Assembly (NCBI GenBank): GCA_016190825.1
Contig: JACPPV010000015.1
Coordinates: forward strand, 1 to 59,045
Source: Chloroflexota bacterium
GTDB lineage: Bacteria; Chloroflexota; Dehalococcoidia; Dehalococcoidales; UBA2162
Direction: 5' to 3'
Length of the DNA: 59,045 nucleotides
The position numbers were made by a program, and so were the translations under genes. Positions 1-59,045 of this stretch are shown piece by piece. Within the stretch, counting starts at the first letter, position 1; every line of letters starts with the position of its first letter. The notes beneath the pieces are model-generated. The model was not told the DNA's origin. It worked only from the letters and a program-made list of their open reading frames with translations, and made no database searches.

Positions 1-33
1 CCAGCAAGCTGGGGGGCATCTGGAACGTTACGG

Positions 34-465
34 CTATTCGAACATCGGTAGTTGAGAGGAGGTTTCTTCTTGTTTTTGATATTGAATATACTTTCTGATT
101 ACATCCGCCGTTACTTTGTCTCCTACACTCCTCACAAAGTAGCCGTCCTCCCATATCATCCCAGACCACATCGCCTTGCGCATATTCGGAAACTTCTTGA
201 ATACCTCACGGGCCGATATACTCTTCATTATCTGCACTACTCGGGCTGGAGCATACAATGGCGGGGCTTCAATGAACACGTGCACGTGGTCTTCCATTAC
301 CTCCATCGTGTCTATTCGAAAATTATACTCCTCCGCAATTTGCCGAAATACCTCCTTAACATACTGCCCAACCTCCTCATCCAAAATATGCGCTCGATAC
401 TTCGGTACCCATACCAGGTGATATTTCAGGTCATAAACGACGTGTTTTGTCCTGCGTATTCCCAC
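34..465 (-). CDS. tnpA: IS200/IS605-family transposase TnpA (Y1 HUH nuclease)
   Basis: This 143-residue protein has the length and layout of TnpA, a single-domain HUH nuclease that cuts and rejoins single-stranded DNA at hairpin ends. The metal-binding HUH pair is His60 and His62 in DHVHVFIEAPP, and the likely nucleophile is Tyr126 in KYIQYQ. The start is GTG at 465, giving MGIRRTKHVV. There is no TnpB gene beside it, so the element is of the IS200 type. The gene is intact, with no frameshift, so the element could still be active. Plus-strand reading frames through this gene are shadows. Confidence 0.93.
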   Translation of the reverse strand: MGIRRTKHVVYDLKYHLVWVPKYRAHILDEEVGQYVKEVFRQIAEEYNFRIDTMEVMEDHVHVFIEAPPLYAPARVVQIMKSISAREVFKKFPNMRKAMWSGMIWEDGYFVRSVGDKVTADVIRKYIQYQKQEETSSQLPMFE

Positions 466-538
466 ACCGCCTTTATACCACCTACTCAGCTAGCCGGGCA
501 AGCATCTTTGCTTCGCCTAACGGCGAACCCGCTTTCCT

Positions 539-581
539 CCCCCCAGCAAGCTGGGGGGTATCCAGCGGGACGTTTTATGAC
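539..581 (-). repeat. Left end of the IS200-type element: 9-bp-stem hairpin plus tip
   Basis: A perfect 9-bp inverted repeat (539-547 with 550-558) is followed on the plus strand by 23 nt reaching the presumed tip. Positions 559-581 are identical to 6578-6600. The hairpin loop is AA here and TT in the second copy. In this family the transposase recognises such a hairpin and cuts a fixed distance from its foot. Confidence 0.75.
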
Positions 582-1766
582 TTTGGTTCGTGTCGCCTAC
601 GAGCAATTTCCCTACCAGGAGCAGTTGGATGACCTCATCCCTCGATATCTAACAATCTTGACCGAAACGAGTCCGCGGGCCCCGTCGTTGGACATACAGA
701 GCACGTTCCGCAGCCAGACAGGACTGAGTATTGAAGAATTCATGAAGATTAGAGTGGCATTCTACTCTGCAGCGCTTGCCTATACCTCATTTACGCGGGG
801 TTTTCTCGAAGGAACCACGGCAGAAAAGCTCAAACCACTCTTAACGAAAGAGAAGATAGATGCCTTCCTTCAAACCGCGGCTGCTAACTTTTCGACGTTT
901 AGAGATTTGTGCCTAAAAGAAGAGAAAGACTCTCCCGGAGCAGGAAAGTGGGTCTTTAACCCACTCGTTAGTCGTCCCGTTGCCATACTACCTGATGGCC
1001 GCTTCTGCGTGCCCGTACTTAGATTGCTGGTCCATCGAATAACCAAAGGTATCTATTATGACCTGCTTGATGCTTTTGCTGATCCCAAACACAATCCTTT
1101 TCCCGACTGGTTTGGTCACGCCTTTGAAGAATACGGCGGAATTATCCTGAGCAAAGCTTTGGACTCTTCGATTGTTTGCCCCGAACCTGCCTACGGAAGC
1201 CCCGTCATACATGGCCGGACTGGACGGCTTTGGGACGAGAGGTTGGAATTGCCATGGAGTTCCGGTCGTCACGCTTGCCGAAAATAATCCGGACTACAAC
1301 AGAAAGGGATGAGGTGATGAACCGCATACGCACAGGACTTATCCATACCGTGGAACGATTACCCGCGAAAATCGCAGACATTCTCGATGGTTCAGCAGGT
1401 TTACCATCATCTCAAGTGAGCGAGATAGTGCCAATGGTCGTTACCCTAGAAGAGTGGCATCCGATGGCACTTACGGCTGACCTGATTCGGAAGGAACTGA
1501 ATAAGGCTGGGGGTAAGATAGTACGCTTTCAACTGATGTCGGTCAGCGACCTGGAATGGCTGTTAACATGGGCTAAGGTTGAACATCCAGCCGTTGTCCT
1601 CCGAGACAAGCTTTCTGACCCAGCCCAAGACGACTTGTCTGTCAGCCAGTACCTGCGTAAGCGTGCTGATGATAAAGGCTTACCGTTTCCACGGCGGCTG
1701 CTTAAAGATAGAGCAGACGCTTTCTTCGGTGAGCTTAGTGGCGACGGTCCATTAAGTAAAGCTTGA
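577..1766 (+). pseudogene. Broken nuclease-like gene (5' end lost to the IS, 1-nt frameshift near 1197)
   Basis: The coding sequence emerges from the tip of the IS element in frame 1 and runs to about 1197. It then continues without loss of sense in frame 3 to the stop at 1764-1766. Joining ...EPAYG to KPRHTWPDWTALGR restores a smooth protein, and a lost A in a GGAAAG stretch would explain the shift. The downstream part has PDW followed about 15 residues later by MEFRSSRL, spaced like the acidic residues of a PD-(D/E)XK nuclease core; this is a weak motif-based guess. The true N-terminus lies outside the window or was deleted, because the ATG at 577 belongs to the IS end. The frameshift could also be an assembly or base-calling error. 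The family is not recognised. Confidence 0.55.
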
Positions 1767-1937
1767 GACTCCGTGGAAGCTTGTTAGTTTAGGACTCAGA
1801 TGGCCAGGAACGTTAGCTCGAAGTCCTTGCCAGTACTACCTATTGATACCTCACAGCTCCGCCACGTCCAACCTACTTTACAGTAGAGAGAACTGTTCCC
1901 TTGCGCCGCTCCTCTAGTTACTCTAACATCCTAGTAC

Positions 1938-3089
1938 ATGAACGAGAATTTCAAATTATTTGATGAATTTGAACGTACTAACGCGGCACCTGCAAAGTAC
2001 GAAGAGCCGTTGTTTGATGCCTTGAATCGTTTGTCTTGGAATAATGCCGCGGTAATTCGCGCAACCCTTGAAGACTGGTTTTGCGTATACCCAGAAACCA
2101 ACAAAAGGGATTTGTCGAGCAGATTCAGAAGCCAAAGGGATTCTAATCACCAAGGTGCTTTCTTTGAGCTAGTCCTCTTCAAGCTCTTGACAGAGTTGGG
2201 TTATCAAATCAAGCTAAATCATCCAACGCCATCAGGCACACCCGATTTTCTTGCTCGCACCTCTTCGGGTGAGCAGTTTTTCTTAGATGCTACTATTGCA
2301 CAGCCAAAGACCTTCCGCGATAGCCCATCCGAGAAAGTTGTTTTCGAAGCGCTTAATAAGCTGGACTGCTCCGATTTCTCACTTTGCATAAGGACCCGAG
2401 GGGTACTTAAGAACATTCCTCCTAAGAACAAAATACAACAGATTCAAGATTGGGTTTACAGCTTGGACTATGAAAGAATCCGAACAGATTTGACCACCGG
2501 CTTACACTTACCTGAGTACCGATTTGAGCATGGCGGCTGGACTCTCATTATCGAAGCTTTACCGAGAAGCCCAGATAAACGCGGAACCAAACCGCACCGC
2601 CCAATTGGAATTGGCCCAATGCGCGTAGACTTCGTCGATTCAGTGAAGCCAATTGTAGAGGCTGTCCGCGCAAAAGCTCATAAGTATCGAGGACTGGGAG
2701 ATCCTTTCGTAGTCGCCGTTAATGCCCTTGACCTTGCTGGAGCTGAGAGAATAGATGTATTACTAGCCCTTTTTGGTTATGAAGCATCCACTGAAGATCC
2801 AAACATTTCACGGGTAAGATCGCCTCAAGGTATTAATAGGGACCATGTTTGGCATACAAAGAAGAATACTGGGGTGAGTGCCGTACTTCTTTTTAATGAA
2901 CTGCAACACGCTAATTTGACATCGGCAACTTTCTGCATGTATGAGAATCCTTGGGCGTCCTATCCTGTGCCAGTATCCCTGCGGCGTCTACCCCATTCTC
3001 TCGTTGATGGTGACTTTATAAAGTGGTATAGAGGGCAGGCACTTGGCGCTGTTCTCGGCCTTTCCCCAGGTTGGCCTGGCCCAAAGTAG
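1938..3089 (+). CDS. Hypothetical protein with a PD-(D/E)XK-nuclease-like segment
   Basis: The family of this 383-residue protein is not recognised. Residues about 70-125 resemble the core of restriction-like nucleases: a helix with Glu in GAFFELVLFKLL, then TPDFLAR, then a strand FFLDATIA. The usual Lys of the (D/E)XK signature is absent, being replaced by the DAT triplet, so catalysis is uncertain. The C-terminal half has no obvious motif, membrane segment or repeat. The gene stands alone, with about 170 bp of non-coding DNA on either side, and is visibly more AT-rich than the housekeeping genes. That fits recent transfer. A role in defence or as an orphan nuclease is speculation. Confidence 0.7.
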   Translation: MNENFKLFDEFERTNAAPAKYEEPLFDALNRLSWNNAAVIRATLEDWFCVYPETNKRDLSSRFRSQRDSNHQGAFFELVLFKLLTELGYQIKLNHPTPSGTPDFLARTSSGEQFFLDATIAQPKTFRDSPSEKVVFEALNKLDCSDFSLCIRTRGVLKNIPPKNKIQQIQDWVYSLDYERIRTDLTTGLHLPEYRFEHGGWTLIIEALPRSPDKRGTKPHRPIGIGPMRVDFVDSVKPIVEAVRAKAHKYRGLGDPFVVAVNALDLAGAERIDVLLALFGYEASTEDPNISRVRSPQGINRDHVWHTKKNTGVSAVLLFNELQHANLTSATFCMYENPWASYPVPVSLRRLPHSLVDGDFIKWYRGQALGAVLGLSPGWPGPK

Positions 3090-3237
3090 CTCTTGTCAGC
3101 TTCAAGCTGAACGATAATTCGAACGTCCGAGTTCTGCCTATCGTCAAATAGCGCCCACGCTACAGGACTTGAACCGACCATCAAAATACCAAGGGAAACG
3201 TCTTCTCGAAGAGCAGAGTTTTACCTTTTATCCACGA

Positions 3238-3313
3238 TGGTGGAGCCGAGGGGATTCGAACCCCTTACCTCCTCAATGCCATTGAGGCGTTCTCCCAAGT
3301 GAACTACGGCCCC
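3238..3313 (-). tRNA. tRNA-Ala(GGC), CCA encoded
   Basis: On the minus strand the acceptor stem GGGGCCG pairs with CGGCTCC (one G-U). The anticodon arm is CCTCA-ATGGCAT-TGAGG, giving anticodon GGC for the alanine codon GCC. The T arm contains GGTTCGAATCC. The discriminator base is A, and CCA is encoded in the DNA (3238-3240 on the plus strand read as TGG). Confidence 0.95.
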
Positions 3314-3411
3314 ACGAGTTCCCTCTAATTTAGCAAATGTGGGCTAAGATGGCAACCCCTTTACTCCAAGAGCAGCACTGCACCAAGCGTGATGAGCCGC
3401 CGGTAGCGCCG

Positions 3412-4122
3412 CTATTCAGGTTTACCCCCTTGCTGCTCCGACAGCCCTGCCAGGGCAGACCGGGCCGCCTCTTCCTCAGCGGTTTTCTTGCTTTTTCCAG
3501 AGCCGCTTCCAAGCATGCGCCCACCCACGCTAACCTCTACGGTGAATACGCGGTCATGCTCCGGTCCGGTGACTTCTTTTACATGGTACGATGGCGTCTG
3601 CTGCTCACTAGCCTGGATAAGTTCTTGCAGGGCAGATTTGTAATCGGCAGCAACCGCCGGGCTGACCGCCCGCTCTAATTCAGGCTTAAGAAACTTGAAA
3701 ATAAAGTCCCGCACCACATCTAATCCACGGTCGAGATAGACGGCAGCAGTAAGCGCCTCAAATGCCCCTGCCAGATTAGCCTGCCGCTGCCGGCCGCCGC
3801 CTGCTTCCTCACCCTTTCCAAGATAAAGGTAATTGCCCAGTCTGATAGCCTGGGCAAAACGCGCCAGCGTTTCACGGCGCACGAGAACCGCCCGCAAACG
3901 CGTCATCTGTCCCTCGGTTAGCGCCGGAGACCTCCGGTACAGCGTCTCCGCCGCAATCAAACCCAGCACGGCATCGCCCAGAAACTCAAGTCTCTCATTA
4001 GAGAATCGGGCGAGCCCTGGATTTTCATTCACGTACGAGCTGTGAATCAGCGACTGCTCAAGCAATGACCGGTCGCTGAATGAGACGCCCAGGGCCTCCT
4101 GCAAAGCGGCTAGAGTGGACAT
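3412..4122 (-). CDS. rnc: Ribonuclease III
   Basis: RNase III cleaves double-stranded RNA in rRNA maturation and mRNA turnover, as a Mg-dependent homodimer in the cytoplasm. The 236-residue length is normal. The family signature ERLEFLGDA lies at residues 43-51, and the second catalytic cluster is in GAFEALTAAVYLD. A C-terminal double-stranded-RNA-binding domain begins near DYKSALQELIQ (about residue 157) and ends in a short charged tail. The start is ATG at 4122. It is flanked by tRNA-Ala downstream on the same strand and by divergent tRNA-Gln. Confidence 0.97.
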   Translation of the reverse strand: MSTLAALQEALGVSFSDRSLLEQSLIHSSYVNENPGLARFSNERLEFLGDAVLGLIAAETLYRRSPALTEGQMTRLRAVLVRRETLARFAQAIRLGNYLYLGKGEEAGGGRQRQANLAGAFEALTAAVYLDRGLDVVRDFIFKFLKPELERAVSPAVAADYKSALQELIQASEQQTPSYHVKEVTGPEHDRVFTVEVSVGGRMLGSGSGKSKKTAEEEAARSALAGLSEQQGGKPE

Positions 4123-4201
4123 GAACAGCTTTATCGCGAACAGGATGAATACAGCATAGCCCGTCAGGAGGGAAGTGTCAACCGGTCCCGATTCATCGGG
4201 A

Positions 4202-4230
4202 TTGTCTGCAGGTTGGCCAGATGCTATAAT
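4202..4230 (+). promoter_or_regulatory. Promoter of tRNA-Gln
   Basis: A -35 box TTGTCT (4202-4207) is separated by 17 bp from a perfect -10 box TATAAT (4225-4230). The -10 box ends 10 bp before the first base of the tRNA, which fits transcription starting at or just ahead of the gene. Confidence 0.8.
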
Positions 4231-4240
4231 TTTCCTGCAC

Positions 4241-4314
4241 TGGGGATTCGTCTAGCGGTAGGACAGCAGACTCTGGATCTGCATGGCCAGGTTCGAATCC
4301 TGGATCCCCAGCCA
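4241..4314 (+). tRNA. tRNA-Gln(CTG), CCA encoded
   Basis: The acceptor stem TGGGGAT pairs fully with ATCCCCA. The anticodon arm is GCAGA-CTCTGGA-TCTGC with anticodon CTG for the glutamine codon CAG. The T arm is CAGG-TTCGAAT-CCTG. Discriminator G and CCA are encoded (4311-4314). The U1-A72 first pair is typical of tRNA-Gln. Accessory genes begin 20 bp after its 3' end, so the tRNA may have served as an integration site. Confidence 0.96.
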
Positions 4315-4333
4315 GCTACGAGAGGGGGTAACT

Positions 4334-5056
4334 ATGACGGAACAACATAAAGCGAAAATGTCCAGAGACAAAGTTATGTTAGCCCAACACGTTCTTGAAG
4401 TCAGGCATGAGCCTTCGGGCAGTTTCCTTGACGTGCGGGGTTACGTTGCTGATTATATTCGTAATGCTGGCCATTTCCCACACTGGAAAATCGACCCCAA
4501 CATCGTTACCTTCCGTGACATGCCCGATAGAGTAAAGCAGGATGGAGCCCATGCAAGCTACAAGAGTGCTGGTTACATGGTCTATAATGCTGCGACACGC
4601 AACTATTTTGTGGACAAGGCCTCATCATTTTGGAAAGTGTTGCTGAAGAACGAACACTACAAAATACCAAAAGCTATACGGTTTGGGTGTAGAACGCTCG
4701 TTTTTGTTCCAACGGATATGTCGTTCGATGAGATAAACAAACTTACTTTTAGGACTCTTTTCACCGACAAAGTCCAATCTTTTGTGAATGATAAAGAGAC
4801 TGATTTGCGGTTCGTAATCGAATTTTATCAAGACCAATTCCAGGTGCGGATGAGCGGGGGGCCTCTCCACGAAAATGAGGCGCCAAAATACATGAGTTTT
4901 GAATCAGATTATTTTAAGAAGTGCGGTCTCTTCTTGGATATTGACTATTACAAAACTAAAGACCTTGACCACTCCACAATTACCAAGCTCTTGCATGATG
5001 CCGTGGAGTTGTCCTGGTTAAAGATAGAGACAATTGCCAACTCTTTGGGGCTGTAA
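4334..5056 (+). CDS. Hypothetical soluble protein, first gene of a two-gene module
   Basis: This 240-residue protein is not recognised. It has no signal peptide or membrane segment and is rich in Tyr, Phe, Lys and Asp. The predicted pattern alternates strands and helices (for example FGCRTLVFVPTDMSFDEI and LRFVIEFYQDQFQVRM). The start is ATG at 4334, with GAGGGGG about 6 nt upstream; an earlier in-frame ATG at 4283 lies inside tRNA-Gln and cannot be used. Its stop codon TAA is followed directly by the ATG of a membrane protein, so the two are very probably co-transcribed and translationally linked. Base composition is AT-richer than the neighbours. A sensor-effector or defence pair is possible, but there is no motif proof. 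Confidence 0.75.
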   Translation: MTEQHKAKMSRDKVMLAQHVLEVRHEPSGSFLDVRGYVADYIRNAGHFPHWKIDPNIVTFRDMPDRVKQDGAHASYKSAGYMVYNAATRNYFVDKASSFWKVLLKNEHYKIPKAIRFGCRTLVFVPTDMSFDEINKLTFRTLFTDKVQSFVNDKETDLRFVIEFYQDQFQVRMSGGPLHENEAPKYMSFESDYFKKCGLFLDIDYYKTKDLDHSTITKLLHDAVELSWLKIETIANSLGL

Positions 5057-5485
5057 ATGCCAATCAGAAGACACATCACTACAACGATAGATGAGATTGA
5101 CGATTCCGCTGACAGCCATTCGCCAACCAATCTCCCAACACCGCTTGTTGGAAAACCATCTTCGGATGCACAAATAGAGACACCGACTGAATTCCCTAGG
5201 GATAGCGGCGAAAGCGAGACACCATTCTCACAGGGTAGTCGATTCTCTCCACCAACAATCGGGCGCACTTTCGCTGACCTCGTAGTAGAGTTCAAGAACG
5301 ACCATCGTGCCATGGCAGTAATCCTCACAGTCATACCTACGGTTATTTTCGCTGCAAAGGTAAACAGTCTAGAATCCCTGCAATATCCCTTGGCAGTAGC
5401 CGTCATACTCAACGTGATATGGTTTGGTACTCCTGTGTTGGTCACTCTCTTAAGGAAGATTAAGCACCCTATCGCCAAGATGTGA
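5057..5485 (+). CDS. Hypothetical protein with two C-terminal membrane segments
   Basis: This 142-residue protein has a low-complexity N-terminal half rich in Ser, Thr, Pro and acidic residues. Two hydrophobic segments follow: about 87-101 (MAVILTVIPTVIFAA) and about 111-131 (LAVAVILNVIWFGTPVLVTLL). It ends in a short basic tail, KIKHPIAKM. The ATG follows the stop of the preceding gene without a gap. No family is recognised. The layout, a disordered cytoplasmic arm plus a small membrane hairpin behind a soluble partner, recalls membrane effectors of defence systems. That comparison is architectural only. Confidence 0.65.
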   Translation: MPIRRHITTTIDEIDDSADSHSPTNLPTPLVGKPSSDAQIETPTEFPRDSGESETPFSQGSRFSPPTIGRTFADLVVEFKNDHRAMAVILTVIPTVIFAAKVNSLESLQYPLAVAVILNVIWFGTPVLVTLLRKIKHPIAKM

Positions 5486-5538
5486 GAGAGCACTTGTCAA
5501 GTCATAAGTATCGTGAATCATTGGCTTCGTCGTCATCC

Positions 5539-5580
5539 TTGACATAGGTTAATCCTAATGTTAAGATGAACATTAAGGAG
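5539..5580 (+). promoter_or_regulatory. Promoter and operator of the toxin-antitoxin pair
   Basis: TTGACA (5539-5544), a 17-bp spacer and TAAGAT (5562-5567) form a strong promoter. The inverted repeat TAATGTT-AAGATG-AACATTA (5556-5562 and 5569-5575) overlaps the -10 box, as expected for autorepression by an antitoxin or its complex. Transcription would start near 5574, directly before the ribosome site AAGGAG (5575-5580). This rules out the upstream ATG at 5566 as start. Confidence 0.75.
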
Positions 5581-5586
5581 ATTAGC

Positions 5587-5874
5587 ATGGGAAGGATAAA
5601 ATCAATCGGAATGGCCGAAGCCAGGCCAAAGCTCACCCAGCTTGTGGATGAAGTCTCCGGCGGCGGGGAGCCATACCTTATCGTTTCCGGCAGCCGGGTA
5701 AAGGCGGTTCTCGTCGGGGTCAACCAGTATAACGACATGGTAGAACGTCTGGAAGACCTCTCTGATGCTGCCGAGTTACTCCAGGCTGAACTGGCACAGG
5801 AGCCGACAATGCCCTTTGAGGAGCATCTGACGAAGTCGAAAGAACTGAAGAGCGGTGTATCGACTGGAAATTAG
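5587..5874 (+). CDS. Antitoxin, Phd/YefM family
   Basis: This 95-residue protein has the Phd/YefM fold pattern at its N-terminus: an opening strand (IKSIGMAEARPKLTQLVDEV), then a hairpin (EPYLIVSGSRVKAVLVG) followed by the helix NQYNDMVERLEDL. In this family the N-terminal part binds the operator and the acidic C-terminal tail neutralises the toxin. The start is ATG at 5587, six nt after AAGGAG. The toxin gene overlaps its last 20 bp in another frame, typical of antitoxin-first operons. It is probably autoregulated through the palindrome at the promoter. Confidence 0.88.
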   Translation: MGRIKSIGMAEARPKLTQLVDEVSGGGEPYLIVSGSRVKAVLVGVNQYNDMVERLEDLSDAAELLQAELAQEPTMPFEEHLTKSKELKSGVSTGN

Positions 5875-6109
5875 CCATACCGCCCACCGGCAGCTTCGCC
5901 GGCTCCCAGCACAAACTCAAGAGAGGGTTAATAAAACAATTGCTCGTTTGGCGGAAAATCCCCGGCCGCCCGGTGCCAGAAAGTTAACCGCAAGAGAAGG
6001 CTACAGGGTTCGTGTGGGGGACTATCGAGTCCTCTACAAAATTGATGACGAGGTAAAGATGGTCATCATCTTCAGGGTGATGCCGAGAGGGGATGTTTAC
6101 CGGGCTTAG
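5855..6109 (+). CDS. Toxin, RelE/ParE family
   Basis: This 84-residue protein fits the RelE/ParE superfamily: YRLEISHTAHRQLRRLPAQTQ at the start, a helix pair, then the strands YRVRVGDYRVLYKID and VKMVIIFRVMPRGDVYR. RelE-type toxins cleave mRNA in the ribosome A site, and ParE-type toxins poison gyrase. The basic residues in RVRVGDYRVLY and the C-terminal R-x-x-x-Y favour the RelE side, but this is not decisive. The start is GTG at 5855, inside the antitoxin gene. The gene is intact. Confidence 0.88.
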   Translation: MYRLEISHTAHRQLRRLPAQTQERVNKTIARLAENPRPPGARKLTAREGYRVRVGDYRVLYKIDDEVKMVIIFRVMPRGDVYRA

Positions 6110-6293
6110 ACAAGCCGTGTGGGCGAGCCAGTAGGCAGTTTGTTTTGTATGGCGCAAGGTTCGGTTGGTTACATAAACTGATTGTGACCTAATGGGCGGC
6201 TGACAATATGCAGAACATTTGATAATGTGGGCAACAAATTGACGTAGTTACCCGTCTCTGCCATTCTGCTTAACGGATGCAAAGGAGCAGCGG

Positions 6294-6557
6294 TTGAAAC
6301 CGAGCCTTAAATCTTTTCATCTTTCTCCAAGCAGTCTCGCGGTCTTCAAACAATGCCGTCAGCGTTATAAGTTTCTTCATCTCGACAAACTTGGTGACAA
6401 GTATGGTAAGCCACGGCCGTACTTTACGATGGCTAACCATGTCCATGCCACCCTTAAGGAATTTCTGTCGCTTCAGCCCATCGAACTCAGAACTGCAGAT
6501 GCCGCAGAGGAAATATTACGCAAGAACTGGCGACGATATCGTTTCGGCTGTGACTTA
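6294..6557 (+). pseudogene. N-terminal fragment of a RecB-like PD-(D/E)XK nuclease
   Basis: The first 88 residues match the N-terminus of the PD-(D/E)XK family related to RecB and AddB: SPSSLAVFKQCRQRYKFLHL, then NHVHATLKEFLSL and AAEEILRKNWRRYR. The coding sense ends exactly where the solitary IS hairpin starts (6558), so the catalytic part is missing. The start is TTG at 6294, supported by AAAGGAG six nt upstream and a weak TTGACG-17-CATTCT promoter at 6239-6267. The remainder is not recognisable in the following DNA, which belongs to an unrelated gene on the other strand. Confidence 0.7.
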
Positions 6558-6600
6558 CCCCCCAGCTTGCTGGGGGGTATCCAGCGGGACGTTTTATGAC
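6558..6600. repeat. Solitary copy of the IS200-type left end
   Basis: The 43 bp consist of the hairpin CCCCCCAGC-TT-GCTGGGGGG plus 23 nt identical to positions 559-581. Similarity stops on both sides, and no transposase is present. It sits at the junction of two truncated genes facing each other. It could be a deletion scar or a minimal non-autonomous derivative. Confidence 0.75.
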
Positions 6601-6882
6601 CTGTTTACCGTCCAGCTTGGCTGGTAGCAATGTCGACTGAGGCGTTTGGCCATTGGGTGACACCGGGGTGCCCTCCGGTTTTACCCTCTTCTTGGCGTAG
6701 TAGTAGACCGTACGGCGTTTGAAGCCGAGGTCGATGATCTGCTTGGCGATGTAGCCTTCGTCAAGCAGACGGTTGATTTCGGTCTTCTCGTCGATGGCAT
6801 CGGTAATGCTCTCCGGCGCCGCTGGCTCATCCTGGATTTCTGTCTCGTCTTCGTTTGGCTGGATTACGTAGTCCTCTTGCAT
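6601..6882 (-). pseudogene. Truncated protein with a helix-turn-helix-like region
   Basis: About 94 residues remain from the ATG at 6882 to the IS scar. After an acidic N-terminal arm comes KTEINRLLDEGYIAKQIIDL and GFKRRTVYYYAKKR, a pattern like a resolvase- or sigma-type helix-turn-helix (E-x-A-K-Q-I-x-x-L-G-x-x-x-x-T-V). Then a Pro- and Gln-rich stretch runs into the hairpin repeat, after which the frame codes nonsense. A DNA-binding role is inferred from this motif only. The neighbouring fragments suggest an old plasmid, phage or conjugative segment. Confidence 0.5.
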
Positions 6883-6975
6883 AAACGACCTCCTCGTGAT
6901 AGTTTAGCTCCTTACTTCCGAATTCACAGTTTCATGGCGCACCTCCCTGTGAATTGATGGCTGGAGCCGCCTTGA

Positions 6976-7465
6976 GGAACTCAGCCAGGTCAAGTAAAAG
7001 CCTGGGTATATCAAGGTCATCTACGCCACGTCTTTGACGTCAGCCAGACCGAGGGCAAGCCTTTGCCCGAGTTTGATGTGCCGGTGCTTACCGGTGAGGC
7101 CAATGAAGGGCTGTTTGCCGACTTACTTGCTCATATGAGACAGCGGGGCATCAGTGTGGACTTTGAACCGAAACCCCACATGGACCCTGGAATAAAGGGT
7201 TATTACAGTCAGGCCGGCATCTGGGTTCGGCCCGAAGAGGCGAAGGCTCAGCAGCTCAAGACCTTTCTCCACGAGGTCGCCCACTACTACTCGAAAGGCG
7301 TCTTTCGGATACCAAGGGCAGACGCCGAAACAATCGCGGAGAGCGCCGCCTTTGTTGTGGGCACGGGACAAGAAGGTGCTGGAAAACAACCTCGGCGCCA
7401 TACGCCGGGTTTCAACCGTGATAATTGATGCCCTGGAAGAAATAAGCAAAAGGATTCCGGTTTAA
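6976..7465 (+). pseudogene. Remnant of an ArdC-like antirestriction metallopeptidase
   Basis: The segment HVFDVSQTEGKPLPEF is followed by a zinc-peptidase motif, FLHEVAHYY, and ETIAESAAFVV, as in the ArdC and related conjugation-linked protein families. No start codon or ribosome site precedes it, and a stop lies just upstream at 6973. After AAFVV the reading frame changes: sense resumes as WARDKKVLENNLGAIRRVS and VIIDALEEISKRIPV to the stop at 7463-7465. About 20 expected residues are missing between the two parts. So the gene has lost its 5' end and carries an internal deletion. The intact family is carried by plasmids and integrative elements. Confidence 0.6.
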
Positions 7466-7470
7466 GCATT

Positions 7471-8061
7471 ATGGCATTGGAGTTGAGACCAAATAGGGGA
7501 GGATTTTTGAGGCCGTTCGGCTGCGGCGTGTTCATCAGGGACTTCCTCCTAGGGTTGGGACCGTTCGGCAGTCCCAATATCGACCCAAAAAAAGGCGCGG
7601 CCACCCAGGACATCTTCTACCACTACAAGCTGGCGCTGCACACCGCCTACGCTGAAGAGGCGGTCGACCGTGAGAACAAGCAGAGAATCGATGCTGGTAA
7701 GTCTATCTACTCACCTGAGGAATACGCCGAGCGGGTCGATCGGTATCTGAAACGGTTGCCCTACAAGCTGGTCAAGGCTCGCTATTACAGCTTCCAGAGG
7801 TACTTTCACTGGCTCAAGCAACTGGAATGGGTGGAGCCGACTGGAGAAGAGGTGCGCTCCGCCATGTAGGAGGAAACCGGCGACCATCCCGATTCCCACC
7901 CGCGCCGGCTTTACCGCCTTGCCAAGAAAGGAGTAGAAGCTTCGGATGAGGACTGGTCACATCCCCAGCGTATACTTTACCCGCAGATAGGCGATACTCC
8001 GATCGATGAGTACCTCAAGGAGAAGCGACAGGGACGGAAATATGTCCGGCAGGGGAAGGGG
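7471..8061 (+). pseudogene. Hypothetical mobile-element protein interrupted by an in-frame amber codon
   Basis: Reading frame 1 codes a basic, Tyr-rich, helical protein (KYSIYSPEEYAERV-type segments, LPYKLVKARYYSFQRYFHW, LEWVEPTGEE). It meets TAG at 7867-7869 and then continues in the same frame with equally sensible sequence: PRRLYRLAKKGVEASDEDW, then QRILYPQIGD and IDEYLKEKRQGRK. A single nonsense change therefore seems to split one protein of about 195 residues. The first about 35 residues look unnatural and may be a fusion to foreign DNA. No family name is offered. It lies among decayed conjugation-type remnants. Confidence 0.5.
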
Positions 8062-8073
8062 ATGCGATTCCTG

Positions 8074-8746
8074 AGGCCGTTCACCGCCGGCCGTAGATAT
8101 CATACCGCCTCAGGCTGCTCAGCCGGCCCGGTCTTTTCTCCCCGCCCTGGGGGACACAACCCTGAACCCGGGCGAATCGGCAAGTTTCTTCGTGGCCTGG
8201 GACCAGCGGGACAACAGCGGTCAACCGGTTACCTATGGCCACTATTTTGTGCAGTTGGGCGCTTTTCACGCCGGGGACGCTGAATTTGCGCCGGTTTTCG
8301 GTGTGCTCCCGTTTTCCCCAATGTTGCCATTTTCCGGCATGCGGATTCCCGTACTGATCCTGCCCCTTGCCGGTGCGATAGAGAAGACGATCGAAGTGAA
8401 CAGATCGGTAACCGCAGATTGGATCATCATCACACTTCAACGTGTAGAGATGACGGATAGGGGTCTTACTGCCACCGCCTTCAATATCCCACCCGGTTAC
8501 AGTTTTCCTGCCGGACAGCCTCTGCCACCACCGCAATTCATGATCACTGCTGAAGCCGAGTACAGCGTTGACGGCGCGGCATTCCGGAAGGCGGGACCGT
8601 CCGGGCTCCGTCCTCAGGCAGATGGTCTGCTTTTTGTCTGGGAGAACCTCGACCCGGTGCCGAAGAATGCCAGAGAACTCACTTTCAGGATAACCAAGTT
8701 GGGGGACTGGTCAGGCCCCTGGGAATTCAGGGTTCCGCTCAAGTGA
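8074..8746 (+). pseudogene. 3' fragment of an exported protein with a BsuPI-like domain
   Basis: An open frame without a proper start codes ALGDTTLNPGESASFFVAWD, then QRDNSGQPVTYGHYFVQLG, which resembles the BsuPI-type beta domain (W-D-Q-x-D-x-x-G-x-x-V-x-x-G-x-Y). A second beta-rich part follows, containing VEMTDRGLTATAFNIPPGY and ELTFRITKLGDWSGPWEF, and I associate this with domains next to ECF sigma factors (DUF5643-like). GTG at 8192 could start a shorter product of 184 residues, but it would cut into the first domain. The missing 5' end probably held a signal peptide or membrane anchor. The domain names are from memory of the motifs and are moderately certain. Confidence 0.5.
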
Positions 8747-8762
8747 GGAGTGGGGATTTGAG

Positions 8763-8912
8763 ATGAACAGGCTAATTGGGGGATTGCTGCTATTTTTTCT
8801 GGTCACGTTGGCTGCATGCGGCAGGGAGGCACGTTCAACCTTTTCCCGGCTTCTTCGTTATAATAAAATAATAGCGCCTTCTCTTTCGTTGGGAGGCGGA
8901 GTATACATATGA
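8763..8912 (+). CDS. Short lipoprotein-signal ORF, probably a stub
   Basis: The 49-residue frame begins MNRLIGGLLLFFLVTLAACG, a textbook lipoprotein signal peptide with lipobox LAAC at residues 16-19. Only about 30 residues follow and have no recognisable pattern, and they run over a TATAAT box at 8859-8864. It starts 16 bp after the preceding fragment. It may be the beginning of a deleted lipoprotein gene rather than a working small lipoprotein. Confidence 0.4.
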   Translation: MNRLIGGLLLFFLVTLAACGREARSTFSRLLRYNKIIAPSLSLGGGVYI

Positions 8913-8950
8913 ACACAATTTTGGCGCCATCAAACTTGGGGTGACCAACA

Positions 8951-9514
8951 GTGATCCAAAGTCTAGAGGCAGCTATACGTATAGAGGGCCTGGTCTCCAG
9001 AGCGCAAAATGGAGACAGAGAGGCCTTTGCCTTGCTTTATCAGGAGTATTTTAAGAAGATATACCGCTATACTTATCTGCGGCTTGGACAGGTTGAGCAG
9101 GCTGAAGACCTCACTCAGGAAGTGTTCCTTAAAGCCCTGGACGGTATCAGTTCCTACCGTCATAAGGGAGCACCTTTTGGCAGCTGGCTGTTCCGTATAG
9201 CCCATAATCTGATTGTTGACCATTATCGCAAATCAAAGAAAGAGTTCATTCTTTTCCCCGAGTCGACCGTCAGCGATGGTGCTGACGATCCTGCCGGTGC
9301 TGCAGAAAAAAAGATGGAACTTCTGGAGATAAAGCACGCTGTGGGGATGTTGCCTCCCCGGCAGAAAGAAATTATCGCGCTGCGCTACGGGGCCGGGATG
9401 TCTGTCGCCGAAACAGCCAGAGCCACGGGAAAAACAGTGGGGAGTGTAAAAAAACTTCAGTTTGAGGCGTTAGCCAAACTGAGGAGACTGATTGGAAATG
9501 GGCAAGAAAAATGA
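8951..9514 (+). CDS. ECF-family RNA polymerase sigma factor
   Basis: This 187-residue protein has sigma region 2 at about 17-95 (DREAFALLYQEYFKKIYRYT, DLTQEVFLKAL, PFGSWLFRIAHNLIVDHYR) and region 4 at about 133-180 (LPPRQKEIIALRYGAGMSV, ETARATGKTVGSVKKL). It would direct RNA polymerase to a special promoter set. The start is GTG at 8951, after GGGGTGA. The next gene starts before the stop of this one, so both are co-translated. That gene codes a membrane protein of anti-sigma type, which suggests control by sequestration at the membrane. A TATAAT box at 8859-8864 may belong to its promoter. Confidence 0.93.
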   Translation: MIQSLEAAIRIEGLVSRAQNGDREAFALLYQEYFKKIYRYTYLRLGQVEQAEDLTQEVFLKALDGISSYRHKGAPFGSWLFRIAHNLIVDHYRKSKKEFILFPESTVSDGADDPAGAAEKKMELLEIKHAVGMLPPRQKEIIALRYGAGMSVAETARATGKTVGSVKKLQFEALAKLRRLIGNGQEK

Positions 9515-10361
9515 CCGTCTGACCGATCTTCTGGAGCGCCTTCTTCGGAATGAGGAAGTGGAAAGTTGCCTCAAGGATATCCCTGAAGAAGAAGCTGATG
9601 AGATACGTCTTTTGCTGAAGACGGACGGCGTTCTGACACGGTATACTGAAACAATTGAACCGCGCCCCGAGTTTACCGCTCGAATCCAGTCCCGCCTGGA
9701 AGAAGCCTGTGAGCTCAAGTATGGTTCCGGAAAGACGGGAATAGCCGGCATACTTAAGCCGGCGGGCCGTTGGCTAGCACCTGTAGCGATCGCTGCTGTG
9801 ATGGCGCTTTTCACACTTACCGGCGGACTTGCTCTGGCGGATGTGGCTGCAAAGAATGCCACGCCGGGGCAGACCCTCTATCCGGTGAAGGTGGCTGCTG
9901 AGAAAGTTAAGGCAGCCTTTTCCTTCTCCGGCACCAGGGGCAGTTCCCCCGTCCAATCAGGAGAGACAGGTAGCCCTGACAGGGCCGAGTCAGCGCCGGG
10001 GCACCAGTCCCCGGCACCGGGCGGGGCCAAGGCAGACGTGAAAGATAATCCTGGCAGGGCTGAGTCAGCACCGGGGCACCAGTCCCCGGCACCGGGCGGG
10101 GTCAGGACAGATGTGAAAGATAATCCTGGCAGGGCTGAGTCAGCGCCGGGGCACCAGTCTCCGGCGTCGGGCGGGGCCAAGGCAGACGTGAAAGATAATC
10201 CTGGCAGGGCTGAGTCAGCGCCGGGGCACCAGTCTCCGGCATCAGGCGGGGTCAGGACGGATGTGAAGGACAAGCCCGGTAAGGCTGAGTCAGCACCGGC
10301 GCACCAGTCTCCGGCACCGGGTGGAGTTAAAAACGATGTGAAGGATAGTCCTGGCAAATAG
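9492..10361 (+). CDS. Membrane anti-sigma-like protein with five 25-residue repeats
   Basis: This protein of about 289 residues overlaps the sigma gene by 23 bp. The N-terminal 90 residues are charged and helical, the usual place for sigma binding. One membrane segment follows at about 93-118 (WLAPVAIAAVMALFTLTGGL). The next stretch, TPGQTLYPVKVAAEKVKAAF, matches the DUF5667-type segment found in actinobacterial and chloroflexal sigma-linked proteins. The rest would be outside the cell and consists of five tandem 25-residue repeats rich in Pro, Gly, Ala and Ser, then a final Lys. The start is TTG at 9492 (GAGGAG five nt before) or ATG at 9498. Anti-sigma function is inferred from position and layout. 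Confidence 0.8.
   Translation: MEMGKKNDRLTDLLERLLRNEEVESCLKDIPEEEADEIRLLLKTDGVLTRYTETIEPRPEFTARIQSRLEEACELKYGSGKTGIAGILKPAGRWLAPVAIAAVMALFTLTGGLALADVAAKNATPGQTLYPVKVAAEKVKAAFSFSGTRGSSPVQSGETGSPDRAESAPGHQSPAPGGAKADVKDNPGRAESAPGHQSPAPGGVRTDVKDNPGRAESAPGHQSPASGGAKADVKDNPGRAESAPGHQSPASGGVRTDVKDKPGKAESAPAHQSPAPGGVKNDVKDSPGK
9981..10355 (+). repeat. Five tandem 75-bp repeats inside the anti-sigma-like gene
   Basis: Exactly five in-frame units of 75 bp cover 9981-10355. Each codes RAESAPGHQSP, then A-P/S-G-G, then a variable pair of residues and DVKDNPG. Units alternate between two versions (AKAD and VRTD at the variable site), so pairs of units look duplicated as 150-bp blocks. The last unit has drifted most. 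Confidence 0.92.
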
Positions 10362-10569
10362 TTATTGCATTTTGTGCCCGGCGCCGTTGCAAATACATAC
10401 GTTGGAACCGGCGGCCTGGATTCGAATCCTTCCAGGCTCGCCAGTTCCGGAACTAATTAGTCTTTGCTCCATCGACTTTATGTATAAAAACCCGGACGAC
10501 TCCTTTTTTGATAATGTCCTCTTTGTGCGTATTCGACAGTTTCGCGGGAGACTCGGACAACAACACCCC

Positions 10570-10598
10570 TTGTCAATGCATGACTCTTCCTGTATACT
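10570..10598 (+). promoter_or_regulatory. Promoter of the small zinc-ribbon gene
   Basis: TTGTCA (10570-10575) and TATACT (10593-10598) are 17 bp apart, and the ribosome site GGGAGGTGG and start codon follow within 40 bp. Confidence 0.65.
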
Positions 10599-10633
10599 GA
10601 AGGCAATTTTGTAAGGCTGGGAGGTGGGATTCC

Positions 10634-10849
10634 GTGGAACAAAATGGTTTCCCGAAATGTCAAAAATGCAAATCAGGCGACCTGGTGCCTTTGTCTGATT
10701 TCGGCAGCCAGGGCGCCAACATTCATTACAAGGCATGGGTTTGCACCAATCCTGAGTGTGGTTTTAACCTGAAGATCAGGAATGGCGATGTCTATGTAGA
10801 CGAACCGATTATGAGCGGGACGCTGCATTCCAGCAACCGGACACGGTAA
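10634..10849 (+). CDS. Small zinc-ribbon-like protein
   Basis: This 71-residue protein has two cysteine pairs, CQKC near the N-terminus and CTNPEC about 30 residues later. The pairs are separated by strands that would form a zinc ribbon, and the protein ends in an unstructured tail. GTG at 10634 is preceded by GGGAGGTGG. It has its own good promoter and stands alone. The role is unknown; comparable single zinc ribbons bind nucleic acid or serve as protein-contact modules. Confidence 0.7.
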   Translation: MEQNGFPKCQKCKSGDLVPLSDFGSQGANIHYKAWVCTNPECGFNLKIRNGDVYVDEPIMSGTLHSSNRTR

Positions 10850-11061
10850 GGCTTGCACTGAGCAAAGTCGAAGGATTTCCACCTTTCCGAATTAGAACCG
10901 GGTTCAGACTGAAGACAGAGCTTCATTATACGGCTTCTGCGGAGCAGGAGATGTCATTTACTATCATCATCCCATCCTCTGATAAGGAAGAATAGACTGA
11001 GGCCTGCGACATCAGTTGAATCAAGCTTTTCCCCAAGAGAAAACTAACCCCCGGAGCGCTT

Positions 11062-11760
11062 ATGAGATTTGACGCCAAGCTGGCAGAACTGGCGCTCGAT
11101 TTTCTATTTCCGAGACGGTGCGTGGGATGCGGACGGACGGGCGATTTTATCTGCCAGACCTGTCAAGAATCGCTGCCATGGCTAAAAGGTCCTGTCTGCC
11201 CCAAATGCGGCCGACCACAACCGGGCGGCATTCTCTGTTCCACTTGTGTTAGCTGGCAAGCGGCGATTGATGGTATCCGCTCTCCCCTCCGTTTTGAAGG
11301 CGTCATCCGTGAAGCTGTCCATCAGCTCAAGTACCGCAACATCAGGGCGCTGGCTGCGCCGCTTGCGGCACTGCTCGGCGATTACCTGGTTGCCGAGAAC
11401 ATCCCCGCTGAAGCCCTGGTGCCTGTGCCCATCCACCGAAAACGGCTGCGAGAGCGAGGCTATAACCAGGCTTCCCTCCTGGCGAAAGAACTCGCTAAGC
11501 TGACCGGTCTGCCCGTGATTGACGACTGCCTGGTCAGGCAGAAGTATGCTTCTCCCCAGGCAAGGACTTTGAATGTTGTTGAAAGGCAAAGGAATGTAGC
11601 CGGCGCTTTTGAATGTGTCAACCGCAGGCTGGACGGTAAGCAGGTGCTGCTGATAGACGACGTGTCCACTTCGGGAGCCACGCTGGATGCTGCCGCCTCA
11701 GCGATGAAAAACGCCGGCGCCAAATCAGTCTGGGGCCTCGTGCTGGCGAGGGAAATCTAA
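11062..11760 (+). CDS. comF: ComF-family phosphoribosyltransferase-like protein
   Basis: This 232-residue protein has the ComF layout. N-terminal cysteine pairs (CVGC, CQTC, CPKC, CSTC) form a zinc-binding region over residues about 15-65. A phosphoribosyltransferase domain follows, with the signature VLLIDDVSTSGAT near residue 195. ComF proteins take part in DNA uptake in competent bacteria, but many non-competent species keep one. The stop TAA is followed without a gap by the GTG of coaE, so they form an operon. A type IV prepilin peptidase lies 2 kb away, though on its own promoter. Confidence 0.92.
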   Translation: MRFDAKLAELALDFLFPRRCVGCGRTGDFICQTCQESLPWLKGPVCPKCGRPQPGGILCSTCVSWQAAIDGIRSPLRFEGVIREAVHQLKYRNIRALAAPLAALLGDYLVAENIPAEALVPVPIHRKRLRERGYNQASLLAKELAKLTGLPVIDDCLVRQKYASPQARTLNVVERQRNVAGAFECVNRRLDGKQVLLIDDVSTSGATLDAAASAMKNAGAKSVWGLVLAREI

Positions 11761-12372
11761 GTGACAAAGATTATCGGCCTTACCGGCGGGATCGGCAGCG
11801 GAAAAACCACGGTAGCCCGGCTTCTCAAGGAACTCGGCGCGGTTGTTATTGACGCCGATTCGCTGGCGCACGCAGCTCTAAGTCCGGGTAGTGAGACCTG
11901 GCGCGAGGTGGTGGCCGCCTTCGGTCAGGAGATTGTTTCGTCGGGAAGCGAAATCGACCGTGCGGCGCTGGCGAAAGTTGTCTTTAATGACCCCGAACTT
12001 TTAGCCTGGCTCAACCGCATTATGCACCCCCGGCTGCGGGACACAGCCATCGCCAGGCTTGAGGAATACCGGCGTCAGGGCGCGGCGGTAGTGGTGATCG
12101 AAGCCCCTTTACTCATCGAGGCCGGATGGGACGCGATGGTTGACGAGGTCTGGGTAGTGACCGCCTCAGAATCCCGCATCCTGGAGCGACTGGAAAAAGA
12201 GCGCGGACTGAAACATACAGACATCCTCGCTCGCATGCGTTCCCAACTATCCAGTGAAGAGCGCCTGAAGCACGCCAACGTTATAATCAACAACGATAGC
12301 GGCCTTGACGAGTTAAGGGATCAGGTGGCGGGGCTCTGGAGAAGATTTCTATCCGACGCTAAGCGTGGATAG
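11761..12372 (+). CDS. coaE: Dephospho-CoA kinase
   Basis: CoaE phosphorylates dephospho-CoA at the 3' hydroxyl, the last step of coenzyme A synthesis. The 203-residue length is normal. The P-loop GGIGSGKTT lies at residues 9-17, DADSLAH follows, and the lid region contains RMRSQLSSEERLKHA. The GTG start abuts the stop of comF. The 3' end overlaps by 24 bp the 3' end of htpX, which comes from the other strand. Confidence 0.96.
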   Translation: MTKIIGLTGGIGSGKTTVARLLKELGAVVIDADSLAHAALSPGSETWREVVAAFGQEIVSSGSEIDRAALAKVVFNDPELLAWLNRIMHPRLRDTAIARLEEYRRQGAAVVVIEAPLLIEAGWDAMVDEVWVVTASESRILERLEKERGLKHTDILARMRSQLSSEERLKHANVIINNDSGLDELRDQVAGLWRRFLSDAKRG

Positions 12373-13323
12373 GTGCTTTATCCGCTTTAGCATGTTTGGA
12401 TGCGTTGTAAAAAGCTCCATCATCTTTTCCGCCGTACCCACGCGAACATTGCGCGTGCGGAGCTCCAGTAGATCTTCATGGCTAATTCTACCGTCCTGAT
12501 TACGGTCAACCTGGCTAAGCTCTCTAACCTCATAGTATGCCCTCAGCGGGTCATTTACGAAGAAGGCACGTGCCCCCTCCACCCTTTTCAACTCGCCCTG
12601 GTCTCGAACGCGCGCATTGCCATAAACCAGCTTATAAAGGGCGGTTGCCAGATGATGCGGCATATTACCAAACTTTACACTGCCCATATCAGCGTAATAC
12701 TCCCGTATCCTGGAGCCATAGAGCACCAGAAGATTGGTAATGAAATACATAAGAAAGGCACCAATACCGATTAGCGCTGCATAGTTGCCGCCCTGCTGCC
12801 GCCGCCCGCCGCCAAGCATCCCGCCCCACATCAGGCTGAAAGCGAGCCAGTAAAGTATCATCGGAATTGCCGAAAGAAGCGTGATGATAGCCATATCACG
12901 GTTCTTAATGTGGGCAAGCTCATGTCCCAGGACCGCTTTAAGCTCATCGCGGCTCAAGATGTTTAGAATACCCCGGGTGACACATACCCGCCCATCTCTC
13001 TGCGACCGACCAAAGGCAAAAGCATTGGGTATTGAAAGCTGTGAAATGCCGATCTTCGGCTTGGGCAAACGAGCTCTCTCAGCGAGCTCCGCCACCATCC
13101 GATGCAGGTCGGGCTCCTCTTTCTCCGAGACCCACTTCACCCGCATCGTCATAGCAACCAGCGCCGGGCCGATGAGATACTGCAGACCCAGGAAACCAAA
13201 AGCCAAAACAAGATAAGTGATGGCGCTGCCGATCCCCATCATCTGGCCAACAATGACAATAACGCCATAAAGGATGCCGAAAAGAAGGGCAACCAGCAAG
13301 AACATTCTAGCCTGAAGCCACAT
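12349..13323 (-). CDS. htpX: HtpX-like membrane zinc metalloprotease (M48)
   Basis: HtpX is a membrane protease that degrades misfolded membrane proteins. This copy has two N-terminal membrane segments (about 7-30 and 35-58), then the zinc motif GHELAHIKNRD (His134, Glu135, His138 counted from ATG 13323). Two more membrane segments follow, and the third ligand Glu208 is in EYYAD. It is about 30 residues longer than common HtpX. The extra part near residues 273-284 reads DRNQDGRISHED, a canonical EF-hand calcium loop. The ATG at 13323 is chosen over GTG 13332 because GGGGG lies too close to the latter. It has its own promoter. Confidence 0.94.
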   Translation of the reverse strand: MWLQARMFLLVALLFGILYGVIVIVGQMMGIGSAITYLVLAFGFLGLQYLIGPALVAMTMRVKWVSEKEEPDLHRMVAELAERARLPKPKIGISQLSIPNAFAFGRSQRDGRVCVTRGILNILSRDELKAVLGHELAHIKNRDMAIITLLSAIPMILYWLAFSLMWGGMLGGGRRQQGGNYAALIGIGAFLMYFITNLLVLYGSRIREYYADMGSVKFGNMPHHLATALYKLVYGNARVRDQGELKRVEGARAFFVNDPLRAYYEVRELSQVDRNQDGRISHEDLLELRTRNVRVGTAEKMMELFTTHPNMLKRIKHLSTLSVG

Positions 13324-13366
13324 TGAATTCACTACCCCCTGAAAAAATCAATTTAGTACCACTGTC

Positions 13367-13395
13367 ATTATACTGACTTCTTCATGACTGCGCAA
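13367..13395 (-). promoter_or_regulatory. Promoter of htpX
   Basis: On the minus strand TTGCGC (13390-13395) lies 17 bp from a perfect TATAAT (13367-13372), about 45 bp ahead of the htpX start codon. Confidence 0.65.
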
Positions 13396-13733
13396 GAAGA
13401 GCGGACATAATCTGCTGATTCCTGAGGGACTCTAGCCTCTCGTTGCGAGACCATCCCGACAAAGTCGGGAGGCAAAGCAATTCGGGTGGGGAAGCTGTAG
13501 ATTCCCGCCCGCGCGGGAATAACATCAAGGTAAAGATTGCTCTGCAGTTTACCCTGAAGAGTTCCCCCTTGAAGTACGGGCAGGCTCTGAATGACTCGTA
13601 ACTACTTTCTGGACGGCCATGATCATGGAGGAGGCTGCCAAAAACTGCCACCACTGTTGCTTCATGTCCGCCCCTGGTATATTATTAGCATCGAATGGAA
13701 TGCCCCTTTTAGACAGTATGAGGAATTGATTTT
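13396..13733. other. Non-coding stretch with two perfect hairpins
   Basis: No credible gene is seen. Two hairpins stand out: TCCCGAC-AAA-GTCGGGA (13454-13470) and ATTCCCGC-CCGC-GCGGGAAT (13501-13520). The surrounding text (TTGCGAGACC and similar) resembles the dispersed intergenic repeats found elsewhere in the window. A weak ribosome site, GAGGA (13720-13724), precedes the next gene. Confidence 0.5.
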
Positions 13734-14504
13734 TTGATAGTGGTCTTTGCCATGCTTGGTTTGCTGGTGGGCAGTTTTCTGAACGTGTGCATTGACCGTT
13801 TGCCGAGAGGACAATCCATCATCGGCCCGCGTTCTCACTGCGATGCTTGCGGCCGCTCCCTGGGGCCACTCGACCTGATCCCACTGGTCAGCTATTTGCG
13901 GCTGCGGGGTCGTTGCCGCTATTGCAGCGCGCCCATACCGACACGGGTGCCCATAGTTGAAGCGGTAACAGGTCTCGCCTTTGCCTTGCTCTACTGGAAA
14001 TTCGGGCCGGGACTGGAACTGGCTATCGCTCTGGTTTATGCTGCGCTCTTCCTTATTATCACCATCGTTGACCTGGAACATATGCTGGTCCTGGACAAAG
14101 TTGTTTTTCCCGGCATGGCGCTTGCCCTCCTCTTCTCCTTTTTCTGGCCCGGGGTCGAGGAACTTCATATGCCAGTAGCGTGGATTCCCGCAACACTGGC
14201 AAGCTCCCTCACCGGTGGAGCAATCGGCTTGGCTGGCATGGCGCTTCCATACATCATCTACCGCCGGGGCATGGGCATGGGCGATGTCAAGCTTGGAGCG
14301 CTGGTTGGTCTGGCTGCCGGCTATCCTTCTGTCCTGGTAGCGTTACTGCTTGCCGTCATCAGCGGCGGGCTGGTTGCGGGCCTACTGCTTGTGCTCAGGA
14401 TCAAGAAACGCAGCGACCCCATTCCATTCGCCCCGTTCCTGGCAATTTCGGCCATGGCAGCTGTGCTGTGGGGAAACTCCATCTACCGTTGGTATCTGGG
14501 CTGA
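13734..14504 (+). CDS. pilD: Type IV prepilin peptidase (A24 family)
   Basis: This membrane aspartic protease removes leader peptides of type IV pilins and related pseudopilins; many also N-methylate the new end. The 256-residue protein has about eight hydrophobic segments and the cytoplasmic zinc loop CDAC...CRYC. The two catalytic aspartates are in VDLEHM and in GMGMGDVKLGAL. The start is TTG at 13734, nine nt after GAGGA; GTG at 13740 is an alternative. No pilin or assembly genes are close, so its substrates lie elsewhere in the genome. Confidence 0.95.
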   Translation: MIVVFAMLGLLVGSFLNVCIDRLPRGQSIIGPRSHCDACGRSLGPLDLIPLVSYLRLRGRCRYCSAPIPTRVPIVEAVTGLAFALLYWKFGPGLELAIALVYAALFLIITIVDLEHMLVLDKVVFPGMALALLFSFFWPGVEELHMPVAWIPATLASSLTGGAIGLAGMALPYIIYRRGMGMGDVKLGALVGLAAGYPSVLVALLLAVISGGLVAGLLLVLRIKKRSDPIPFAPFLAISAMAAVLWGNSIYRWYLG

Positions 14505-14664
14505 TTTCTGGATAACAAGCACCGGCTGCTGGACCCCGGAGAAAAGGCTCACCTGAAAGGCGTCATTATGGGCTTCGCGCCATTTTCCGCAAGAACTGGG
14601 GTTCTTGACATATCGGCTATAATAACATAGCTTAATAGAAACATATCGAAGGTAAGATTATAAG

Positions 14665-15330
14665 ATGGAACGAATCAGGGTGCTTGTGGTTGACGACCAC
14701 GCGCTGTTCCGCCGCGGTGTTACCGCTATCCTGGCAGACAGCGATAGCCTCTGCGTGATAGGGGAAGCCGCTGACGGTTTTGAAGCTATCGAAAAGGCTA
14801 AGAACCTCGCCCCTGATGTGATCGTGATGGACCTTCATATGCCCTGTCTAAGTGGTCTGCAAGCTATCCAGGCGTTGCAGGCAAAGATGCCGCAAATCAA
14901 GATTCTAGTGTTGACCGTCTCGGAAATGGAGTCTGATTTGATTGCCGCCCTGAAGTTTGGCGCCTCCGGTTATCTCCTCAAGAAGGTTGATCCGGATGAC
15001 CTGATTTTCGCTGTTCACCACATCGCCCAGGGCGGAGTCATCATCTCGCCGCTGATTGCCACCGCTTTGCTCGGCGAGGTAAAAAGATCGCCTGGCGCAC
15101 AGGAAGAAGCCGGTTCACCGGACACCGGCCTCAGTCAGAGAGAATCAGAGGTCTTGCAGTTGGTAGCGGACGGTAAGAGCAATAAAGAAATCGCGGAATC
15201 TCTGTATATCTCGGAGAATACCGTGAAGTCCCACATGCACAATATCATGGAGAAGCTGCACTTGGCCAATCGTAGCCAGGCGGTTGCTTACGCGCTCAAG
15301 ATGGGACTGGTCCGGCAAAACGGAAGGTGA
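14665..15330 (+). CDS. NarL/LuxR-type response regulator
   Basis: This 221-residue regulator has a receiver domain (acidic pair DD at 10-11, phosphorylation site Asp56 in VIVMDLHMP, Lys in GYLLKK) and a C-terminal LuxR-type helix-turn-helix (LSQRESEVLQLVADGKSNKE, then ISENTVKSHMHNIMEKL). It would bind DNA as a dimer after phosphorylation. No kinase gene adjoins it, so the partner may be the kinase at 19093 or lie elsewhere. The sequence TTGACA...TATAAT (14605-14623) lies upstream, but with a spacing too short for one classical promoter. Confidence 0.95.
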   Translation: MERIRVLVVDDHALFRRGVTAILADSDSLCVIGEAADGFEAIEKAKNLAPDVIVMDLHMPCLSGLQAIQALQAKMPQIKILVLTVSEMESDLIAALKFGASGYLLKKVDPDDLIFAVHHIAQGGVIISPLIATALLGEVKRSPGAQEEAGSPDTGLSQRESEVLQLVADGKSNKEIAESLYISENTVKSHMHNIMEKLHLANRSQAVAYALKMGLVRQNGR

Positions 15331-15915
15331 CCGGCTCCTCTTCGAGAGGTTCGTCCCGATACGTCAGGTCATACTTGATACGGGGGCGGACGGCAAGACA
15401 ACTAATACTTATTGCATGTTAACTATGCGTATTTCCTCTCCCCTTGTGAGCCGAGAGCCTGTCCTGAACTTGCTTTAGGAATTGAGGTGAGGGGACACAA
15501 ATCTTACCCTCATCCCGTTCGCTGCGCTCATCCCGATATATCGGGATAACCTTCTCCATCGAGGGAGAAGGGACAAGAAGCCATCCATACGGTTACTTGC
15601 CCGAATAAGCTAGGAGTAATCACCTCTGCTTTCCATCCTTCAATCACGATGACCCCTTCTTCATCCTCCTCATTTCGGACTACTTAAAGGGGACAGCCAC
15701 AATCATCCTCTCGTACAAGTGTGCAACTTCCAAAATTATCGTAGCATTGGATTTTAAGTACAATCATCTGATCGATAGCCAAAAGGATAATTTTTCAGAA
15801 TCAAAAGGATCAATTTTGCCATAACATATGTTTATATGTGTAGAGCCTTTTGGTCAACTTATACGGGACAGGTTAGAATCAAAATAGCACAATCAGAATT
15901 TGGAAAGGAGGGAAG
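15331..15915. other. 585-bp gene-free region with repeat-like palindromes
   Basis: No gene is supported here. The 18-bp perfect palindrome ATCCCGATATATCGGGAT lies at 15530-15547. A second hairpin, CTTCTCC...GGAGAAG, lies at about 15551-15570. Both sit in text (CTCATCCCGTTCGCTGCGCT) of a type seen as dispersed repeats in many bacterial genomes. The last 150 bp are AT-rich and presumably hold the promoter of the next gene, whose ribosome site GGAAAGGAGGG is clear. Confidence 0.5.
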
Positions 15916-16188
15916 ATGAGGCTCAGCCACCGACGGTCAAACATCCAGATCATCGCCGATATCCTTCGAACGGGGGAAAATGGCGCCGGGAAAACGAAAC
16001 TCATGTATAGCAGCAATATGAGCTACAGTCAGACGCAGAGGTACCTCACCTTCTTGCTCAATCAGGGATTTATCCATCGCTTGCATCCTGGCGAACTGAA
16101 GGCAACTTACTGTGCAACAGAGGCGGGTCTAAGACTGCTGAGAAGCATTGAAAATGTCACCGAGATGCTCGGCTTCATCGAAGACTGA
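15916..16188 (+). CDS. Small winged-helix transcriptional regulator
   Basis: This 90-residue protein fits a single winged-helix domain of the kind common in archaea (HTH_45 or Sso10a-like): IQIIADILRTGENGAGKTKL, then YSSNMSYSQTQRYLTFLLNQ, GFIHR and a C-terminal helix starting YCATEAGLRLL. The recognition helix is probably SYSQTQRYLTFLL. It has a strong Shine-Dalgarno GGAAAGGAGGG and is monocistronic. A MITE-like element begins two bases after its stop codon. Confidence 0.8.
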   Translation: MRLSHRRSNIQIIADILRTGENGAGKTKLMYSSNMSYSQTQRYLTFLLNQGFIHRLHPGELKATYCATEAGLRLLRSIENVTEMLGFIED

Positions 16189-16190
16189 CA

Positions 16191-16346
16191 CTAGTGCTTA
16201 GTTTCAGAAATAGGTATACAAATAATTCCGTTCGCCCTGAGCCTGTCGAAGGGCGCGCCGGTGGTTTCCTTCGGCTTGGCTCAGGACAGGCTAGCTCACC
16301 ACGAACGGCGCGCATAAGACCACTTAATTACGCAACTAAGCACCAG
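16191..16346. mobile_element. MITE-like element, copy 1 (156 bp)
   Basis: The ends are CTAGTGCTTAGTT (16191-16203) and AACTAAGCACCAG (16334-16346), inverted repeats with one mismatch. The middle (16228-16311) is nearly identical to the core of the copy at 36654-36809 and starts at the same offset (37 bp) from the left end. Total length is also the same. There is no coding capacity. The element touches the stop codon of the preceding gene. Confidence 0.75.
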
Positions 16347-16383
16347 CGTAGTGATTCGCAAATAACGTCATGCATCCAGTACC

Positions 16384-16403
16384 ATTCCGGCGAAAGCCGG
16401 AAT
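16384..16403. repeat. REP-like hairpin
   Basis: ATTCCGGC-GAAA-GCCGGAAT is a perfect 8-bp stem with a GAAA tetraloop. A copy with one mismatch stands at 36588-36607, also near a MITE copy. The remaining sequence up to 16580 shows no gene. Confidence 0.7.
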
Positions 16404-16580
16404 CCAGTCCCCGCTACTGTCTGGATACCGAGCCAGCATCGGATGCTGGGCAGGCTTTACATCGGTATGGTTTCGAGTATGATAGCGAGGTGTTAGATAC
16501 ACCACACTAGAACTAAGCTCTAGAACACAATCACTTCTCATTGCCAGAATAACCTGAGATAGTGAATCAGGGTTAATACC

Positions 16581-17159
16581 ATGATTTACGTTGTTCTGGG
16601 CACCACCGGCTTTTTGGTAATACATCTTTTCGATGTCATCTCATTGAAGAGATGGCCGGTCCTCAAGCCAGTCACCTGGATATCCGGCAGCAGCCTACTG
16701 CTTTACGCCTTGGTCAAGCTATCAACGCAGGGAGAGGAGCTGCCCTTGCCGGGGTGGTCCACGTGGGCTGGCTGGTTCTTACTCCTCACATCCCTTTTCC
16801 TCCTGGTGCATTCGCTGTTTATCAATCTTCCCTTCCAGAAGACCTATGTTGCTTCCGGAGTTGGTGACCGGCTGGTCACTTCCGGCCTGTATACCCTTGT
16901 TCGTCACCCTGGAGTGCATTGGTTCAGCCTCGCGCTCCTTTCACTTGTGCTCGTCTCAAGGTCGGGCTACCTCCTGGCGGCAGCGCCTCTCTTCATTGTA
17001 CTGGATGTGGCGCTGGTCATCATCCAGGACAGGTTTTTCTTTACCCGGATGTTCAGCGGCTATACCCACTACCAGGAAACCACGCCGATGTTGATACCCA
17101 ACCGGCAGAGCATTAAGGCTTTCGTGAATTCGCTGGCCAGCAGTATTGAAATCAAATAG
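16581..17159 (+). CDS. ICMT/PEMT-like membrane methyltransferase
   Basis: This 192-residue integral membrane protein has five hydrophobic segments. The C-terminal half has the family signature LYTLVRHPGVHWF and a final GYTHYQETTPMLIPN, as in isoprenylcysteine carboxyl methyltransferases and phospholipid methyltransferases, which use S-adenosylmethionine. The bacterial substrate is not known. The gene ends 16 bp before the GH3-family gene and probably shares its mRNA. The start is ATG at 16581. Confidence 0.82.
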   Translation: MIYVVLGTTGFLVIHLFDVISLKRWPVLKPVTWISGSSLLLYALVKLSTQGEELPLPGWSTWAGWFLLLTSLFLLVHSLFINLPFQKTYVASGVGDRLVTSGLYTLVRHPGVHWFSLALLSLVLVSRSGYLLAAAPLFIVLDVALVIIQDRFFFTRMFSGYTHYQETTPMLIPNRQSIKAFVNSLASSIEIK

Positions 17160-17175
17160 CAAGTGAGGGAAAAGA

Positions 17176-18798
17176 ATGGAAATAACTGACCTCCTTAAAC
17201 AGGGGCGAACCCGGGAAGTATGGGATTGGTGCTGCGGGTTTATCGATCTGACTATAAACGACTGCATGAGCATTCAGCGCCGGTTGCTCATGGAACAGCT
17301 GGCACTGATGAAGAATTGCGAACTCGGCCGCTATATTCTGAACGGCACTGACCCACGCACTGTTGAGGAATTCAGGGAACAGGTGCCACTCACCATCTAT
17401 GATGACTACGCCCCTTATCTCCTTAACCAGAAAGAAGACGCCCTACCCGCGAAACCGGCAGTGTGGCAGTACACCTCAGGGAAATCCGGGGAATACCCCT
17501 ACCGCTGGGTTCCGGTAACTGAGCGGCAGCTCAAGGAAATCGAGCCACTCCTGTTTGCCCTCGCTTTTTTCTCTGCCTGCCAGAACAGAAACGAAATCAA
17601 CTTCAATATGCATGACACTGTTCTTTACGGCATGGCGCCGCCCCCCTATGCTACCGGCACCATGGCACGCGTTTTTCCTCGTGAAATGTTTGATTTCCTG
17701 CCTCCAATCGAACAGGCAGAGAAGATGACCTTTGAAGACCGGATGCTTCTCGGCTTTGAAGCAGCTCTTTCGAGGGGTCTAGATCTTGGTTTCGCCCTGT
17801 CCAGCGTCGCCGTGGCGATCGGCGAACGTTTTAAGCAACAAGGCGGTAATTCAAGTATCAGTTCCTGGTTGAAAAGGCCCCAGGCTGCGGTCCGACTGGC
17901 AAGAGGACTCGTGAAGAGCCGCCTGGAGCACCGCCAGTTGCTGCCGAAGGACCTGTGGAAACTGAAGGGGCTGATTACCTTCGGCATTGACAGCTCAGTC
18001 TACCGGGAAAGAATCAAGGAATTCTGGGGTATCGAACCCCTCGAGTTTCATGGTTGCACCGAAGCCGTGCTGCTCTCTATGCAGACGTGGGACCATCGGA
18101 GTTTAACCTTCATTCCCCACCTCAACTTCCTTGAGTTTATCCCTGGAGATGAGAGCATCAGGGCGCGGACCGATCCTGCCTACCAGCCGTCCACCCTCCT
18201 ACTGGATGAATTAGTACCCGGGAAATATGAATTAGTCATCACAAGTTTCCAGGGAGGTCCTTTTATGAGGTACCGTCTGGGGCACCTGGTTGAGATAACT
18301 TCCCTACGTAACGACAAGCTTGATATAGACATCCCGCAGATGGTCTTTCTTGGCCGCGTGGATGACCAGCTTGATATCGCCGGTTTTACACGTCTCTCGG
18401 AGAAAGTCATCTGGCAGGCTATTGAAAATAGCGGCCTGGCTTACGAGGGTTGGACAGCCTGCAAAGAGACGAACGGCGAACCCGCACTCCGTCTTTACAT
18501 TGAACTTAAAGAAAACGGGATCAGCGCCGAACAGGTGGCAACCATGGTCCACCGCGAACTCAGAAAACTGGATACCCCTTATGCAGAGCTGGAATCGTTC
18601 ACCGGACTGAAGCCTCTCAAGGTCACGCTGCTTCCCGCAAGCACCTTCACATCGCATGAGGAATACCAGCGCAGGAATGGTGCAGAACTGATGCAGCTCA
18701 GGCCGCCGCATATCAACCCGCCGGATGAAATGATAGCGCTGCTGCTCAGTCATTCCGCCCCCATCGAAGCTGATGCCAGGGCTGCCATCAAAGTATAG
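17176..18798 (+). CDS. GH3-family acyl-acid amido synthetase-like protein
   Basis: The 540-residue length and motifs fit the GH3 family, whose plant members adenylate small carboxylic acids and join them to amino acids. The phosphate-binding motif is YTSGKSGEYPYRWVPVT, the second ATP motif is EFHGCTEAV, and YRLGHLVEI lies before the C-terminal lid. The bacterial substrate is unknown. It follows a membrane methyltransferase by 16 bp and has GAGGGAAAAG as ribosome site. No acyl carrier or peptide synthetase gene is adjacent. Confidence 0.88.
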   Translation: MEITDLLKQGRTREVWDWCCGFIDLTINDCMSIQRRLLMEQLALMKNCELGRYILNGTDPRTVEEFREQVPLTIYDDYAPYLLNQKEDALPAKPAVWQYTSGKSGEYPYRWVPVTERQLKEIEPLLFALAFFSACQNRNEINFNMHDTVLYGMAPPPYATGTMARVFPREMFDFLPPIEQAEKMTFEDRMLLGFEAALSRGLDLGFALSSVAVAIGERFKQQGGNSSISSWLKRPQAAVRLARGLVKSRLEHRQLLPKDLWKLKGLITFGIDSSVYRERIKEFWGIEPLEFHGCTEAVLLSMQTWDHRSLTFIPHLNFLEFIPGDESIRARTDPAYQPSTLLLDELVPGKYELVITSFQGGPFMRYRLGHLVEITSLRNDKLDIDIPQMVFLGRVDDQLDIAGFTRLSEKVIWQAIENSGLAYEGWTACKETNGEPALRLYIELKENGISAEQVATMVHRELRKLDTPYAELESFTGLKPLKVTLLPASTFTSHEEYQRRNGAELMQLRPPHINPPDEMIALLLSHSAPIEADARAAIKV

Positions 18799-18975
18799 AA
18801 AGAGCTTTCTCCGTGGAATAAGGCTCTAGCTGGCCCGGCGGCTATGTGTCGCCCGGTGAAAGAATCCGCCAGCTAACAGGGCTACAACGTTACGCATTAT
18901 TGCGAGCTCGATCACGTCAAGACTCCGTGACACGTCAATAGTTACCCTCACCCGACTGGTTAATTCCACCGAACT

Positions 18976-19021
18976 TTCGTATCACCCCCTCATTGACAGG
19001 ACTGAACGCTTGGTTCATAAT
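18976..19021 (+). promoter_or_regulatory. Promoter of the kinase gene with an upstream TTCGTATCAC box
   Basis: TTGACA (18993-18998), a 17-bp spacer and CATAAT (19016-19021) make a good promoter. The box TTCGTATCAC (18976-18985) lies eight bp upstream of the -35, where activators often bind. The same ten bases occur twice ahead of the response regulator at 21972. Confidence 0.65.
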
Positions 19022-19092
19022 TCCCTCGCAATACATAATCACGCTAATGGCTTCAGACATACACTAGTTGTTGGTTTGGCGGGGGGAGAATC

Positions 19093-21159
19093 GTGACTAT
19101 CTGGGCGCTTATCCCTTTGATCACCTTTCTTTGTTACGTTGCCCTGCTGCTGCTAACATTGCCCTCAGCCGTCCGGCGGGTTAACCGGGCTTTTGCCATC
19201 TATCTAGGCGTTGCCGCCGCCTGGAGCTTCACGTCCTACGTGCTCCACCTTAACGCCTTCCCCGGGCAGGCACTTTTCTGGAATGAGTTACTCGTGGGAG
19301 CTCTCGTCGGCACCCTCAGCACCTACTATTATTTTATCCGCACTTATGTCAATAAATCTGCCGGGATAGGCACCTACATCGGCTTCGCCTTCACCTTGGC
19401 TATCACCGCCTTCGGGCTTAGGGGATATATCGTCCAGTACGCCTACGTCATCGATGGTGTGTTGTACCATGACCTCGGAGCTTCCCTGTATCTCATTGCC
19501 GCTATTTCCATTACTTTTATCGGCGCCGTAATCGTCCATTTGATCAGGAGATATCGCACCGCTGCCGAGTCTGCCGAACGGAACCGCACCCTTTATCTGA
19601 TTACCGGCTGGATGATACTGATTATCGGCGCTTATACGAACCTTATTCCCCCGCTGGCCCGAATACCATTGGACCATATTGGCAGCCTGGCCAACGCCAT
19701 TATCATCTCCTACGCCATCGGACGGTACCGCCTCCTGGATGTCAGGATCGTGTTCCGAAAGGGACTGGCTTATTCCACGCTGACTGTTGTCCTGGGTGCG
19801 CTTTACATACTCTTGCTGTTCACGCTCCAGATTTTTCTGCACGATTGGACAGAGCTCAGCAGTATCGCACTAGGCGCCGCCTTTGCTTTCCTTGTCGCCG
19901 TGCTGCTTAATCCCCTGAAAAACCTCATTCAGAAATGGATTGACCGGCTCTTCTACCGCGAAACCTACGATTACCGCCAGGTGCTGTTGAATTTTTCTCA
20001 CCGGATAAGCAATGTTCTCGACCTCAATGAGCTGACACAAAGCATCCTCGACCCAATTATCAAGGCAATGCGGATAAAACAGGCTTCTCTGCTGTTTCCG
20101 GAGACGGAAACTCGTGACTTTGTTACCCACTTTTCCCAGAACAGCGAGGGCGAGCCAGTCCTCAGGTTGAGGCTGGCCGCAGATAGTCCGATCGTCACCT
20201 GGCTGGAGGAAGAAAGTAAACCGTTGCAGACGGAGCTGATAGATGCCGTACCCAGGTTAAAGGGACTGTGGGAGTCAGAGCGAAACTATCTTGACATGTT
20301 GCAGGTTGCGCAACTATGCCCCATAATGACCCGGGGCAATCTGACCGGCATCCTGGCGCTGGGCAGGAAGGAATCTGAGGCCGCCTATACCGAAGAGGAA
20401 CTCGCCCTGCTGATGACCATGGCTAACGAAGCCGCGATCGCCCTGGAGAATGCAAGAATGCTCGAAAGCCTGAAAAACCAACGGCTCCAGGTGGAGCAGC
20501 TACTGGCACAGGTCGTCCTGGCGCAGGAAGAGGAACGGAAGAGGATTTCGGTGGACCTCCATGACAGCGTTGCGCAGTGGCTGGTGGCTGCCTCCTATAA
20601 TTTGCAGACCTGCCGTCACCTTTTATCAGGGGCCCCTAATGGAGTAGCCGGAGAAGAGCTGACGAAAATGGGCAACACGCTTAACAAAAGTCTGAAGGAA
20701 CTGCGCCGGGTGGTTATCGGCCTGCGGCCCCCGGCGCTGGACGAATTGGGGCTGACCCATGCCCTGCGGAAGAACGTGGAGGACCTGCAAGCTGATGGGC
20801 TGGAGGGCAGTTTTTCAGAGACCGGCACACCCTGCCGGTTGCCGCCCAGCGTTGAAATTGCTGCCTACCGGATTGTCCAGGAAGCGTTGAACAACATTCG
20901 GAAACACGCGCACGCCACGAAGGTGAATGTAACAGTCCGGTATTCCAGGGACATACTGTCCATTGACATCAGCGATAACGGCGCCGGGTTTGACCTGTCC
21001 GAAACGATGGATAGCGCTGTCACGGTAGGCCACGTGGGAATCGTTGGAATGAAACAAAGGGCGGAGATGCTGGGCGGAGAAATAAAGATCAGGACTGGAG
21101 AGGGAGCGGGGACCACGGTGGTCCTGATGTTGCCCGTTCAACATCCGGGAGAGGAGTGA
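19093..21159 (+). CDS. Membrane sensor histidine kinase (HisKA_3 type) with GAF-like domain
   Basis: This 688-residue kinase starts with seven or eight membrane segments (about 1-215) arranged like the 7TM region of some sensor kinases. A GAF-like domain follows (about 300-455, ending LMTMANEAAIALENARM). Then come a HisKA_3 dimerisation helix with His490 in EERKRISVDLHDSVAQW and an HATPase domain (EALNNIRKHAHATK, ISDNGAGFDL, GHVGIVGMKQRAEMLGG). This is the NarX/DesK-type partner of LuxR-type regulators. The start is GTG at 19093 after GGGGGGAGAA. The next gene, a LuxR-type regulator, starts at its stop codon. Confidence 0.94.
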   Translation: MTIWALIPLITFLCYVALLLLTLPSAVRRVNRAFAIYLGVAAAWSFTSYVLHLNAFPGQALFWNELLVGALVGTLSTYYYFIRTYVNKSAGIGTYIGFAFTLAITAFGLRGYIVQYAYVIDGVLYHDLGASLYLIAAISITFIGAVIVHLIRRYRTAAESAERNRTLYLITGWMILIIGAYTNLIPPLARIPLDHIGSLANAIIISYAIGRYRLLDVRIVFRKGLAYSTLTVVLGALYILLLFTLQIFLHDWTELSSIALGAAFAFLVAVLLNPLKNLIQKWIDRLFYRETYDYRQVLLNFSHRISNVLDLNELTQSILDPIIKAMRIKQASLLFPETETRDFVTHFSQNSEGEPVLRLRLAADSPIVTWLEEESKPLQTELIDAVPRLKGLWESERNYLDMLQVAQLCPIMTRGNLTGILALGRKESEAAYTEEELALLMTMANEAAIALENARMLESLKNQRLQVEQLLAQVVLAQEEERKRISVDLHDSVAQWLVAASYNLQTCRHLLSGAPNGVAGEELTKMGNTLNKSLKELRRVVIGLRPPALDELGLTHALRKNVEDLQADGLEGSFSETGTPCRLPPSVEIAAYRIVQEALNNIRKHAHATKVNVTVRYSRDILSIDISDNGAGFDLSETMDSAVTVGHVGIVGMKQRAEMLGGEIKIRTGEGAGTTVVLMLPVQHPGEE

Positions 21160-21161
21160 TG

Positions 21162-21788
21162 ATGGACACAATTCGGATACTTCTGGTAGATGACCACCAG
21201 GTTGTGCGCGAAGGGCTGAGGCGTATGCTGGAGCTCGAGCCGGACCTCAAGATAGTCGGTGAAGCGTCAAACGGGAAAGAAGCACTCGAACAGGTGGACA
21301 GGATATCTCCGGAGGTCGTCCTCATGGATATCAAGATGCCGGGGATGGACGGAATAGAGCTCACCAGGAAGCTCAAAGACAAATGTCCTGACTGCCACGT
21401 GCTCATGCTGACGCTGTACGATGAATACCTCCACCAGGCAATCGAAGCCGGGGCGACAGGCTACCTGCTCAAAGACATCAACCGCGAGGAACTGTTGAAG
21501 GCGATCCGGTCCGTTCGGGAGGGGCGCTCGCCGCTTTACATGTCGCTTCCGCCAGACCGGCTGGCGAAACTTACCACTCCCGAGTCCCAGCAGAAGACAA
21601 ACCTCTCCGAAAGGGAACTAACTATCCTGCGGCTGATAGCCGATGGCGTCACGACCGAAGGCATCGCTCACCAGCTTTTTCTGAGTGAGGCCTCCGTAAA
21701 GCGAAGCGTCCACATTATCTTTGACAAGCTGACGGTTCGCAACCGCTCTGAAGCGGTGGCCGAAGCCTACCGACGGGGAATAATATAG
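21162..21788 (+). CDS. NarL/LuxR-type response regulator, partner of the adjoining kinase
   Basis: The receiver domain has DD at 10-11, phosphorylation site Asp56 in VVLMDIKMPGMDG, and Lys in GYLLKD. The C-terminal LuxR-type helix-turn-helix reads LSERELTILRLIADGVTTEG, then LFLSEASVKRSVHIIFDKL. Starts at GTG 21156, ATG 21159 and ATG 21162 are possible; GAGGAG (21151-21156) favours 21162. Its start overlaps the kinase stop, so the two proteins are made together. It is the best candidate to bind the TTCGTATCAC boxes at this locus. Confidence 0.94.
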   Translation: MDTIRILLVDDHQVVREGLRRMLELEPDLKIVGEASNGKEALEQVDRISPEVVLMDIKMPGMDGIELTRKLKDKCPDCHVLMLTLYDEYLHQAIEAGATGYLLKDINREELLKAIRSVREGRSPLYMSLPPDRLAKLTTPESQQKTNLSERELTILRLIADGVTTEGIAHQLFLSEASVKRSVHIIFDKLTVRNRSEAVAEAYRRGII

Positions 21789-21822
21789 ATTCAGCTTTTA
21801 GTTCCCCCGATTAATACGGCTC

Positions 21823-21854
21823 TTCGTATCACTAATATGAATCTTTCGTATCAC
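21823..21854 (+). promoter_or_regulatory. Two direct TTCGTATCAC boxes 22 bp apart
   Basis: Identical ten-base boxes at 21823-21832 and 21845-21854 are one 22-bp step apart, two helical turns. They lie 20 bp upstream of a candidate promoter TTCTGC-17-TACAAT (21874-21902) for the regulator at 21972. A third copy precedes the kinase promoter. This looks like a binding site for a dimeric regulator. Confidence 0.6.
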
Positions 21855-21971
21855 AACGCTATCATTTTGAGACTTCTGCGGCTGACGGCCAAGAGATACA
21901 ATTAAGCAGAATCCAGCTACTGAGGCATCCGCGGCCACAGTAATCAGCCGCTCAAAGGAGCATTCGAGAAG

Positions 21972-22826
21972 ATGGCAAACAATATCCGTGTCCTTCTTGT
22001 AGATGACCACCAAGTGGTTCGGGATGGTCTGTGCACCATGCTAAGACAGGAGCCGGACATAGAAATCATCGGCCAGAGCGCCGGCGGTGAGGATGCCCTT
22101 ACCCAGGTAGCAGTTCTTACGCCCGATATAGTAGTGACGGACATCAAGATGCCACGCATCGATGGGATCCAACTAGCTTTTCTTATCAAAGAAAGACTCC
22201 CTGCCTGCAGCATTATCATGCTGACCCTTTATGATGAGTATCTTTCCGAGGCTATGCAGGTTGGGGCCAGGGGCTATCTCCTCAAAGATATCACCAGCGA
22301 GGAGCTTGCCCAGGCCATCAGGCGGGTTTACCGCGGGGAGGTAGTGGTCAGCGGCAACATCAACCCGGTTTCGGATGCTAAGGAAGCCAACAAGGCCGCA
22401 CCGAAAACAGCGGCTGTTCCCGTGAACCGGCCGGACAGCCCTGAATCGATGCTGGAGGAGATACAACTGGTGATGCCGCCACCCGTGGACCCCAATCAGC
22501 TTATCCGGTTCACCAAGCAGGTGGACAAAACCCTGCACCCCCGCATCGTGCAGGTAGTCGGGTCGTGGCGGGAGGGCACCACCGTAACCGCGGTCCTGCC
22601 GTGGGCAACGCCGCTGGCAGACGCCCTTGCCAGTCTACGGGATTGCCCCGAGGTGGACAGCATCTCCGAGGAACCACCAAAGTGGGAGGCTAGCCGGGAA
22701 CTACTTCAGAAAGCATCTGCCCTTTCCGGCCAGAGGGCGAAACCTAGGAAGACGATCTTCGTCCGGCTAAAGAATTGCAAAGCCACCCCGGAGCCAGGTC
22801 CATCCTTCCTGGCGAAAATGCCCTGA
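21972..22826 (+). CDS. Response regulator with an unrecognised C-terminal output domain
   Basis: Residues 1-120 are a complete receiver: DD at 11-12, phosphorylation site Asp57 in VVTDIKMP, Thr85 and Lys105 in GYLLKD. The receiver is close in sequence to that of the LuxR-type regulator just upstream, so the two probably arose by duplication. After a Pro/Ala-rich linker the C-terminal part (about 160-284) has no helix-turn-helix. It contains LIRFTKQVDKTLHPRIVQVV, then GTTVTAVLPWATPLADALAS, a strand-helix pattern of about 75 residues, then a basic tail (KPRKTIFVRLKNCK). The output is unknown; a protein- or ligand-binding alpha/beta domain is a guess. The gene has the double TTCGTATCAC box upstream. 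Confidence 0.85.
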   Translation: MANNIRVLLVDDHQVVRDGLCTMLRQEPDIEIIGQSAGGEDALTQVAVLTPDIVVTDIKMPRIDGIQLAFLIKERLPACSIIMLTLYDEYLSEAMQVGARGYLLKDITSEELAQAIRRVYRGEVVVSGNINPVSDAKEANKAAPKTAAVPVNRPDSPESMLEEIQLVMPPPVDPNQLIRFTKQVDKTLHPRIVQVVGSWREGTTVTAVLPWATPLADALASLRDCPEVDSISEEPPKWEASRELLQKASALSGQRAKPRKTIFVRLKNCKATPEPGPSFLAKMP

Positions 22827-22921
22827 GCCATCTGTTCGACGGCCCCCCTCTTCTCCAGCAAAAAACATGTCTTTCTCAACATCCGCAGCCGGAAGTGTTA
22901 CAATGGTTTGAGAATTCCCCG

Positions 22922-23419
22922 ATGCAGGAGAATAATAGCAACCCCCAGGACACCATCGGCGGCGATGCGGCTGAAAGCGCCCCTACTAACTCGGAGGACA
23001 CAGTAGCAGCGCTCAGCTGTTTCCGCTGCGGCGTTTGCTGTATGAAATACCAGGTACAGGTAGACGCCGAGGAAGCGTCCCGCATAGCGGGATACCTCGG
23101 TCTGCCCGACGACGAATTCGAGGCTAAATTCGCCGACCGCCGGTGGCGCGGGCGCGGCTTTTTGCTGCGGCAGGTTGACGGCGCCTGCGTTTTCCTGGAC
23201 AGCGACCTTGGCGGCAAACTGAGAAACTGCCGCATCCAGCCTGTCAAACCAAAGGCGTGCGATGACTGGACGCCCGGCTCCAACAGACCGGAATGCCGCG
23301 CTGGGCTGGCGAGAGACTGGCATCTTTCGGTCAATGACGCCGGGCAAATTGAAGGCAGCGAAGAAAGGCTCCGCCTGTACATGGACTTTCTTGAGTCCCT
23401 GCGGGGAAAGATTCAATGA
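22922..23419 (+). CDS. YkgJ-type cysteine-cluster protein
   Basis: This 165-residue protein has the cysteine cluster of the YkgJ/UPF0153 group: CFRCGVCCMKYQVQV near residue 39, a middle Cys in GACVFLDSD, and C-x-I-x-P-x-K-P-x-A-C in the segment NCRIQPVKPKACDDW. Such proteins are thought to bind zinc or an iron-sulfur centre, and their function is unproven. The ATG at 22922 is used; earlier in-frame codons run back into the preceding gene. The stop lies 96 bp before the flavoprotein start. Confidence 0.8.
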   Translation: MQENNSNPQDTIGGDAAESAPTNSEDTVAALSCFRCGVCCMKYQVQVDAEEASRIAGYLGLPDDEFEAKFADRRWRGRGFLLRQVDGACVFLDSDLGGKLRNCRIQPVKPKACDDWTPGSNRPECRAGLARDWHLSVNDAGQIEGSEERLRLYMDFLESLRGKIQ

Positions 23420-23515
23420 GGTTTTTTGCGTTCCGCATTCTCGGACAAGACACGAATGAACAGCATCACCATGACCACGTCAAGCGGCAAACGCCGGCTG
23501 GTCTCCGTCTCCATT

Positions 23516-24844
23516 ATGAATAGCAAACGGGTCATCGTTATCGGCGGTGGAGCCAGCGGCCTTATGGCGGCAGGACGCGCCGCCGAGCAAGGCGCCGAGG
23601 TGACCCTCCTGGAAAAGATGGACCGCCCCGGCAAAAAGATTCTCATCAGCGGCAATATGCGCTGCAACGTGACAAACCAGAAAGAGCTGGATGACTTTCT
23701 CCTCATGTATGGCGAAAACGGCCGCTTTCTCCATGGCGCTTTCCACCGTTTTTTCCGCGAAGACCTGCTGGCTCTCCTGAAGCGTTACGGCGTCGAAACT
23801 AAGACGGAACGGGGAGGGCGAATCTTCCCGGTATCAGATGACGCAGCGGATGTGCTTAGAGCCTTTGAACGCTACCTGGCTGAGTATGGTGTCAAGCTGG
23901 TCAGGAAAGTCCGCGTAGACGACATACGGGTTGAGCAGGGACGGACGGTGGGGATAAGCACCGCGCAAGGAGAGTTTCCGGCGGAAGCGGTAATACTGGC
24001 CGCCGGCGGCGCATCCTTCCCGGCTACCGGCTCCAGCGGCGATGGCTACCGCCTGGCAGCGGCGCTGGGTCACACCGTAACCAGGCTACGCCCCGCCCTC
24101 GTTCCCCTCATAGCCGAAGAGCGGGATCTCCCCGCCAGCATGCAGGGAGTTAGTCTGCGGAATGTTCGCCTCACCGCTTTCCAATCCCGGGCTGCCGATA
24201 TTGACCCGGCCTCCGTTCCTTCAGAGGATACTGGACGGGGCATACCAGGGAAGCGTCCCCGGTTTCCGGTTATTGAGAGTCGCCTGGGGGAAATGATGAT
24301 GACCCACTTTGGCATCGGCGGTCCGGTTGTACTCAGGATGAGCCTGGCAATCGTGGACGCCCTTGACCACGGTCCGGTCAGCGTGGCAATCGACCTCAAA
24401 CCCGGGCTCACTGTGCCGCAACTTCGCAGCCGGTTACAGCGGGATTTCGACCAATTTGGCAAGCGGACCTATGCGAACATCATCAAGGGGCTCTTGCCCC
24501 TAAAGATGGTGGAACCATTCAACCAGATGAGCGGGGTTTCTCCTGAAACTCCCGGCAACCAGGTAAACGCTGAGAGCCGGGAAAGGCTCCTTCTCCTGCT
24601 AAAGGCGCTCCGCTTCAACATCAAAGGGGCGTTGCCACTGGCCGCCGCCATGGTGACCGCCGGCGGCGTTTCCCTAAAGGAAATAGACCCGCGCACCATG
24701 GCTTCCCGCCTCGTACCGGGCCTCTTTTTCTGCGGCGAGGTAATGGACATCGATGCCGATACCGGGGGCTACAATCTTCAGGCTGCCTTCTCGACCGGCT
24801 ATGTTGCCGGAGAACACGCCGCCCTCCTGGTCACCGGCGGTTGA
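23516..24844 (+). CDS. HI0933/BaiN-family flavoprotein
   Basis: This protein of about 442 residues opens with an FAD-binding Rossmann motif, VIVIGGGASGLMAAGRAAEQG, split here as VIVIGGGASGLMAAG plus RAAEQG. It contains GKKILISGNMRCNVTN, typical of the HI0933 (YhiN, BaiN) family, and ends with CGEVMDIDADTGGYNLQAAF and GYVAGEHAA, the C-terminal FAD signature. These are NAD(P)/FAD oxidoreductases with few proven substrates. Upstream in-frame ATGs (23456, 23471) exist, but ATG 23516 lies at the expected distance from the Rossmann motif; no start has a good ribosome site. The 3' end overlaps maf by 14 bp, tail to tail. Confidence 0.9.
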   Translation: MNSKRVIVIGGGASGLMAAGRAAEQGAEVTLLEKMDRPGKKILISGNMRCNVTNQKELDDFLLMYGENGRFLHGAFHRFFREDLLALLKRYGVETKTERGGRIFPVSDDAADVLRAFERYLAEYGVKLVRKVRVDDIRVEQGRTVGISTAQGEFPAEAVILAAGGASFPATGSSGDGYRLAAALGHTVTRLRPALVPLIAEERDLPASMQGVSLRNVRLTAFQSRAADIDPASVPSEDTGRGIPGKRPRFPVIESRLGEMMMTHFGIGGPVVLRMSLAIVDALDHGPVSVAIDLKPGLTVPQLRSRLQRDFDQFGKRTYANIIKGLLPLKMVEPFNQMSGVSPETPGNQVNAESRERLLLLLKALRFNIKGALPLAAAMVTAGGVSLKEIDPRTMASRLVPGLFFCGEVMDIDADTGGYNLQAAFSTGYVAGEHAALLVTGG

Positions 24845-25427
24845 GCTGCTCTCTCCAGATATCGACGCCGAATTCCTTCAAGCCGTCAGCCAGGGCGCTC
24901 AGCGGAAGACCGACCACATTATAATAGTCTCCCTCGATCCTCTCCACAATTATCGAGCCAAGTCCCTGGATGGCGTAGGCGCCGGCTTTGTCCATTGGCT
25001 CGCCGGACTGGACATAGGCATTGATCTCTTCTGAATCGAGTGGTTTTATGTAAACTTTGGTCTCAACGATCCTGGACAACCTCTTGCCCCGGTCCGCATC
25101 GAGAATGGTGAAGCCTGTAATCACCAGATGAGTCCTTCCGCTCAAGAGACGAAGCATCCGCCTGGCTTCATCCTCATTGGACGGCTTGCCCAGGATCATA
25201 CCATCAAGAAAGCCGATGGTATCGGCAGCAATGATGATGGCATTGCGCTGCTTTCGGGCTACCGCTTCAGCCTTTTCCAGCGATAACCGCTTCACCACTT
25301 CATGGGGCTCAAGCGCGGCATCAGGAATCTCCTCGCTCTCGCTCGGTTCGACCTCAAAAGCCAGGCCAAGGTTCTCCAGGAGCTCTTTCCTTCGAGGCGA
25401 GGCAGAAGCCAGAATGATTCTCTTCAT
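24831..25427 (-). CDS. maf: Maf-family nucleotide pyrophosphatase
   Basis: Maf proteins hydrolyse non-canonical or damaged nucleoside triphosphates such as dTTP/UTP or m7GTP. The protein of about 198 residues begins IILASASPRRKELLENLGL, the family's signature, and has IIAADTIGFLDGMILGKP with the catalytic Asp, and DKAGAYAIQGLGS. The usual ADTVV is ADTIGF here, a variation in the strand after the catalytic Asp. The start is ATG 25427; 25436 (MDEM) is an alternative. It converges on the flavoprotein gene. Confidence 0.94.
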   Translation of the reverse strand: MKRIILASASPRRKELLENLGLAFEVEPSESEEIPDAALEPHEVVKRLSLEKAEAVARKQRNAIIIAADTIGFLDGMILGKPSNEDEARRMLRLLSGRTHLVITGFTILDADRGKRLSRIVETKVYIKPLDSEEINAYVQSGEPMDKAGAYAIQGLGSIIVERIEGDYYNVVGLPLSALADGLKEFGVDIWREQLNRR

Positions 25428-25542
25428 CTCATCCAACTCCCGGTATAACCACTCTATCCAGCACAGCGGCAGGTGTCAAGCCCGGACCGCGCACTTCCCG
25501 TCCGCACTAATGACATTTGATGAAAAATCTTGGTGACAGCGA

Positions 25543-25570
25543 TTGACAAGCTGGCAAAATAGTCTAGAAT
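25543..25570 (+). promoter_or_regulatory. Promoter of the HHSL-repeat protein gene
   Basis: A perfect TTGACA (25543-25548) and TAGAAT (25565-25570) are 16 bp apart, about 70 bp ahead of the start codon. Confidence 0.7.
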
Positions 25571-25639
25571 AATTCTTATCGGTGGAATTCGACCGGAACA
25601 ATTTCCGGAATCGCGTTCTACGTGTAGAGGGAGCAAAGG

Positions 25640-26374
25640 ATGCTGCACAAGGCATTACGAGGCATTGGCATTGCCCTGATATTGATGCCGGAGCCTCTGA
25701 CAACCGCTGTTGGCATTGTGCTCCTCGGCATCGTATATCTACTCCCCAGAAGCAACAAGTTTGTCAGCCAGCGCTATCTGCACGGTCTGATAAAGTTCTA
25801 TCTCAACCAGACCAGGCCCCGCAGCCAGCCGGGGAAAATCATACACCACAGCCTGAAAGAGAAATTGGCCGACTACAATCTGTTCTGGCAGCCGCCGGCC
25901 GTGAAAAAGGTCACCCGCCATGTTATAGACGATGAACGTTTGCGCCTGAAATATGGAATGCGCCAGCAGAAGCCGGTGGCCGACATGAGTAATCAGCTTA
26001 CAGGCGCGCAGGAAACGGCAGGGAGCATCGTACATCATAGCCTGGCCAGCAGGTGGTCCACCTATGACTGGCTATGGCAACCCCGGGCATCACATGATAG
26101 AGCCAGCAATCGAGTTGAAAGCCACCAGCCTGAACGACATCCCTATGGCAGCGCATTGGCCTATCCACTGAACCAGGCCGCCGGCAACCCGAAGAGCGGC
26201 ACTCCCCGAAAAGCCGATAAGATAATCCATCACAGCCTCATACACAGCCTGTCCGGCTATGTCCTGCCGAGCGTGCCGCTGATGCCGAAAAAGGCAGTCG
26301 AGCATAAGATTGATATCAGCAAATTACAGCGGTACTACGAAGGGAAGCTGGCTGAACTCGCCGGCCATGGTTGA
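25640..26374 (+). CDS. Unrecognised membrane-anchored protein with three HHSL repeats
   Basis: This 244-residue protein belongs to no family I know. The N-terminus is hydrophobic (about 8-36, IGIALILMPEPLTTAVGIVL and on), probably one or two membrane passes. The basic remainder carries three related motifs about 64 residues apart: KIIHHSLKEKLADYNLFWQP (66-85), SIVHHSLASRWSTYDWLWQP (129-148) and KIIHHSLIHSLSGYVLPSVP (194-213). Each has two His, then Leu and an aromatic-Pro end. A helix at 222-240 closes the protein. It has a strong promoter and ribosome site (GAGGGAGCAAAGG) and stands alone. The His pairs could bind a metal or haem, or the repeats could contact a partner; neither is shown. Confidence 0.8.
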   Translation: MLHKALRGIGIALILMPEPLTTAVGIVLLGIVYLLPRSNKFVSQRYLHGLIKFYLNQTRPRSQPGKIIHHSLKEKLADYNLFWQPPAVKKVTRHVIDDERLRLKYGMRQQKPVADMSNQLTGAQETAGSIVHHSLASRWSTYDWLWQPRASHDRASNRVESHQPERHPYGSALAYPLNQAAGNPKSGTPRKADKIIHHSLIHSLSGYVLPSVPLMPKKAVEHKIDISKLQRYYEGKLAELAGHG

Positions 26375-26508
26375 GCTACCACACAAACAGTCCCTAAACC
26401 GGAGAGGATAATTCTCCGCCATGCCAGGCCGACCACGGCGCAGGTCCGTTCAGCAAATACGCCACGCATATCAAGCCAACCTAAAATTAAGAATTCAGCG
26501 GCTGTTTC

Positions 26509-27393
26509 CTACTCCAGCAGCCGGTACATATTCTCGTAGGCTTTCCGGAAATTCGGGTCCCGTGCTTCGAGGGCGCTCTTAAGGGCAGTCATTTTCCTAA
26601 TGAAGCTAGCCCGGTCTTTGTTCCTGATAATATCTGCCCAGACAGCCGTATTTCTCTGAAACGTCTCTTCTATCTGCGCCATTCCCGGAAGATTCAGTTG
26701 CAGTGACGCGTAAAGCTCGGGGTCCTCCGAAACCACGCTTTCGGCGAGGGTAAGCAACAGCCTGTAGGTGCTACCGCCGAGACCTTCCAGCGATTCCAGC
26801 TTTTTCAGGTTGAGCAGCGTTTCGGCTGACACGATGCCGATAAAATGGGCCAGCCCCAGGACGACTGCCATATCCTCATCGTGTTCCTCCGGGCTCATCA
26901 GGGTAACTCTTGCCCCCCGGTCTTCAAGATGCTGCTTGAGTTTTTGCGCCAGCGCCGCTTCACCGTCAGTGGTAGGAGTCAAAACAATGTTTTTGTTCTT
27001 GATATCTCGGGCGCCCGGACCAAACACGGGATGTGTCCCCAGCACCAGGCACCGTTCCAGATACCGATGCATGATAGCCACCGGCCCCGTTTTCACCGAA
27101 GTGATATCCACCACAACCTGTCCGGGCTTTACGTGGGGCTGAAGCTGCTTGACCACTTCTTCAAAAGCCTCAATCGGCACCGAAAGCAGAACTACATCGG
27201 CGCTGGCAGCCGCCGCGAAATTGGTCGCCGTTTCAATATCAAGTTGCTGTCTTATGTCCAGTAATTTCCGTTCATCGCGGCCGATGACGGTGACCTCCTG
27301 TCCCTCTTTGAGCAAGAAAGCGGCAAACCAGCGCCCCATTTTCCCTGTTCCGCCGATAATGGCTATTTTCAACTTCTCTCCCGGACGAGCCAT
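26509..27393 (-). CDS. tyrA: Prephenate dehydrogenase
   Basis: TyrA converts prephenate to 4-hydroxyphenylpyruvate with NAD(P) in tyrosine synthesis. The protein of about 294 residues begins with a Rossmann motif (IAIIGGTGKMGRWFAAFLL). VDITSVKTGPVAIM and VLGTHPVFGPGA follow, the latter with the active-site His. The C-terminal helical dimerisation part is complete. The glycine-rich motif G-G-T-G-K-M-G is the archaeal and chloroflexal variant. ATG 27393 is preceded by an in-frame TTG at 27396. It lies 138 bp behind clpC on the same strand and may be read from the same transcript. Confidence 0.92.
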   Translation of the reverse strand: MARPGEKLKIAIIGGTGKMGRWFAAFLLKEGQEVTVIGRDERKLLDIRQQLDIETATNFAAAASADVVLLSVPIEAFEEVVKQLQPHVKPGQVVVDITSVKTGPVAIMHRYLERCLVLGTHPVFGPGARDIKNKNIVLTPTTDGEAALAQKLKQHLEDRGARVTLMSPEEHDEDMAVVLGLAHFIGIVSAETLLNLKKLESLEGLGGSTYRLLLTLAESVVSEDPELYASLQLNLPGMAQIEETFQRNTAVWADIIRNKDRASFIRKMTALKSALEARDPNFRKAYENMYRLLE

Positions 27394-27531
27394 CAAAACA
27401 TTCCAATGCTTAGTTGCAGAGAAAAGCGTATTATGCGCGCCGTTCGTATTCCGACTTTGTCAGGATTCGGCAAGCTCATCTCAATGGTGAACGACGAAAC
27501 AACCAGGTCATCTATACGATTATTTGTGCAG

Positions 27532-29984
<2,453 letters not shown>

Positions 29985-29988
<4 letters not shown>

Positions 29989-30794
29989 CCCAACCTAACC
30001 TCCAGTTTGTTCTTCACCCCAAATTTCACCATCAGAAAGTCTTCAATACGGCGTCTAACGCCGAGATACTGCCAGTTATAATCGTGCCCGGGAGCGTTGA
30101 CGCAGTAGGTAAACTTTTGCGGATGCCCATCCAGCCAGTATTTGAGCCAGCGAGAAGGGGCAGTAACATAGGACTTGAAGCCGAGCCAGAGATTCCGGTG
30201 TGCCATGGGATCAGGCACCATGCCATTATCATCTATTGCCAGGGTCCGCTCTGTAACCACCCGCCGGGACATGTGCGGGAAAAACAAGCCCAGCTCAATA
30301 CTGTAAACCTGCTTGAGATCGCTTATCTGCCGCATGACGGCGTTGCTGAAAGCCGCACCCTGGCTGACGCCAACCAGCACTATCTTTAGTTCCTTAAAGT
30401 GCCCGGAAATAAATCTCACCTCCGTGGCCAGTTCAATTGACTTTCTCATTTGCCCTTTGAAAAGGAATTTGGTCTGTTCTTTCATATCTAACATGTGAGC
30501 CAGCCAGCTGTTTCCCGAGCGAAAGTACTGGACCGTCAACCAGCAGTAGCCCATGCGCCCGATGGTGTTTGAGACTCCCTCAACGATGCTTCTCTCCCAC
30601 TCAAGCAGGTCGTCAAGAGGGGTGCTCCCCCAGCCACCCGGATTATGAATCACAAGGAATTCCTTGCCCTTCACCCGGGTGCAAATATCAACGAGATGAT
30701 TGGCCAGAGCTACACCTCTCTTGCTTCGTTTGCCGAAAAGCTTCTGCGCCAGAAGTTTAGCCTCTTGCTGGAGCACTGACACCGATTCAGACAT
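29985..30794 (-). CDS. Alpha/beta-hydrolase-like protein
   Basis: This 269-residue protein has the nucleophile-elbow motif GVSQG in [19 protein letters not shown], matching the G-x-S-x-G of alpha/beta hydrolases. [18 protein letters not shown] may form the oxyanion region, and the likely catalytic His is in [13 protein letters not shown] near the C-terminus. It has no clear signal peptide. The ATG at 30794 overlaps the end of the methyltransferase gene by eight bp, and the stop overlaps the clpC start. It is thus embedded in the heat-shock operon. The substrate is unknown; a lipid or ester is possible. Confidence 0.72.
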
Positions 30795-31341
30795 TGTTGA
30801 GACTGTGCTCCTCTTTCTCCTTTTTGCCCAGTTTGCGCCGCTTTTCGATAAACGTCCTGTCACCTTCCTGCCATACCCACAGGTGATGGTCAGGATGAAG
30901 CCAGCCGCTGACCGACTGCCGGGAAGGTGAGACGATGAACACGGCATCAGATGTACGGGTAAACTCATCCAGCGCCTGCCTTGCCTGAGTGACAGTCGGA
31001 ATGTGTTCCAGCACATGGCTGACGAAAACGGCGCCGAAGACCTTATCTCCAAAGGGAATATTCGTTATACTGGCGACCACCGGCTGAGGATGCCCGGCAA
31101 CAGCGTTACGGTTGATATCCAGGCAAACATCTCCACCCCCGTGAGCCGGTATTTTGAGAAAGCGGCGCAACCACTGGTTACCATAGGGTCCGCCGGCAAT
31201 CAGCAGAGGCTTCCCCATCCGCCGCGCACAAAAGAGTGCCTTCCTGTATTGTTCTCTCTTGGTCCGGATCTCGCCCAGCCATACCAGCAGCTGCCAGGCA
31301 AGTATTATTCCCGCTCCGATAAACCAGCTCAGATACTGCAT
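30787..31341 (-). CDS. Methyltransferase-like protein with N-terminal membrane anchor
   Basis: The 184-residue protein starts with a hydrophobic segment (about 3-20, YLSWFIGAGIILAWQLLVWL). A degenerate class I S-adenosylmethionine-binding fold follows: LLIAGGPYGNQ, GGDVCLDINRNAV, then ASITNIPFGDKVFGAVFVSH and VLEHIPTV, the last like the motif after strand 4 in Methyltransf_11 proteins. The first glycine motif is weak, so activity is uncertain. It lies 12 bp behind the VTT gene and overlaps the hydrolase gene. The membrane anchor suggests a lipid-linked substrate. Confidence 0.7.
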   Translation of the reverse strand: MQYLSWFIGAGIILAWQLLVWLGEIRTKREQYRKALFCARRMGKPLLIAGGPYGNQWLRRFLKIPAHGGGDVCLDINRNAVAGHPQPVVASITNIPFGDKVFGAVFVSHVLEHIPTVTQARQALDEFTRTSDAVFIVSPSRQSVSGWLHPDHHLWVWQEGDRTFIEKRRKLGKKEKEEHSLNNV

Positions 31342-31353
31342 GACAGGAACCTT

Positions 31354-32028
31354 CTATATTCCCAAAAGGCGCGAAAGTGAATTCAGCCCGTAATAACCGG
31401 CGAAGGCAAGAAGCAGGCTTTTCACACAATTACCAAGGAGCGAGAAAAAGAAGTATTTCGGCGGCGGAAAACGGAGCGCCCCGATGGCAACCGTCATGGG
31501 CAGGTGAAAAGGATTGAACATTGCCGATGTAAGAAAAGAAGCCCAGGCGCCATGCCGCCTCGCCCAGTTAACAGCCCTGTGGTAAAGCCGGTGCGTAACC
31601 CGCTGAGTTACGATCTCCGTAAGTCTGCTGCCCCCGTAGCCGATCATGAAAGTAGGCAAATGGCCCAGGGTAGCGCCAAAGGCTGAGGTAATCCCGACAC
31701 TTACCGGAGCCATCATCCCCCATCTGGGAGCAAGCACTGCAGGCAACGTAAAAACAAAAAGCCAGTAAGGGACCGGCACAGCGGTCATACTGAGAAGGCT
31801 GCCCGCCAAGAAAGAAAGAATGAATATCCCCAGCAGGCTGTAATTGGCGATTGCGGCAACCTTCATCAGGTCCTCTTTGTAATAAATGGCTATCGCGGAT
31901 AGCACGAGCGCGAAAATTATGCTTACGGCGCCGAGAAGCAATTCTCTCTTCGGCCGTTTTTGCCTGACTTCTTCAGTCATTTCCAGCGTGCCCACATTAT
32001 TTCGCGATGTCTCTTTTCGCAAACTCAT
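31354..32028 (-). CDS. VTT/DedA-like membrane protein
   Basis: The 224-residue protein has five or six membrane segments. Its last third reads MFNPFHLPMTVAIGALRFPP, then YFFFSLLGNCVKSLLLAFAG, which fits the VTT (DedA, SNARE-associated) domain linked to membrane-lipid scrambling or transport. The N-terminal 30 residues are basic and cytoplasmic. The start at 32028 overlaps the preceding methyltransferase gene by 32 bp; ATG 31980 (MTEEV) is an alternative. It is a member of the dnaJ-hspR-clpC transcription unit. Confidence 0.75.
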   Translation of the reverse strand: MSLRKETSRNNVGTLEMTEEVRQKRPKRELLLGAVSIIFALVLSAIAIYYKEDLMKVAAIANYSLLGIFILSFLAGSLLSMTAVPVPYWLFVFTLPAVLAPRWGMMAPVSVGITSAFGATLGHLPTFMIGYGGSRLTEIVTQRVTHRLYHRAVNWARRHGAWASFLTSAMFNPFHLPMTVAIGALRFPPPKYFFFSLLGNCVKSLLLAFAGYYGLNSLSRLLGI

Positions 32029-32566
32029 AAAGCTTTTCCTGCCTCAAGACACAGGAGAATAGACCGTCCGCATACCCGAGTATTTTATCTCTCATGCCGT
32101 CATATACAACCAGGCGCCCGTCTTTTTTCAATACGCGATGCAGTTCCACCAGGACAGCCCGCCGGTCCACGATCTCGTGAAGAACATCGCACATCCAGAT
32201 AATATCAACGCTCTCATCGGACAGACCAGTCCAGTCCGCAGCCAGAATGGTTTCAATATTGTCCAGTCCCTCCTCCCGCGATTTCCTGGCAACAATCTCG
32301 AGCTGGCGCGGAAAGCAGTCCAGCGCATATACCTTTCCCTGCTTGCCAACGATCCTCGCAGCAGGCAGGGTAAAAGAGCCTGTGCCACAACCGTAATCCA
32401 GAAAGGTCTGCCCCTCTTCGACCAGCCCGACATCGTCCCACTGTCTCAGAATGTTACGCCCGCTGACTTTTTCCCGCCACCACGGCCACCAATGAACCCA
32501 CAGGGCATAGTGGGCGCGGTAAAGCGGAAAGAACTTGTCACGAATAAAACTTTCAAACTCAGCCAA
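31997..32566 (-). CDS. Class I SAM-dependent methyltransferase
   Basis: This 189-residue protein has the S-adenosylmethionine motif FLDYGCGTGSFTLPAARIVG (split as FLDYGCGTGSF and TLPAARIVG), the acidic end of strand 2 in VYALDCFPRQLEI, and IIWMCDVLHEIVDRR. This pattern is that of Methyltransf_25/UbiE-like enzymes. The substrate is not predictable. It starts 21 bp behind hspR in the heat-shock operon and overlaps the next gene. Confidence 0.85.
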   Translation of the reverse strand: MAEFESFIRDKFFPLYRAHYALWVHWWPWWREKVSGRNILRQWDDVGLVEEGQTFLDYGCGTGSFTLPAARIVGKQGKVYALDCFPRQLEIVARKSREEGLDNIETILAADWTGLSDESVDIIWMCDVLHEIVDRRAVLVELHRVLKKDGRLVVYDGMRDKILGYADGLFSCVLRQEKLYEFAKRDIAK

Positions 32567-32587
32567 TGCGCTTCTCCCAATTTTCGA

Positions 32588-32926
32588 TCATTGAGTCTGT
32601 CCCTGGCCCTGAAATCTGGATTCCGTTTCTCTCAACCTCCGCAGTTCTGATTCGAGTTCTTCTACCTGATGCTGCAGTTCCCTTACCCGCTGCGTCATAC
32701 GTAATATTACCTCTATTCCCGCCAGATTGATTCCAAGGTCTTCCATCAGGGTTTTGACCCTTCGAAGGAAAATAAGGTCTCTATCTGAATAGAGGCGGAG
32801 GTTACCTCTCGACCGGGATGGCACCATTATGCCAACCTTTTCGTAGTAGCGCAAGGTATAAGTGGGAATTCCCACCATTCTGGCGGCGACGCTGATAACG
32901 TAACGCGGTACATCGTTATTGGTCAT
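32588..32926 (-). CDS. hspR: HspR-like MerR-family heat-shock repressor
   Basis: The 112-residue regulator has a MerR-type winged helix: YVISVAARMVGIPTYTLRYY, then EKVGIMVPSRSRGNLRLYSD, the form typical of HspR. A C-terminal coiled coil follows (VRELQHQVEELESELRRLRE). HspR represses chaperone genes at HAIR operators, often with DnaK as co-repressor. It lies 16 bp behind dnaJ, as in other HspR operons, and so would regulate its own unit. No clear HAIR sequence (CTTGAGT-N7-ACTCAAG) is visible upstream of dnaJ. Confidence 0.93.
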   Translation of the reverse strand: MTNNDVPRYVISVAARMVGIPTYTLRYYEKVGIMVPSRSRGNLRLYSDRDLIFLRRVKTLMEDLGINLAGIEVILRMTQRVRELQHQVEELESELRRLRETESRFQGQGQTQ

Positions 32927-32942
32927 GGCTCATCTTCCCATT

Positions 32943-33929
32943 TCAAACCGGCCGCAGCCGTTGAAGCTGCTCGAAAAGTTTCTTCTCTTCCGTGTTAAGG
33001 TTCACCGGCAGGACTACCCTGACTGTCGCCAACAAATCGCCGGACGCGGAATCGCCCAGGTGAGGCATCCCCTGCCCCTTCATACGGAAAGTCCGTCCAT
33101 TCTGGGTTTCGAGCGGAATCTTGAGGGCGATTTTGCCCTTCAGAGTCGAGATTTCCACCTCTCCACCCAGCATCGCAACGGTCAGCGGAACACTTGCCTC
33201 CACGTAGAGGTCATCACCTTTCCTCTCAAAAAGCCGGTGGGGATGCACCGAAATGACGAGATAGAGGTCACCCGCAGCCGCACCGCTGTAGCCCGGCTCA
33301 CCCTTGCCGGCGACACGCACCCGGGACCCCTCCCTGACGCCTGGAGGAATCCTGACTTCCAGCCGGTTCAGGCGGCGCACCACTCCGGCGCCGCGGCAGG
33401 TCGAACATGCTGCGTTCCGTATTCTTCCGGCGCCGCCGCAGGCGGAGCAGGGCTCATTAGTCTCAAGGCTAAGCACGCGGCTGGTTCCGTGATAGGCTTC
33501 CTCCAGGGTGACGTCAACCGCATGATCGATATCCCGACCACGCCTCGCCCTGGTCCGCTGGCCATACGTTCTGGCGCCAAAGCCACGAAGCACGTCGCCG
33601 AACACGCTCTCAACATCGCTGTCAAAGGTGAACGGCCGCCCAGCGGCGCCAAAATCCCAAGATGGTGCACCCTGTGCCCCTTTTGCTCCGGCAAACTGGT
33701 CAGCATACTGCCACTGATCGCCAAACTGGTCATATTTCTTCCGCTTCTCGCTATCAGAGATGACCTCGTAAGCCTCATTAATCTCCTTAAACGTGGCTTC
33801 GGCGGTCTTGTCTCCCGGATTGACGTCAGGATGATGTTTGCGCGCCAGCCGCCGGTAAGCCTTCCTGATTTCGTCTTCGCTGGCGTTTCGCTTGACGCCC
33901 AGAATTAAATAGTAGTCCTTCCCGGCCAT
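32943..33929 (-). CDS. dnaJ: DnaJ-type co-chaperone with a half zinc region
   Basis: The 328-residue protein has a J domain (1-70) with the HPD motif in [12 protein letters not shown] glycine- and alanine-rich linker follows, then two C-terminal substrate-binding domains. The zinc region contains only two C-x-x-C-x-G-x-G-type motifs (CSACGGAG and CSTCRGAG) instead of the four of classical DnaJ, so it lies between DnaJ and CbpA types. It stimulates the ATPase of DnaK, which is not encoded in this window. It is the first gene of the heat-shock unit. Confidence 0.93.
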
Positions 33930-33951
33930 TCTTATCCCCTCGCCTATTTCA

Positions 33952-34000
33952 AATATAAGCCATCATCCCCATACTGTCAAGATTTTATTAAGAAACTTAA
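33952..34000 (-). promoter_or_regulatory. Promoter of the dnaJ-hspR-clpC operon with a small palindrome
   Basis: On the minus strand TTGACA (33975-33980), a 17-bp spacer and TATATT (33952-33957) stand 23 bp ahead of the dnaJ ATG. Just upstream is the inverted repeat TTAAG-AAA-CTTAA (33988-34000), which could be an operator. It is not a HAIR or CIRCE element. Confidence 0.7.
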
Positions 34001-34190
34001 CATATGGTTATTAGATGGTTGTAAGTCAGGAGCGTTGACCCTCGGGTGAGAAAAGAAAAAGCGCCGCAGATACACCCATCAGAGAAGATAAGAAATGCGC
34101 CATCAGCCGGAGATAGCATCGCTGAACAGTCCGGCAAGCCTATTCCGCAGGAAGAACCGCTCAAATAGTCGGAAATTACACGAAGTTTAA

Positions 34191-35186
34191 TTACGCGAGG
34201 TCTGCCAGACCCAGCGCCTTTCCAATAGCAGCGAGGTCAAGATGTTCCCGCATCATTTCCGCCAGTCTGGGAAGTTTTCTCTCCTGGCGGAACCTGGAGT
34301 TGACCACCGCTTCTTCAATCCGGGCGACCACTGAAGGCACGTCTTCCCTGACCAACACTATGGGAACATCCGTTTCCCGGGCGTGGTCCAGTACGATATC
34401 CTTCAAAGGCGTATCGCCCGCCAGGACCAGGCAGGCAGTTGACGTTTCGAGGGCGGCCATCTGCATGTCGGGACGCTCGCTCTTGACTACCGCCGCCTTA
34501 TTTGCCTTGCGCTCGTAGTAGGCAGGACCGGCGTCCACGTTGCTTGCTCCGAGCATTACGTTCTCCACCAGTCCGGATGTTTTTTCGCTGCCCCTCAGCA
34601 TCTCGCCATGGACCTTTTCTGCCAGCTCGCCAACCGTCAGCGCTAGCAGGGAGCGGTCTTCAGGTAATACCCCGAGAACTTTTATGCCTACGGCCTCAAG
34701 CCGGGGCTGCACTTCGTTCCGAGCCTTTCGCATACGGCTTCCGGGAACCTTGTTAATGATGACGCCCAGCAGACGCGTCCCAAAACCACAGCTCCATTCG
34801 ATAATCCGCTGTAATTCATCAGCGTAGTCAGCAACTATAATCACACTTGCGCCAAGAGCAGCGGCGAGGTCAATGGAAAGATTACTCTCTCCAAAAACAC
34901 CCTCAACAAGGTTTATCTCTATGTTCGCAAACCGGTCATTAGCCTCTTTTATGTCTGTTCTCCGGGCCGCCTCATCCCCAAACACCGGAGCGATAACGTC
35001 CACCGGCTCATCCATCTTGAAAAGACCTTTGAAAAAGACTGCATCGCCATTTTCCCCGTCTGGGGAAATAACAGGCCGGAAGTAACCCACCCTTCTTCCC
35101 TTTTCCAGCAGTAATTTTCCAATTCCAGCACAAATGGTGGACTTACCGCTGCCTGGAGATAGGGAAGTCACATACAGAGCAACCAA
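34191..35186 (-). CDS. BioD-like ATPase with DRTGG domain
   Basis: The 331-residue protein begins with a dethiobiotin-synthetase-like P-loop domain (YVTSLSPGSGKSTICAGIGK) as found at the N-terminus of long phosphate acetyltransferases. A DRTGG-type domain makes up the C-terminal third (about 215-325). No acetyltransferase domain is attached. Free-standing proteins of this type are thought to act as nucleotide-binding regulators, but none of this is proven here. It is followed by about 190 bp of non-coding DNA before the dnaJ promoter and lies near pyrF on the same strand. Confidence 0.82.
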   Translation of the reverse strand: MVALYVTSLSPGSGKSTICAGIGKLLLEKGRRVGYFRPVISPDGENGDAVFFKGLFKMDEPVDVIAPVFGDEAARRTDIKEANDRFANIEINLVEGVFGESNLSIDLAAALGASVIIVADYADELQRIIEWSCGFGTRLLGVIINKVPGSRMRKARNEVQPRLEAVGIKVLGVLPEDRSLLALTVGELAEKVHGEMLRGSEKTSGLVENVMLGASNVDAGPAYYERKANKAAVVKSERPDMQMAALETSTACLVLAGDTPLKDIVLDHARETDVPIVLVREDVPSVVARIEEAVVNSRFRQERKLPRLAEMMREHLDLAAIGKALGLADLA

Positions 35187-35319
35187 ATTTCACCCCCTGC
35201 TCAAAGTTAGCCGTGTCTACCATTATAATCCAGTTTTGCCAGTTGATGAAGACTCTCACCAGACTTTCTAGCGCCTCTTGTATTCTATCGGTTTTCGGAG
35301 AGGGCGACATGGCATAACA

Positions 35320-36144
35320 TTAGACAGCTGGATTGAGATTAGACAATTCTTCATTTATCTGCATCCGGACCATTTCTGCCACGCGCCGGGCCGCCAGGGC
35401 AAAGCCCTTTTCGCGCGAGGCATAGATGATCTGGCGGGACGAACTGATAATCATTCTGTCCTGGCTGGAATCGGCGCCGTAGCGCACGGTCAGGGCAAGG
35501 TCTCCACCCTGAACCCCTACGCCCGGAATAAGCAGTGGCATATCCGGATGGCTCTGCCGGACCTGTTTCAACTCTTCGGGATAGGTGGCGCCTACGACCA
35601 GCCCAACGTTGCCGTATTTATTCCACTCCTCCGCCTTGCGAGCAACGATTTCGTACAGAGCACGAGCCCCCTCTGCCGTCTGACAAAGTAGAGACTGGAA
35701 ATCAGCCGCCCCAAGGTTCGACGTCCGGCATAGAATAAATACACCCTTCTCGTGATAGTCAATAAAAGGCTGCACCGAATCAAAGCCAAGATAGGGATTT
35801 ACCGTGGCCGCATCGCAGCCGAGGTCATCAAAAAGGGCTCTGGCATATGCCCTGGACGTATTGCCAATATCGCCGCGCTTGCCATCGCCAATAATAACAA
35901 TCTCAGGAGGAATATAGCGGATGGTCCGCCTCAACGCATCCATGCCCTCCTGTCCTAAAGCCTCGTAGAAAGCAAACTGTGGTTTGTAGGCGCAAACCAG
36001 AGCGCAGGTGGCATCAATAATCGCCTTATTGAACTCAAAAACGCCAACCCCGCCGGGCATCAGCCCAGGGTCCGGGTCCAGCCCGATGCAAAGCCGGCTC
36101 TCATTCTTGCGGACGGCGCTGGTCAGTTTCTCCAGGAAATTCAT
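35320..36144 (-). CDS. pyrF: Orotidine-5'-phosphate decarboxylase (type 2)
   Basis: PyrF decarboxylates OMP to UMP, the last step of pyrimidine synthesis. The 274-residue length and the motifs LCIGLDPDP and IIGDGKRGDIGNTS (with the catalytic Lys-Asp array in D-G-K-R-G-D) fit the type 2 family. FAAKAATVNPY-like phosphate contacts are replaced by DAATVNPYLGFDS, normal for this type. The ATG overlaps by four bp the stop of a small membrane-protein gene upstream, so expression is probably coupled. Confidence 0.95.
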   Translation of the reverse strand: MNFLEKLTSAVRKNESRLCIGLDPDPGLMPGGVGVFEFNKAIIDATCALVCAYKPQFAFYEALGQEGMDALRRTIRYIPPEIVIIGDGKRGDIGNTSRAYARALFDDLGCDAATVNPYLGFDSVQPFIDYHEKGVFILCRTSNLGAADFQSLLCQTAEGARALYEIVARKAEEWNKYGNVGLVVGATYPEELKQVRQSHPDMPLLIPGVGVQGGDLALTVRYGADSSQDRMIISSSRQIIYASREKGFALAARRVAEMVRMQINEELSNLNPAV

Positions 36145-36278
36145 TGGTTCCTCGCGGTTATGATGAACGACAGAATTGCCGCCGCAGCAGCAAGTACAAA
36201 ACCTATTATGTCCGTGACAAGTATGGCTTTTATGGCGTTACACAATGTGTTTTCAACAGCGACGACTCTACCGTTCAT
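36141..36278 (-). CDS. 45-residue single-pass membrane protein, directly upstream of pyrF
   Basis: This short gene codes MNGRVVAVENTLCNAIKAIL, then VTDIIGFVLAAAAAILSFII and a final TARNQ. One hydrophobic stretch (about 19-40) forms a membrane helix. Its stop overlaps the ATG of pyrF (ATGA), and its own ATG overlaps the stop of another small membrane-protein gene. Two successive 4-bp overlaps argue that it is translated. No function is known. Confidence 0.6.
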   Translation of the reverse strand: MNGRVVAVENTLCNAIKAILVTDIIGFVLAAAAAILSFIITARNQ

Positions 36279-36412
36279 GTCAATATTCCAGATAGAGAAA
36301 GTTCATCTACGTTGTCCAGGTCACGCTTTAAGGCACGTAAAGCATTGCCAGTAACTAGTGAGAGTGCAAGATAAATGAAGGCTAATACCGACCAAAATAT
36401 GATTATCCCCAT
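36275..36412 (-). CDS. 45-residue single-pass membrane protein, first of a pair
   Basis: This short gene codes MGIIIFWSVLAFIYLALSLV, then a polar tail TGNALRALKRDLDNVDELSL and SGILT. The first 20 residues form a membrane helix with the charged tail presumably in the cytoplasm. It ends with a 4-bp overlap (ATGA) on the next small gene, which in turn overlaps pyrF. No clear ribosome site was found. The function is unknown. Confidence 0.55.
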   Translation of the reverse strand: MGIIIFWSVLAFIYLALSLVTGNALRALKRDLDNVDELSLSGILT

Positions 36413-36653
36413 GGCCGTGGCTCTCGCATCGCATTATAACAACTATGCTATCTTGGGGCAACAAAATGAGGAGGCCGCTAGTGGGTGCGTCTAACACTTC
36501 GTTAGTTGGCCGTAAGCGATACCGACGAAAAGCCTGCCACGTACCTGAGGCAGGGTCGGTATCCAGAATAGGAATGCGACTGATTGGATTCCGGCGAAAG
36601 CCGCAATAGAACGAACGATTGCACATTACTAGCGTTATTTAGAATGCACGGCA
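36413..36653. repeat. Non-coding stretch with a degenerate REP-like hairpin
   Basis: No gene is seen. ATTCCGGC-GAAA-GCCGCAAT (36588-36607) is a one-mismatch copy of the hairpin at 16384-16403. The rest contains fragments that recall decayed repeats (GCTAGTGGGTGCGTCTAACA). Confidence 0.5.
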
Positions 36654-36809
36654 CTAGTACTTAGTTGGTTAAAAGGGCGTCATAACAAAACCGTTCGCCC
36701 TGAGCCTGTCGAAGGGCGCGCCGGTGGTTTCCTTCGGCTTGGCTCAGGACAGGCTAGCTCACCATGAACGGCGCGTGCTGTTACGCGGAATTCTGCAACT
36801 TAGTACTAG
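36654..36809. mobile_element. MITE-like element, copy 2 (156 bp)
   Basis: The ends CTAGTACTTAGTTG (36654-36667) and CAACTTAGTACTAG (36796-36809) are perfect 14-bp inverted repeats. The core (36691-36774) differs from copy 1 at 16191-16346 by about one base, while the two arms between core and ends are diverged. It contains the widespread motif GTTCGCCCTGAGCCTGTCGA. There is no coding capacity. It lies 22 bp upstream of the promoter of the citrate synthase gene. Confidence 0.8.
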
Positions 36810-36831
36810 CAATGAGTAGGACTGTTTTTGC

Positions 36832-36860
36832 TTGACAGTAACCAGCGCCACGAATATCAT
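36832..36860 (+). promoter_or_regulatory. Promoter of the Re-citrate synthase-like gene
   Basis: A perfect TTGACA (36832-36837), a 17-bp spacer and TATCAT (36855-36860) lie about 60 bp ahead of the start codon. Confidence 0.75.
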
Positions 36861-36919
36861 TAAGGTATTAAAAAATATCACGGGTAGTGAAACCAGTAAC
36901 AGAGAGGGGGATGTTGAGG

Positions 36920-38185
36920 ATGGGGAAAGTCTATCTCATTGATGTGACCAACCGGGACGGCGTCCAAACCGCCAGGCTTGGTCTTTCCAAGCTGGCAAAG
37001 ACGATGATAAATGTCTATCTTAACGAGATGGGCGTTTACCAGAGCGAGTTTGGCTTCCCGACGACGAAACACGAGTCCCACTACCTTCGCGCTAACCTTA
37101 AGCTCCAGGAGATGGGCGCCCTCCAGCCTATTCGCCTGAGCGGCTGGATACGGGCAACTGTTGAAGACGTCGAGAAGACTTTTGAGCTTGTTCCCGAGAT
37201 CAAGGACCTGAACCTTTCAATTTCAACCTCGAAACAGATGATTGACGGCAAATTCCGCGGGAGGCAAAACGAGGACAGTATCCTGAAGATGGCTACGGAA
37301 GCGCTTGATGCTGCCCGTGCCCATGGCGTGCAAACTGTGGGCATAAATGCCGAAGATGCCTCGCGCACGGAAATGGATTTTCTCCTGCGTTTCGCCTGCG
37401 AGGCCAAAGAACACGGGGCGAGCCGCTTCCGCTATTGTGATACGCTGGGCTATGATAACCCCTTCATCATCTACGATACATGCAAGCACCTGGCCCAGGA
37501 GTGCGGAATGCCAATTGAGCTTCACTGCCACGATGACCTGGGTATGGCCGTGGCCAACTCCGTCGCCGGGGCGATGGGCGTGGTTGACGGCGGACAGGAT
37601 GCCTACATTAACACAACTGTAAACGGTATCGGTGAACGAGCCGGTAATGCGGACCTCGTGGCGGTAATCCTGGCTTTGAAGCATTCGAATGGGCTGGACA
37701 AAAAATACCGCTTCGGTCAGCCGGTACATCTCAACAAAGCCTGGAAGATTTGCAAGTACGCAAGCTACGCCTTCAACGTGCCAATTCCTATCAACCAGCC
37801 CGGCGTTGGCGCCAATGCCTTTGCCCACGCTTCCGGTATCCACGCCGATGGCGTACTCAAAGACCCGCACAATTATGAACTGTATGATTTCCGCGACCTG
37901 GGACGTGGTGAGCCGGAGATTTTCGAGACAGGGCGCGAAATAGCTTCGGGGCAGTACAGCGGTCTCGCCGGTTTCCGGCACATTATGGGCAATCTGGGAG
38001 TTGATTTCGAAAACCGTGATGATGCTGAAGACATTCTCGAACTGGTGAGATATGCCAACGTGCTTGCCCAGAAACCCCTGGTGACTGATGAGCTGGTTTT
38101 TATCGCCAGGTATCCGGATGTCGCCCGCGAACTGATGACGCTGGTGCCACTCGGCGAACGAATCAGCGACACCCTCAAAGCCTAG
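36920..38185 (+). CDS. Re-citrate synthase / homocitrate synthase family protein
   Basis: The 421-residue protein is a member of the DRE-TIM (isopropylmalate and homocitrate synthase) family, with metal ligands in IDVTNRDGVQ and in ELHCHDDLGMAVAN, and the second motif NTTVNGIGERAGNADLV. It lacks the C-terminal leucine-sensing domain of isopropylmalate synthase. The neighbours are an isocitrate-type dehydrogenase and an aconitase-like pair. Re-citrate synthases of this family are known from Dehalococcoides, Clostridium kluyveri and Syntrophus. This one probably condenses acetyl-CoA and oxaloacetate for glutamate synthesis. Homocitrate synthase remains possible. ATG 36920 is preferred over 36911 and GTG 36887 from the distance to AGAGAGGGGG. 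Confidence 0.85.
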   Translation: MGKVYLIDVTNRDGVQTARLGLSKLAKTMINVYLNEMGVYQSEFGFPTTKHESHYLRANLKLQEMGALQPIRLSGWIRATVEDVEKTFELVPEIKDLNLSISTSKQMIDGKFRGRQNEDSILKMATEALDAARAHGVQTVGINAEDASRTEMDFLLRFACEAKEHGASRFRYCDTLGYDNPFIIYDTCKHLAQECGMPIELHCHDDLGMAVANSVAGAMGVVDGGQDAYINTTVNGIGERAGNADLVAVILALKHSNGLDKKYRFGQPVHLNKAWKICKYASYAFNVPIPINQPGVGANAFAHASGIHADGVLKDPHNYELYDFRDLGRGEPEIFETGREIASGQYSGLAGFRHIMGNLGVDFENRDDAEDILELVRYANVLAQKPLVTDELVFIARYPDVARELMTLVPLGERISDTLKA

Positions 38186-38218
38186 GAGGCTGATAAGAAA
38201 CTAGACAAGCCACTTCCC

Positions 38219-38237
38219 GCTCTCTTTTGCAGAGAGC
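38219..38237. terminator. Hairpin between convergent genes
   Basis: GCTCTCT-TTTGC-AGAGAGC is a perfect 7-bp stem between the 3' ends of two convergent genes. There is no strong T run on either side, so termination is only likely by position. Confidence 0.45.
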
Positions 38238-38281
38238 CTGCCCTGGGGGAGATGAACCAGAGTACGTTTTTCAGCACCCCG

Positions 38282-39367
38282 CTAGGCGTTGCTCATTCTT
38301 TCGATGATGGCATCAGCCATCTCTGAGGTGCCCACCGCCGTGGGGTCATTCCGGTCTGACTTCAGATCATAGGTCACGGATTTTCCTTCAGCCAGAACGG
38401 CGGCAACGGCGGCTTCAAGCCTGTCCGCGGCGGCGCGTTCATTGACGTGTCTTAGCAGCAACACTCCAGAAAGAATCGTGGCGACCGGATCTACCTTGTT
38501 CATGCCGGTATATCTGGGGGCGCTGCCATGGGTCGGCTCAAAGACCGCCAGCCCTTCACCCACGTTGGCGCCCGGCGCCACTCCCAATCCGCCGACCAGC
38601 CCGGCACAAAGATCGGAGACAATATCGCCGTAGAGGTTGGGAAGCACCAGGACATCGAACTGGTGGGGGCGCTGCACAAGCTGCGCGCACAGGTCATCAA
38701 TGATGCGGTCATCAAACTCGATATCAGGATAGGACTTCGCCACCTGGCGGGAGACTTCCAGGAAAAGGCCATCAGTGAATTTCATGATATTGGCTTTGTG
38801 GACGGTAGTCACCTTTTTGCGGCCATTGGCACGGGCGTAATCAAAAGCGAAGCGCACTATCCGCTCAGTCCCCGGCACTGAAATCAGCTTGATACCCACC
38901 CCGGTATCGCTGGATGTCTTTGTGCCCGTAGTCGCCTCTATCAGAGAAAGAAACCTGCCCGCCTCAGCGGTGCCCTTTTCAAATTCAATGCCCACGTAAA
39001 GGTCTTCCGTATTTTCCCTGACGACGGTGATATCCAGGTCTTTCTCGCGAGATGGGATTCCTTTGTAGGTGCGGCAGGGACGGAGACAGGCATAGAGGTT
39101 AAGGATTTGCCGCAAAGCCACGTTAACGCTGCGGAAGCCGGTGCCTATCGGAGTGGTGGTTGGCCCCTTGAGCGCCACTTTATTCTTCTTAATTGATTCA
39201 ATCAGCCGGTCGGGTAAAAGGCTGCCCTCTTTCTCAAGGGCCTCAGCGCCGGCGTTGATTATCTCCCACTGGAACTTGACTCCGGTGGCTTCCAAAACCC
39301 GCCTGGCCGCCGTGGTTACCTCAGGTCCTACCCCATCCCCGGGAATCAGCGTAATAGTGTGTTTCAT
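38282..39367 (-). CDS. NAD-type isocitrate/isopropylmalate dehydrogenase family protein
   Basis: The 361-residue enzyme opens HTITLIPGDGVGPEV, typical of the beta-decarboxylating dehydrogenases. The substrate loop reads LKGPTTTPIGTGFRSVNVAL, with the Ser that contacts the extra carboxylate of isocitrate (GFRSVNV), unlike isopropylmalate enzymes. LPNLYGDIVSDL and EPTHGSAPRYTG carry the metal and NAD contacts. Together with the aconitase-like pair behind it and the convergent citrate synthase it points to isocitrate dehydrogenase making 2-oxoglutarate. ATG 39367 is preceded by GAGG. Specificity is inferred. Confidence 0.85.
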   Translation of the reverse strand: MKHTITLIPGDGVGPEVTTAARRVLEATGVKFQWEIINAGAEALEKEGSLLPDRLIESIKKNKVALKGPTTTPIGTGFRSVNVALRQILNLYACLRPCRTYKGIPSREKDLDITVVRENTEDLYVGIEFEKGTAEAGRFLSLIEATTGTKTSSDTGVGIKLISVPGTERIVRFAFDYARANGRKKVTTVHKANIMKFTDGLFLEVSRQVAKSYPDIEFDDRIIDDLCAQLVQRPHQFDVLVLPNLYGDIVSDLCAGLVGGLGVAPGANVGEGLAVFEPTHGSAPRYTGMNKVDPVATILSGVLLLRHVNERAAADRLEAAVAAVLAEGKSVTYDLKSDRNDPTAVGTSEMADAIIERMSNA

Positions 39368-39410
39368 ACAACCTCGTCTCGCTTCTAATAGTCCCCAGCA
39401 ACTCAGTTGC

Positions 39411-39514
39411 CATTGCGAGCCATTCAGAGAAGGCTTCATCCCGTGTTCAGGCCGAGGGCGAAAGCCCGACAGGTCGGGACCACGGGCAGAGTTTACGAAT
39501 GTGCCCCCGCAATG
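39411..39514. repeat. Degenerate intergenic inverted-repeat element
   Basis: CATTGCGAG (39411-39419) and CCCGCAATG (39506-39514) are imperfect inverted ends. Inside are CCCGTG...CACGGG and CCCGAC...GTCGGG pairs. It resembles a decayed copy of the element at 46947-47055 and fills most of the gap between the aconitase small subunit and isocitrate dehydrogenase genes. Confidence 0.55.
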
Positions 39515-39531
39515 ACATCTATTTCTAACGC

Positions 39532-40035
39532 CTAACTTTTTGGCAGTACAAAGTCCCCGTATTTCCTGATATAAGGAACCAGGCCGCCTTCGTCCAGGAT
39601 GCGGAGCATGATCTCAGGGATCGGGGCAAAGCCAACCTCAAGCCCGCTGGTAAGGTCGCGGATATTGCCCTCCTCAAGGTCAACCTCAAGCTCATCGCCA
39701 TCGTTGATGCCGTCAGTATCACAGATAAGCACCGGCAAGCCAACATTGATGGCATTCCGGAAGAAAATGCGCGCTACCGATTTTGCAATAATGGCGCTGA
39801 CGCCGGCCATTTTAATGACTAAAGGGGCATGTTCCCGGCTGGAGCCGAGACCAAAATTCTTACCACCGACCACGAAGTCGCCTTTGTGTACCCGTCCGGC
39901 AAAGGTGGGATCGGCATCCTCAAGAACGTGCTTCGCCAGCTCAGGAAGATTGCTGCGGAGATGCAGTAACCTCCCGGGCACAATCAGGTCAGTCGAAATG
40001 CTATCGCCGAATTTGAACGCTTGCCCCTTCAGCAT
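39532..40035 (-). CDS. Aconitase/isopropylmalate dehydratase small subunit (LeuD family)
   Basis: The 167-residue protein has the LeuD swivelling domain: GDSISTDLIVPGRLLHLRSN near the start and VGGKNFGLGSSREHAPLVIK. The SSREHAP motif marks the family and contacts the substrate. Length matches the short archaeal type. Its ATG overlaps the stop of the large subunit gene by one base (TAATG), so the two subunits are made together. In this setting aconitase activity (citrate to isocitrate) is more likely than leucine synthesis, by inference. Confidence 0.88.
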   Translation of the reverse strand: MLKGQAFKFGDSISTDLIVPGRLLHLRSNLPELAKHVLEDADPTFAGRVHKGDFVVGGKNFGLGSSREHAPLVIKMAGVSAIIAKSVARIFFRNAINVGLPVLICDTDGINDGDELEVDLEEGNIRDLTSGLEVGFAPIPEIMLRILDEGGLVPYIRKYGDFVLPKS

Positions 40036-41288
40036 TACAACACCTCCCTGGGATCGGTAATCTCGCCGCGGAGGGCAGTGGCGGCGGCGGTGGCCGGACT
40101 CGCCAGGTAAACAAAAGACTCAGGATTACCCATCCGCCCCTTGAAGTTGCGGTTGGCTGTTGACAGGCATGACTCACCGTTCCCCAGCACGCCCTGGTGC
40201 ACCCCAAGGCAGGCGGCGCAGCCAGGTGGAACAACCGTTGCTCCGGCTTCGACAAGCGTGGTAATGTAGCCCTTTTCGATCGCCGCCAGCAGTATTTTCT
40301 GGGAGGCAGGCGCAACGACAAGCCTTGTCCGGGGATGGTGCTTCTTACCCTTCATCATGCCGGCAACCAGAGCCAGGTCTTCCAGCCGCCCGTTGGTGCA
40401 GGTGCCGATAAAGACCTGCTCTATCTTGACCCCCTTCAGATCCTTGGCAAGGGCAGTATTGTCGACAGTGTGGGGCTTCGAGACAGTTGGCTCAAGCCTC
40501 GAAACATCAATATCGGTCGTGCTCTCGTAGTCAGCATCGGCATCGGGAGCCAATGGAACAAAAAGCTCGCCCCGGCCATGCTCCCTGAGATAGCTTTGTG
40601 TAACGGCGTCGGATGGGAAAAGTCCGACCTTCGCCCCGGCTTCAACAGCCATATTGGCAATCGTGAGGCGTTGCGACATCGACATTGCCGTGACAGCCTC
40701 GCCGGTGAACTCCAGAGACTTGTATGTAGCGCCATCGGCGCCGATCATGCCAATTAGATAGAGTATGAGGTCTTTGCTGTAGACGCCCTTCGGCCATTTG
40801 CCGTTTGCCCGAATCCTCATAGTCTCCGGCACACGCAGCCAGGTCTTGCCCAACGCCATGGCGACGGCGACATCGGTCGATCCCATCCCGGTGGCAAAGG
40901 CACCCAGGGCGCCGGCGGTCACGGTATGCGAATCAGCCCCGACAATGACATCGCCCGGTTTTGCCCATGATTCGGCGACGAGCTGGTGGCAGACCCCTTC
41001 ACCAATATCGCTCAATTTGGCGCCGGTTTCAGCGGCAAATTTTCTCATAAACACATGGTCGTTGGAAAGCTCCTTCGCCGGGCTAGGGGCCGAATGGTCA
41101 ATAAACATGGCGGTCTTCTCCGGATTGTGAAGAGGCAGTCCCGCCTCGCTGAACTGTCTCACGGTCAGCGGCCCGGTGGTATCCTGCACGAAGGCCAGGT
41201 CCACTCGCGCCACCACGATATGTCCAGCACGCGCCTCTGTATCTGCCCTGGCGGTAAGTATCTTCTCAGCTAAAGTCTGTCCCATCAA
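40035..41288 (-). CDS. Aconitase/isopropylmalate dehydratase large subunit (LeuC family)
   Basis: The 417-residue protein has the length and motifs of the archaeal-type LeuC/homoaconitase large subunit. VGADSHTVTAGALGAFATGM is present, and the three 4Fe-4S cysteines are in IGTCTNGR and PPGCAACLG. It would form a heterodimer with the small subunit encoded next. The ATG at 41288 lies behind the TTGACT-18-TAAAAT promoter. With the citrate synthase-like and isocitrate dehydrogenase genes it completes a citrate to 2-oxoglutarate set. The alternative is leucine or homoaconitate metabolism. Confidence 0.9.
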   Translation of the reverse strand: MMGQTLAEKILTARADTEARAGHIVVARVDLAFVQDTTGPLTVRQFSEAGLPLHNPEKTAMFIDHSAPSPAKELSNDHVFMRKFAAETGAKLSDIGEGVCHQLVAESWAKPGDVIVGADSHTVTAGALGAFATGMGSTDVAVAMALGKTWLRVPETMRIRANGKWPKGVYSKDLILYLIGMIGADGATYKSLEFTGEAVTAMSMSQRLTIANMAVEAGAKVGLFPSDAVTQSYLREHGRGELFVPLAPDADADYESTTDIDVSRLEPTVSKPHTVDNTALAKDLKGVKIEQVFIGTCTNGRLEDLALVAGMMKGKKHHPRTRLVVAPASQKILLAAIEKGYITTLVEAGATVVPPGCAACLGVHQGVLGNGESCLSTANRNFKGRMGNPESFVYLASPATAAATALRGEITDPREVL

Positions 41289-41318
41289 TTCCCTGCCTGA
41301 ATCAAGTCTAACTTAGAG

Positions 41319-41348
41319 ATTTTACGGGCAGGGACGGGGGAAAGTCAA
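41319..41348 (-). promoter_or_regulatory. Promoter of the aconitase-like genes
   Basis: On the minus strand TTGACT (41343-41348), an 18-bp spacer and TAAAAT (41319-41324) lie about 30 bp ahead of the large-subunit start. Confidence 0.65.
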
Positions 41349-41438
41349 GGCAAGTCTATGGCGCGGTAGCGTATCAAATTCAAATACTTGAGCGTTGACC
41401 GATGCTTGCGACATGATATTCTGAAATCATGGGACTGG

Positions 41439-41951
41439 TTAGCTAGCTAGCTTATTCAAAATGCGAACTGTGGCTGAAAGTATTGCGGGGACATCAGCCA
41501 AGGCTATCAATTCCCCTCTGTGAATTGCACCTGTGGTTATCAAACGGCAAGCATGAGCTAATCCTATCTCAACATCACTCAGGATTTTCTTAGCATTATT
41601 GATTTGTTCAAACAGGTTATTACCTTGAATTTCCTTCTCAGTCAAGGCAGATTCAATACTAGCACGGCACATTGACGTAGAAGCATTCGAAGCCCCACTC
41701 TGAAATGAGAGTTCGGCTTCAGCATAGAGAGTTTTTACAGTTTCGGATAACGCCCCATTCAGTATTCCATAACTCTTTGCACCTGATACATAGGTTATTA
41801 CATTATTCTCAATTTCAAAGCCAGTCCCAGCTTTACATTGCCGACAGATAGCACTACCAATCACCCTTATCGGGTCATATACACCGTTACCAACTGCTGG
41901 TATTTCTATTTGCATCCGAGCCTTACAACTTGAGCACAGTAGATACGCCAT
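41439..41951 (-). CDS. Hypothetical protein with zinc-ribbon N-terminus (DUF4145-like tail)
   Basis: The 170-residue protein begins MAYLLCSSCKARMQIEI and has CRQCKAG about 30 residues later, two Cys pairs suited to bind zinc. The C-terminal 100 residues are helical, with LYAEAELSFQSGASNASTSM and CRASIESALTEKEI. This resembles the DUF4145/HEPN-like helical domains where an Arg-bearing helix follows a clustered Ala/Ser segment. The start is ATG 41951, nine nt after GGAGG; an earlier in-frame ATG would add 21 implausible residues. It is AT-richer than its neighbours, so it may be acquired. The function is unknown. Confidence 0.72.
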   Translation of the reverse strand: MAYLLCSSCKARMQIEIPAVGNGVYDPIRVIGSAICRQCKAGTGFEIENNVITYVSGAKSYGILNGALSETVKTLYAEAELSFQSGASNASTSMCRASIESALTEKEIQGNNLFEQINNAKKILSDVEIGLAHACRLITTGAIHRGELIALADVPAILSATVRILNKLAS

Positions 41952-42051
41952 TGTATTAACCTCCACGCTATAGCGTGGGCTTATTATATCACTTTCCATT
42001 TTTCTTCTCTCCAAATTGATAAACTACTCTATGGCGCGGATATCTTCTTCG

Positions 42052-42080
42052 TTGACTCCATGCCGCGCGCGCTGTTAATA
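42052..42080 (+). promoter_or_regulatory. Promoter of lysA
   Basis: TTGACT (42052-42057) and TTAATA (42075-42080) are 17 bp apart, about 50 bp ahead of the lysA start. Confidence 0.55.
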
Positions 42081-42129
42081 TGGAGCGGTAAGGACTCGTC
42101 CTGAAAGCTCGTCCTGAAGGAGGATGAAT

Positions 42130-43449
42130 TTGGCAGAGACAACTCCAAGACTGGCTTTGTTTCCTGAAGGGTCAGAAGTTGACCGCCAGGGTCATTTGAT
42201 AATCGGCGGGTGCGATGCCGTGAAGCTCGCCGCCGAGTTCGGCACGCCCCTCTATCTCTACGATGAATTAAGCGTGCGTAACAAGTGCGCCGAATATAAA
42301 GCGGAGTTCGGCAGCCGTTACCCCGGCGAGCTCGATGTGCTTTACGCCTCCAAGGCTTTCCTGACTAAAGCGATGGCGCTCCTCATCAAGGAAGAGGGGC
42401 TGGGACTGGATGTTGTTTCCGGGGGAGAAATCGGCATCGCCCGCTCGGTAGACTTTCCCCTCAAGAAAACATATTTCCACGGCAATAACAAGTTGCCCGA
42501 GGAACTCCGTCTTGCCCTGGAATCAGGAGTTGGCCGGATAGTCGCGGACAACTTCCATGAGCTAAGATTGCTGGACGAAATAGCGGGGCAAATGGGGTGT
42601 AAGGCTGATATTTTGCTGCGCATCACTCCCGGCGTGGACGTGCACACCCATCGGTACACCATCACCGGCAATGTCGACAGCAAGTTCGGTTTCCCGCTGG
42701 TCACCGCTGAAGAGGCCGTCTGCACTGCGATGTCCATGCCCAACCTGAACCTCACCGGCCTGCATTTTCACATCGGCTCGCTTATCTTTGAGGTCGAGCC
42801 GTACCGGCAGTCAATCGAATTTATCATCAATTTTGCCGTCAGCATGAAACAAAAGCATGGGTTTGAACTGAAGGAGCTGGACATTGGCGGCGGGTATGCC
42901 GTTCAGTATACCCTCGATTCACCGGCGCCGCCGGTCTCCTTCTTCGCGGACGCGCTGACATCCAACGTGATCCGTGAGTGCGAGCGCCAGCACATGACAC
43001 TGCCGAAACTGCTCATCGAACCCGGAAGGTCGATAGTCGCACGGGCGGGAGTCGCTCTCTATACAGTGGGTGTTATCAAAGAGGTGCCCGGAGTCAGGAC
43101 CTACGTTTCCATTGATGGCGGCATGGCGGATAACATCCGCCCGGCCCTTTACGGAGCAAAGCAGGAAGCGGTACTGGCAAACCGAATGCCCGATAAGGAG
43201 AAGGACAAATTCACGATTGCCGGCAAGTTCTGCGAATCAGGGGATATACTGATCCGGGACATCTCGCTGCCTGAACCCAGGCCGGGTGATATTCTCGCCG
43301 TACCGGCCTGTGGAGCCTACTGTATACCGCAAGCATGCAACTATAACGCCTCCTTCAAGGTGGCGATCGTCATGGTCAAGGATGGCAAGGCGCGCCTCAT
43401 CCGCCGCCGGGAAACCCTGGAAGACCTGATGCGGTGCGATGTGGGGTAG
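42130..43449 (+). CDS. lysA: Diaminopimelate decarboxylase
   Basis: LysA decarboxylates meso-diaminopimelate to lysine with pyridoxal phosphate. The protein of about 439 residues has the PLP lysine in DVLYASKAF, the specificity segment GLHFHIGS, the glycine loop DIGGGYAVQY, and the second-subunit motif GKFCESGDIL. TTG 42130 is taken as start because AAGGAGG (42117-42123) ends six nt before it. The ATG at 42124 touches that ribosome site. Confidence 0.94.
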   Translation: MAETTPRLALFPEGSEVDRQGHLIIGGCDAVKLAAEFGTPLYLYDELSVRNKCAEYKAEFGSRYPGELDVLYASKAFLTKAMALLIKEEGLGLDVVSGGEIGIARSVDFPLKKTYFHGNNKLPEELRLALESGVGRIVADNFHELRLLDEIAGQMGCKADILLRITPGVDVHTHRYTITGNVDSKFGFPLVTAEEAVCTAMSMPNLNLTGLHFHIGSLIFEVEPYRQSIEFIINFAVSMKQKHGFELKELDIGGGYAVQYTLDSPAPPVSFFADALTSNVIRECERQHMTLPKLLIEPGRSIVARAGVALYTVGVIKEVPGVRTYVSIDGGMADNIRPALYGAKQEAVLANRMPDKEKDKFTIAGKFCESGDILIRDISLPEPRPGDILAVPACGAYCIPQACNYNASFKVAIVMVKDGKARLIRRRETLEDLMRCDVG

Positions 43450-43682
43450 TAAAAACTCGAAATTCGAATGTTGAAATCCGAAAAGATAGTCAGTAAGCAA
43501 TACCCAATCACCAAACAAGTTCTAATATCCAATTATCAAATATACGTTAATGTACAGGCAAGCTGGCTTTGCTTTGGTATTGAGCAATAGTTACTATTTG
43601 ACCCTTATTTCTTGGGCTTTGATTCTTCCCCTCCGGTTTCGGATTTCGAATTTAATGCTTGGTATTTTCCTTTAAGAATCAA
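43450..43682. other. Repeat-like non-coding spacer
   Basis: AT-rich DNA with TCGAAATTCGAA near its start and TTTCGGATTTCGAATTT near its end, partly inverted to each other. Text of this kind is typical of decayed dispersed repeats. No gene is supported. Confidence 0.4.
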
Positions 43683-44714
43683 ATGTGGCAGGTAATCGGA
43701 CAGGAAAGAGCGGTATCCTTCCTCAAGGCGGCTTTGGGGAAAGGCTCGCTGGCCCATGCCTATCTTTTCGTAGGACCGGCACACGTCGGCAAGATGACGC
43801 TGGCGCTGAACCTGGCGCAGGCATTGAATTGCGAAGCAGCGGACGCGCCCTGCGGCCATTGCACTTCTTGCCTGCGCGTCGCTTCAGGCAGCCACGCTGA
43901 TATCCAGGTCCTCGGTTTGCGCGATGCTGCCCCGGGCAATGGCGTCTCTCCAACTGAGATCGGCATTGACCACATCCGCCAGCTCCAGCATTCTGCCAGC
44001 CTGCCACCATTTGAAGGCAAATATAAAGTGTTTATCATTGGCGATGCTGAATTTCTTTCCACGGAGGCCGCCAACTGTTTGCTGAAAACGCTCGAGGAGC
44101 CGGCAAGTAAGGTCGTCTTCATCCTGCTGACCGCCCATGAGCAGCGTCTACTGGCGACCATTATCTCCCGCTGCCAGCGCCTGGAGCTGTTGCCCCTGCC
44201 CGCAGCTGAAATAGCAAAGGCGCTGAACGAGAAGTGGGGCGTTGAACCAGCCAGGGCGGCGCTTCTGGCGCGGCTTTCCCATGGCTGCCCCGGCTGGGCG
44301 GTATCGGCTGTTTCTGATGAAATCCTGATCCAGCAGCGTGACGAGCGCCTGGATGAACTGCTAACGGTTATCGGCGCCGATCTCGAAACGCGTTTCGAAT
44401 GCGCTGCCCGGTGGAGCGGCCAGTCAAACCAGAACCGGCAGACAGTCTGGGACAGGCTGGAGCTATGGCTGGACTGGTGGCGGGACCTGCTGCTGGTGAA
44501 ATCTAGCTCGGAGGCAATGGTTACCAATATTGACCGGCTGGACCTGCTGGCTGGCCTGGCAAAGAACTATTCGCTAACTCAGATAAGTGATGTCATCAAA
44601 AGCATTCAATCAGCCAGGGGGCAAATCAGACAGAACGCCAACCTGCAGCTTGTGCTGGAGGTGTTGATGCTGAACCTGCCAGAAACGGTAAAGCCCGCTC
44701 TCAGGAAAAGATAG
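43683..44714 (+). CDS. holB: DNA polymerase III delta' subunit
   Basis: The protein of about 343 residues is the delta' part of the clamp loader. It starts MWQVIGQERAVSFLKAAL and has a P-loop GPAHVGKM, in which the usual Thr/Ser after Lys is Met, as expected of a subunit that does not hydrolyse ATP. Four zinc cysteines lie in NCEAADAPCGHCTSCLR, and the SRC motif is in IISRCQRLEL. ATG 43683 is chosen because it begins the conserved part. The gene runs into ricT. Confidence 0.9.
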   Translation: MWQVIGQERAVSFLKAALGKGSLAHAYLFVGPAHVGKMTLALNLAQALNCEAADAPCGHCTSCLRVASGSHADIQVLGLRDAAPGNGVSPTEIGIDHIRQLQHSASLPPFEGKYKVFIIGDAEFLSTEAANCLLKTLEEPASKVVFILLTAHEQRLLATIISRCQRLELLPLPAAEIAKALNEKWGVEPARAALLARLSHGCPGWAVSAVSDEILIQQRDERLDELLTVIGADLETRFECAARWSGQSNQNRQTVWDRLELWLDWWRDLLLVKSSSEAMVTNIDRLDLLAGLAKNYSLTQISDVIKSIQSARGQIRQNANLQLVLEVLMLNLPETVKPALRKR

Positions 44715-44751
44715 CCGGACTATGGTAAACTGAATTGTGGTAAACGAGAAT

Positions 44752-45612
44752 ATGGACAAAGTTATCGGGGTGCGCCTGAGGAAGGCGACGGAAATTCAAT
44801 ATTTTGATGCAGCCGGGCTCGACCTTACGGTGGACGATTACGTTATCGTCGAGACAGAGCACGGCCAGGAGCTGGCGCAGGTGGTTACCGCACCCGGGGC
44901 GGTTGCCGGAGACACCACCATGGAACAACTGAAGCCGGTAGTGCGCAAAGCTGAGCCGGAAGACCTGCAGCGCTCCCAGGAGCTGGATCTCAAAGAGAAA
45001 GAGGTACTTCTGGAATGCGCCAAGGTAGTTTCCAGGATGAACCTCCCCATGCGGCTACTTTCCGCTGAATACGATTTCGCTGGCAAACGGCTGACCATCT
45101 ATTTCCGCGCCGCTGACAGGGTAGATTTCCGGAACCTCGTCCGGGAACTGGCAGGTCAGCTAAAAGTGCGCGTGGAACTCCGCCAGACGAGACCACGCGA
45201 TGAAGCTAGAATGCTGGGTGGCTGCGGACGGTGCGGGCGGTCTCTTTGCTGTTCCGCCTTCCTTCCGGGGTTTGTTCCAGTTTCAATAAAGATGGCTAAA
45301 ACGCAGAACCTGCCGCTCAATCCGATGAAAATATCGGGCGTTTGCGGCCGCTTGATGTGCTGCCTGGCTTTTGAGAGCGACTATTATCAGATGATGAAGG
45401 ACAAACTACCTAGAGACGGGCAGAGAGTCGCTATTCCAGCCGGGGAGGGTAGGATTATTGGCAGCAACCCGCTGAAAGAAACTGTCATGGTTGAGCTGGA
45501 TGAGACCCGGGTGACCGTAGAAGTTCCGCTCGCAGACATCGGTGGAGGCAAACCTGAGCCCCCATCGGATTCTTCATTTTCTCCACTCAAGCCAGCAACG
45601 AATGAAGAGTAG
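44752..45612 (+). CDS. ricT: PSP1-domain protein, RicT (YaaT) family
   Basis: This 286-residue protein carries the PSP1 domain and the cysteine-rich signature of RicT: LGGCGRCGRSLCCSAFLPGF, then KISGVCGRLMCCLAFES. In Bacillus, RicT acts with RicA and RicF in an iron-sulfur complex that aids RNA processing by RNase Y. Here it follows holB, an order seen in many bacteria. ATG 44752 or GTG 44737 may be the start. It lies 12 bp before glgC. Confidence 0.92.
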   Translation: MDKVIGVRLRKATEIQYFDAAGLDLTVDDYVIVETEHGQELAQVVTAPGAVAGDTTMEQLKPVVRKAEPEDLQRSQELDLKEKEVLLECAKVVSRMNLPMRLLSAEYDFAGKRLTIYFRAADRVDFRNLVRELAGQLKVRVELRQTRPRDEARMLGGCGRCGRSLCCSAFLPGFVPVSIKMAKTQNLPLNPMKISGVCGRLMCCLAFESDYYQMMKDKLPRDGQRVAIPAGEGRIIGSNPLKETVMVELDETRVTVEVPLADIGGGKPEPPSDSSFSPLKPATNEE

Positions 45613-45624
45613 GGAGGTCGGACA

Positions 45625-46896
45625 ATGGACCATACGCTTGCAATCGTTATGGCCGGCGGCGCCGGAGAACGTTTACAGCCATTGACCCGGGACCGCACCA
45701 AAGCGGCGGTCCCGTTCGGCGGTAAGTTCCGAATCATTGATTTCACCCTGAGCAATTGCATCAACTCGGGCATCCGTAAGATTTATATCTTAACTCAATA
45801 CCGCTCTGGCTCCCTGAACCAACATATCCAGGAAGGTTGGGGCATATCCAGCTCCGGCCTGGGCGATTTTATTTATTGCGTCCCTGCTCAGCAGAAGCTC
45901 GGAGCAGAATGGTACCGGGGTACCGCCGATGCGGTGAGACAGAACATAGACCTCATTCGCCGCCATGACGCGGAGTACCTGCTGATACTCTCCGGTGACC
46001 ATATCTACAAGATGGACTACTCCAGAATGCTTGCTTTCCACAAAATGAAGGGTGCCGAGGCCACCATATCCGCAATCAGGGTGCCGAGAGATGAGGCAGC
46101 TAGAAGATTCGGAGTTATTGAAATAGATGACAATTACCGGATGATCGGCTTTGAGGAAAAACCGCGGCAGCCAAGAACGGTGCCCGGCTCGCCCGACCAG
46201 GCTCTGGCCTCGATGGGCATTTACCTCTTTAACCTTGACGTCGCCATCAAAGCGCTTGAGGGTGAAGAGATGGACTTCGGGAAGGATATTATTCCCAGAT
46301 TCACCTGCGAGGGTTGCGGAGTTTACGTCTACGATTTTCAGAAAGAGAACGGGATTGAAGACGTAGTTACCGAGGTGAAAGACGGGGTACGGAAACGGGT
46401 CCTTGTCCAGAGGACCCGGGACTCCGGGTACTGGAGGGACGTTGGTACAGTGGAATCTTATTATGACGCCAGCATGGATCTGGTGGGTATTGACCCGGTC
46501 TTCAACCTTTACGGGCAGAAATGGCCGTTCCGCACCTTCCAGAGACCGCTGCCGCCCAGCAAGTTTGTTCTCGGCGGCCACGCCCCGGAATCAATGGTCT
46601 CTGACGGCTGCATCATCAGCGGGGCTACAGTATGGAGTTCCATCCTGTCCCCCGGCGTGATCGTAGAAAGAGATGCGCTGGTGGAAAGGTCAATAATCTT
46701 TGACGACGTCATAATCGAGCCGGGGGCGCATGTCCGGAGAGCGATTATTGACAAGCAATCAAGAATCGAGGCGGGAGCCGCCATAGGCCACGACCTCGAA
46801 GCTGACCGAAGAAGGGGCTGCGCCATCACCGATAGCGGAATCGTTGTCGTCCCCAAAGGCTCAGAGATCTCCCGTTCCGAGCCAAGATTATTGTGA
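45625..46896 (+). CDS. glgC: Glucose-1-phosphate adenylyltransferase
   Basis: GlgC makes ADP-glucose from ATP and glucose 1-phosphate for glycogen synthesis. The 423-residue protein has the nucleotide motif GGAGERLQPLTRDRTKAAVP, the catalytic Asp region ILSGDHIYKMDY, the substrate Lys in GFEEKPRQP, and a C-terminal left-handed beta helix. The ribosome site GGAGG lies before ATG 45625. It is followed by the converging glgA, and the group glgC-glgA-glgP covers synthesis and breakdown. Confidence 0.97.
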   Translation: MDHTLAIVMAGGAGERLQPLTRDRTKAAVPFGGKFRIIDFTLSNCINSGIRKIYILTQYRSGSLNQHIQEGWGISSSGLGDFIYCVPAQQKLGAEWYRGTADAVRQNIDLIRRHDAEYLLILSGDHIYKMDYSRMLAFHKMKGAEATISAIRVPRDEAARRFGVIEIDDNYRMIGFEEKPRQPRTVPGSPDQALASMGIYLFNLDVAIKALEGEEMDFGKDIIPRFTCEGCGVYVYDFQKENGIEDVVTEVKDGVRKRVLVQRTRDSGYWRDVGTVESYYDASMDLVGIDPVFNLYGQKWPFRTFQRPLPPSKFVLGGHAPESMVSDGCIISGATVWSSILSPGVIVERDALVERSIIFDDVIIEPGAHVRRAIIDKQSRIEAGAAIGHDLEADRRRGCAITDSGIVVVPKGSEISRSEPRLL

Positions 46897-46946
46897 CAGG
46901 GCTGGAGAGAAGTTTCGCAAACGCATCAAACAAAAATAACCTCTCT

Positions 46947-47055
46947 GTCATTGCGAGCACATTCGCTTCGCTCGGTGTAAACTCCACGAGGCAATCCGTG
47001 TAATTGTAATCTGAGACGGATTGCCTCGCCCCGACAGGTCGAGACTCGCAATGAC
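46947..47055. repeat. Intergenic inverted-repeat element (109 bp)
   Basis: GTCATTGCGAG (46947-46957) and CTCGCAATGAC (47045-47055) are perfect inverted ends. Inside is a perfect 12-bp hairpin, GAGGCAATCCGT (46988-46999) with ACGGATTGCCTC (47016-47027). It sits between the convergent glgC and glgA and could also serve as terminator. Elements with such ends occur in many Chloroflexota and deltaproteobacterial genomes. Confidence 0.75.
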
Positions 47056-47086
47056 GAATTACGTAACGGTCTCGCAACTCGCCACG

Positions 47087-48517
47087 CTAGCTACGGCCGG
47101 CCTTCTTCTCTAGCGCGTTCCGGTAGGCGGCTTCATACTTCCGGGCGGATGCCTGCCAGGATAGATCAAGTCCCATTAACCGGCGCATCGTCTGTCTCCA
47201 GGCTTCTTTGTGGCTGAAGGCCTCCACGCCATTTCTCACGGCGGTCATTAAGGCTTCAGCGGAATAGTCCCGAAACACAAATCCCCGGCCTTCTTTCAGG
47301 TCCGGCGTCAGCTCGGGGACCGTATCAACCAGCCCGCCAACGTGGTGCACTGCTGGTAGAGCTCCGTAATGCATGGCGATAAGCTGGCCCAGCCCACACG
47401 GCTCAAAACGGGAAGGCATGAGAAAAATATCACAGCCGGCGTAAATCAAATGGGCCAGCGCCTCATCAAATCCAATGAACAGCCCTATCTGCTGTGGATG
47501 ATGTTCAGCCATGTGCTTCAGCACGTTCTCGTAATGCTCCCGGCCCTTACCCAGGATAATCATCTGCGCCCCGGTCTCATGCAGGATCGCCTCCACTGCT
47601 CCCCCCAGAATATCAAACCCCTTTTGCTCATCCAGGCGCTGGACCATCCCGATTACCGGAATACCAACGTCTCTCGGCAGGTTCGCTCGCTTTTGCAGTG
47701 CCATCTTGTTGACCATTCGCGCTTCCAGCATGGAATCATCAAATGTGGCTGCAATGAATTGGTCTGCTTTCGGGTTAAACACCTCGTAATCTATCCCATT
47801 GACTATCCCTATCAAGTCATCCTGGCGATGGCGCAGCAACGGATCAAGTCCCTCGCCGAATTTTGGAGTGACAATTTCCCGGGCATAAGTTTCGCTGACC
47901 GTCGTCACCATGTCTGCAGAAAGAATCCCCTGTCCCAGGCAATTGAGGGGTACAGCAGGGGCATCAGGGTGAAGGTCATACCAGTAACTCCCCATGCCTG
48001 ACCGGGCAAGAAAGCTATCATCAAAGCTCCCCTGGTAAGCCAGGTTGTGTATGGTGAACACCGATGCTCCCGAAAAGCCAGCTTTTTTAAGCCACATGAG
48101 AAGCAATGCCGTATGCCAGTCATGGCAATGGATTATGTCCGGCTGCCAGTCCAGTTGAAACAATATCTCGTAGACCGCCCGCGAAAAGAAAAAGAACCGC
48201 TCGAGGTCATTGCCGGCGTAAATCTCTTTCCCGCCGAAGTAACGGTTATTGCCAACAAGGTAAACCGGGATTTTCCCGTTAAACTCGATAGTCTTTAATG
48301 ATGCGGGCTCAACTCTACCCAGCATTTCAATCTGAAAATCGCCCGGAATGGCGGTCACCTGGTATCGGCTGAGGTCCATGGCGCCGTAGTGCGGAAGCAT
48401 GACCCTGACATCAAGCCCCTGTCCGATAAGAGCGCCAGGAAGAGAGGCAACTACATCAGCCAATCCACCCACCTTTGCCAGTGGCGCCGCCTCAGCAGCA
48501 ACAAAAAGTACTTTCAT
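47087..48517 (-). CDS. glgA: Glycogen (starch) synthase
   Basis: GlgA extends alpha-1,4-glucans from ADP-glucose. The 476-residue protein begins MKVLFVAAEAAPLAKVGGLA, with the K-x-G-G-L motif for ADP-glucose. It has the GT5 domains and the C-terminal site segment FLMPSRFEPCGLGQLIAMHY. ATG 48517 is preferred to 48532 because it starts the conserved motif. It is divergent from glgP with a 260-bp shared control region that includes a TATAAT on the minus strand (48622-48627). Confidence 0.97.
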   Translation of the reverse strand: MKVLFVAAEAAPLAKVGGLADVVASLPGALIGQGLDVRVMLPHYGAMDLSRYQVTAIPGDFQIEMLGRVEPASLKTIEFNGKIPVYLVGNNRYFGGKEIYAGNDLERFFFFSRAVYEILFQLDWQPDIIHCHDWHTALLLMWLKKAGFSGASVFTIHNLAYQGSFDDSFLARSGMGSYWYDLHPDAPAVPLNCLGQGILSADMVTTVSETYAREIVTPKFGEGLDPLLRHRQDDLIGIVNGIDYEVFNPKADQFIAATFDDSMLEARMVNKMALQKRANLPRDVGIPVIGMVQRLDEQKGFDILGGAVEAILHETGAQMIILGKGREHYENVLKHMAEHHPQQIGLFIGFDEALAHLIYAGCDIFLMPSRFEPCGLGQLIAMHYGALPAVHHVGGLVDTVPELTPDLKEGRGFVFRDYSAEALMTAVRNGVEAFSHKEAWRQTMRRLMGLDLSWQASARKYEAAYRNALEKKAGRS

Positions 48518-48777
48518 TCCAGCCCCTTTCACTCAAAGGTCTTTTTAAGCACAAGCCCGTCTTCTGAGCTGTTTTCGAGCGTGCTGCGCTCACCCTCTTT
48601 TCCATTTTGGTTAACAGATGTATTATACTGTAAAAGTCGCCGTCAGACTACCTGAAACACCGCCGATTGTCGGATGACGTTTTCGGGATAATCTTTTTTC
48701 CGGCGAATAATCACACCGTTGAAAGGTGAAGATGAAAGAACGAAAAGATATAGCCAGAACTAATGGAGGTGCGACCG

Positions 48778-50904
48778 TTGCCCGAACCCAAACTGCCTGA
48801 GCGTATCGGCAGGTTGTACGAACTGGCTAACAACCTCTGGTGGAGTTGGAATCCTCAAGCGAGAGACCTCTTCCGCGCACTCGACTACCCACTCTGGAGC
48901 ACGACAAGCCACAATCCGGTCAGACAAATCCACGGAATGAGCCGGGAAAAGCTTGAGGCAGCCGCCGGTGACCAATCTTTCCTTTCCCTGTATGACACAG
49001 TCATAGCATGTTTTGATGCTGACCTGAAGGGAGAGACCACCTGGTTTGACATCAATCACCCGGAGCGCGCCAATGAACTCATAGCCTATTTCTCTGCCGA
49101 GTTCGCCTTCCACAACTCCCTTCCCATCTATGCCGGCGGCCTGGGCGTTCTGGCAGGAGACCTGTGCAAGGAAGCGAGCGATCTCGGAGTGCCTTTGGTA
49201 GGTGTTGGCTTCATGTACCCCCAGGGTTACTTCCAGCAAAAAATATCTGATGAGGGCTGGCAGGAAGAAAACTACCGCCAGCTAAACTTCGAGGAGGCTC
49301 CGGTCAACCTGATATTAACGCCGGAGGGTCACCCGCTGAAAATCCTGGTGGAGATGGAGAACCGGAATATACTGACACATATCTGGCTGGTACGCATAGG
49401 CCGGGTCAATATTTACCTCCTCGATACGAATGTCGAAGAGAATGCACCGCTGGACCGCCAGCTTTCGGCACGACTCTATACTGCTGACCGTGAGCAGCGA
49501 ATCCAGCAGGAAATCGTGCTCGGCATCGGCGGGGTCCGCGCGTTGAGGGCGCTGGGTATCCAGCCTACTCTCTGGCACGCCAACGAAGGGCATACTACGT
49601 TCATGACGCTTGAAAGAGTCAGGGAGCTGGTAGCCGCTGGAATCAGCTTCGCCGAGGCGGCTGACCGGGTGCAGCAGAAAACAGTCTTCACAACTCACAC
49701 CCCCGTTCCTGCCGGCAGCGATATTTTCCCTGTGCCAATGATCGAGAAATATTTCCAGAACTTCTGGCAAGAACTGGGGACTGACCGTGATACCTTTCTG
49801 AAACTGGGACAACAATACGGCTCCGGGGACCAAAGCTTCAATATGACCGTCCTCGGCATGAAAACGGCCAGCCACCGTAATGCCGTCAGCCAGCTGCACA
49901 AGAGGGTTACCCAAAGGATATGGCACGGCTTGTGGCCGGAGTCCCAGGCTGAAGAGGTACCCGTCTCCAACGTCACAAACGGAATTCACGCTCTGACCTG
50001 GGTAGCAGCGGAGATGAGCCGCCTTTACGAGAAATACCTGGGGAAGGACATCGGGCAAAAGTATGACGACCCGGACAAATGGAAACCCTTGTTTGATATC
50101 CCGGATGAGGAGATATGGAAAGCGCGCCAGCAACTCCGCACCAGGCTCATCGGCGCCATGCAAGAGCGCGTGCAGAAATGCTGGGCAGACGGCAAGTGCA
50201 CCGCCCAGCAGGTGGTCGGCCTTGGCGCCTTGATCAAACCGGACACACTCACTATCGGTTTTGTGCGCCGTTTTACGGAGTACAAGCGCCCCTCACTTAT
50301 ATTCCAGGACATCGAGCGGCTGAAGCGCATCATCAATAATCCCTGGCAACCGGTGCAGATAGTATTCGCCGGGAAATCCCACCCGGCTGATTTTACCTCG
50401 AAGTTTCTGCTGCACCAGGTCTATACAGTGGCCATCGACCGCGGCTTCCAGGGCAGGATCGCCTTCGTTGAAGATTATGACATGCACATCGCCCGCTACC
50501 TGGTGCAGGGAGTGGATGTCTGGTTGAATACTCCCCGCCGCCTGCAAGAAGCCTGCGGCACCAGCGGGATGAAAGCCGCCATCAACGGCGTTCTCCATCT
50601 CAGTGTGCCTGATGGCTGGTGGTACGAGGCATTCAATGGCAAGAACGGCTGGGTCATCGGTGAAAGCGCCGATAGCTTCAACCCATCAACAGAAGACGAA
50701 ACCGATGCCAAAGCGCTGTATGACCTTCTTGAAAAGGAAGTGGTACCCCTGTTCTACAAGCAGGACCGCTCCGGCATTCCCCACGGATGGATTGGCATGA
50801 TGAAGGAGTCAATCGCATCAATCTTGCCGTTCTTCAACAGCCGCCGGATGGTCAAGGAATATGTCGACGGTATGTACCTGAACGCCTTTGACACTACAAA
50901 ATGA
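48778..50904 (+). CDS. glgP: Alpha-glucan phosphorylase
   Basis: The protein of about 708 residues belongs to the short GT35 phosphorylases with an N-terminal DUF3417 domain (IGRLYELANNLWWSWNPQAR). It releases glucose 1-phosphate from glycogen. The PLP-binding motif is in ACGTSGMKAAINGVLHLSVP, with Lys in SGMK. FVRRFTEYKRPSL and HANEGHTTF are further family marks. TTG 48778 is taken as start because GGAGGT (48765-48770) lies seven nt before; ATG 48763 lies ahead of it. The stop overlaps the start of the radical SAM gene (ATGA). Confidence 0.95.
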   Translation: MPEPKLPERIGRLYELANNLWWSWNPQARDLFRALDYPLWSTTSHNPVRQIHGMSREKLEAAAGDQSFLSLYDTVIACFDADLKGETTWFDINHPERANELIAYFSAEFAFHNSLPIYAGGLGVLAGDLCKEASDLGVPLVGVGFMYPQGYFQQKISDEGWQEENYRQLNFEEAPVNLILTPEGHPLKILVEMENRNILTHIWLVRIGRVNIYLLDTNVEENAPLDRQLSARLYTADREQRIQQEIVLGIGGVRALRALGIQPTLWHANEGHTTFMTLERVRELVAAGISFAEAADRVQQKTVFTTHTPVPAGSDIFPVPMIEKYFQNFWQELGTDRDTFLKLGQQYGSGDQSFNMTVLGMKTASHRNAVSQLHKRVTQRIWHGLWPESQAEEVPVSNVTNGIHALTWVAAEMSRLYEKYLGKDIGQKYDDPDKWKPLFDIPDEEIWKARQQLRTRLIGAMQERVQKCWADGKCTAQQVVGLGALIKPDTLTIGFVRRFTEYKRPSLIFQDIERLKRIINNPWQPVQIVFAGKSHPADFTSKFLLHQVYTVAIDRGFQGRIAFVEDYDMHIARYLVQGVDVWLNTPRRLQEACGTSGMKAAINGVLHLSVPDGWWYEAFNGKNGWVIGESADSFNPSTEDETDAKALYDLLEKEVVPLFYKQDRSGIPHGWIGMMKESIASILPFFNSRRMVKEYVDGMYLNAFDTTK

Positions 50905-52481
50905 GCTGGGATGCGGTCGCTGAGGCGAGACGAAAGCTTTCTCGGGAAACGGGCGTCATCGTCAAGGACTGGGGCGGCCGGCTCCCATTCGCGCTCGTCT
51001 ACCCTAATTCTTATTACCTCGGCATGTCTAACTTGGGAATTCACGCCCTTTACAGCCTGTTGAACAGCCGGAGCCAGGTTATCTGTGAACGGGTCTTCTG
51101 GGAACACGATGGCGCCGCCATATCTCTCGAATCCCAGCGCCCCCTGCCGGACTTCGCCGTCATCGCCTTCTCCATAAGCTACGAGCTGGACTATTTCAAT
51201 ATCGCGTCCGTGCTCAGGGCGAGCGGCATTCCGGTTTATGCAGCCGACCGCGATGAGAGCCATCCGATGGTAATCGCCGGCGGACCCTGCATCAGCGCCA
51301 ACCCCATGCCCGTGGCACCCTTTTTCGACTGCCTGTGCATCGGCGAAGGGGAGGCGCTCCTGCCGGGGATGCTTCCGGTGCTGACTGACGGACTGGGAGG
51401 CAGCCGGGATGAGCTATTGAAGGCACTGGCAGCTTTGCCGGGCGTCTATGTGCCGAAATATCCGCCGAAGGGACAGGTTGCCCGCCAGTGGACGAAAAAT
51501 CTGGATGAATTCCCGGTACACTCGGTTGTGCTTACCCCGGACACAGAGCTGGGAAATTTGTATCTCATCGAAATAGAGCGAGGTTGCCCCTGGCGTTGCC
51601 GCTTCTGCCTGGTCTCAAGCGCCTTCCGGCCAATCCGCTTCCGCTCACCCGATAGCATAATCGAGCAGGCCCGGGCGGGGATGCAATACCGCAAGCGGCT
51701 CGGGCTGGTAGGTCCGACAGTATCAGACTATCCCCGGTTTGAAGAGTTGCTGGACCGCCTCAAGCAGATGGGCGCCGATGTATCCGTCAGTTCCCTGCGA
51801 ATCAAGCCACTCCCAGACGTGTTGCTCGGCGAACTTGCCAGGGGGCAGGCAAGAACGGTTGTCCTAGCACCGGAGGCGGGCTCCGAAAGGCTCCGCCAGG
51901 TAATCAGAAAGGGAATCACCGAGGACGACATCATGGCCGCCGTGGAAAAGGTAGCCGCGCAGGGTATCAGGCAGCTCAAGTTTTACTTCATGATCGGCCT
52001 GCCCACCGAAACGAATGAGGACATCGAAGCCATCACCACCCTGACGCTCAAATGCAAGGACATCATGGAAAAGCGTCTGGCAAACAGCCGCATCATCCTC
52101 AGCGTCTCCCCATTCGTGCCCAAAGCCGGCACCCCGTTCCAGTGGATGCCAATGGAGCAGCTAACGGTCATCAACCACCGCTTGAGCCTGTTGAAAGCGG
52201 CGCTATCACGCAGAGGAGTCCAGGTCAAGGGGGAGAGCCCAACCTGGAGCGAGGTGCAGGCGACGCTTGCCCGCGGCGATTCCCGGCTGGCGGAGGTACT
52301 GGCGCAAATGGATGGAGCGGCTCTTTCAGATTGGCGCCGCGCCCTAAAAACATCCCGCCTCGATGCCGACTACTACGCCCACCAGAAATGGGATACCCTA
52401 AAGGATTTACCGTGGGCGGTGGTGGACCCCGGAATTGAGCTAAGCGAGTTGGAGGCTGAGCTGGGACGGGCGGTGGGGTAA
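50901..52481 (+). CDS. Radical SAM protein with B12-binding-like N-terminus
   Basis: The 526-residue protein has an N-terminal domain with the layout of a cobalamin-binding fold (YPNSYYLGMSNLGIHALYSL, then IAFSISYELDYFNI and IAGGPCISANPMP). A radical SAM core follows with the iron-sulfur motif ERGCPWRCRFCLVSSAFRP, and APEAGSERLRQ and FYFMIGLPTETNEDI are its later strands. It fits the TIGR03960-like group found beside an rne/rng or ribosome-linked gene in other bacteria; no substrate is known. No His ligand for cobalamin is evident. It overlaps glgP by four bp. Confidence 0.88.
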   Translation: MSWDAVAEARRKLSRETGVIVKDWGGRLPFALVYPNSYYLGMSNLGIHALYSLLNSRSQVICERVFWEHDGAAISLESQRPLPDFAVIAFSISYELDYFNIASVLRASGIPVYAADRDESHPMVIAGGPCISANPMPVAPFFDCLCIGEGEALLPGMLPVLTDGLGGSRDELLKALAALPGVYVPKYPPKGQVARQWTKNLDEFPVHSVVLTPDTELGNLYLIEIERGCPWRCRFCLVSSAFRPIRFRSPDSIIEQARAGMQYRKRLGLVGPTVSDYPRFEELLDRLKQMGADVSVSSLRIKPLPDVLLGELARGQARTVVLAPEAGSERLRQVIRKGITEDDIMAAVEKVAAQGIRQLKFYFMIGLPTETNEDIEAITTLTLKCKDIMEKRLANSRIILSVSPFVPKAGTPFQWMPMEQLTVINHRLSLLKAALSRRGVQVKGESPTWSEVQATLARGDSRLAEVLAQMDGAALSDWRRALKTSRLDADYYAHQKWDTLKDLPWAVVDPGIELSELEAELGRAVG

Positions 52482-52603
52482 GGAGCCCGGGACATCCAGA
52501 CGTCCCAGTCTTTTTAACCCATTGTGTTCAGCGTAAGAGGTTCAGTCTAGGGTACGTTTTCGACTTCGCAACTTACCCCTCAAATAGCACCCAGAGAACG
52601 CCG

Positions 52604-53473
52604 TCATACGATAGTGGCTTTCACCAAGAAAGATGACACCTCTCTCTGCAAACGAAACCGTGCCATCTCCACGTAACCGGGGTCAATGTCAATACCAATG
52701 CTGTTGCGGCAAGACTTGAGCGATGCGACCATTGTAGTTCCTGTACCAACAAATGGGTCTAGCACCGTATCATGTGCGAAGGAGAACATACGCACCAAGC
52801 GATACGCTATTTCGTTCGGAAAAGGCGCGGGATGCTTCCGCGTAGACGCGCCGGGAAAAAACCAGAATTGGCGAAACCACGCGTCATATTCCTGCTTTGT
52901 AAGTTTACTGAGACGCCTTTGTTCTTCGGTTGGCTTTCTATATCCTCCAGGTTTTCTCTGCATGAGGATAAACTCAATATCATTCTTGATGATAGCATTT
53001 GGCTCATAAGGCTTCCCTAAGAATTTTTTGCCATTATTGACCTCAAAAGTGGCGTTCGAAATCTTGTGCCAGATAATAGGGTTGAGATTATCGAATCCCA
53101 TTTTCCGGCACATAACAGCAATGTCGGCATGTAGGGGAATGATTCGGTGGCGACCATGTTTACGCCGAGATAGGCAAATGTCACCCACAACGCATACCAT
53201 CCTCCCGCCGGGCACTAGAACACGGAAGCACTCTGCAAACACCCTGCGAAGCTCTTCCAGAAACACTTCATAATTTGTCATGTTTCCAAGTTGACCAGGC
53301 CTATCGGGGTACTGTTTCAAATTCCAATACGGTGGCGATGTGACAACCAGATGTATCGATTCGTTCTGCAAAAAACCCATACCACGAGAATCACCGGCGA
53401 TAAGGCGATGCGTGGTAGAGATTTTGTCCCTGTCCTGAACTGCTATTTCTGGTACAGTCAACTCTTCAAGCAT
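52604..53473 (-). CDS. Type II DNA methyltransferase (N4-cytosine or N6-adenine)
   Basis: The 289-residue enzyme has the catalytic motif TSPPYW (45-50) in an early position and the SAM motif LDPFVGTGTTMVASL late in the protein. This is the beta-group order of amino-methyltransferases. S-P-P-Y is frequent in N4-cytosine enzymes; adenine remains possible. The start ATG 53473 overlaps the end of the endonuclease gene by 16 bp, so host protection depends on the same transcript. The pair is AT-richer than the flanking core genes. Confidence 0.92.
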   Translation of the reverse strand: MLEELTVPEIAVQDRDKISTTHRLIAGDSRGMGFLQNESIHLVVTSPPYWNLKQYPDRPGQLGNMTNYEVFLEELRRVFAECFRVLVPGGRMVCVVGDICLSRRKHGRHRIIPLHADIAVMCRKMGFDNLNPIIWHKISNATFEVNNGKKFLGKPYEPNAIIKNDIEFILMQRKPGGYRKPTEEQRRLSKLTKQEYDAWFRQFWFFPGASTRKHPAPFPNEIAYRLVRMFSFAHDTVLDPFVGTGTTMVASLKSCRNSIGIDIDPGYVEMARFRLQREVSSFLVKATIV

Positions 53474-54294
53474 TTGAATTTACCCAACAATAGTTTTACT
53501 GCGGTGACGACTGAATCCTTCGAAGCTCCGGCAAAAACCACGGAATCCACATAAGGGGACTGGAGTCTGTCACGAACATTACCATGCTCGCTAATGAAGG
53601 GATAATAGATAACCGCACCGAAACTTACTTTTGGATAGGCCGCCTTAAGATGAGACCCTTTGTTAACAATCTCATCGGTGCGCTTATGAATGTCTCGCCG
53701 CGCCTCAATTCGTTTGACATCTACTGCATGCAGGATATTACCCAAAGCGTCTTTGGCGGCCGCGTCAAGTTCAAACGTCTGACCGTTATGCTGGAACTTG
53801 GATTTCTTGAAGATTAAGGTGGAGTAACTGTTCAAAGCCCATATTACCGTCCCTTCCCATCGCCCTTTAGTTTTGCGTATTTCCTTATCCGCAAACATAA
53901 CCCTATCCAGTTCGGCCAGCGTTGGTAACGGAAGGCTGTCGGGCAAAAAAGGCTTAATGTATCCTGATATAGACAGCGATTGTTCCTTCGATAGACGGCA
54001 ATCATACGTGTTGAGGTTCCTTATACCTAAATCGCGTTCAATAGCCCGGGCTGCAATGTTGGATGCCAAGAGCAACGGCTTGAGAATAAGCGGAAAGGAT
54101 AACAGCCTATCAGCCAGTTCTGATGCAGTCAGCTCTGAAAATACGATGACCTCGAACTCTTCTTTGCGGATTACGCCTTGAAAGGCCTTGCGGAGAGCAG
54201 CCACAATCTCGCCAGAGCGCTCCTCAGTTGATTCACGAACCCACTCTGCATAGTCTGCCTGTGTAGCATATTCTCGCTCGGGTTGTGAATTCAC
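53458..54294 (-). CDS. Probable type II restriction endonuclease
   Basis: This 278-residue protein is unlike the common families but stands directly before a DNA methyltransferase. It has a plausible PD-(D/E)XK core: an acidic segment FELDAAAKDALGNI, and VDVKRIEARRDIHKRTDEIV with D-V-K, then strands VSFGAVIYYPFI and VDSVVFAGASK. GTG 54294 has the ribosome site GAGGAGGG. Assignment rests on position, size and the DVK motif. The recognition site is unknown. Confidence 0.8.
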   Translation of the reverse strand: MNSQPEREYATQADYAEWVRESTEERSGEIVAALRKAFQGVIRKEEFEVIVFSELTASELADRLLSFPLILKPLLLASNIAARAIERDLGIRNLNTYDCRLSKEQSLSISGYIKPFLPDSLPLPTLAELDRVMFADKEIRKTKGRWEGTVIWALNSYSTLIFKKSKFQHNGQTFELDAAAKDALGNILHAVDVKRIEARRDIHKRTDEIVNKGSHLKAAYPKVSFGAVIYYPFISEHGNVRDRLQSPYVDSVVFAGASKDSVVTAVKLLLGKFKCLKS

Positions 54295-54447
54295 TCTATG
54301 CCCTCCTCTTTTCCGCCCCTATCATACATTCTCTGAGGATTACTGTCACGTGGGTGCTCGCTCGGGATTTATCATGACGCCGTAGTTATTGTATGACCTA
54401 CATCATATCGCGAGATTGCATAGGAAAAAGGGGTTTTCAGCACTCTG

Positions 54448-55089
54448 CTACGGCATATTCTTCTCCAGCTTTTCCAGCCTCTGCTCGAGGCTCTTCTGCT
54501 GGATAGCCAGCGTCAGGTCGCTCCGCGTCCGCTCAAGCACGCCGCGGACCATATCCGTAGTGCGGCGCAGGCCTCCGGTGATGGCATCGGGGAAGTCCAT
54601 AGTGACCATGACGCTGTAGATATCATCCATCGCCGCCAGGAGGTCTTCCCCCCGTGACAGGTCGCCGTTTCTCATGCTATCAAGAAGATAGCGCCGTAGC
54701 TCGCCGACCGCCTCGCCCAGCCCGTTCAGATAGGCGGCCGAGTCCACGCCGAGCCTATCTGGCGGAGGCAGCGATTTACCGGTGACCATAGCCAGAAGAA
54801 TCCTGCCCTCGGCAAACTCCTTTTGCGCATCCAGGAACGCTCCGATATTGCGCATCTCGCTGGCATCCCTCAGCACCTTCCCTGCTTCTCTCAGAAGCTT
54901 CCGCGCCGCAAGCAGCATCTGCGTCGCCTCCCTGAACTCGTGCCGGTGAGTCGCCCGGATTGACTCGCTGCAATAGCGGATCGTCTCCCGACATAGCGGC
55001 AGTATTTTTTCCCTGGCCGCGTCTTTGACAGTAAGGTTTGTTCGTATCTGCTCCGCAATCAGATCGAGGTTCTTGGTCAAACCGCTCAT
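54448..55089 (-). CDS. Translin-family protein
   Basis: The 213-residue all-helical protein has the marks of the translin/TRAX family: ETIRYCSESIRATHRHEF, EFAEGRILLAMVTGK, SAAYLNGLGEAVGELRRYLL and AITGGLRRTTDMVRGVLERT. Translin binds single-stranded RNA and DNA and forms octamers, and with TRAX it forms the C3PO nuclease. Acidic residues in GEAVGELRR and EFAEGR occupy the places of the TRAX catalytic cluster, so nuclease activity is possible. The family is mainly archaeal and eukaryotic. Its ATG overlaps the stop of thiE by four bp. Confidence 0.85.
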   Translation of the reverse strand: MSGLTKNLDLIAEQIRTNLTVKDAAREKILPLCRETIRYCSESIRATHRHEFREATQMLLAARKLLREAGKVLRDASEMRNIGAFLDAQKEFAEGRILLAMVTGKSLPPPDRLGVDSAAYLNGLGEAVGELRRYLLDSMRNGDLSRGEDLLAAMDDIYSVMVTMDFPDAITGGLRRTTDMVRGVLERTRSDLTLAIQQKSLEQRLEKLEKNMP

Positions 55090-56138
55090 TTCTTCGCCTC
55101 AATCCTGATGACGATCTGTCTTGCCGCTTCCTCCGGAGAGTCCGCCCCTGCTACCGCGCTCATCACGGCAACCGCATCAGCCCCGGCAGATACCACATCA
55201 GCCGCATTGCTCATATTGATTCCCCCGATAGCCACCAACGGGAGCGATACAGCCTGCCTGATCTGGCGCAACCTTTCCAGCCCCACTACCACCGTCTTCA
55301 CCTTGGACAGCGTGGGGTACATCGCGCCAACGCCGAGATAATCGGCTCCGTCCGTTTCAGCCGCCCGCGCAAGCTCGACTGTCCTGGCAGAGGCTCCCAA
55401 TACCTTATCCTGCGGCAGCCAACGACGGGCAACCCTCACCGGAAGGTCCTCCTGACCAACATGAAGCCCATCGGCATCCGTCTCCAGTGCGATATCCAGA
55501 TAGTCGTTGACGATAAAAAGCGCTCCGTGTTCGGCGCACATATTCTTGAGCTCGCGGGCAATGGGCAGAAGCTTCTTTCGCAACATGCTCTTATCCCGCA
55601 GCTGAATAGCCCTCGCACCTCCTTTGACTGCCTGGCGCGCCACTTCAACATGACCGCGGCCCTTCAGCGTCTCGGTATCCACGATGACATAGAGGCCGCG
55701 CAGCCGTTCGAGCTTATCCTTGCGCTGCAGACGGGTCATCATTTTCTGCTCGATGGTATAAAGCGCGAACCGTGCCCGGCTGAATTTATCAAAATCCATT
55801 TCGGAGGCTATGTCCGGGAGTTTTGCCAGCTCCTCCAGCACCCGGAGCGATTCCTGCGCCCGCCTGGCGTTAGCTACCACTACCAGGGGCAATTCACGCG
55901 TCTTTTCCTCCCCGGGGACCTGAAGCTCAGCGCCCACATCCCTTCCCGCGTCCCGCGCCCGCTGCAGCTTCAAGTTAAAAGATACATCCTCCACCAGCAA
56001 CTCATGTCGCATTGTCTTAAGCTGCTGTGTCATCTCAGCATCGTTGAGTAGCAGGCGAGCAATCTCCTCAAGCAGACGGAGTCCCTCCCCGAGGCGGTTC
56101 AGATTGGCATCAATAATCCGCAGCGTTTCGTCTGACAT
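55086..56138 (-). CDS. thiE: Thiamine-phosphate synthase with N-terminal ThiD2 domain
   Basis: The 350-residue protein has two parts. Residues 1-135 match the ThiD2-type domain (IIDANLNRLGEGLRLLEEIA and TMRHELL). Residues about 145-350 are ThiE, which joins hydroxymethylpyrimidine diphosphate and thiazole phosphate: AIQLRDKSMLRKKLL, FIVNDYLDIALETDADGLHV, GQEDLP and VGAMYPTLSKVKT. This fusion is known from cyanobacteria and Chloroflexota. It is translationally coupled to the translin gene downstream. Confidence 0.93.
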   Translation of the reverse strand: MSDETLRIIDANLNRLGEGLRLLEEIARLLLNDAEMTQQLKTMRHELLVEDVSFNLKLQRARDAGRDVGAELQVPGEEKTRELPLVVVANARRAQESLRVLEELAKLPDIASEMDFDKFSRARFALYTIEQKMMTRLQRKDKLERLRGLYVIVDTETLKGRGHVEVARQAVKGGARAIQLRDKSMLRKKLLPIARELKNMCAEHGALFIVNDYLDIALETDADGLHVGQEDLPVRVARRWLPQDKVLGASARTVELARAAETDGADYLGVGAMYPTLSKVKTVVVGLERLRQIRQAVSLPLVAIGGINMSNAADVVSAGADAVAVMSAVAGADSPEEAARQIVIRIEAKK

Positions 56139-56204
56139 TTAGCCCATTCTAGCATGGCGTAACAGGAGGGTAAAGGTGAGGGGACTAAAGCACCTTTGGG
56201 AACT

Positions 56205-56287
56205 CCGTTCGCCGGGGAGCTCAGTCAAAGGGCGCGTTATGGTTCCCTTCGGCAAGCACAGCCAGGCTAACCGCTCACCATGAACGG
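56205..56287. repeat. Degenerate copy of the MITE core repeat
   Basis: This 83-bp stretch starts CCGTTCGCC and ends CACCATGAACGG, with CCCTTCGGC and CCAGGCTA in the middle. The order and spacing are the same as in the cores at 16228-16311 and 36691-36774, but with many differences and without the outer CTAGT...ACTAG ends. Confidence 0.6.
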
Positions 56288-56326
56288 TTTGCAAAAGTTG
56301 CCATCGAACCAGTCACGGGAGCACAG

Positions 56327-56692
56327 TCACTCCTCTCCCACCGCGTTCTCTATGACCTCGGCGCGAGAGAGATTCCCCGCCCGACTGAGCTCCAGCACCA
56401 CCACGTCAATGCGCCACTGCGGGGGTAGGTTCTCATGCGTCTGAAGGTAATAAAGCGCCGCCGCTCTCATCCTGCCCTTCTTGGCAGAAGTAATCGATTC
56501 TTCCGGAGTCCCAAACTGAAAATTCTTCTTGCTTCTCACTTCAACGAAGACCAGAAAATCCTTTTGCCACGTGATTATGTCAATTTCGCCGTGGGAACAG
56601 CGATAGTTTGTTTCCAGGATGCGGTGTCCGCGCTCTTTCAGCAGTTCCCGTGCAAGCTCTTCTCCACGGATGCCGGTCTCTCTTCGCCCCAC
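56327..56692 (-). CDS. yraN: YraN-family (UPF0102) nuclease-like protein
   Basis: The 121-residue protein is complete: GIRGEELARELLKERGHRIL, then NYRCSHGEIDIITWQKDFLV and FVEVRSKKN. This gives the Holliday-junction-resolvase-like PD-(D/E)XK pattern G-E-I-D-x-I...V-F-V-E-V-R. The usual Lys of E-V-K is Arg here. The function is unproven in all species. Its GTG follows directly on the stop of rnhB, the common order in bacteria. Confidence 0.93.
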   Translation of the reverse strand: MGRRETGIRGEELARELLKERGHRILETNYRCSHGEIDIITWQKDFLVFVEVRSKKNFQFGTPEESITSAKKGRMRAAALYYLQTHENLPPQWRIDVVVLELSRAGNLSRAEVIENAVGEE

Positions 56693-57376
56693 TTATTTCT
56701 CTAGCTCCCTCACCGGCCTACCCTGAGCTTGCCGAACGGGATTGAATGAGCGGCGATGGATGGGCGAAGGCCCAAAACGGGACAAAAAGGCAATATGCTC
56801 GCCGGTCCCGTAGCCTTTGTGTCCAGCCAGACCGTAACCGGGATAAGCCTTGTCCAGTTCAACCATTATGCGGTCCCTGGTGACCTTGGCTATTATCGAG
56901 GCGCAGGCGATGGACAGGCACAGACTGTCACCATCAGGGACACCTTTCTGCGGAAAGTTCAGGCTGGGCAATCGAAAAAAATCGACCAGCACTGCCTGTG
57001 GTGCCGGCGAAAGCTGCCCTATTGCCATGATCATCGCCATCTCCGTAGCCTTAACAATGCCGATAGAATCGATAATTTCGCTGGAAACCGAGCCAACGGC
57101 CGTAGCAAGCGCACCCTCGCTGATACGGGAGAAAAGAAGCTCGCGGTGGACCGGGTCGAGGAGCTTGCTGTCACGCACATCGTCAAGCCACGGCTCACTG
57201 ATGCAGGGAGGCAGAATAACAGCCGCCGCTACCACCGGCCCGGCCAGAGCGCCGCGGCCAACCTCGTCCACGCCGGCTACATTCCGGTATCCCAGGGCAT
57301 GATACCGCCGTTCTTCCAGAAATGACGGAACGAGCGAGGAAATGTGCGCCGTCTTTGTCCTTTTTTCTTTCGCCAC
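56693..57376 (-). CDS. rnhB: Ribonuclease HII
   Basis: RNase HII removes ribonucleotides from DNA-RNA hybrids. The 227-residue protein has VAGVDEVGRGALAGPVVAAA with the catalytic Asp-Glu pair and the later Asp in LVDFF. It also has IAKVTRDRIMVELDKAYPGY and HKGYGTGEH. The C-terminal 16 residues (SFNPVRQAQGRPVRELEK) are not from the enzyme: they are translated from a dispersed repeat (56721-56740), CCCTGAGCTTGCCGAACGGG on the plus strand. The core is complete, so activity should be kept. The gene begins an operon with yraN. Confidence 0.94.
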   Translation of the reverse strand: MAKEKRTKTAHISSLVPSFLEERRYHALGYRNVAGVDEVGRGALAGPVVAAAVILPPCISEPWLDDVRDSKLLDPVHRELLFSRISEGALATAVGSVSSEIIDSIGIVKATEMAMIMAIGQLSPAPQAVLVDFFRLPSLNFPQKGVPDGDSLCLSIACASIIAKVTRDRIMVELDKAYPGYGLAGHKGYGTGEHIAFLSRFGPSPIHRRSFNPVRQAQGRPVRELEK

Positions 57377-57439
57377 TATCCGGTCAATCCCACAGGGCTT
57401 ATTGAGTAATAAGGATACACCCTAGTAGGGCGGGACGAC

Positions 57440-57850
57440 AATATGTCTTCCGTCAGCGAATTTCTTTTCCGCGGTCGACACCTGGGTGGTCCAAAATTCA
57501 AAATGTTTTTGTCTCGAACGGCGGGGCTGACGCTGCACTTTTTGACTGGCATACCCCCCACGATATTTCCAATAGCTTCAAGATGTACCTCAACTGCGTC
57601 GTAAAAGAGACCAAGATAGAAAATCGGGGCGGCTTTGAGGTGGAAATGGAGATTGTAGTCAAAAGTTTCCTGAAGGGATATCGCATTACTGAAATGCCCA
57701 CGACATGGCGCGAGAGGACCGCAGGTAAGTCTCACTTCAAACTGAGAAAATGGCTTCCAGAATATCTACGGTGGTATAACTACGCGCTTAAACGTTACTC
57801 CGGGGGTACCGCCCGAAACCGAGTGAAGCTACCGCCTTTATGTAATAATC
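57440..57850 (+). pseudogene. 3' remnant of a family 2 (dolichol-phosphate mannose synthase-like) glycosyltransferase
   Basis: Sense sequence runs GGPKFKMFLSRTAGLTLHFL, TGIP, then after a frame change THDISNSFKMYL, GGFEVEMEIVVKSFLKGYRI and PTTWRERTAGKSHFKLRKWL. This is the C-terminal half of a family 2 glycosyltransferase of the DPM1 type. The N-terminal domain with its D-x-D site is missing. A six-C run (about 57556) holds a one-base shift, and sense is lost again after ALKRYS. It is a pseudogene or a badly sequenced fragment. It lies between the rnhB operon and an MFS gene. Confidence 0.65.
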
Positions 57851-57985
57851 CGTTGTTTGTGCTTTCTGGTTGTGTTATTATTGCGCCCGTGCGGGAAGGG
57901 TAGTAGAATTGGCGCAATAAAAGCTTGCGCTGAAACTAAAGCATATGCTGCTGGACGAATGTAGCGGTTTCATGAAGGAATAAAG

Positions 57986-59045
57986 GTGATCAAGGCGTTC
58001 CCAAGAAGCAGGAGCAGGATTTTCTATGGCTGGTGGATTGTCGCCACAGCGGCTTTCTTTAACTTTGTTGTATCCGGAACGTATACCAGTGGCTTTACCG
58101 CCTTTTTCACGCCACTCCGGACGGAGTTCGGCTGGACAAGTGTCGAGACTGCCCTCGGTTTTTCCCTCCAGCGGCTCGAGGGCGGCATTGCAGGTCCGCT
58201 GGTCGGTTTTCTTTTCGACCGTCTTGGGCCTCGCAAACTGGTGATCGGTGGCATGGCGGTTGCCGGTGGGGGACTGATGTTAATGAGTCGGATCGATTCC
58301 CTCGTTGGATTTTATGCCACTTTCCTGATGACCGCTGTCGGTATCAGTTTTGGTTTTGGGGGTCCTCCCATATACTGCGTCTCCAATTGGTTCGTCCGTA
58401 AACGAACGAAGGCATTGTCTTATCTAATGGCCGGTATCAACCTGGGTGGGATTGTCGTGCCATTTCTCGTTCTGCTTATCGCCCAAGCAGGGTGGCGGAC
58501 AAGTCTGTTCGTAGTCGGTCTTGCTTTTTGGGCTGTCGCCATTCCGGTAGCCCTGATATTAAGGCACCGCCCTGAAGCCGTTGGCTTCTTGCCGGACGGT
58601 GTTCTGGAGGTAACGCCTCCAATTCAATCAACGAATGGCCCGGTGGGGGAAGACAACTTTGGTGCCCGGGAAGCTTTGAAATCCGCGGCATTCTGGCTCA
58701 TCGCACTTGCTTTTATGCTTTCTCAGCTCATTACCAGTGCCGTGATAGTGTTGGAAATGCCTCTTTTGGAAAGCGCAGGCATAAGCCGCGAGGTTGCCGG
58801 CATTGCCGTGACCTTTACGATGTTGATGACACTGTCGGGGAATCTTCTTGCCGGGTTCATTGGGGACCGGTTCCCAAAGACGGCGGTAATGGCGTTTGCC
58901 TTTGCCTTACAGTGTGTCGGGGTGGTCACCCTTGCCCTGGTCAGTGAAACTTGGCACATTGCACCCTTCGTCATCCTGTATGGACTGGGACTTGGGGCAA
59001 CGATGCCGATGCGTAACTCTCTTGTTGCGGACTATTTTGGCAGAC
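57986..59045 (+). CDS. Major facilitator superfamily transporter (3' end beyond the window)
   Basis: At least 353 residues are open to the window edge. The first membrane helix follows FYGWWIVATAAFFNFVVSGT. FDRLGPRKLVIGG is the cytoplasmic loop between helices 2 and 3 typical of the superfamily, and SNWFVRKRTKALSYLMAGIN and AGWRTSLFVVG follow. The middle loop PEAVGFLPDG and the second-half loop GDRFPKTAVM agree with the oxalate/formate antiporter or monocarboxylate-type group. At least nine membrane helices are visible. GTG 57986 has AAGGA six nt before. The substrate is unknown. Confidence 0.85.
   Translation, partial: MIKAFPRSRSRIFYGWWIVATAAFFNFVVSGTYTSGFTAFFTPLRTEFGWTSVETALGFSLQRLEGGIAGPLVGFLFDRLGPRKLVIGGMAVAGGGLMLMSRIDSLVGFYATFLMTAVGISFGFGGPPIYCVSNWFVRKRTKALSYLMAGINLGGIVVPFLVLLIAQAGWRTSLFVVGLAFWAVAIPVALILRHRPEAVGFLPDGVLEVTPPIQSTNGPVGEDNFGAREALKSAAFWLIALAFMLSQLITSAVIVLEMPLLESAGISREVAGIAVTFTMLMTLSGNLLAGFIGDRFPKTAVMAFAFALQCVGVVTLALVSETWHIAPFVILYGLGLGATMPMRNSLVADYFGR

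Follow-up and report, generated by a model that had tools for sequence, protein, structure and literature searches.

A conserved array of NarL-like operator units and its candidate response regulator in an uncultured Dehalococcoidia bacterium

Introduction

NarL recognizes 16-bp sites composed of two inverted heptamers separated by 2 bp (7-2-7; TACCCCTAAAGGGGTA), and in Escherichia coli its upstream sites serve activation, whereas a start-point site, such as that of frdA, serves repression (PMC4549865). DevR (DosR) of Mycobacterium tuberculosis uses at least two closely packed sites per promoter, of which the proximal one overlaps the -35 element, and is subject to autoregulation (PMC3029386). 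The Dehalococcoidia are mostly uncultured, and few of their regulons have been mapped.

Here, a locus from an uncultured member of the Dehalococcoidia is described that, judged from its sequence, is likely a new example of this known NarL/DevR type of regulon. The analysis covered a stretch of 59,045 nucleotides (the window) together with the rest of the genome and its relatives; boxes, array conservation, spacing, promoter geometry, regulator co-occurrence, and additional targets were computed. The locus shares with NarL the 7-2-7 site layout and the association of upstream sites with activation and a start-point site with repression, the sign here being read from position. The half-site of NarL is TACYCMT, whereas that found here is TGAnnC/GnnTCA; the kinase, unlike that of NarL, gave no match to the NarX/NarQ type above cut-off, and as far as can be told this is not a nitrate system. 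With DevR, a member of the NarL subfamily, the locus has in common a NarL-type regulator accompanied by a kinase, packed sites of which the proximal one covers the -35 element, and possibly autoregulation. It differs in the sequence of its sites, in their arrangement as regular 22-bp arrays of two to three units, and in its predicted targets: a second receiver protein, PAS kinases, and a chromatin-type protein. The last of these belongs to the HTH_45/Sso10a family of chromatin proteins and appears here to be a target, not the protein that binds the boxes. Sequence alone was enough to yield an operator motif, a protein that may bind it, and a few predicted targets (the odd receiver protein, a PAS kinase, and the Sso10a-type protein); of greatest interest is the apparent connection of a two-component system with a chromatin-type protein.

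The boxes and the 16-bp operator unit

A sequence-only reading of this DNA had noted the same ten bases, TTCGTATCAC, ahead of a sensor kinase gene and twice ahead of an unusual receiver protein (the odd regulator). Exact searches bore this out. The window holds copies at 18976-18985, 21823-21832, and 21845-21854, all on the + strand, and a search of the 1,816,772-base genome, the check proposed with that reading, returned exactly these three, each intergenic and upstream of a gene in a single signalling cluster. A first-order Markov model predicts 1.8 copies genome-wide and 0.06 in the window, so the number of copies in the genome is ordinary and their clustering is not. The argument that three copies within 2.9 kb are improbable did not survive as made, because 56 such ten-base triples were counted in the window, probably stemming mostly from longer repeats; it does apply to the pair at 21823 and 21845, since TTCGTATCAC alone among the 56 has two copies within 40 bp of each other (expectation 0.03). 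The members of this pair are 22 bp apart, or two helical turns, in line with the claimed spacing by whole turns. The kinase box and the second box of the pair (box B) also share a 12-mer, CTTTCGTATCAC, at 18974 and 21843. Copies of TTCGTATCAC with one or two mismatches occur in the window at chance level (37 found and 34 expected), and a plain ten-base motif was rejected as a description of the box because allowing mismatches gave no excess.

The ten bases are the right half of a longer unit plus flanking bases; the box was real, but the unit behind it had been missed. This unit is a 16-bp imperfect palindrome with a NarL-like 7-2-7 layout, TGAnnCT-TT-nGnnTCA. A matrix of 24 units reads TGAnCC TTT(A/T) GGCTCA, with 4.25 of the 6 outer pairs complementary, and a half-site permutation test detected no covariation within units (P 0.36). 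Most relatives carry the sequence TGAACCTTTAGGCTCA, and the TGATACTTT type occurs in this genome and in one other (G010). Inverted heptamers with a 2-bp spacer are evident in unit B of the odd-regulator promoter and in the units at the HTH_45 gene (both described below), and poorly formed in unit A and the kinase unit.

The array ahead of the odd regulator

Three units precede the odd regulator on the + strand. Unit A (ACGGCTCTTCGTATCA, 21816-21831, centre -85.5) holds most of the box at 21823-21832; its left half is degenerate and alone it ranks 743 of 59,030 window positions with the matrix, but it is placed 22 bp upstream of unit B and lines up with the intact unit A of relatives. Unit B (TGAATCTTTCGTATCA, 21838-21853, centre -63.5) holds most of the box at 21845-21854 and ranks 4 of 59,030. 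Unit C (TATCATTTTGAGACTT, 21860-21875) is weak and by itself resembles background (rank 10,199); it is positioned 22 bp after B, aligns with unit C of relatives, and is centred at -41.5, where it overlaps the -35 region of a promoter with the predicted -10 element TACAAT (21897-21902, + strand). The boxes reported ahead of the odd regulator are therefore parts of a conserved operator array, whose third unit had escaped notice.

Orthologous and syntenic kinase-regulator-odd operons were found in nine other genomes of the order and on MAG contig L046. Upstream of their odd genes the 16-bp unit is repeated at a 22-bp pitch with occasional one-base slips, and the top self-match lag summed over 11 odd-upstream regions is 22 bp (119 versus 104 for the next). 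All 14 arrayed promoters contain a -10-like hexamer (xAxxxT, sometimes outscored by another hexamer) relative to which the proximal unit is centred at -41.5 or -42.5, which is class II activator geometry. These promoters have the DevR-like arrangement of a proximal site over the -35 region with adjacent sites. Judged from the 22-bp pitch only, binding to the arrays may be cooperative. Control of the odd regulator, proposed earlier as a feed-forward branch, is the best conserved of the predicted links, the array being kept in relatives with the operon.

Additional predicted targets

To search beyond the locus, a two-unit, 38-nt model (R1) was derived from 13 arrays in other genomes; three-unit models were abandoned in its favour because MAFFT introduced gaps. 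R1, trained without this genome, matched it at G000:C37:46884-46918 (E 2.7e-4). The matched pair has 22-bp spacing, with the proximal unit at -41.5 of TAGAAT, and lies upstream of the gene for a 681-residue PAS/GAF histidine kinase that is 48% identical to the kinase behind an array in G001. Applied to the window alone, R1 gave two weak local matches at the promoter of the HTH_45 gene and did not reach the odd-regulator array, where the half-site has diverged. With a 16-bp matrix lacking sites from this genome, the highest scores among 59,030 window positions went to 15797, 15775, 15842, and 21838 (box B), in that order. Near-palindromes at C27:28124, C27:5293, and C32:43308 were left uncounted, as they lie at or within coding sequence and occur at control frequency (45 versus 35).

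Related genomes have exact-palindrome 22-bp pairs at other genes, for example at G032:C91:9751/9773, G039:C33:37234/37256, and G002:C90:16623/16645, and the exact palindrome exceeds a reversed-pattern control (13 versus 0 in G032; 18 versus 4 in G039). Arrays or single exact palindromes were located ahead of PAS or MASE3-type kinases (G001:C185, G008:C153, and G002:C90), a type IV pilin-like protein (G002:C37), a PilB-like ATPase (G007:C28), and proteins of unknown function (G032:C134 and G023:C198). Some of the single sites may be due to chance.

The predicted target within the window is a gene for a winged-helix protein (15916-16188, + strand; HTH_45, PF14947), assigned to the Sso10a chromatin family by a score of 71.2 bits against NF053610 (cut-off 60). 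Two array units on the - strand, TTATCCTTTTGGCTAT (15775-15790, rank 2 of 59,030) and, 22 bp further on, TGATCCTTTTGATTCT (15797-15812, rank 1), correspond to the weak R1 matches, and a further unit, AGAGCCTTTTGGTCAA, lies at 15842-15857 on the + strand (rank 3). The array begins 16 bases past TACAAT (15759-15764, + strand), a possible -10 element of this gene, which is about the position of relatives' arrays after their -10 elements. Orthologues with an array just past a strong promoter occur in G039, G032, G023, G008, G001, G002, and G030. The HTH_45 and kinase genes are separated by a gene for a GH3-family-like protein (17176-18798), and G001 and G002 have similar proteins at this position.

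The sensor kinase (19093-21159, + strand) contains GAF, HisKA_3 (58.7 bits), and HATPase_c domains and an N-terminus that resembles a 7TM region and scores below cut-off. Its promoter, TTGACA-17-CATAAT (18993-19021, + strand), is a near-perfect sigma-70 promoter with a core that is kept in relatives. The box at 18976-18985 is ahead of the -35 element as described, at a distance of 7 bases from box end to TTGACA and not 8, and is part of a single unit (CCGAACTTTCGTATCA, 18969-18984, + strand, centre -51.5). The proposal of one regulon for kinase and odd regulator is supported for the odd regulator and weak for the kinase, and it had overlooked the HTH_45 gene and the PAS kinase, both apparent further members. 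Between the -35 and -10 elements, the kinase promoter has a spacer with the inverted repeat TGAAC-N5-GTTCA, and the corresponding spacer in G002 contains AGGCTCA-N5-TGAGCCA, with half-sites similar to those of the unit.

The candidate binder and the proposed mechanism

The response regulator encoded at 21162-21788 (+ strand) combines a receiver domain (PF00072, 110 bits) with a GerE HTH domain (PF00196, 55 bits), both over cut-off, and adjoins the HisKA_3 kinase, which identifies it as a NarL/FixJ-type regulator. Its closest solved relatives are DevR (the closest), NarL, and VraR. It falls below the NCBIfam equivalog cut-offs for NarL (156 against 250), MctR, and MadR, the last being the best (173 against 300). 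Of the 156 genomes of the order, exactly 10 encode an orthologue, and this set has a sharp boundary (E<1e-110, the next being 1e-79). Arrays (E<0.01) were detected in 8 of the 10 genomes with an orthologue (RR+) and 3 of the 146 without (RR-) (Fisher 1e-9), a partly circular test given that R1 was trained on arrays of RR+ genomes plus G030, and one limited by the shared ancestry of related genomes. A matrix whose training set left out the HTH_45 promoters found strong 22-bp pairs in the HTH_45 promoters of 7/9 RR+ and 0/18 RR- genomes (P 3e-5). One genome (G003) has the regulator and lacks an array, and G092 and G072 gave isolated array hits. Because the arrays co-occur with 21162, this regulator is a better candidate binder than the HTH_45 protein; the earlier suggestion that the LuxR-type protein is the natural binder is supported by the distribution of the arrays, which tracks its orthologue and not the HTH_45 protein.

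The boxes are probably right half-sites of 7-2-7 palindromes that are bound by kinase-activated dimers of 21162, which would activate the odd regulator and the PAS kinase and repress the HTH_45 gene. Here we infer the identity of the binder, its phosphorylation, and the sign of regulation, the sign from site position only. The kinase (19093) would phosphorylate 21162, and dimers of 21162 would then fill the arrays of 22-bp pitch. At the odd gene, dimers stacked on one face of the DNA at -85.5, -63.5, and -41.5 would contact RNA polymerase, and a promoter with a poor -35 element would be activated by the array-bound dimers. The G000:C37 pair would activate the PAS histidine kinase encoded away from this locus, the array just downstream of the start point of the HTH_45/Sso10a gene would lead to repression, and the kinase box would serve as a single, lineage-specific autoregulatory site. 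A broader scheme is offered only tentatively: in a group of uncultured Dehalococcoidia, a NarL-type regulator with 22-bp arrays might activate a paralogous receiver protein with a new, non-DNA-binding ACT/ferredoxin-like output, together with further kinases and certain pilus genes, and repress the Sso10a protein, giving a two-tier cascade tied to the state of the nucleoid.

Alternative explanations

The arrays could instead be operators of the HTH_45/Sso10a protein (15916), which would repress its own gene at the start point and modulate the odd regulator and the kinases. This protein is a conserved winged helix, and in several genomes the arrays lie directly past the strong promoters of its gene, a classic site for autorepression. 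However, it occurs in 87 of the 156 genomes, yet arrays are hardly seen outside RR+ genomes: among genomes with the HTH_45 protein, an array was found in 8 of 9 that are RR+ and 1 of 78 that are RR-, the exception being G030 (58% complete), where the regulator was not found. The array is absent from the 18 RR- HTH_45 promoters compared, some of which have a different palindrome near the -10 element. The HTH_45 protein was rejected as the array binder on the basis of this distribution, and we regard that reading as unlikely. It is likewise improbable that another NarL-type or an unrelated regulator occupies the arrays and that 21162 merely co-occurs with that regulator. Co-occurrence differs from binding, and the odd-regulator query matches this genome 21 times, for the most part in receiver-domain proteins, which provides further candidates; against this, 21162 is the sole HTH protein of the co-occurring operon, belongs to the right fold class, and has the sharply bounded orthologue set described above. 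As a separate observation, some HTH_45 promoters of RR- genomes (L279, L288, and L290) contain other palindromes, TAGTACAATAGTCCTA, TAGTACTATAGTTCTA, and AGGTACTATAGTACCC, over or beside the -10 element, and these are perhaps the operator of the HTH_45 protein itself.

A functionless chance cluster of three copies is very hard to credit. The chance level of mismatched copies and the abundance of ten-base triples in the window would agree with it, but the array, its pitch, and its promoter geometry are kept across other genera and families, and models trained without this genome recover arrays in it; for the odd-regulator boxes, this comparative evidence contradicts a chance origin. A narrower version, in which the array of the odd regulator is real and the kinase box is a chance 10-12-mer with no feedback on the kinase, has somewhat less than an even chance of being correct. 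The box was not found in the kinase promoters of relatives, and the unit is solitary, its left half is poorly formed (rank 845 of 59,030), and the adjacent promoter is already strong. Set against this are the expectation of about 3e-4 exact ten-base copies in the 311-bp region upstream of the kinase and the 12 bp common to the kinase box and unit B. Of the positive feedback proposed earlier, the box itself is there, but it stands alone at -51.5 of a strong promoter and is unconserved, and from these sequence features autoregulation of the kinase through the box at 18976 has about even odds.

The output domain of the odd regulator

The odd regulator (21972-22826, + strand) consists of a receiver domain and a C-terminal domain of unknown function; PF00072 was its sole Pfam match, and no HTH output domain was found by Pfam. 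With moderate confidence, the C-terminal domain is predicted to have a beta-alpha-beta-beta-alpha-beta, ferredoxin/ACT-like topology. A fold-based name was dropped, as no PDB match was significant (best E 0.22). The domain (22458-22823) belongs to no Pfam family and has matches in 27/393 Dehalococcoidia genomes, many of them in other proteins. In G008, a stretch similar to it ends a coiled-coil-like protein (L217:8349-9443) encoded beside the HTH_45 gene. The odd regulator of G002 (L044:10060-10515) is a 152-residue frame that has lost the C-terminal domain and retains an intact promoter array.
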